Below are positions 1 to 23,100 of a DNA stretch of 23,100 bases, one piece after another (the stretch's first letter is position 1; every line of letters begins with the position of its first letter). Under the pieces are notes generated by a model that saw nothing but the letters and a program-made list of their open reading frames with translations, did not search any database and was not told the origin of the DNA. Source of the stretch: a virus; IMG/VR virus record IMGVR_UViG_3300035688_000069, positions 1 through 23,100 of that record; one strand, written 5' to 3'. Made by a program: the position numbers and the translations under genes.

Positions 1-2
1 TA

Positions 3-182
3 CTTTCGAGAGAAAAGGTGGTTTCTGGCAAATTAGATGAAGAAGGAGAGTTTGAACATGCCAGAAGAATGATTTTTGAATGGCTAAGGCAAGAGGAGAA
101 CAGCATAGTGAAGGATATCATGCGGTTGGATCCCAGCCTTAAGGAAGACTACGTAAGGCGGATACTTAGAAAGATATCGTGA
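3..182 (+). CDS. 3' end of an unidentified protein gene (partial)
   Basis: A reading frame is open from the left edge and ends at TGA 180-182, giving the last 59 residues of a protein whose start lies outside the window. The tail is highly charged and probably helical (it ends VRRILRKIS), with alternating acidic and basic stretches such as EEGEFEHARRM. No motif is recognisable, so no function is assigned. It runs in the same direction as the ParA gene downstream, but 113 bases and a separate TATA box lie between them, so the two need not share a transcript. The evidence is an uninterrupted frame with plausible amino-acid composition and codon use. Confidence 0.55.
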   Translation, partial: LSREKVVSGKLDEEGEFEHARRMIFEWLRQEENSIVKDIMRLDPSLKEDYVRRILRKIS

Positions 183-187
183 CCTTC

Positions 188-198
188 GCGCGCGCTAA
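188..198 (+). repeat. GCGCGCGCTAA motif, copy 1 (possible partition site)
   Basis: This 11-base sequence is identical to 1946-1956 and differs by one base from 1866-1876. The three copies bracket the ParA gene and its partner and all lie in non-coding DNA. Copy 1 is about 100 bases before the parA start and upstream of its TATA box. ParA loci usually have centromere-like repeats next to them, so a parS-type or autoregulatory role is inferred; nothing shows it directly. Confidence 0.45.
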
Positions 199-258
199 AG
201 TCCTAAATCGCGAGGTTGACTCTTTCGTGAAGATATAACACCGCAAGGAACTGCAACC

Positions 259-272
259 GCTAAGTTTATACC
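259..272 (+). promoter_or_regulatory. Archaeal TATA box for the ParA gene
   Basis: TTTATA at 265-270, preceded by a purine-containing BRE-like stretch, is centred 28 bases before the ATG at 296. Archaeal transcription normally starts about 25 bases after the TATA centre, so the mRNA would begin at or just before the start codon. This predicts a leaderless message, consistent with the lack of any Shine-Dalgarno sequence before 296. Confidence 0.6.
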
Positions 273-295
273 ATTCGGTCGAAACCCTTCAACTT

Positions 296-1243
296 ATGAC
301 GAAACGCTTCAGTGTCATAAATTTCAAAGGTGGCGTAGGAAAGACTACTCTTGCTTTCCAAGTCGGTTGCAAGTTGTCTTCGATGAAGGACACCAGAGTG
401 TTGCTTTGCGATGTGGATCATCAAAGCAGTCTGTCGATTGTTTGCCTCGGCGGCAAGGCCTGGGACAAGGCAGTAGAAGAACGCAAGACGATCGACCAAA
501 TTTTTAGGAGTATGACTGGAAAGGGGTCAATGCCGGGAAGAGAAATCATACACCATCCAGGTGGAGATCTCGGCACTTATTATCCAAGACTCGATGTTGT
601 ACCGTCGGCACTTTCTCTAGATGAGACAGAGATCGACCTCACAGGTTCGACCGTTGGGAACGCTGTAGAGTCTGAATGGCGCAAGAGGACACTTATCTGC
701 GAGTGGTTGTCTCAGAACTCTGTAGACAGCCTCTATGATTACATTATATTCGATTGTCCTCCGGCGACCAAAATTGTCACGCAGAATGCTCTAGCTTCCT
801 CGCACGGTTATGTGGTACCGGCGATTCCAGATGCAGTGTCGATAAGAGGCACCCCTCACTTAACAAACCAAATGATGACCAAGATCGAAGACCAATTCAA
901 CACTCTGTCGGGATTTTTGAAGACCAAAGGAGAGAAAATAGTCCCAACGTTTGTTTCGTCGCGAAAATTCTTGGGGATCGTAATCTTTAGAATAAAACCA
1001 GCAGGATCCTACAGTGGGTGGACGAACGACGCAAATCAGCACCTTACAGGGCTACAGAAGTTGTATAGCGGCGGTGAAATTATCGAACCGATGATCAAGG
1101 AAGGAGTGGGTGTCAGCCAATCTTTGACTAGGAGACTTCCAGTATATCTGTTTCCCTCTGAGCAGAATATTGGCAAGCGAGGCTTTCCAAAGGCATTTTC
1201 GGAATTGACAGTGGAGATAAAAAAGAGGGTTGATGTAATATAG
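296..1243 (+). CDS. parA: ParA/MinD-family partition-type ATPase
   Basis: Predicted deviant-Walker ATPase of the ParA/Soj family, 315 aa, which would use ATP-dependent DNA binding to segregate a replicon. Visible motifs are the deviant Walker A FKGGVGKTTL (residues about 10-19), the A' region LLCDVDHQSS (about 37-46), and Walker B YIIFDCPP followed by the usual post-Walker-B NAL segment. The A' motif normally reads DxDPQ; here His replaces Pro. The ATG at 296 is supported by a TATA box at the leaderless distance. A small helical gene follows after 38 bases and is the natural candidate for the DNA-binding partner; three copies of a GC-rich motif flank the pair. No ParB with a recognisable ParB/Sulfiredoxin domain is present. 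Membership of the family is secure. A role in plasmid or virus maintenance, as opposed to host chromosome positioning, is inferred. Confidence 0.88.
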   Translation: MTKRFSVINFKGGVGKTTLAFQVGCKLSSMKDTRVLLCDVDHQSSLSIVCLGGKAWDKAVEERKTIDQIFRSMTGKGSMPGREIIHHPGGDLGTYYPRLDVVPSALSLDETEIDLTGSTVGNAVESEWRKRTLICEWLSQNSVDSLYDYIIFDCPPATKIVTQNALASSHGYVVPAIPDAVSIRGTPHLTNQMMTKIEDQFNTLSGFLKTKGEKIVPTFVSSRKFLGIVIFRIKPAGSYSGWTNDANQHLTGLQKLYSGGEIIEPMIKEGVGVSQSLTRRLPVYLFPSEQNIGKRGFPKAFSELTVEIKKRVDVI

Positions 1244-1281
1244 AGAAAGTTGACCTTTCAGGTGAATCGTCTGGCAAGAAT

Positions 1282-1722
1282 ATGAGCCGGAGAAAAGTTA
1301 GAGTGGCACACCTCCTTAAGATTTTGAAAGCAAACGAAACCTTTCTGAAAAGTCTCTCAGGTGGCCAGCGAGATTGGCAGAACTTGACATTGTTTATTGA
1401 CGCTCTCAAACCATACGGACGGCTAACTCTTGACGACTTGAGTTTAATCCTTCAAGAGACGACGAAGCGGAGCGAGGTTCACGCAAATTCGGAGAGAAGA
1501 GAATTCTTGAATAAGGCAGGCTTGTCACAACTCCGGGATCCTGGATTCAGGTTACTCCTTTCCCGCGAAGAGCTATCCGAACTGGCTCAGAGGGAGCTTG
1601 GAATATCTAAATGGAAGCTGATGAAAACGAGCAGGAAGGAGATGGAAAAGGTACTCCAAAATGCTCTTGAAAATGTCGAAACTCTTGATACGATTGCTAG
1701 ACGTGCATCATCAAAGGAATGA
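1282..1722 (+). CDS. Small helical protein next to ParA (possible partition partner)
   Basis: Encodes 146 aa with no family I recognise. It is basic at the N-terminus (SRRKVRVAH), almost entirely predicted helix, and rich in Leu, Lys and Glu. A segment around residues 95-130 (LSREELSELAQRELGIS onward) has the spacing of a helix-turn-helix. It follows the ParA gene by 38 bases in the same orientation, so co-transcription is likely; the RBS before the ATG is weak. In archaeal and plasmid par loci the gene after parA often encodes the centromere-binding protein, usually poorly conserved, and that is the role inferred here. A transcriptional regulator is the alternative. Confidence 0.6.
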   Translation: MSRRKVRVAHLLKILKANETFLKSLSGGQRDWQNLTLFIDALKPYGRLTLDDLSLILQETTKRSEVHANSERREFLNKAGLSQLRDPGFRLLLSREELSELAQRELGISKWKLMKTSRKEMEKVLQNALENVETLDTIARRASSKE

Positions 1723-1865
1723 CAAAATGTCAGCGTTCTGCGTCTTCGAAAGGGCCCAATCAAAAATCCCGGCGGCCACACCATTATTTCGCTAAAATCA
1801 TTTTGCACAGCTATTGCGGCTCTTCAAACTCTACCCGTTTGTTAGGGCACGAGATCTGTCAGCGA

Positions 1866-1876
1866 GCGCGTGCTAA
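1866..1876 (+). repeat. GCGCGTGCTAA, one-mismatch copy of the par-flanking motif
   Basis: This copy differs from the other two only at the sixth base (C to T). It lies 143 bases after the small ParA-linked gene and 70 bases before the third copy, in a non-coding stretch (1723-1970) where no convincing gene was found. Confidence 0.4.
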
Positions 1877-1945
1877 TGAAATTATTGTTGGATATGCTGT
1901 GTATTATTATACGAAACCATAGTTCGTACATGAATTGCCACTAAA

Positions 1946-1956
1946 GCGCGCGCTAA
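1946..1956 (+). repeat. GCGCGCGCTAA motif, exact second copy
   Basis: Exact 11-base match to 188-198, in the same orientation, 1.76 kb away on the other side of the ParA gene pair. With its left flank (CTAAAGCGCGCGCTAAG) it is a near-palindrome, which suits binding of a dimeric protein. Confidence 0.45.
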
Positions 1957-1970
1957 GAAGCTAGAATAAG

Positions 1971-2225
1971 TCAGGTTTCGGGACGAGCTTCTAAAGCGGT
2001 CTTGTAAGACGGACTTTCTGCGTGTTGAACTGCTTTCTGCGGTGTGAGAGTGATGACGATACAGCCTTTCTCTGCAGCTACGCTCACGACAAAATCTTGA
2101 TTGAGGAACGGCTTAATCAATTCGTGATATTTTCTGGGAATGTGCAGAGAGACACGTTCATACTCGTACACGCGCTTGCTGTTCAGGTACCGCTTCCTAG
2201 AAACTCTGCGCTGAATTCTAACCAA
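1971..2225 (-). CDS. Small AbrB-like putative DNA-binding protein
   Basis: About 84 aa. The central segment (VSLHIPRKYHELIKPFL, then VVSVAAEKGCIVITLTP) follows the pattern of an AbrB/SpoVT-type swapped-hairpin domain: a strand, an IP-(K/R) turn, a helix, then two strands. A strongly basic N-terminus (RIQRRVSRKRY) precedes it. Such proteins are usually antitoxins or small regulators. I place the start at TTG 2225 because GGAGG lies 10 bases upstream of it and a TATA box puts the transcript start near 2246. A longer TTG start at 2246 would be leaderless. No toxin gene sits beside it. The family assignment is tentative. Confidence 0.5.
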   Translation of the reverse strand: MVRIQRRVSRKRYLNSKRVYEYERVSLHIPRKYHELIKPFLNQDFVVSVAAEKGCIVITLTPQKAVQHAESPSYKTALEARPET

Positions 2226-2267
2226 TTCTGGACAGCCTCCGTGCAAAAACTGTGATTTGTCTTTAAC

Positions 2268-2275
2268 TTTATAAA
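2268..2275 (-). promoter_or_regulatory. TATA box for the AbrB-like gene
   Basis: TTTATAAA is a near-perfect archaeal TATA element (self-complementary, so readable on both strands). On the minus strand its centre is about 25 bases before 2246, giving a short leader that contains GGAGG before the TTG at 2225. Confidence 0.5.
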
Positions 2276-2359
2276 AGTCAGCTGCTGGAACGACACTCTC
2301 GCCTAGTGGAGAGATGAGTTAAAGTGGCGCCTACTACGATAACTGGTTTCGCTGAAAAG

Positions 2360-2388
2360 TGCGGAGGGTAGGATTTGCACCTGCCACC
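2360..2388 (-). other. Degenerate tRNA 3'-end-like fragment
   Basis: On the minus strand this reads as the T-arm and acceptor 3' strand of a tRNA: a 5-base stem, the loop TGCAAAT, the return stem CCTAC, then CCTCCGC and A. Two features are wrong for a functional tRNA. The loop has G where the invariant second T belongs, and the T stem has a C-A mismatch. No D-arm or matching 5' acceptor strand GCGGAGG is found upstream. It may be an attachment-site remnant or a decayed tRNA. The rest of the 340-base gap (2226-2564) holds only the TATA box above, a weak TATA-like TGTATAAT at 2525-2532 and the methyltransferase ribosome site. Confidence 0.35.
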
Positions 2389-2550
2389 CCATGGAGATAT
2401 CACCCGCAACTCCCCTTTTTTCTTTTTGTGCGTTAATCAGAGGCCACATAGTAACTTGACTGCAGGATTTGGCAAGCATATTATTTTTCATTTGCAGAAT
2501 AGCTTAAGAACTGTTATTAGATTATGTATAATACTGAATAGAAGCAAGAA

Positions 2551-2555
2551 GGAGG
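2551..2555 (+). promoter_or_regulatory. GGAGG ribosome binding site deciding a TTG start
   Basis: GGAGG lies nine bases before TTG 2565 of the methyltransferase gene. The only nearby ATG (2570) is in another frame, so this site fixes the TTG as the start. Confidence 0.65.
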
Positions 2556-2564
2556 CTTTCAATT

Positions 2565-3446
2565 TTGCCATGGAAAGGTTCAACCTCGCATAAACTGATA
2601 ATCGGCGACAGTAGAAGTATGCATGAAGTTCAAGAAGAAACTGTCCATCTAGTTGTTACTTCTCCTCCTTATTGGCAGTTGAAAGATTATGGAACAGAAA
2701 AACAAATTGGACAATCAAACGGGTCATACGAGGACTATCTCAAGATGCTGTCAGAGGTTTTCAACGAATGTGTTCGAGTTCTCGGACCTGATGGAAAGTT
2801 GTGCATAAACATTATGCCGATTTTCCTAACTGGCAAGAGTTCAAAATTCGGAAGGCGTGTGACTAGGACAGTCCTTTCTGATTTGGAGCCCATGATGGAG
2901 CAAACTGGAAAAATGTATTTCCATTCATTGTATATATGGGACAAAAGAAAGATAACGCGGTTTAGTTCGTATGGCTCATATCCATATCCAACCAATGTGT
3001 TCTCCACCTTTCCGTATGAATGGATAATCGTCTTTGCAAAGGGTGGCAAAAGGCAGCCGGTTAGTGAAGAGATTAAGGAATTATCTAGGATTGCACATGA
3101 AGAATGGGAAGAATGGTGCGTGAACAGCATTTGGGAAATGCAGCCTGCGTCGGCGAAGAGAGAAGAGCACCCTGCACCTTTCCCTGAAGAGTTACCACGA
3201 AGGATAATCAAGCTTTATTCTTTCGTTGGCGACACCGTTCTTGACCCATTTCTCGGGAGCGGCACCACGATGAAGGTAGCTAGAGATCTGGGGAGGAATT
3301 CCATAGGGTATGAAATTAACCCCGCCTATTTGCCAATAATCAAGCGCAAGGTTCAATGGGGAAAGCAATTCTTGCACCCATCTGCAGGTGAGTTGAAATA
3401 TTCCCTACTGATCGAGGATGAAAGCACGGGGAAGATAGTCGCATGA
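2565..3446 (+). CDS. Beta-class DNA methyltransferase (SPPYW type, probably N4-cytosine)
   Basis: Predicted AdoMet-dependent DNA methyltransferase of the N4/N6 family (PF01555 type), 293 aa. The catalytic motif IV, TSPPYW (residues 32-37), comes before the AdoMet-binding motif I, DPFLGSGTT (227-235), which is the beta-class order. SPPYW, as opposed to DPPY or NPPY, suggests N4-cytosine methylation. The region between motifs (about 85-210) would hold the target-recognition part. The start is TTG 2565, preceded by GGAGG. The stop overlaps the next gene by four bases (ATGA), so it is coupled to the ferredoxin-nuclease gene, the usual arrangement for a protective methylase and its cognate endonuclease. 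The family is secure; the modified base and target site are unknown. Confidence 0.88.
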   Translation: MPWKGSTSHKLIIGDSRSMHEVQEETVHLVVTSPPYWQLKDYGTEKQIGQSNGSYEDYLKMLSEVFNECVRVLGPDGKLCINIMPIFLTGKSSKFGRRVTRTVLSDLEPMMEQTGKMYFHSLYIWDKRKITRFSSYGSYPYPTNVFSTFPYEWIIVFAKGGKRQPVSEEIKELSRIAHEEWEEWCVNSIWEMQPASAKREEHPAPFPEELPRRIIKLYSFVGDTVLDPFLGSGTTMKVARDLGRNSIGYEINPAYLPIIKRKVQWGKQFLHPSAGELKYSLLIEDESTGKIVA

Positions 3447-4681
3447 ACTTGCGATTGGATATCGATCTGATTGAATGCAGAAAACTGCGTGCAAAAGGGA
3501 TCTGTGTTAGGGATCCAAAAAGCGGAAGACATCCTTGTCAAGAGGCATGCCGAGAAAGTGGAGTCAGTCTTATAACAGAGACTAAGGGAGGAGACCCATA
3601 CGCTTGCATGCAATGCAAATATGACCCGCCCAATTTGTCACCACCTTGTATGTTCACTGAAAGAAGGACAAATGCTTCTTTCGAAAGCTTATTGAATGGT
3701 AAGCCTACAGGCATAACAGAGACAGCACAGACATGTCCAGTCGACGCAATCAAGATTGGAGACAGAGGGATTTGGATAGAGGAGAAGCAATGCGTTGGAT
3801 GCTTATTATGTGCTGCAACTTGTCCGATTTCAGCTATTACTCTGGATCAGAGTTTAAGAGCACACCTTCTGTCACCACATAAGTCAAGAGAGGCTGGTAA
3901 TCGCGCTTGTCCATGGAGCGCAATGAGTTTCAAGGAAACATCGAATGATTCAGTCAGGTTCCAGGAACTGCAAGATGAGAAGGGCGGTATTTGTTACCAA
4001 GAGACTGAACTCACTAAGTATCTCAAAGAATTGAGTTTTGAGAAGTGCACCCATCCCACTCTCAGTTACGTCAATCATTCCCGGGCGTACACAACAAATT
4101 TTGAAGAATTCTCAAAAAGTGATGAAGTAACCAAGCTTACTCCTTGGATAGGAGAAGCTCTTGTGAGGATTTCCGGCGGCACGCCTGTAAGCGCTTATGA
4201 AGCTAGATTGCCCAACAAGCCAGGGATGCGATATCCCCGTTTGGATTTCAGTATCATTGACAAAGAAGCAATTCTCGTCATCGAGAGCAAACGGGATGAG
4301 GTCTCAGCTAGAGCAGGAATAGTAGACCAGATAAGGAAAAAATACCGCGAAGAAATCAGGACCGTGCTTAGCAAAAGGCTGATTCAAAAGTGGAATATCT
4401 TGCTCGCGGTAGGAGGGCATGATAGGGACTTGTCCAGAAGCAATTATCTGCTTTCAATTCTAGGCACTAATGGAATTCAGATGATAAGTGCCTCATTTAT
4501 TTGGTCCTTGCTTGCTTACAACTTATTTTCAGGGAAACTGTTTCCTTGGAGCAACGTTATCCCGCGTGTTTTTTCAAACAGGAAGGCCGTAGCGCTATTG
4601 GCAAGTGGCGTCGTGGTGGAATATGAACCAAATCAGTTTGAACTCATTCCATTTGCGAAATTTCTGGGAGGTCTACGCTAA
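3443..4681 (+). CDS. Polyferredoxin-PD-(D/E)XK nuclease fusion, putative restriction subunit
   Basis: 412 aa with two parts. Residues about 50-165 form a dicluster 4Fe-4S ferredoxin like those in DmsB/HycB proteins: C55-x2-C58, C69, then TCPVDAI (C98), then C117-x2-C120-x2-C123-x3-C127-P, and a further ACPWSAM (C156). Extra cysteines at 12, 21, 32 and 36 could serve another cluster. Residues about 230-310 look like a PD-(D/E)XK nuclease core: D268 in RLDFSII, E281-S-K283 in VIESKRDE, and a following helix DQIRKKYRE resembling a QxxxY-type motif. The C-terminal 110 residues are shared with the protein at 5868-6821. Coupled by ATGA to a DNA methyltransferase, it is best read as a restriction nuclease that carries iron-sulfur clusters. 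Ferredoxin is certain, nuclease likely, restriction role inferred. The clusters could be structural, DNA-sensing or redox-gating. Confidence 0.78.
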   Translation: MNLRLDIDLIECRKLRAKGICVRDPKSGRHPCQEACRESGVSLITETKGGDPYACMQCKYDPPNLSPPCMFTERRTNASFESLLNGKPTGITETAQTCPVDAIKIGDRGIWIEEKQCVGCLLCAATCPISAITLDQSLRAHLLSPHKSREAGNRACPWSAMSFKETSNDSVRFQELQDEKGGICYQETELTKYLKELSFEKCTHPTLSYVNHSRAYTTNFEEFSKSDEVTKLTPWIGEALVRISGGTPVSAYEARLPNKPGMRYPRLDFSIIDKEAILVIESKRDEVSARAGIVDQIRKKYREEIRTVLSKRLIQKWNILLAVGGHDRDLSRSNYLLSILGTNGIQMISASFIWSLLAYNLFSGKLFPWSNVIPRVFSNRKAVALLASGVVVEYEPNQFELIPFAKFLGGLR

Positions 4682-5871
4682 TGCCGCCATTGCTCAATCG
4701 AGTTCCTACTGGACGGCTAATCTGTTTACATGCACTTTTACAACATCTAGTCGATAGGTATGGAAGAAACAAGTTCTCGCTTCGGGAAGCCCAGTACGAT
4801 GCAAGTTCAGATAAGACAATCTTTGACACTTGCACGCTTCTTGTAGACAGAGGTGCTTCACGGACAAAAGTCTGCCCTTTCCTCAAAAACCCACTAAGCG
4901 CTGCAAAATGCTATCTGACACAGAGTTTGGCCCGCGATACACTAAAACAAAAGTCAGTAGGGGATGCAGTCAATGCTTTAGAAGCCCTTGGACTTGTAGA
5001 TCGCATAAACGGCGAGTTTGCAGTCAACGAGGAAGGGTCAAAAATCGCTTCGTTGAACTACTATACGAAAGAATGGTTGGCTAGTATGAGGAAATGTGCC
5101 GTGTGTTACGGTCTGTTTCTAGGCTTCCTTTATATCGCAAAAAACCTTTCCACGGGAGGAGTCTTCCTAAGGAAAAAAGTAAAGCCTAGGCTAGCCTTTC
5201 CAGAAACAGGAGACACTTATCCTGATATTCTCGGCAACAGACTCAGGGTTTCAAGCGGTTGTGAGCTCGACACTATGACAAGGACAACTTCGTTGTTGAT
5301 AAAATGGGGTGTGAGTTTAGGGTACATCTCCGAGATCGGATCTTCGATACCGTCAGACTTGTCGCATGTCCAGACATTAGAAATCGTGAAAGAAAAGAAC
5401 ACACATCAGCAGTTCAACATTCATTTTTCGGAGGAAGAGCTTGCAAATGCAAGAGTGGAAAGACCGATACACTATCCATTCCTGACTCCAGATCCAGCTG
5501 CTCGTCGCGATTTGTCAGCCCCTGAAAGGAATGTGTCTATGCTTATGAGCCACAAGATCATAAACAGACGATATGCGTTAATCTACTCTCTTGGAGTAGC
5601 TGCGGAAAAGGGCTGCTGCCTTGACTTCCTAGAATTCAAAAACATAATCAAGAATCACAGTAACTTCATAGTTGATAGTTCCAACGTTGAAAACGCTATG
5701 AATCTGGAATTGAACACCGCAATCATTGCGGGGATACCATGGAAAACGGAAACGGAGCCGCACTTGATAAGGCCCCTAGTCAAAATCGACCTTTCTTATC
5801 TATCGAAGGGGGCGCCTCAGAATGTTGTGACTGAAGTCCTAGACATCACAAAGAGCGACATTTACAAGTGA
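4681..5871 (+). CDS. Unknown winged-helix-like protein between the two ferredoxin subunits
   Basis: 396 aa; no family recognised. Residues about 85-125 (SVGDAVNALEALGLV followed by a short hairpin and EEGSKIA) have the shape of a winged helix, so DNA binding is plausible. An N-terminal helical region precedes it. Cysteines at 51, 65 (in KVCPF), 77, 139 and 142 (CAVC) could bind zinc or another Fe-S cluster, as in other nucleic-acid enzymes, but the spacing matches no motif I know. The C-terminal third (from about 285) is helical with a CC pair at 312-313. It starts one base inside the previous stop (TAATG) and its stop overlaps the next start, so all three proteins should be made together. 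A target-recognition or assembly subunit of the system is the inferred role. Confidence 0.7.
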   Translation: MPPLLNRVPTGRLICLHALLQHLVDRYGRNKFSLREAQYDASSDKTIFDTCTLLVDRGASRTKVCPFLKNPLSAAKCYLTQSLARDTLKQKSVGDAVNALEALGLVDRINGEFAVNEEGSKIASLNYYTKEWLASMRKCAVCYGLFLGFLYIAKNLSTGGVFLRKKVKPRLAFPETGDTYPDILGNRLRVSSGCELDTMTRTTSLLIKWGVSLGYISEIGSSIPSDLSHVQTLEIVKEKNTHQQFNIHFSEEELANARVERPIHYPFLTPDPAARRDLSAPERNVSMLMSHKIINRRYALIYSLGVAAEKGCCLDFLEFKNIIKNHSNFIVDSSNVENAMNLELNTAIIAGIPWKTETEPHLIRPLVKIDLSYLSKGAPQNVVTEVLDITKSDIYK

Positions 5872-6821
5872 TGTCTATGAGCTGCTTAGACCCACACCCT
5901 TTTTGTGCTCATTACCAGCGGATTGAAAGAATCTGGTTCACCGACTTTCTTCGAGGAAAAGTCACAAAGGTCTGGGGTTCCCTTTGCCCCTCAGACGCAA
6001 TATCGCTGATAAAAGGGATGCAAATAAGAAAGGATTCATGTGTTTCGTGTCTTCTGTGTTCAGCTTTTTGTCCCAACAATTCAATAGCGTTTGACGTGAA
6101 CTTGAGGGCATACATTGTAGAACCACTCGAAGGAAAAGGTTGTCTGGCGGCATTTCTCGAATCAATAGGAAAGAAGAACGTAAAAACATCAAGTCTTCTG
6201 CGTGGAACGGCAACGAGTGTAATTGAGGATATAAAGAATCGTAACATGCTTTCGCTTGTGACACTCCTCGAGACTTTCACAGAATATATGGCTGATAATT
6301 TTGATGCCTTGACACAATGGGCAGGCAATGCATTCCGTTACATCACAGCGGACCAAGATGGCAAGGTGAGCTACAATGTCAAGATTGAAGGGGCGAAACG
6401 GGAAATAAGACTAGAAATATGCCACTTGACTAATGGAGCTCTTTCGCTCTGCAAATGCGATAATAGAACAAGTTTTGAGTTCATTGACAGATTTATGATT
6501 GGAAGAGACCGGGCAAGAATGGCGGCAGATGCCTTGGGATTCAGAAACCCCATTTTTGGATGTTACGTTGTGGGTGAAGGTGAGCCGAGTTACTTCGATG
6601 TCTCGAGAGGGATGGAGCCCCTAATTGAGGACAGACTCAGAGAGTATGACCTTCTGATGATTTCTTCTACTGCACTTTGGTTTCTGGTTGCTCAGAAGCT
6701 CTTTCTAAATAAAAGAATTCTCTGGACAAGGCTGCTTAAAGAATTGGCAAAGGCCAACAAGAACTATCTGGTCATTTTGGACAATGAATGCGTTCAGATT
6801 ATGCAGAGAAATATTGTATAA
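5868..6821 (+). CDS. Ferredoxin protein, paralogue of the nuclease with a lost active site
   Basis: 317 aa, homologous along its length to the protein at 3443-4681. Shared blocks include CPSDAI (C40), C58-x2-C61-x2-C64-x3-C68-P, the motif after it (FDVNLRAYIVEP against LDQSLRAHLLSP), LTQWAGNAFRYI against LTPWIGEALVRI, and LLMISSTALWFLVAQKLF against IQMISASFIWSLLAYNLF. Ligands for one full 4Fe-4S cluster remain (C58, C61, C64 and C40). The first-cluster cysteines are mostly gone. At the nuclease site, aligned D, E and K become E183, K196 and D198 (RLEICHL, LCKCDN), so it should be catalytically dead. The start is GTG 5868 or ATG 5871, coupled to the previous gene. It likely pairs with the active subunit as a structural, DNA-binding or regulatory half. 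Confidence 0.75.
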   Translation: MMSMSCLDPHPFCAHYQRIERIWFTDFLRGKVTKVWGSLCPSDAISLIKGMQIRKDSCVSCLLCSAFCPNNSIAFDVNLRAYIVEPLEGKGCLAAFLESIGKKNVKTSSLLRGTATSVIEDIKNRNMLSLVTLLETFTEYMADNFDALTQWAGNAFRYITADQDGKVSYNVKIEGAKREIRLEICHLTNGALSLCKCDNRTSFEFIDRFMIGRDRARMAADALGFRNPIFGCYVVGEGEPSYFDVSRGMEPLIEDRLREYDLLMISSTALWFLVAQKLFLNKRILWTRLLKELAKANKNYLVILDNECVQIMQRNIV

Positions 6822-7937
6822 TCAAACTAACTGCCTCGCCTTGTCCCAGACTACTACGTGTTCCTTTCTGCGAGTCTTGTTAATGGAATCCCATATCTTG
6901 CTAGCTGTACCTGTGTACTCTCGTTCTATAACGTATGTAGGTTCATATTTTGAAAGCTTGAGAAAGAACTCACCGCCACTTATTATTTGGTCCTTTACCT
7001 TCTTGTCGCCGACAACAAAAATGATCATTGCATCGTCTTTCGTAACCTTTTCAAGCTCTTCGAAGACCTGCTTCATATCTTCCTCGTACTTGTCTACACT
7101 TTGAATAAGGGTCCTTCTGATTTCTGCTCGGTCATAGCCCATTATTTCATAAACAATGCGTGTATAGTAAGAAGTATAATCTAGAGCGTTAAAATAGGGC
7201 GGGCTGGTAAAGACATAGTCAACGCTCTTCGCTGGTATTATCTCAGATAGATGTCGGGAGTCAAATTGATATATCTGCGCTTGGGCGCGAGAAGTTGAGA
7301 AAGTGTAATGTTTTTCGATCTTGTTGCAAAACTTGCTGTAGAAATCGATCTTCCAATGGGGCAGGAATATCTTGCCAATATTCGTCGAAGACCACTTGTA
7401 GTGATTGCAGCCTCGAGCAGCTAGGCAGATGCTTCCGAAAAAGCAAGCACGCTCATAGTCACTCATCTCATTTGTCATAGCAAGCTGAGCCATTCTCATT
7501 ATTTGTTCGGCTGTTTCGGGGTGAAAATACCTTGAAGGGCTTTCTGGCATCTTTGGTACTGATTGAAGCGACCGTGCTCTTGCTAATAATTCTCTGAGAT
7601 GCGATTTCAACCTGACTAGCTCATTTCTTTCAAGCTTTCCATTGGCTATTATAACTGCAATCGGGTTATTGTCTACACCGATCGCGTCAATGCAGTGCTC
7701 CCTTGCTTCATAGAGTATCGTTCCAGAACCACAGAACGGGTCTAACAGCTTCCCTTTTCTTGGCAGCTGTCCTATGATCTGCCTTGCGTCGATTGCTGAT
7801 ATTTTCCCACGGTATGGATAAATACCGTGGACCGACTTGGGATTATTGACATCTCTAAGGATTCTGAATGTTAACCGTCGTTCCCAAGTAGTCTGCTTGG
7901 CTGTCATGTAATCATCAAGCCTTTGAGTCTGAACCAT
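6822..7937 (-). CDS. Second DNA methyltransferase, motif I before motif IV
   Basis: About 371 aa; AdoMet-dependent DNA methyltransferase. Motif order is LLDPFCGSGT (about 65-73) followed, some 170 residues later, by FTSPPYFN, the reverse of the methylase at 2565. A YPYRGKIS segment precedes motif I, as in many N4/N6-type methylases with the HPYPAK-like element. I use ATG 7937, which has AAAGGAGAG five bases upstream; an upstream ATG at 7970 lacks a ribosome site. The gene converges on the ferredoxin operon with the two stop codons directly adjacent (6821/6822), so the two transcripts must overlap. It could methylate the second strand of an asymmetric site or protect against one of two specificities. 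Membership is secure; the base modified (m4C or m6A) is not. Confidence 0.85.
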   Translation of the reverse strand: MVQTQRLDDYMTAKQTTWERRLTFRILRDVNNPKSVHGIYPYRGKISAIDARQIIGQLPRKGKLLDPFCGSGTILYEAREHCIDAIGVDNNPIAVIIANGKLERNELVRLKSHLRELLARARSLQSVPKMPESPSRYFHPETAEQIMRMAQLAMTNEMSDYERACFFGSICLAARGCNHYKWSSTNIGKIFLPHWKIDFYSKFCNKIEKHYTFSTSRAQAQIYQFDSRHLSEIIPAKSVDYVFTSPPYFNALDYTSYYTRIVYEIMGYDRAEIRRTLIQSVDKYEEDMKQVFEELEKVTKDDAMIIFVVGDKKVKDQIISGGEFFLKLSKYEPTYVIEREYTGTASKIWDSINKTRRKEHVVVWDKARQLV

Positions 7938-8214
7938 AGAATCTCTCCTTTGTCGTTTCATCTCTGCCATACAAGAAATACGCTGAAAGGCCCTGTAACA
8001 GAGACAAGCAGACTAGGCTTAAACTAGTGATATTGGTCGATCTGATGTTGTGTACCTTGTCAATAGACATTTTCTTCATTAAATCTTATGTGTATTTCGC
8101 TTTAAAAACATTAGCGTCACAAATGAGTGACTATTTGAACGGTCTATCCGGTCTCGCCGACGAACAGCAAAAGTGTTTTATGTCGTTCAGACATGGATAA
8201 TATATGTGACCGGT

Positions 8215-8397
8215 ATGGTTAGATGCCCTGACTGTAATAAAGAAAATGCTAAGCCTTACAAAAAATGGAAGTACGGACAATTTAACGCCGAAGCTTATCT
8301 GTGCACCTGCGGCACAGAATTCCGAGAATATACGAAAGATGGGAAACACAGTTTCACATTAAAACGCAAAAAGGGAGAACGGTTCGTAAAAGGTTAG
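8215..8397 (+). CDS. Small zinc-ribbon protein
   Basis: About 60 aa. It starts MVRCPDCNKE and continues to YLCTCGTEF, giving Cys-x2-Cys and Cys-x-Cys pairs about 25 residues apart, which suits a one-zinc ribbon. The rest is basic (KKWKYG, LKRKKGERFVKG), in line with nucleic-acid binding. ATG 8215 is chosen because the frame upstream adds only a hydrophobic, unlikely extension; a TATA-like TTTTATG near 8175 would start transcription about 13 bases before it. The gene stands alone, divergent from the methyltransferase and convergent with the viral late genes. Such short ribbons are common in archaea; a specific role cannot be given. Confidence 0.6.
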   Translation: MVRCPDCNKENAKPYKKWKYGQFNAEAYLCTCGTEFREYTKDGKHSFTLKRKKGERFVKG

Positions 8398-8453
8398 AAC
8401 TGAAACGAGACTCCAGTGGCTAGCGCACGCCCCACAGTTTTGGTCGTGTGAGT

Positions 8454-9905
8454 TTATGGCTTGCTCCAAAACAGGTAAACCTTCGTCTGCAGAAGAAAGC
8501 CACATACTTTAATTAAACGTGCAAGCCTTTCGAGGCTCGCTTTCATTACTTCTTTGGCGTAAACTTCCTTCCTTCCGAAGGGAACATGGCAGAAAAAGTA
8601 TTTCATAAAGCGTGCGTGACAATGTTTAATGAATGCTTCCCTCAACTTTTCTAAATCTCCATTGCTTAGGGTTTGGAGCTTGTTTAAAACGTATTTTTCG
8701 CTTCCGAGCAGTTGAATGTTAAAGCCGAGATGCTCGAGGGTTTCCGCAATTTTTAAGGCTTCTTTAGGCGGTGGCTGCTCAGCTATTTTCCTCATTCCAG
8801 CCTTCTCTCCGAACGGGTTATATTTCGCCATGACAGCGGGCATTTCCACGTAAGGCGTTCCAGCCTTAGCCAAGGTTTCCTTTACGAGTTTTGCGCCTAA
8901 ACCTATGGTCCGGTATTTTGGATGAACAACAACTCGGCTGATGATGCTTAATTTTTCATTCAATTCTTTCATGGTCATTTTTGGCATGACAAGCCTTCGC
9001 CCGAAACATGTGGGTGGCGGATAGCAGTAGACGATTACTCCGCAGAGCTCGTCTCCACGTTTGAGGCAGAAGATTTTTCGTGGACCAGCTATTTTGTGGC
9101 TTCGGTAGTGGAAGCCTGCAAGCTTTCTCCAATCCTCAGTTGTGCCTTCTATGACCTGCATTTCCCTTGTGAGGCTGCATTCTTTAGCTGGCTTGTTTGG
9201 ATAATAGTTTACTCTTATCTCTTTTCCGAAGCGTTTGTGAATGTGGACTGAAGGGTTTAAGTCCTCAAAAAGGTCTGTGTGGGTTGTTGCTGCTAAAACT
9301 GCTTTCCCTTGTTGACGTGCGAGTTTCTGAAGGTTGTAAGCGACTATTTTGGCTGTGTCCCTGTCAAGTGTAGCTGCAAATTCGTCCATAATCCAGAACT
9401 GAGCCTTAGACTCTATCATTTTTGCAATTTTGTAGCGGTATTTCTGTCCGTCGCTTAACTGCCCATAAGTGCGTAAGAAAAGGAAGGCATCGTTTAAACC
9501 CACTTTACTCAGCAGTTCCAAGGCTTCTTCGAGTGTTTTACACACTGTTTCGATTAATGGCTTGTTCTGTTGTGGTTGAATATCTGCAATGTTTACGCAG
9601 TTTAACCCCATGTCTTGCTTGATGTCTTTCTCTAAAGCCTTCAGCAAAACAGACTTGCCTGAGCCGCTGTCACCGGTGATGAGCGTAATGTCTTTAGGCG
9701 ATATTTTCAATTCAACATTGTCGTAAATGACGAATTTTTGCCACTGATCTAAGCCTAACCCGAAGCCTTCAGCAACGCCCACAACTCTGCTCGTCGGCCT
9801 TGGCGGGGCTGTTTTGTAACCTATATCAATGATGAAGGTGCCTGTTTCACGATCATACCTGCGGGCGTATTGTCTTATGCGGAAATACTCTCTTCTGCGT
9901 CGCAT
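8454..9905 (-). CDS. ABC-type ATPase fused to a GNAT acetyltransferase
   Basis: About 483 aa. The N-terminal half is a soluble ABC ATPase: Walker A GDSGSGKS (about 78-85), signature LSDGQ (150-154), Walker B FWIMDE (170-175), and an H-loop region with ATTHTD. No membrane segments are seen. The C-terminal half is a GNAT domain (from about 260) with the acetyl-CoA-binding region VVVHPKYRTIGLGAKLV. This matches the archaeal group known as ABC-type ATPase fused to a predicted acetyltransferase (COG2401), whose function is unknown. It is the last gene of the leftward virion cluster, but an 108-base gap with a hairpin and tandem repeats separates it from the holin-like gene. Start ATG 9905; a TTG at 9923 is possible. 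It may modify a host or virion protein; this is a guess. Confidence 0.8.
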   Translation of the reverse strand: MRRRREYFRIRQYARRYDRETGTFIIDIGYKTAPPRPTSRVVGVAEGFGLGLDQWQKFVIYDNVELKISPKDITLITGDSGSGKSVLLKALEKDIKQDMGLNCVNIADIQPQQNKPLIETVCKTLEEALELLSKVGLNDAFLFLRTYGQLSDGQKYRYKIAKMIESKAQFWIMDEFAATLDRDTAKIVAYNLQKLARQQGKAVLAATTHTDLFEDLNPSVHIHKRFGKEIRVNYYPNKPAKECSLTREMQVIEGTTEDWRKLAGFHYRSHKIAGPRKIFCLKRGDELCGVIVYCYPPPTCFGRRLVMPKMTMKELNEKLSIISRVVVHPKYRTIGLGAKLVKETLAKAGTPYVEMPAVMAKYNPFGEKAGMRKIAEQPPPKEALKIAETLEHLGFNIQLLGSEKYVLNKLQTLSNGDLEKLREAFIKHCHARFMKYFFCHVPFGRKEVYAKEVMKASLERLARLIKVCGFLLQTKVYLFWSKP

Positions 9906-9931
9906 GGTGTCCACTGACAACAATTTTCAGT

Positions 9932-9953
9932 GCCAAAAATTAGCCAAAAATTA
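9932..9953. repeat. Two tandem copies of GCCAAAAATTA
   Basis: Two perfect adjacent 11-base repeats lie about 27 bases before the ATG of the ABC-ATPase/GNAT gene. On the minus strand they give two TTTTT runs. They could be operator half-sites or the U-rich part of an archaeal terminator for the upstream late genes. Confidence 0.4.
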
Positions 9954-9957
9954 ACGT

Positions 9958-9983
9958 GTAACACCTGTTACTTGGTGTTTTTT
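9958..9983. terminator. Hairpin with T runs between the late genes and the ABC-GNAT gene
   Basis: AACACC (9960-9965) pairs with GGTGTT (9974-9979), followed on the plus strand by six Ts (9978-9983). An overlapping palindrome, GTAACA/TGTTAC (9958-9971), uses the same bases. On the minus strand, the direction of the genes, the hairpin is followed within 10-20 bases by U-rich stretches. A partial terminator after the holin-like gene is the likeliest reading; archaeal terminators do not need hairpins, so confidence is low. Confidence 0.35.
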
Positions 9984-10013
9984 GAGCTTCTTCTTAATTC
10001 TTTAAGCTTAGCC

Positions 10014-10271
10014 CTACGTTTTTTGTCCAATGAAAATCCCCATCACAGTTCCGCTTAAACCAGTGATGCAGCTAAAGATCTCGCTATTCCATTTCCCCAG
10101 AAAAGCCATGTGTGCGATCTCGAGGGCTGTTAGACATGCGGTGATACCGATAGCGAATTTCACGCCTAAAACAAGCTTTTCGTTCGGTTCAATGACTATT
10201 ATTTGCTGTTTTCCCTTTGGTCCTTTACGAGCTATCTTTTTTGTTAAAGCCCTTCTAATCCAGCTTGTCAT
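10014..10271 (-). CDS. Small two-helix membrane protein, holin-like
   Basis: 85 aa. A basic N-terminus (WIRRALTKKIARKGPKGK) is followed by two hydrophobic segments, about residues 36-56 (GVKFAIGITACLTALEIAHM) and 64-83 (ending TVMGIFIGQKT). Size, charge and topology resemble phage holins, and the position after the tail genes fits a lysis role. No endolysin is visible in the window, and no sequence family is recognised, so holin is a context-based call. The ATG lies inside the 3' end of the preceding gene (17-base overlap), indicating coupling. Confidence 0.5.
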   Translation of the reverse strand: MTSWIRRALTKKIARKGPKGKQQIIVIEPNEKLVLGVKFAIGITACLTALEIAHMAFLGKWNSEIFSCITGLSGTVMGIFIGQKT

Positions 10272-10635
10272 GATTGTTGGCCCTCATCTGGAAAATTCTT
10301 CTTCTGCGTCTCCGTGTTCCTACGCCAGTTAGAATGTTTTGGAGAATCAACGTTGCCTCTTCACCTGTTACAAAAGCCTTATGGAGAATTTGGATTTCTT
10401 TGAACCATGGAAACGGGATGGCTGTATAATCCACGTCGTGCAATTCGGGGTTGTAGGAAAAGTCGTTTTGGCAGAGAATCGCATGTTTTGGCTGTCCAGC
10501 GTAGCCTACGTATATGCCTACGCTTTTAACGGGAACCGGGATTCCGGCTGTGGTGAAGCTGGACCCTATGCTTGCGTCGTTCCAGAATATGCAGACAAGG
10601 TCTCCTGGTTCAAGCTTTTCTTTTTTCTTATTCAC
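10255..10635 (-). CDS. Unknown 126-aa late virion-cluster protein
   Basis: The first half is a compact beta-rich domain that begins with the pattern EPGDLVCIFWNDASIGSSF and includes SVGIYVGYAGQPKHAILCQND. The end is very basic (six consecutive Arg, then HDKLD). GDLV...GIYVG...HAILC resembles an SH3-like or NlpC-like barrel only superficially, and there is no catalytic triad to support that. Start is GTG 10635 with AGGCGAT upstream. It is coupled to the holin-like gene. No function is assigned. Confidence 0.55.
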   Translation of the reverse strand: MNKKKEKLEPGDLVCIFWNDASIGSSFTTAGIPVPVKSVGIYVGYAGQPKHAILCQNDFSYNPELHDVDYTAIPFPWFKEIQILHKAFVTGEEATLILQNILTGVGTRRRRRRIFQMRANNHDKLD

Positions 10636-10656
10636 GTAAAATCGCCTGGATAATTT

Positions 10657-11118
10657 TTAGTCTTTTGTCAATTGAATAGCTAAATCTCCGATAATTAGGA
10701 ACAGTTTCGTTTTTTGCACTCCGCCTTTGCCTACTTCCACAACTTCCGCTAAGGCTATTTGATCTGTGATGATTAAGGTTTTGTTTACGAGAGACGTGTC
10801 GCTTAAGCCTATTGCGTCTAACGCTTGCAGAATGCGAGTTGGAGTTGAAACTTGATCTAATAGGCTGATTGAATCGCTGATTTGCGGAGTCCAGCCTTTA
10901 AGAGGCACATCGACAAGTCCAACAGAATCCGCTACTGCAAAAGTCTTATTGCATAAAATGGTATCGCTTAAGTTCAGAGAATCCGTGACTTCTTTGAGAA
11001 TAACCCCTGAAATGATTATTATTTTTGTTCCGTCTTCGAGTAAACCATCTATTTTGCGGTTGCCCCACTCATCAACACCTTCAAGCATTATTTCGCCGTA
11101 TTCCGTTAGGTTAGCCAA
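10657..11118 (-). CDS. Fibre-associated protein with repeated D-x-LSD units (cassette A)
   Basis: 153 aa. The first 38 residues, with EWGNRKIDGLLEDGT, match the 53-aa protein at 20710-20871 almost residue for residue. After that comes a stretch of about 110 residues with short repeats: DSLNLSDTIL, DSVGLVDVPL, DSISLLDQV, DAIGLSDTSL, DQIALAEVV. Repeats of this kind are common in tail-fibre and surface shafts. Start is TTG 11118, within the stop of the previous gene (TTGGCTAA), so it is coupled. It is likely a minor fibre or chaperone-like part of the receptor-binding unit. The repeat part is absent from the cassette B counterpart. Confidence 0.6.
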   Translation of the reverse strand: MANLTEYGEIMLEGVDEWGNRKIDGLLEDGTKIIIISGVILKEVTDSLNLSDTILCNKTFAVADSVGLVDVPLKGWTPQISDSISLLDQVSTPTRILQALDAIGLSDTSLVNKTLIITDQIALAEVVEVGKGGVQKTKLFLIIGDLAIQLTKD

Positions 11119-11866
11119 GATTGAGACCCCGCATTATCATCTGCGTCGGGCAATAATTGCGGTAATAATTTGGACGATAAGTTGCGCTGGTTAAACATAT
11201 TGAAGAATTAGCGCTATTATAATCGCCGTTGTTAAGTCTGAATAACCCATAAGTATTTTTGGGATACATAAAATCAAAGACGGTTGCAATACTTAAATCC
11301 GTTGCAAATTGTTTGTCTATATGATAAACTTTCATACCTAAACTCGAAGTTGCAGGATTACCAAGAGTTAAAATTGGAAATCCCGAAACGGCTGCAAAAT
11401 TACATGGTGCTAACATCCGTGGTTTATTAAGCAAAATAAGTCTCGAAGCTTGAATGTGAAAGGCTGTATAGTCCCAATTACTGTCTGTTTGGTTGCTCCA
11501 TAAAGCAAGTTCTAAGACATCGCCAACTGCAACATCGTAAAAGAAACATGCTCTTGTGTAGAAATAATTAGCAGGAACTGAGCTACTACCAGATTCCACA
11601 CTTCCTCCATTCTTTTTCATGCGATACGAAATTGTTGCCGCTGTTACAGCCTTTCCTGCACCGATGAGTATAGCGATGTGTTTCTTTTGATAAGGCAAAA
11701 GGTTAAAAGTTGGAAGGTCTCCAGCAGCAACAGTATAACTAATTTGGGGTGTTGCTGGTTCTGTCGTCGGCAGAGTTTCAGGAGTGCCTAAAAGAGTTTC
11801 TTGAGCAGCCTGATAGGTAATGTTCAAAGTTTTTAGGCTTGTGTAAGGCGGTGTTAGCCTTGCCAT
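11111..11866 (-). CDS. Receptor-binding-type tail fibre protein (cassette A)
   Basis: 251 aa and closely related to the protein at 20864-21622. The first 150 residues are nearly the same in both (SLKTLNITYQ, PETLPT.EP, AAGDLPTF, LELALWSNQTDSNWDY). The beta-rich N-terminal part would attach the protein to the virion or form a jelly-roll. The last 100 residues diverge, apart from framing blocks such as YPKNTYGLFR and MIMRG. Between these blocks most differences are among N, Y, S, T, G, D, C and A. This is the pattern of a distal adhesin tip. The ATG overlaps the stop of the 86-aa gene. Function is inferred from the layout and the duplication; no family name is recognised. Confidence 0.6.
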   Translation of the reverse strand: MARLTPPYTSLKTLNITYQAAQETLLGTPETLPTTEPATPQISYTVAAGDLPTFNLLPYQKKHIAILIGAGKAVTAATISYRMKKNGGSVESGSSSVPANYFYTRACFFYDVAVGDVLELALWSNQTDSNWDYTAFHIQASRLILLNKPRMLAPCNFAAVSGFPILTLGNPATSSLGMKVYHIDKQFATDLSIATVFDFMYPKNTYGLFRLNNGDYNSANSSICLTSATYRPNYYRNYCPTQMIMRGLNLG

Positions 11867-12114
11867 TGCTTAACCATCTCCAAAATCCCAAACCTTAGAG
11901 CCTTCACTCCATCTGCTTTTGCCAGCCAATCATCAATTTTAGCCAGAAGCGAAGAATCTTCAACTTCACCGAAATCTAATGTTAATTCTCCAGTTAAAGG
12001 CGAGTAGCTCCAACCCACAAGTTGTGGAATGCGAGTGCGAAGTTTAACATCTAACGCAGCCATCTGTATGTCGGTTAAATCCCGTTTAACGCCAGTATCA
12101 ACTGTTAAAATCAA
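11854..12114 (-). CDS. Unknown 86-aa protein in fibre cassette A
   Basis: A small mixed alpha/beta protein (LTDIQMAALDVKLRTRI, then LTLDFGEVED, then WLAKADGVKALRFGIL). It is placed between the 97-aa and 251-aa fibre genes and overlaps the latter by 13 bases. Cassette B has no counterpart, so this gene was gained in A or lost in B. Start is TTG 12114 with a weak GGTG upstream. No function is assigned. Confidence 0.5.
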   Translation of the reverse strand: MILTVDTGVKRDLTDIQMAALDVKLRTRIPQLVGWSYSPLTGELTLDFGEVEDSSLLAKIDDWLAKADGVKALRFGILEMVKQWQG

Positions 12115-12125
12115 AGAACAAGCAC

Positions 12126-12419
12126 CTACGTGTGTGTAACTACACCATCGTAACCTATCAGTTTAGCTAATGTCGCATGTGTGTTTTTTACTCTGATTCT
12201 TAAAGCGTTTTTCACATGAAAAGCGTATTTAGCGTAGATTCCGCTTCCTGCGTCCGTGTCAAAGACCAAACTGTTTGTTCCGTCATAGAGTTCAAGCTGA
12301 ACGTCATACTCGTGATAAATGTTGTGAATTACAGCTTCCACAGTTCCAGTTGGCTGAATGTCTAAATACGCTCCCGCCGCTATGCTTGAAAGTCCTGAGT
12401 AAACGTCACCGACAGCCAT
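12126..12419 (-). CDS. Small fibre/virion beta protein (cassette A copy)
   Basis: 97 aa, clearly homologous to the 95-aa protein at 21619-21906: both begin MAVGDV and share SIAAGAYLDIQP, VIHNIYHE and YAKYAFH, then RIRVKNT and KLIGY. The pattern of short strands suggests a beta-sandwich. Similar small proteins with VIHNIYHE-type cores are found beside phage capsid and fibre genes. A role as a fibre adaptor or decoration protein is inferred. Confidence 0.6.
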   Translation of the reverse strand: MAVGDVYSGLSSIAAGAYLDIQPTGTVEAVIHNIYHEYDVQLELYDGTNSLVFDTDAGSGIYAKYAFHVKNALRIRVKNTHATLAKLIGYDGVVTHT

Positions 12420-12433
12420 GACAATTCACATCC

Positions 12434-12979
12434 TTAGCTGAACGTTATTTTAAGGCTTAATACCCAGCTTTCGCCTGAAGCTTTTGTGCCTTTACTGGCT
12501 ATGCACCGGTTCAAGTTTTTGCCCGTGTCATCTGGAGCGTTAACAACAGTGTATTCTTCCCACGCATAGTTGGCGTCTGCAGTTCCAAAAGTTGCACGCC
12601 ATTCTGCTGTTTGCAAGCTTCTCTGAGGATAAGTAGCGTCCATTACCTTCCATGTTTTGTTAGTTGCTGCTTGAAGCCCCGTTTGGGTTGCTGCTGGCGC
12701 CACGTTTGAATCACCTACGCCGAGTCTGGCGTTTGTAGCATCCCATTTCGTAGGCGTGCCCAAACCGCAGATAATGTCAATGAGTTCGCCAATTCCTTCG
12801 TTCAGTCCCAAGTTGCCATCAATAGTTTCTACGCCAATTAACGCTTTTGGAAATGTCGCTAAGATGTCGCTGATTTTTGCGCCTGCCTGCAACAATTTCG
12901 CTATTTCATTGTTTGGGTCTTTGAATTTGTGGATTTGCCATTCTGCTTTCCAGCCTATTTTATCCTTTATTTTTTTCAT
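12434..12979 (-). CDS. Phage tail-fibre-like structural protein
   Basis: 181 aa. The N-terminal third is charged and helical. The rest resembles a recurring phage/virus minor structural or tail-fibre domain: GIGELIDIICGLG, then WDATNARLGVGDS, TWKVMDATYPQR, and a closing SGESWVLSLKITFS. I recognise this pattern from tailed-virus structural proteins without being able to name a family. ATG 12979 has the ribosome site GAGGAA seven bases upstream and is preceded by a hairpin leader like the one before 22112. It is the first gene of fibre cassette A. Confidence 0.6.
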   Translation of the reverse strand: MKKIKDKIGWKAEWQIHKFKDPNNEIAKLLQAGAKISDILATFPKALIGVETIDGNLGLNEGIGELIDIICGLGTPTKWDATNARLGVGDSNVAPAATQTGLQAATNKTWKVMDATYPQRSLQTAEWRATFGTADANYAWEEYTVVNAPDDTGKNLNRCIASKGTKASGESWVLSLKITFS

Positions 12980-13050
12980 TTTATTCCTCTTTTTTATTCG
13001 GTTTCTTGCATGAAGGCTTTTGAAGCCAACTATATCGAGCCGAAGAAAAA
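12980..13050 (-). promoter_or_regulatory. Hairpin leader of fibre cassette A (copy 1 of 2)
   Basis: Read on the minus strand: TTCGGCTCGATATA (13044-13031), a hairpin GGCTT/AAGCC with a 3-base loop (13015-13027), then GAAACCGAAT, an A-rich stretch and GAGGAA before the ATG. The same elements, in the same order, occur at 22113-22180. Conserved non-coding sequence before two fibre clusters suggests a shared promoter, processing site or translation control. Confidence 0.5.
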
Positions 13051-13063
13051 ATTTTAAACGGAA

Positions 13064-13285
13064 TTAACTCCTTACCACAGAGTCAAGTTGCCCCTGAGCA
13101 TTCCACGTGAATATGAGGGTGAAAAGCAGCTCCGTGTCCATGTAAGCTTTAATTGTGGCCACCGTGCCATCCATGTTCCAGGAGAAGGCAAACTTTGTTA
13201 TTTTCTTGCTTAACGGAGCGCTTGTGAGCTGGCTTAGAATCGCATTGTGGATTGATTCGCCACCCCAAACGCTCATTGGTATCAA
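13064..13285 (-). CDS. Small virion protein after the baseplate hub
   Basis: 73 aa of beta-strand-rich sequence (ITKFAFSWNMDGTVATIKAY, LLFTLIFTWNAQGQLDSVVR). It overlaps the stop of the hub gene as TTGA, so the start is TTG 13285 (an ATG at 13276 is the alternative). Two halves share the pattern F-(S/T)-W-N-x-(D/Q)-G, which suggests a small two-strand repeat. Similar tiny proteins follow hub genes in tailed viruses, but I do not recognise this one. Confidence 0.55.
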   Translation of the reverse strand: MIPMSVWGGESIHNAILSQLTSAPLSKKITKFAFSWNMDGTVATIKAYMDTELLFTLIFTWNAQGQLDSVVRS

Positions 13286-14886
13286 ATCCTCGCAAGTTTA
13301 TATCTACTCAGATGGTCGGTCTTGCTCCGGAGAGCATACAAGTAATCCGCTAATAATGGAATTTCTCTTCCAAGCTCCATTGTGATTTCGAGGGTCTGAG
13401 TTTTAGCATCAGCATAATATTCAACGCTTAAAATGCGAAAGTCGGCGTCAACATTTTCATTCGGCAATGTAACATGAATCTTGTCGCCAGCTAAAAGAGG
13501 AGTAGTGCCATAATCTATAACTGTACTGCGTACCGTCAAATATTCAGCGGCGACTTTTAAATGGTCAAGAATAGCGTTAGCCCTTAACAAGCATTCGTTA
13601 TCACTGCAAAGTTCCTCATCAACATCGACGAGTTCACGCAAGCCATAAAGAGATTGGCTTCCAGAATCTTCAGCTGTCCCAGCAAAAGGTCCATTCAAAA
13701 ATCCGAAGTCGCCATCATATAAAATGTATGTTGAAACGTCAAGAGCACTTATTATCAACTGAAGTCCGCTTATTTGGCTCCATTGAGGATTACCCGCTCC
13801 TATTGTCCAAACTCCATTGGGATTATTGTTAGCATCATACATATTGCTGGGTCCTAAAGGTAATGAGATAAGACCCCATTGTAGAATGCACTTGCTTTCA
13901 AGAAGTGATGATATGTTCGCTTGAAAATAATTTGCACCATCAGGTGCGAACAATATAACATAGCCGTAACCTCCTCCCAAATTCCCTGGCATCCAAGCCC
14001 ACACAACAAAAGTTTGGTACTTGCTTATGGCGTCGAATGTTCGATAAATGTTACCTACTACATTAGCAGGAGCGTTAAGTCGAAGAGAATAACTTCCTTC
14101 TCTTTCTCTGGTATCCAACTCAATGCTTCCTGAAATCGTTGTCCAACCCGATAGTGATTCACTCCAAGAGTCCAAATTTTCTGGGAAATTTTTTCCCTGA
14201 TAACCGTAAACTTTGATTTTATTTCTAACCGCAGTAATATCCTTTCGGTATTCACTTTCCTCAATTTTCTCGCTTAGGCTTACTGGCGAGGTTTTGCTAT
14301 TCTTTGGGAAGAACTCAAATTTAGCGTCTGGAGCAACACGAAAATCAAAGGCTATTACGCCAGCCTTATCTGCTGATTCAGCAATGTATTTTAGAATGTC
14401 CCAAACAGGTGTGTTATCATATTCCAACTTCGCATAAGTGGTATCCGTGTCCTCGACAAGCTCTGTTGAATCCCTAACATGACTTAAACCCACGTAATAA
14501 TCAAGCAAATTCTTAACGATTGCCTCGCCTTTCTGACTCATGTATGCTTTTGTCACCACTTTTCGGAATAGCCTTTCCCCCCAACACCTACCAGACACAC
14601 GCAAGTAATTTTCAGATGGTGTAGATTCACATCGAACTTGTTCAGCATGACAAGTTATAATCTGCGGAACGTTCGTGCCTCTCCCAATGCTTATACTTCC
14701 ATCTATGCCCACAGTTATTGGATAAGTTCCGCCTGGACTATACTTTTTGTTCCAATTTTGCAAAAGCGCCTCAAAACTACTGACTTCTGTCGTGCAGCCT
14801 AAATGAACACGTAACTCTATAATATCACCTTGGGGAGGAGTAACAGAACCGAAAATAACGGCACACTTAGGAATTTCAACACTCAT
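13282..14886 (-). CDS. Baseplate hub/tail protein with inserted carbohydrate-binding-like domain
   Basis: 534 aa. The N-terminal 230 residues and C-terminal 130 residues have the shape of a tail hub of the phage late-control-D/gp27 type: beta domains with FEALLQNW, GERLFRKVV, and VWDILKYIAESA, ending with DKIHVTLPN and RILSVEYYADAKTQTLEIT. Between about 238 and 402 sits an extra domain beginning LDSWSESLSGWTTI and rich in strands and aromatic residues (TFVVWAWMPG, GYGYVILFAPDG), like a CBM-type jelly-roll. Its position directly after the tape measure is where the hub gene lies in siphoviruses. The ATG is coupled (ATGA) to the tape measure stop. The hub call is likely and the CBM-like insert probable; its ligand is unknown. 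Confidence 0.68.
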   Translation of the reverse strand: MSVEIPKCAVIFGSVTPPQGDIIELRVHLGCTTEVSSFEALLQNWNKKYSPGGTYPITVGIDGSISIGRGTNVPQIITCHAEQVRCESTPSENYLRVSGRCWGERLFRKVVTKAYMSQKGEAIVKNLLDYYVGLSHVRDSTELVEDTDTTYAKLEYDNTPVWDILKYIAESADKAGVIAFDFRVAPDAKFEFFPKNSKTSPVSLSEKIEESEYRKDITAVRNKIKVYGYQGKNFPENLDSWSESLSGWTTISGSIELDTREREGSYSLRLNAPANVVGNIYRTFDAISKYQTFVVWAWMPGNLGGGYGYVILFAPDGANYFQANISSLLESKCILQWGLISLPLGPSNMYDANNNPNGVWTIGAGNPQWSQISGLQLIISALDVSTYILYDGDFGFLNGPFAGTAEDSGSQSLYGLRELVDVDEELCSDNECLLRANAILDHLKVAAEYLTVRSTVIDYGTTPLLAGDKIHVTLPNENVDADFRILSVEYYADAKTQTLEITMELGREIPLLADYLYALRSKTDHLSRYKLARI

Positions 14887-15806
14887 TTCTCAACGCCTCT
14901 GCGATACATGGCTTGCTCGCCCGCTCTGCTTATGCCCCGTGTTTTTTCCGGCGTTTCACCAGCAGCTGCATTATATTCCTTAACACTTGAAGTTGCAGCG
15001 TTCATTTGACTTGCAAAATAAGTCATGGCTGCTGCTGCAGCAATAATCACACCAATTCCAACACCGGTTAAAGCCAGAAACGTTGCGTGGCTAATGTTTA
15101 AGGCGTTTTGGGCAGTAACAGCAGCCCATGTAATGGCCGTTTTGATGCTGTGGGCTATGCCTGAAGCGGTTACGGCTCCTGTTGTAGCTGTTTCAGTTGT
15201 TCCTTCAATCGCCACGGCAGCCGTGTGTCCAGTCGTCATCAACGTGAGAAAGCTGTACATTCGAGCGCAGGTTGAGACCACCATTATAACAGTCATTATG
15301 GTACGCAGATACTTGCTTGTCTCCTTATCCACAAGTCCGAAATCCGCTGCAAGCATTGTCAACTCTGTACCCATCATAGCAGTGGTCCTAATGCCACCGG
15401 CAACCGTGCGCAAGCTTACTTCACAGGATTCCGCATGCGTTTGCATCTCAATAAAGCTGGAGCCTGCACCCTTAACATTCTCGCCCATTTCAACCGCTGA
15501 AGTTCCCACCTCGCCGAAAGTAACCTGGGCGCCTTCAAAACTTGAAACATCGATTGGCGGAATGCTTGGAACTTCAACCGGCGCAAAGGTAATCATTATC
15601 GGTTGACCTTCAACTTCACCCTTTACTCGAGCGACATCTTCGGCGACTCGGCTGATTTCGGGACTTGCAAAGTTTTCCGCATGAATGGCCATTCTTTGAC
15701 TTGAAACTTCAGCGGCCATTGCTCCAGCGTCAGAAGCAACCTTGGAAAATTCTGCACTTGCCAAGTTCTGAGCAATAATGCTTATGCCCAATTCACTGAA
15801 ACTCAA
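14883..15806 (-). CDS. Short tail tape measure protein
   Basis: About 307 aa. An N-terminal helical and heptad-like part (SIIAQNLASAEFSKVASDAG) is followed by a mixed region, then two or three hydrophobic stretches between about 160 and 280 (TIMTVIMVVSTCA, LTGVGIGVIIAAAAAM). The end is charged (TRGISRAGEQAMYRRG). This is the composition of tape measure proteins, and the gene sits between gp10-like and hub genes. Start is TTG 15806: it forms a TTGA overlap with the previous stop and has GGAGG ten bases upstream, so the earlier in-frame codons (to 15893) are not used. At about 1.5 angstroms per residue the tail would be under roughly 50 nm, short for a siphovirus. Confidence 0.65.
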   Translation of the reverse strand: MSFSELGISIIAQNLASAEFSKVASDAGAMAAEVSSQRMAIHAENFASPEISRVAEDVARVKGEVEGQPIMITFAPVEVPSIPPIDVSSFEGAQVTFGEVGTSAVEMGENVKGAGSSFIEMQTHAESCEVSLRTVAGGIRTTAMMGTELTMLAADFGLVDKETSKYLRTIMTVIMVVSTCARMYSFLTLMTTGHTAAVAIEGTTETATTGAVTASGIAHSIKTAITWAAVTAQNALNISHATFLALTGVGIGVIIAAAAAMTYFASQMNAATSSVKEYNAAAGETPEKTRGISRAGEQAMYRRGVEK

Positions 15807-16204
15807 CTTAACCCAGCCTCCCTCTTGGCTTGTTCGATCGCTCCAATAATGTTGAACTCGAGCGATGGAAGATGCTCCTGAATCGCCGGCCACAAGTAAG
15901 GACGAGCCTGCATATGTCTCGTTCCAAGCTCAACAAATAGTGCATAGGTCGCCTCAGCTCCTATCTCAGCAACCCAATCCTTGATCGTCGCATAGATCGT
16001 GCTGCGAAGATGCCCTGACTTGACAGGACAGTTCCGCATTGCAGACGCCTTAACATCAGCAGCCCAACTCATGAGAAAGCGGCGTACCTGGTTCTGCATT
16101 GCAGCATCGAACCTTTGCATGGCTGCCTGAAACTCTTCGATTCCGTCAACATCACAAGTTATTTCAACGGATATGCCTTTTCGCCTCACGCTTAGCCTTT
16201 TCAA
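15803..16204 (-). CDS. HK97-gp10-like tail/neck completion protein
   Basis: 133 aa with the HK97-gp10 family signature: CPVKSGHLRSTI, then an alpha/beta core with AEATYALFVELGTRHM and QARPYLWPAIQEHL. These proteins act at the head-tail joint or in tail completion. The N-terminus is basic; TTG 16204 is the longest start, and GTG 16189 (after AAAAGG) may be used instead. The frameshifted chaperone product reads through this start region in another frame to 16164. Location after the chaperone gene, in place of a position before the tail tube, is unusual for this family. Confidence 0.78.
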   Translation of the reverse strand: MKRLSVRRKGISVEITCDVDGIEEFQAAMQRFDAAMQNQVRRFLMSWAADVKASAMRNCPVKSGHLRSTIYATIKDWVAEIGAEATYALFVELGTRHMQARPYLWPAIQEHLPSLEFNIIGAIEQAKREAGLS

Positions 16205-16705
16205 CTTCCTCTTGTGTTTTGAAATCCATTTCCTTCAGAATCACTAGGAATTGCTCGACGGTTTTGGCTGGCTGACGTCTAAGGGCTGTGATGGTCCACC
16301 CGAACTCTTTACAAAGCCGAAACTCAGTAAGATCCGGGTGCGGGTTTCCTCGTCTAATTGCTCTAACAAAAAACGGACATCCGCATGCTGAAGACTGTTC
16401 AATTTATTAGTGGTTTTTGAGAGCAGCTCGCCGAGTTCTATAGGTACACCATCTTCCTCTCCCTCTCCCAGCAACTTTTGAAGGCTTATGGGCTTAGATT
16501 CTGGCTGCTGTTTCAGGCTCACCCATACTATTTCGGCCTGAATGCTCACATGGTCGGTGCTTTCTAGCTGCCCCGAGACTTTGCTATATTTCGTGTATTT
16601 TTGGATTATGCGGCCACGCTTAGCCCAAGTGATCTCACTGAAAACATAGTGCCCCGCGTACTCTTTCCCGAATCGCTCGTCAAGATCTAACGTTTCACTT
16701 TTCAA
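16164..16705 (-). CDS. Frameshifted long form (GT-like) of the tail assembly chaperone
   Basis: Reading the chaperone gene from 16705 and slipping back one base at 16367-16373 gives about 180 aa. The added 67 residues run VRAIRRGNPHPDL, TEFRLCKEFGWT, ALRRQPAKTVEQFLVILKEM and end at TGA 16164-16166. RLCKEFGWT with a following helix is the kind of sequence found in gpT-like chaperone extensions. No conventional start codon lies in this frame between its upstream stop and the conserved block, so frameshifting is the simplest way to express it. Lambda G/GT is the model: both forms assemble tail tube around the tape measure, in a ratio set by slippage. Confidence 0.65.
16244..16705 (-). CDS. Tail assembly chaperone, short (G-like) form
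   Basis: 153 aa, ending in a low-complexity tail (PSQPLDVSQPKPSSNS). It follows the tail tube gene and precedes the gp10-like and tape measure genes, the place of lambda G. The N-terminal domain has mixed strands (HYVFSEITWAKRGRIIQKYT, VSIQAEIVWVSL) and the region 65-110 is helical. The start is ATG 16705, 20 bases after the tube stop, with GGAGAGGA upstream. A slippery T TTT TTG near codon 112 opens the longer form. Confidence 0.65.
   Translation of the reverse strand: MKSETLDLDERFGKEYAGHYVFSEITWAKRGRIIQKYTKYSKVSGQLESTDHVSIQAEIVWVSLKQQPESKPISLQKLLGEGEEDGVPIELGELLSKTTNKLNSLQHADVRFLLEQLDEETRTRILLSFGFVKSSGGPSQPLDVSQPKPSSNS
16367..16373 (-). promoter_or_regulatory. -1 programmed frameshift site T TTT TTG
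   Basis: In the chaperone reading frame the codons are CGT TTT TTG, so the heptamer T TTT TTG is exactly in phase for a -1 slip to TTT TTT. After the slip an open frame of 67 codons with gpT-like sequence follows. Distant complementary segments downstream (CACCCG and CGGGTG) might form a stimulatory stem, but their spacing is longer than usual. Confidence 0.68.
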
Positions 16706-16725
16706 TTTGCGTCCTCTCCATCACC

Positions 16726-17586
16726 TTAAACTATGGCCAGCGGTCCCTTCGCCGTGAAAGCAGCCTTTAGAGATAGCAGATCCTCCATGCGGCTCGGAAT
16801 GCTTACGTTATCCCACTTGCAAGCCGAGAGAGTAGCCTTTTTAGTGCTTCCGAGCCCAACCTCTAAAGCAAACTCTGTATCAGCGAGAACATCATCAGCC
16901 TCTTCCTTGCTTTCAAACTCGAAGGTCACTTCTCCGCTGAGACTTCGATGTCTAAAGGGTATGTACTTAGCCAGGTGTCCGTCAGTGGCGCGAATCACGG
17001 GAACTCGTTTGATATTGTTTTCCACAACAAATTTCCAAGCGCTCACACGATCCAAGGTCACAGTGCCCTTCTTCACATAACTCTCGTGGAATGCAACGGC
17101 TCCGGCATAGTCCGCATAGGTAGCCCCTGTGATCTTCGCTGTGCCAACAGTGACGTCTTGGCCTTCGAGCTCTAAATTCGCCCTGATAACGTCTTCGATA
17201 CTACATTCTACGGTTGCCTTGTTAATTCTCATGCCCTTGAAAAGTAGCGAGATAATGTCCGTAGCCGACGTAAAAATGCCCTTATAGTAAATGCATTCAA
17301 TGCTTAGACTCTTGTTTACCTCTATCCTTGCCCATTGGAGAAGGTCAATAGGTGCTTCGCCAGGTAATGGATATCCTACTTTGCAACTGACTTGTCTCAA
17401 GCCCTTTTTGATTGCCTGAAGATCGTAGTTTCCAGCTCCCCGCAGTTTAATGTTACCAGGGTCTATCCCCGGGTCAATCAAATCTGCTGGAGCCCCAAGC
17501 ATTGAGGGGGTTCCGGGCGTCGTGCCAAACACTGTTTCAGTCACGTAATAGAATCGCTGTTCTCCGCTTCCATATGTCTCAACCAT
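16726..17586 (-). CDS. Major tail tube protein
   Basis: 286 aa. The start (GEQRFYYVTETVFGTTPGTPSM) is characteristic of phage tail tube proteins, and the body has the expected alternation of strands, including VECSIEDVIRANLELEGQ and LSGEVTFEFESKEEADDVL, ending in a Lys-rich strand pair. It assembles into the hollow tail tube around the tape measure. Strong Shine-Dalgarno (AAAAGGAGG) stands seven bases before ATG 17586, and a perfect hairpin precedes it. Strong translation fits an abundant protein. Next genes are the tail chaperone and its frameshift form, as expected. Confidence 0.78.
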   Translation of the reverse strand: MVETYGSGEQRFYYVTETVFGTTPGTPSMLGAPADLIDPGIDPGNIKLRGAGNYDLQAIKKGLRQVSCKVGYPLPGEAPIDLLQWARIEVNKSLSIECIYYKGIFTSATDIISLLFKGMRINKATVECSIEDVIRANLELEGQDVTVGTAKITGATYADYAGAVAFHESYVKKGTVTLDRVSAWKFVVENNIKRVPVIRATDGHLAKYIPFRHRSLSGEVTFEFESKEEADDVLADTEFALEVGLGSTKKATLSACKWDNVSIPSRMEDLLSLKAAFTAKGPLAIV

Positions 17587-17603
17587 TTTCTTTTCCTCCT
17601 TTT

Positions 17604-17623
17604 GTCATGTTATTTTTCATGAC
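17604..17623 (-). promoter_or_regulatory. Hairpin before the tail tube gene
   Basis: GTCATG and CATGAC form a perfect 6-bp inverted repeat around an 8-base A/T-rich loop, immediately upstream of AAAAGGAGG of the tail tube gene. In an otherwise tightly overlapping operon this 44-base gap is exceptional; it could be an RNA processing or stability element that raises tube expression. Confidence 0.4.
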
Positions 17624-17630
17624 CATAAAC

Positions 17631-18620
17631 TTAGAATACTCCTGACAATGACTCGAAAAGCCACCCCTTGAGCAGAAACTGAGCCCGAAAGAGGTACGGC
17701 TTCACATCCGTGACATCAATATTCCTATAGCTTATGACATCACAGAATGAAATCCCATAAACCTGAATCGTACATTGGATAAAATCGCAGTAGAGGACCG
17801 CAGGTGTAGAGCCATTGCTTGGATTCGTGGTTTTGGCGAGAAGCCAAACATAGCCGCTCGAGTCGACGTAGTCTGGCCAGCTACTCGAGATCGTGATGGT
17901 TATGGTCTCGTCCCCGCTGCCGGATCCAGTCTGGGCCTGCTGCCATGCCGAAGCGAAGTGATTCCAAATCTTGATCGTCGCTCCATTTCCCCCGAGGGAA
18001 GTGCCATAGCCCTCAAAACTTAGCACAATTTTCTTGACACACTGCTCTCGAGGACCTATCTTGAATCTAAAAAGCATCAGGGCATACTCGTTATTTACGC
18101 TGTGGCTCTTGGAGAATCGAACATCATCACTAGACCAGATGCTCTGATACTGAAGGTTTGTCAATTCAGTCCAAGACACACTCGAGGGAACGAGTTCTGT
18201 TGCTGCACCAGCACTAAAAGCCTTGTGAGGATCTCCACTCGGATATCCTAGCCCATAAAAATTGTAAACCGTCTGATAAGGCAGATTGCGGTTTTCTCGG
18301 ATTATGGCGTTGATCTGCGCAGTAACCTTATCCCTCATCACTTTGCCCGCATCAGCTCCAGGAACCGCCTTATCAACCGTGTAAATATTGCATCGGAAAA
18401 CCATGTACCGGCGTCTCAGACGTCCAGCAAGCTCAAGCTTCTGATCCTGGCTGCTGTCGAGCCCCATCGTGATTTGAGCGTCATACTCTTTGAGGAGTTC
18501 TCGGTCATAAGCTTCTTTTGTGGCCAGAAGGCTGGCAAGCGAACCATTATCCTTGGTTACCCGAATCCTCGTAGTAATCAACCGCAGAAGAGTTAAGACT
18601 GAGTCTTCCAATTCCGACAT
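17631..18620 (-). CDS. Tail terminator/completion protein with beta-sandwich insert (putative)
   Basis: 329 aa. Residues 1-115 (to YNFYGLGYP) and the last 35 (YRNIDVTDVKPYLFRAQFLL) look like one small alpha/beta domain cut in two, of the size of tail terminators, with RRRYMVFRCNIYTVD as a core strand. Between them, about 118-290, lies a beta-sandwich with YALMLFRFKIG, ATIKIWNH, ETITITISSSWPDYVDSSGYVWLLA and DFIQCTI. This insert resembles repeated surface domains in archaeal proteins (a W-N/S start, DYIDSSGYVYLL). It is coupled (TAATG) to the closure gene and precedes the tail tube, which fits a terminator. The insert is clear; the terminator call comes from position. Confidence 0.55.
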   Translation of the reverse strand: MSELEDSVLTLLRLITTRIRVTKDNGSLASLLATKEAYDRELLKEYDAQITMGLDSSQDQKLELAGRLRRRYMVFRCNIYTVDKAVPGADAGKVMRDKVTAQINAIIRENRNLPYQTVYNFYGLGYPSGDPHKAFSAGAATELVPSSVSWTELTNLQYQSIWSSDDVRFSKSHSVNNEYALMLFRFKIGPREQCVKKIVLSFEGYGTSLGGNGATIKIWNHFASAWQQAQTGSGSGDETITITISSSWPDYVDSSGYVWLLAKTTNPSNGSTPAVLYCDFIQCTIQVYGISFCDVISYRNIDVTDVKPYLFRAQFLLKGWLFESLSGVF

Positions 18621-20242
18621 TATGTGGCAAGCAACCTCCGAGCGATTGATTTGAAATAAATCGGCTGGTTCTCGTAAGTGAAAGGCTGAACGCTCTGAAT
18701 CTCGTACTCCTCGCCCTTGCGACGTATCTTGTCATGATGACGCACCGGCACGAAGGTGTAGAATGCAAGATAGTCGTTCAGCAAATAGCCAGCCTCGAGA
18801 AGGACCTCTTCAACTCTGACCGGCGAAACGACAGCCAAAACGTCCAACGGCTCACCATAACTCACAGTCTCGACAGCTTGGCGGACCGGATAAAGCAATA
18901 TCGCCTCGCCTTTGCTGTTCAAAATCTGCGCGAACCGGGTCAATGGTTCCTCGTAATTAAGGAACATCCGAGCCAACCATGTTACATTTGCCATGGCCTT
19001 CTGAGGCGCGATCGGACTATAATCCGTAAACAGCGGGCCCCAATACATGAACTCATCCTGATACTTCTCAACTATTTGATAAGCAAGTTTGAAGCTTGGA
19101 GGATCTCGCTCTTTCCTGATCTTCCACAAGATTCCCGTAGTGATCGCATCATAGTACGCACATGCTGGGAACCTCGTAACCACATCAAGATAGCCTGGCC
19201 AACAGATCTCTGGCCAATAAGCAGGATATTGCCCCGAAGCCCTGATCGCCTGAACAAAATTGTAGACGCGCTGACAAGTGAAACTCCAACCCTCATACGC
19301 ATATAGCCCCAGCAGAGCGAAGCTCACAGGATCATCGTAAACTTCGGTATCATTGATTCCCACCCGGTACCAGACGCCAGAACCCGAAGGCGGAGGCTGA
19401 TAATACAAGTAGAGCTGCTCAAATCCATCTCTGAGGAAGCCTGCAGCATCTGCCATCATGCCATTGTATCGAGAGGCATTAGCCACATCGTACGTGTCAG
19501 CCAAGAGCTTCAAGCCGATCAAGCAGTAAAGATTCTCAATGCTCATGATAGTGTCCCAAGTATCGCTTATGCTGACGTAGTTTGCGAAGCCCCCATAGTA
19601 TTTGTCATGAATCCCCAAGTTTGCGGGCTCATATTGCATCGTATAGAGAAAAGTGTAACCCGCAAGTTTGGCCGCATCAAGATAGCCCGAAGTGCCGATC
19701 AGAGCATACGCCTTAAGCAACGCTGGAATAACGCGACCCGCATCGATGCTGTAATATTGGGTTGAAGATTCGCTGGATTTGAACCCGCCATATGCCTTCT
19801 TCGCTGGATCTGTGCATTGCTGGGTAAGAAGCCAATCGGCTAACTCGATTATTTTTGAGCGAATCTCAGTTTGCTTAGAAACGAATTGAGTAGCGGCATA
19901 TGCCTCACATAGAAATTCGACCGCAAAAGCTGCCGCAAAAACACCCTTGCCAAAACCCTTATCGCCATGATCTACGGTTCCGCCCTTCGCCACATAATAA
20001 GTATACGCCAGATTGTTTTTCATAGTCACAACATTGCCAGCAACAGAATCAACCTCATTCCATTCATTATGAGCAGAATCCTTGATCTCAACTTGCATGG
20101 CAGCACTAAACTTTGTTCCATCTGTAACTGTCACATTCTTTTGGCCAGCTGGCGGATCAGCAGCCATCGCAGTCGTGATGGCGTAGAACCAAGGCGCATA
20201 ATGCATGATATAGTCATAGTAGGCAGACGGGACGCTACCCAT
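18620..20242 (-). CDS. Head-closure-like protein fused to an alpha-toroid glycosidase-like domain
   Basis: 540 aa. Residues about 95-440 form paired helices with aromatic-rich loops (ELADWLLTQQC, AYGGFKSSES, TIMSIENLYCLIGLKLLAD, SFALLGLYAYEG), the pattern of (alpha/alpha) toroid glycosidases or lyases. A small beta domain (about 33-92, VTVTDGTKF to GGTVDHG) is inserted near the start. The last 98 residues (from SKGEAILLYPV, with VPVRHHDKIRRKGEEYEIQSVQPF) look like a phage stopper/head-closure beta-barrel. The gene directly follows the gp6-like connector, where a stopper is expected, and is coupled on both sides by TAATG. The fusion implies that each neck carries carbohydrate-directed domains. 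Catalytic residues cannot be assigned. Confidence 0.6.
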   Translation of the reverse strand: MGSVPSAYYDYIMHYAPWFYAITTAMAADPPAGQKNVTVTDGTKFSAAMQVEIKDSAHNEWNEVDSVAGNVVTMKNNLAYTYYVAKGGTVDHGDKGFGKGVFAAAFAVEFLCEAYAATQFVSKQTEIRSKIIELADWLLTQQCTDPAKKAYGGFKSSESSTQYYSIDAGRVIPALLKAYALIGTSGYLDAAKLAGYTFLYTMQYEPANLGIHDKYYGGFANYVSISDTWDTIMSIENLYCLIGLKLLADTYDVANASRYNGMMADAAGFLRDGFEQLYLYYQPPPSGSGVWYRVGINDTEVYDDPVSFALLGLYAYEGWSFTCQRVYNFVQAIRASGQYPAYWPEICWPGYLDVVTRFPACAYYDAITTGILWKIRKERDPPSFKLAYQIVEKYQDEFMYWGPLFTDYSPIAPQKAMANVTWLARMFLNYEEPLTRFAQILNSKGEAILLYPVRQAVETVSYGEPLDVLAVVSPVRVEEVLLEAGYLLNDYLAFYTFVPVRHHDKIRRKGEEYEIQSVQPFTYENQPIYFKSIARRLLAT

Positions 20243-20619
20243 TATGCGGCCACCGCCCGAAAATCAGCTTGATTCAGCTTTGCGATTATGCGTCTTGCTT
20301 CATCTAAGAGAAATTGAAGGTTGCCGCTTGAGAGTGCGCTCGCAGTACTCGCAGACTCGCTTACCTGGAGATCTCCCACACGAAAACTCATACCAGACGC
20401 TGAGCCTCCGGTGATACGGCAGGCGCAATAGATAGCTGCCAAGTTTCTAATGGCCACAGCCTCTTGAGCCGTGCAATTGGTGGGGTCGATGGTTAATCCA
20501 GTCTCAATTTCGATGGTTTCCGTAGCATCAGTTATGAAGTGGTTTACGACGTCGTCAGGCGCCTCAGCTGCAGAAACATTAATGCGCTCGCGGACACTGT
20601 CAGGCGTGACGTTTACCAT
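20242..20619 (-). CDS. gp6-like head-tail connector/adaptor
   Basis: About 125 aa. The pattern VTPDSVRERINVSAAEAPDDVVNHFITDATETIEIETGL, which is shown here in pieces (TPDSVRERINVS, DDVVNHFITDA, TIEIETGLTI), with a following helix AIRNLAAIYCACRI, is that of helical gp6/gp15-type connectors that dock on the portal ring. I choose ATG 20619, which has TTGGAG nine bases upstream and gives the usual N-terminus; ATG 20637 lacks a ribosome site. A TATA-like element at 20667-20676 would start transcription near 20646. It begins the neck-tail operon that runs leftward for some 10 kb. Confidence 0.68.
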   Translation of the reverse strand: MVNVTPDSVRERINVSAAEAPDDVVNHFITDATETIEIETGLTIDPTNCTAQEAVAIRNLAAIYCACRITGGSASGMSFRVGDLQVSESASTASALSSGNLQFLLDEARRIIAKLNQADFRAVAA

Positions 20620-20666
20620 GAGACTGTACTCCAACATCGTAATAGTTAGAGATAAGGTGTGATTCG

Positions 20667-20676
20667 CTAAATAATA
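20667..20676 (-). promoter_or_regulatory. TATA-like promoter for the neck-tail operon
   Basis: TATTATTTAG on the minus strand, about 52 bases before ATG 20619. A start about 25 bases on (near 20646) leaves a 27-base leader with a Shine-Dalgarno sequence. It lies in the only clear gap (20620-20709) between fibre cassette B and the tail operon. Confidence 0.4.
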
Positions 20677-20709
20677 CTTTCCACAATGTGCAATCTGAAA
20701 ACTGCATTT

Positions 20710-20871
20710 CTAAATCACCTGAACCAAAATCCCAGTCGGCGTCGGTGGCGGCGGAACCTCTGAAACCATTATTCGTGTTCCATCTTCCAGCAAACCGTCT
20801 ATTTTGCGAAAGCCCCATTCATCCATGTAAGCGTTAATCATCACGTCGCCATATTCAGTAAGGTCAGTCAA
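20710..20871 (-). CDS. Shortened 53-aa counterpart of the cassette A repeat protein
   Basis: Reads from TTG 20871 to TAG 20710. It has the start LTEYGDVMI, then DEWGFRKIDGLLEDGTRI, almost identical to the first 38 residues of the 153-aa protein at 10657-11118, followed by a proline-rich end (VPPPPTPTGILVQ). The repeat region of the A copy is missing. The start lies inside the stop of the fibre gene (GATTGACTGA), the same coupling as in cassette A. Either a trimmed remnant or a functional short linker. Confidence 0.6.
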   Translation of the reverse strand: MTDLTEYGDVMINAYMDEWGFRKIDGLLEDGTRIMVSEVPPPPTPTGILVQVI

Positions 20872-21622
20872 TCTTTACGCCTCGCATGATTATTTGTGTT
20901 GGAACGTAACCGCGGTCGTAATATGGGCGATACGTTGGGCTCGTTCTGACGGATGTAGAGCCGTTAGAATAGTTATAGTCGCCATAATTTACCCTGAACA
21001 GTCCATAAGTGTTTTTGGGATACAACGACTCATAAAGAATTGCAGCGGAAATGGTTGGTAACACGTTATCGAGATGATATGGATAAAGTGCGGAGGGTGA
21101 GCTAGATGGCTGCGCAGTTCCCAAAGTTAAAACGGGACGGGATTCTAAAGCCGCAAAATTGCATGGCATTAGTAAACGTGGCTTGGCGAGTAAAATAAGT
21201 CTTGAAACTCGAGTGTGGCAAGCCTTATAATCCCAGTTACTGTCCGTTTGGTTTGACCATAATGCAAGTTCTAAAACATCGCCAACCGCAACATCATAAA
21301 AGTTGCAGTTCCAAGTGTAATAATAGTTTGCAGATACAGAGCTTGAACTAGTGTTAACGCTTACACCGTTCTTCTTCATACGATAGTAAATCGTTGCCGC
21401 TGTAACAACTTTGCCCGCACCGATTATGGTGGCGATAAACTTTTTTTGATAAGGCGTAATGCTAAAACTCGGCAAGTCGCCCTCTGCAACCGTATAGCTT
21501 ATTTGTGGAGTTCCGGGTTCGCTTGTCGGCAAAGTTTCAGGTGTTAAAAGACTTTCCTGTGGAGTCTGATATGTGATGTTTAAAGTTTTAAGACTTGTCA
21601 GAAGCGGTGTTATCTTTGTCAT
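20864..21622 (-). CDS. Receptor-binding-type tail fibre protein (cassette B)
   Basis: About 252 aa, a diverged duplicate of the protein at 11111-11866. The N-terminal 150 residues are conserved (SLKTLNITYQ, SYTVAEGDLPSF, LWSNQTDSNWDY), while the C-terminal 100 differ strongly. ATG 21622 forms an ATGA overlap with the previous gene, so an earlier in-frame start at 21640 is not used. In the tip, GDYN, TYRP and PTQIIMRG stay constant while the residues between them change. Two alternative receptor-binding proteins with a shared base are the likely reading. Confidence 0.6.
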   Translation of the reverse strand: MTKITPLLTSLKTLNITYQTPQESLLTPETLPTSEPGTPQISYTVAEGDLPSFSITPYQKKFIATIIGAGKVVTAATIYYRMKKNGVSVNTSSSSVSANYYYTWNCNFYDVAVGDVLELALWSNQTDSNWDYKACHTRVSRLILLAKPRLLMPCNFAALESRPVLTLGTAQPSSSPSALYPYHLDNVLPTISAAILYESLYPKNTYGLFRVNYGDYNYSNGSTSVRTSPTYRPYYDRGYVPTQIIMRGVKID

Positions 21623-21906
21623 TTGGTTTGCACACCACAATACCCGATAAGTTTCGCTGCCGCATTCGTGTTTTTAACTCGGATTCGGTCAGTGTTGTTG
21701 CAGTGAAAAGCATATTTAGCGTAAACTCCGGCGCCTGTATCTGTGTCAAATGTCAAGTCGTTAGTTCCGTCGTATCTATGCAATTCAACGTCAAACTCAT
21801 GGTAAATGTTATGGATGACCCATTCCACGCCAGCGCCCGGCTGAATGTCCAAGTAAGCCCCAGCTGCAATGCTCTGAATATCCGCTATAACGTCACCTAC
21901 AGCCAT
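21619..21906 (-). CDS. Small fibre/virion beta protein (cassette B copy)
   Basis: 95 aa and homologous to the 97-aa protein at 12126-12419 (MAVGDV, SIAAGAYLDIQP, VIHNIYHE, YAKYAFH, KLIGY). ATG 21906 has GGAGG ten bases upstream, located in the end of the previous gene, which overlaps by ten bases. It is probably an adaptor or decoration protein of the fibre. Confidence 0.6.
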   Translation of the reverse strand: MAVGDVIADIQSIAAGAYLDIQPGAGVEWVIHNIYHEFDVELHRYDGTNDLTFDTDTGAGVYAKYAFHCNNTDRIRVKNTNAAAKLIGYCGVQTK

Positions 21907-22112
21907 TGAAACTCAGCCTCCTTTTTCAGTATATCGAAGTATGGTTCATAACCCATGCCTTTGAGGATCTCTCTTTTCTGTTTAGTCGATGCCTCGCTGA
22001 TGTCTATGTCCTTCTCCGCTGCAACCATTCGCATCATCGCAAACAAGTCGTCTAGGTCAACACAAATCGAAGCCCCAGATTCCAACTTCTTTAAAGTTAT
22101 GGTTTTACCCAT
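21897..22112 (-). CDS. Small 71-aa protein, first gene of cassette B
   Basis: A charged, mostly helical protein (KKLESGASICVDLDDLFAMMRMV, shown here in short: LDDLFAMMRMVAAEKDIDIS, then KREILKGMGYEPYF). It is not related to the 181-aa protein that opens cassette A, although both genes have the same hairpin leader. A strong AAAAGGAGG lies before ATG 22112. No function is assigned. Confidence 0.55.
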   Translation of the reverse strand: MGKTITLKKLESGASICVDLDDLFAMMRMVAAEKDIDISEASTKQKREILKGMGYEPYFDILKKEAEFQWL

Positions 22113-22180
22113 TTGATTTCCTCCTTTTTATTTTCGGTCTCTCGCATATCGGGCATGCCGAATATGTCGAGCCGAATTTG
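22113..22180 (-). promoter_or_regulatory. Hairpin leader of fibre cassette B (copy 2 of 2)
   Basis: Read on the minus strand: TTCGGCTCGACATATT (22176-22161), a hairpin made of CATATTCGG and CCGATATG (22145-22166), then GAGACCGAAA, an A-rich stretch and GGAGGAA before the ATG. Elements and order match 12980-13050, though the hairpin stem sequence differs, so structure seems to be kept more than sequence. Confidence 0.5.
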
Positions 22181-22184
22181 ATTA

Positions 22185-23099
22185 TTAACTAAACACCACA
22201 CTTTGATCAGCCACAACCTCAACAGTTAAATCCGCACCTGCTGTTCCAGACCCGATTTGGTCGATGTCAACAGTTAATTTATCGCCTTCTGCAAGACTTG
22301 TTATATCAGGCGTGCCAGAATCGCCAGTCGTCGCTCCTGCAGCAATCTGCGGCCTATTACCTTGAGTTGTGAAGATTGTTGTCCCATTTTTATTCACATC
22401 AACGATTATCGCTTGGCCGGTCGGAGCTGTCTTCACAACAAGCTTCACCTTTGTTATCGTCAGGCTACAGGGTGCAAGAATCGTAGGCGCCTTATCCGTG
22501 CCCACAACAAGCGTCCCAGTCACAGCAAAACTCAACGTTGTTTTAACCTTGCCCATGGGCATCTGAGAAGCAGCAAGCTTCGAACTCGCACTCAAACCCG
22601 CATAACCACTCGCCTGGTCCTTATTCGCAGTAGCCTCATGCCCAGAATGCGGAGCTGCTGCAGCAAGATGAGTGTCAATCTGCGGATGCGTATTCGTGCC
22701 CTTATCCGTTAAGCTGGTATGACTTTTTTCCGTGAGGCTGGCTAGGGCATCATGCGGAACCACTGTACCGAGAGTATGCCTAACCGTCGTATCATGCTCT
22801 GTAATTGTGAATTTTGTATGATGGTCATTCTCGCCAATATTGGTTAACTCAGAATGCGCTTTAGAACTGTGGCTCGCTAGTGTGTGAGCAGCTGCGTGTG
22901 TTGGATAATTCAATGCAAGTTTACTTTCAGCGATTGCAGCTGCAGCGTCTATATTATTATTGGTCAATAACGTCCAAGCTGGATCCAGCGCACCCATAAC
23001 CAAAACGTAATACTGAGAGCCTTTCGGAAGCCTAGCCCATTTCGGAGTCGAATTTCCGATTAACAAATCTCCACGTACAACGGTAGCAGCAAGCGTGTC
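22185..23099 (-). CDS. Tail fibre protein, N-terminus cut by the window edge
   Basis: At least 304 aa, and open to the right edge without a stop; the upstream codons read DTLAATVVRGDLLIGNSTPKW, given in part (TVVRGDLLIGN), a common motif in phage fibres, so the true start lies outside. The centre (about 60-165 from TTG 23066) is rich in His, Thr, Ala and Ser (THAAAHTLASHSSKAH, HHTKF, THPQIDTHLAAAAPH), like fibrous shafts. The last 120 residues are a beta-rich knob (FAVTGTLVVGTDKAPTI to LTVEVVADQSVVF). It would be a trimeric host-recognition fibre. The gap to the next gene holds the hairpin leader. Confidence 0.68.
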   Translation of the reverse strand, partial: DTLAATVVRGDLLIGNSTPKWARLPKGSQYYVLVMGALDPAWTLLTNNNIDAAAAIAESKLALNYPTHAAAHTLASHSSKAHSELTNIGENDHHTKFTITEHDTTVRHTLGTVVPHDALASLTEKSHTSLTDKGTNTHPQIDTHLAAAAPHSGHEATANKDQASGYAGLSASSKLAASQMPMGKVKTTLSFAVTGTLVVGTDKAPTILAPCSLTITKVKLVVKTAPTGQAIIVDVNKNGTTIFTTQGNRPQIAAGATTGDSGTPDITSLAEGDKLTVDIDQIGSGTAGADLTVEVVADQSVVFS

Positions 23100-23100
23100 T

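What the first reader, a model, noticed from the sequence alone, without database searches (positions are those of the whole stretch)
2565..7937. Restriction-modification-like locus built on ferredoxin-nuclease subunits
Seen: a SPPYW methyltransferase, a polyferredoxin/PD-(D/E)XK fusion, a winged-helix-like protein and a second ferredoxin protein are joined by 1-4-base overlaps, and a second methyltransferase abuts tail to tail. Known: methylase-nuclease coupling is typical of restriction-modification, and single Fe-S clusters occur in some nucleases (Cas4, AddB). I know of no described system in which a DmsB/HycB-like dicluster ferredoxin is fused to a restriction-type nuclease. Inferred: a defence system whose nuclease is assembled by, or gated through, Fe-S clusters (redox or oxygen state, or DNA sensing).
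Basis: partly seen in the sequence, partly recalled or inferred. Interest (0 to 1): 0.88.

Follow-up and report, generated by a model that had tools for sequence, protein, structure and literature searches.

The report
Split FokI-like restriction system with ferredoxin domains
A virus genome (host probably archaeal) carries a five-gene DNA-cutting defence system that looks like the laboratory enzyme FokI split into separate recognition and cutting proteins, and unlike any restriction enzyme we know of its cutting proteins are fused to predicted iron-sulfur domains; relatives occur, rarely, in bacteria, archaea and one other virus record.

Summary
The window is a tailed-virus record. Its genes MT1-FS1-ORF3-FS2 overlap by 1-4 bases, and MT2 abuts them tail to tail.

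D268 and E281-x-K283 are present in every relative except the window's FS2.

ORF3 is predicted to fold like the whole FokI recognition domain (Z 20.4, 273 residues). A profile of its relatives finds only FokI among all PDB sequences. It has four invariant cysteines.

FS2 carries a second ferredoxin domain on a degenerate nuclease, which matches a ~150-aa partner gene (X) of the relatives.

The same set (two methyltransferases, X, ORF3, Fe-S nuclease) recurs in Bacteroidota, Methanolobus, Thermoplasmata, Poseidoniales and others. Best reading: a type IIS-like restriction-modification system, a FokI split into subunits whose cleavage subunits carry Fe-S clusters. It is cargo in a viral slot where related viruses carry other defence systems.

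The restriction reading is supported; redox gating is untested, and a structural cluster is likelier. Literature searches found no type II enzyme with an Fe-S domain. Activity, clusters and target site need experiments.

The parts
2550..2555 (+). Shine-Dalgarno-like AGGAGG before the TTG start of MT1
   Evidence: sequence
2565..3446 (+). MT1: beta-order SPPY DNA methyltransferase (TSPPY aa 32-36, DPFLGSG aa 227-233), probably one strand of an asymmetric site
   Evidence: PF01555 3e-49; PADLOC MTase_II 6e-74; 57-72% identical orthologues beside MT2 in about 40 loci
3443..4681 (+). FS1: catalytic subunit, ferredoxin-like N-half plus PD-(D/E)XK nuclease
3443..3598 (+). FS1 extra N-terminal segment with C12, C21, C32, C36, not seen in homologues
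3605..3922 (+). FS1 ferredoxin-like region: C98+C117/C120/C123 (shared by the family) and C58/C69/C127/C156 (shared with FS2; Bacteroidota have C58/C69/C127 equivalents plus a nearby Cys)
4091..4648 (+). FS1 PD-(D/E)XK nuclease domain; D268 at 4244-4246, E281 at 4283-4285, K283 at 4289-4291
   Evidence: AF2 and VIA-align Z 11.2 Nt.BspD6I, Z 10.3 FokI, Z 9.5 R.BspD6I small subunit; conservation
4681..5871 (+). ORF3: recognition subunit with the FokI recognition-domain fold
   Evidence: AF2 pLDDT 85, pTM 0.88; FokI Z 20.4 over 273 residues; Foldseek E 3e-6; PDB profile search hits only FokI, E 0.014
4723..4911 (+). ORF3 Cys4 region C15/C51/C65/C77, invariant; probable metal site
5868..6821 (+). 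FS2: ferredoxin-like domain plus degenerate nuclease, counterpart of gene X of relatives
5868..6167 (+). FS2 ferredoxin-like region (C40+C58/C61/C64; C6/C13/C68/C92), 36% identical to FS1's
6345..6479 (+). FS2 X-like pseudo-nuclease segment without D...E-x-K
   Evidence: X profile hit E 5.5e-5; hhalign E 1.8e-4; motif table
6822..7970 (-). MT2: second DNA methyltransferase (motif I aa 75-84, TSPPY aa 255-259), partner of MT1
   Evidence: PF01555 3e-12, PF02086 6.5e-8; orthologues mostly 45-54% identical, next to MT1

Best explanation
A type IIS-like (asymmetric-site) restriction-modification system whose endonuclease is a FokI split into subunits. ORF3, the FokI-type recognition protein, binds the site. 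FS1 is the cleavage subunit (BspD6I/FokI-type PD-(D/E)XK) and FS2 is a catalytically degenerate partner. Both carry N-terminal ferredoxin-type domains with [4Fe-4S] clusters, most likely structural, used to fold the subunits or hold them to each other and to ORF3. MT1 and MT2 each modify one strand (the SPPY motifs suggest N4-cytosine). Double-strand cuts would need pairing of two FS1 subunits, as in FokI. Carried by the virus, the system would destroy unmodified competing DNA in the shared host while methylation protects the carrier. Shown by computation: gene set, folds, catalytic motif, cysteine conservation, recurrence. Inferred: clusters, subunit assembly, target, cleavage, benefit to the virus.
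For: FS1 nuclease fold and active-site conservation; PF14281 PDDEXK_4 over its cut-off in the Methanolobus homologue. ORF3 = FokI recognition domain, Z 20.4 against 9.2 for the next entry apart from FokI, with independent sequence-profile support. Two methyltransferases, as expected for asymmetric sites (Type IIT text in PMC4081073; type IIA text in PMC12602166). Recurrence of MT2-MT1 with X-ORF3-FS in widely separated phyla in several gene orders. CxxCxxC invariant in 18 of 18 FS proteins. FS2 is the X counterpart. Related viruses carry other restriction or defence genes in the same slot.
Against: The Fe-S half of the FS1 model is poor (pLDDT mostly below 60 outside residues 71-130) and no cluster can be shown. 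With FS2 degenerate there is one predicted active site per complex, so it might nick rather than cut. Homologues were fetched through MT2, so co-occurrence with methyltransferases is partly built in; FS-profile searches of 395, 295 and 393 genomes found only the seed genome each time. Orphan MT2-MT1 pairs exist in Thorarchaeota and in a virus, so the methyltransferases can act alone.
Confidence: 0.8

Rival explanations
1. Redox- or oxygen-gated restriction: the clusters sense redox state, oxygen or DNA damage and switch the nuclease on or off.
For: Two 4-Cys sets per subunit in FS1 and FS2 resemble electron-transfer dicluster ferredoxins; a purely structural role would not need ferredoxin-like spacing.
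Against: The second Cys set is missing or incomplete in several homologues while the nuclease is kept; hosts differ in oxygen use; no partner reductase in any locus examined.
Confidence: 0.12
2. The cysteines bind zinc, or serve only assembly, and there is no Fe-S cluster; otherwise the same split FokI-like system.
For: The Cys4 site of ORF3 and the extra Cys4 of FS1 could be zinc sites; Fer4 matches are below Pfam cut-offs for FS1.
Against: CxxCxxCxxxCP and ferredoxin profile matches (PF00037 over its cut-off in FS2; HycB and 7Fe ferredoxins in PDB) are typical of 4Fe-4S.
Confidence: 0.12
3. A nicking system or remnant: FS1 nicks at methylation-controlled sites (strand marking, repair, replication) rather than restricting foreign DNA.
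For: Closest fold Nt.BspD6I is the nicking large subunit; FS2 and X lack D...E-x-K.
Against: FokI makes double-strand cuts by pairing single-site cleavage domains; two dedicated methyltransferases and a viral defence slot point to restriction.
Confidence: 0.15
4. A redox enzyme or Fe-S assembly operon unrelated to restriction.
For: Ferredoxin matches.
Against: Nuclease and FokI folds, and co-occurring DNA methyltransferases, in all loci seen.
Confidence: 0.02

Closest known systems
FokI (type IIS endonuclease, GGATG)
   Same: Recognition fold (ORF3, Z 20.4 over 273 residues) and cleavage-domain fold (FS1, Z about 10); methyltransferase activity for both strands
   Different: Split into separate proteins, ferredoxin domains added, degenerate second nuclease subunit, four invariant Cys in ORF3; no FokI Pfam family matched at E 0.1
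R.BspD6I / Nt.BspD6I (type IIT heterodimer)
   Same: Best fold match of the FS1 nuclease (Z 11.2; small subunit Z 9.5); unequal subunits; two methyltransferases
   Different: In BspD6I recognition and one nuclease share a chain and both subunits are active; here recognition is separate, one nuclease subunit is degenerate, and Fe-S domains are present
SspB, DndG and BrxA (free-standing FokI-type winged-helix proteins; PMC10853773, PMC12839542)
   Same: FokI-like winged-helix module as a separate protein (SspB Z 8.7 to ORF3)
   Different: Belong to phosphorothioate or BREX systems without FS-type nucleases; far lower structural score than FokI
Cas4 / AddB / Dna2-type Fe-S nucleases
   Same: PD-(D/E)XK nuclease with Fe-S cysteines
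   Different: There the cluster is bound within the nuclease domain; here it is a separate N-terminal ferredoxin-like domain, and the closest nuclease folds are BspD6I/FokI
Dicluster ferredoxins (HycB/DmsB/RnfB type)
   Same: CxxCxxCxxxCP-like spacing, Fer4 profile hits
   Different: Fused to nuclease or pseudo-nuclease domains, no redox partner genes

Membership tests
Type II restriction-modification | DNA methyltransferase gene(s) linked to a nuclease gene | tested here: met
   Window and the homologous loci; ascertainment through MT2 noted
Type II restriction-modification | Restriction-type nuclease fold with catalytic residues | tested here: met
Type II restriction-modification | Sequence-specific cleavage blocked by cognate methylation | not testable with these tools
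   needs biochemistry
Type IIS / IIA | Two methyltransferases or domains for an asymmetric site | tested here: met
   MT1 and MT2 paired in about 40 loci
Type IIS / IIA | Cleavage outside an asymmetric site | not testable with these tools
   site unknown
FokI family | Recognition-domain fold | tested here: met
   Z 20.4 over 273 residues, Foldseek 3e-6, profile hit E 0.014
FokI family | Recognition and cleavage in one polypeptide | tested here: not met
   separate genes in the window and all homologous loci
FokI family | Match to curated FokI sequence families | tested here: not met
   no FokI Pfam hit at E 0.1
Type IIT heterodimer (BspD6I-like) | Two different active catalytic sites | tested here: inconclusive
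   FS2 and X lack D...E-x-K by sequence; a residue could be recruited from elsewhere
[4Fe-4S] ferredoxin-type domain | CxxCxxC plus fourth Cys | tested here: met
   18 of 18 for CxxCxxC; an upstream Cys in 17 of 18 (L007 may be cut short)
[4Fe-4S] ferredoxin-type domain | Bound cluster | not testable with these tools
   needs spectroscopy
Cas4/AddB Fe-S nuclease | Cluster cysteines inside the nuclease domain | tested here: not met
   Conserved Cys lie N-terminal of the nuclease domain
Known PADLOC defence systems | Profile match of FS1, ORF3, X or FS | tested here: not met
   none at E 0.1 except weak BrxP (0.021, ferredoxin part of FS2) and PDC-S26 (0.012, Methanolobus FS)

The most novel reading that the evidence does not exclude
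A restriction endonuclease whose DNA cutting is controlled by the redox state, oxygen exposure or damage of [4Fe-4S] clusters in its cleavage subunits, so that a virus can switch its anti-competitor weapon with the physiology of the host.
Probability: 0.12. Interest if true: 0.88.

Novelty: new variant of a known kind. Interest (0 to 1): 0.74.

Why it matters
FokI's cleavage domain is the engine of zinc-finger and TALE nucleases. A natural family in which the FokI recognition fold and the cleavage fold are separate proteins, with a degenerate nuclease partner and ferredoxin domains, shows how such enzymes can be built or come apart, and offers new modular parts. As far as I could find it would be the first type II restriction enzyme family with Fe-S domains, and it makes directly testable whether Fe-S clusters in nucleases are structural or regulatory. 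It also adds a system to the defence cargo of poorly known viruses.

Tried and rejected
Single-protein scans with FS1, ORF3 and FS2 in viral contigs and with FS1 in genome contigs found nothing; these use exact short peptides and reach only near relatives. tblastn of FS1 in phages gave nothing and in plasmids only short ferredoxin matches; Flavobacterium FS and ORF3 gave no plasmid hit, nor ORF3 a phage hit. A profile of ORF3 shows no PDB relative but FokI. BFVD fold search of ORF3 gave no match at E 0.001, the best being a 187-aa phage protein named after FokI, E 0.11. X against the FS nuclease is only weakly similar, so common ancestry of X and the FS nuclease is not claimed beyond the FS2 link. 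Considered and dropped: Cas4/AddB-type, BREX/Dnd/Ssp membership, an electron-transfer operon. FS-only phylum or order searches re-found only the seed genomes, and a last viral scan with A7 found nothing. Sigma-70 promoter hits were twice the shuffles (18 against 9.5) but are not meaningful for a presumed archaeal host. Host: a 53% identical homologue of the 18620-20242 gene, with an internal stop, in one of 227 genomes of the Thorarchaeota seed's phylum, none of 243 of the Thermoplasmata seed's phylum; host not settled.
Full report
What is there. The window is a 23.1-kb IMG/VR virus record with tail genes (PF18906 tail tube, HK97-gp10-like, YQBQ-like tail protein) on the minus strand. At its left part lie MT1 (2565-3446 +), FS1 (3443-4681 +), ORF3 (4681-5871 +), FS2 (5868-6821 +) and MT2 (6822-7970 -). 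The overlaps of 4, 1 and 4 bases fit one translationally coupled operon; an AGGAGG lies at 2550-2555 before the TTG start of MT1.

Methyltransferases. MT1 has motif IV (TSPPY) before motif I (DPFLGSG); MT2 has motif I first. Pfam, PADLOC and PHROGs agree on DNA methyltransferases. The SPPY form suggests N4-cytosine, by general knowledge and not tested. The two are a stable pair: an alignment of MT2 with a viral relative (A1) fetched 43 loci, and about 40 carry a 57-72% identical MT1 beside MT2.

Finding the family. FS1, ORF3 and FS2 had no close relatives by direct scans. The neighbourhoods of the MT2 loci gave them: iterative profiles found 18 ORF3 homologues and 17 FS homologues. The common layout is MT2-MT1-X(about 150 aa)-ORF3(about 391-439 aa)-FS(about 280-356 aa) in Bacteroidota, including Flavobacterium, and Nealsonbacteria, with the second half inverted in Methanolobus, Saccharicenans and a virus record (L050), and other orders in Thermoplasmata, Poseidoniaceae and an alphaproteobacterium. 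Where one of ORF3 or FS is missing the contig ends there. Since the loci were fetched through MT2, linkage to methyltransferases is partly ascertainment; but the linkage of FS, ORF3 and X to each other in several gene orders is not. The FS profile found nothing but the seed genomes in 395, 295 and 393 further genomes, so the family is rare and patchy, as restriction systems are.

FS1 is a nuclease. AlphaFold2 with 18 sequences gives a good nuclease half (pLDDT about 75-90 over most of residues 221-410) with the alpha-beta-beta-beta-alpha-beta order of PD-(D/E)XK enzymes. VIA-align ranks Nt.BspD6I (Z 11.2, 170 residues), FokI (10.3) and the small subunit of R.BspD6I (9.5) first, followed by other PD-(D/E)XK proteins; Foldseek alone was weak (best E 1.8e-3). 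D268 and E281-x-K283 are present in FS1 and all 16 untruncated homologues, but not in FS2. The Methanolobus homologue passes the PDDEXK_4 cut-off.

FS1 and FS2 carry ferredoxin-type domains. CxxCxxC (C117, C120, C123 of FS1) is invariant in 18 of 18 family members and is preceded by another Cys (C98) in all but L007, whose start may be cut short. A second set (C58, C69, C127, C156 in FS1; C6, C13, C68, C92 in FS2) has counterparts in Bacteroidota and is incomplete or absent in the other homologues. This fits two [4Fe-4S] clusters in the window proteins and one in the others; the assignment is inferred, as the Fe-S half of the model is of low confidence. FS1 has four more cysteines in its first 36 residues, seen in no homologue.

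ORF3 is the FokI recognition domain as a separate protein. Its model is good (pLDDT 85, pTM 0.88). It aligns to FokI residues 9-385 with Z 20.4 over 273 residues; the next entries (Nt.BspD6I 9.2, SspB 8.7) are far lower. A profile of the ORF3 family against all PDB sequences hits only FokI (E 0.014). Four cysteines (15, 51, 65, 77) are among its very few invariant residues, suggesting another metal site.

FS2 is a degenerate partner. The profile of the ~150-aa gene X (with L050) finds FS2 as its best hit outside X (E 5.5e-5 among 1672 ORFs), and hhalign agrees (E 1.8e-4), over residues 160-204 where the catalytic motif should be and is not. FS2's ferredoxin domain is instead closest to that of FS1 (36%). 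The window therefore has the active subunit in the gene position of X and the degenerate one in the position of FS, both with Fe-S domains, while X has none in most relatives; the X of L050 also has a Cys-rich stretch.

Mechanism. Best supported: ORF3 finds an asymmetric site, FS1 with FS2 docks and cuts, two methyltransferases protect each strand. In FokI, double-strand cutting needs two cleavage domains; here FS1 from two complexes would have to meet, or the enzyme nicks. The clusters are most simply structural, because the second is dispensable and hosts range from a methanogen to Flavobacterium and marine archaea.

Role in the virus. More than 60 related virus contigs share the ABC-GNAT gene (8454-9923) and the structural genes. 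None has FS1, ORF3 or FS2. Between that gene and the small ORF at 1971-2246, or just beyond that gene, relatives carry other systems: a C5 methylase with a nicking-endonuclease-like HhH protein (L064), type I HsdM/HsdS (L079), a type II nicking-endonuclease relative with a methyltransferase (L068), TmtA-like (L062), SIR2-like (L063). The locus is thus one of many interchangeable defence cassettes, probably for excluding competitors.

Literature. The type II enzyme review PMC4081073 has no mention of iron or Fe-S; searches combining restriction endonucleases with iron-sulfur terms gave no such enzyme. FokI-type winged-helix modules as free-standing proteins are described in DndG/SspB and BrxA (PMC10853773, PMC12839542). 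The library lacks many subscription papers and REBASE was not searchable, so 'undescribed' is a limited claim.

Verdict.

Noticed in passing
window 2246-8454 and L062, L063, L064, L068, L079: Defence-cargo slot of a virus family next to the ABC-GNAT gene: different restriction or defence genes in each relative (C5 methylase plus nicking-type HhH, type I HsdM/HsdS, BspD6I-type nicking endonuclease relative, TmtA, SIR2).
   Followed up: partly
L010, L011, L013-L015, L017, L019, L021-L024, L027, L028, L030, L032, L033, L038, L040, L044, L047: About 20 Thorarchaeota genomes carry the MT2-MT1 pair (L033, L040: MT2 only; L027: MT1 truncated) without the nuclease, mostly at the same chromosomal place (purine-nucleoside-phosphorylase-type, GNAT, FAD oxidoreductase, M28 peptidase and WD40 neighbours): a domesticated two-methyltransferase system.
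   Followed up: partly
L004:4800-6676: A 42-kb virus record carries the MT2-MT1 pair without nuclease genes, perhaps as protection against this restriction system.
   Followed up: no
window 8454-9923: ABC-type ATPase fused to a GNAT acetyltransferase domain, mostly 80-89% conserved across dozens of viral contigs; function in the virus unknown.
   Followed up: partly
window 3443-3598: FS1 has an extra N-terminal segment with four cysteines (C12, C21, C32, C36) not found in any homologue.
   Followed up: no
L050:4065-4715: The X protein of this virus record has a Cys-rich stretch (CDECGLCQIACC), intermediate between plain X and the window's FS2.
   Followed up: partly
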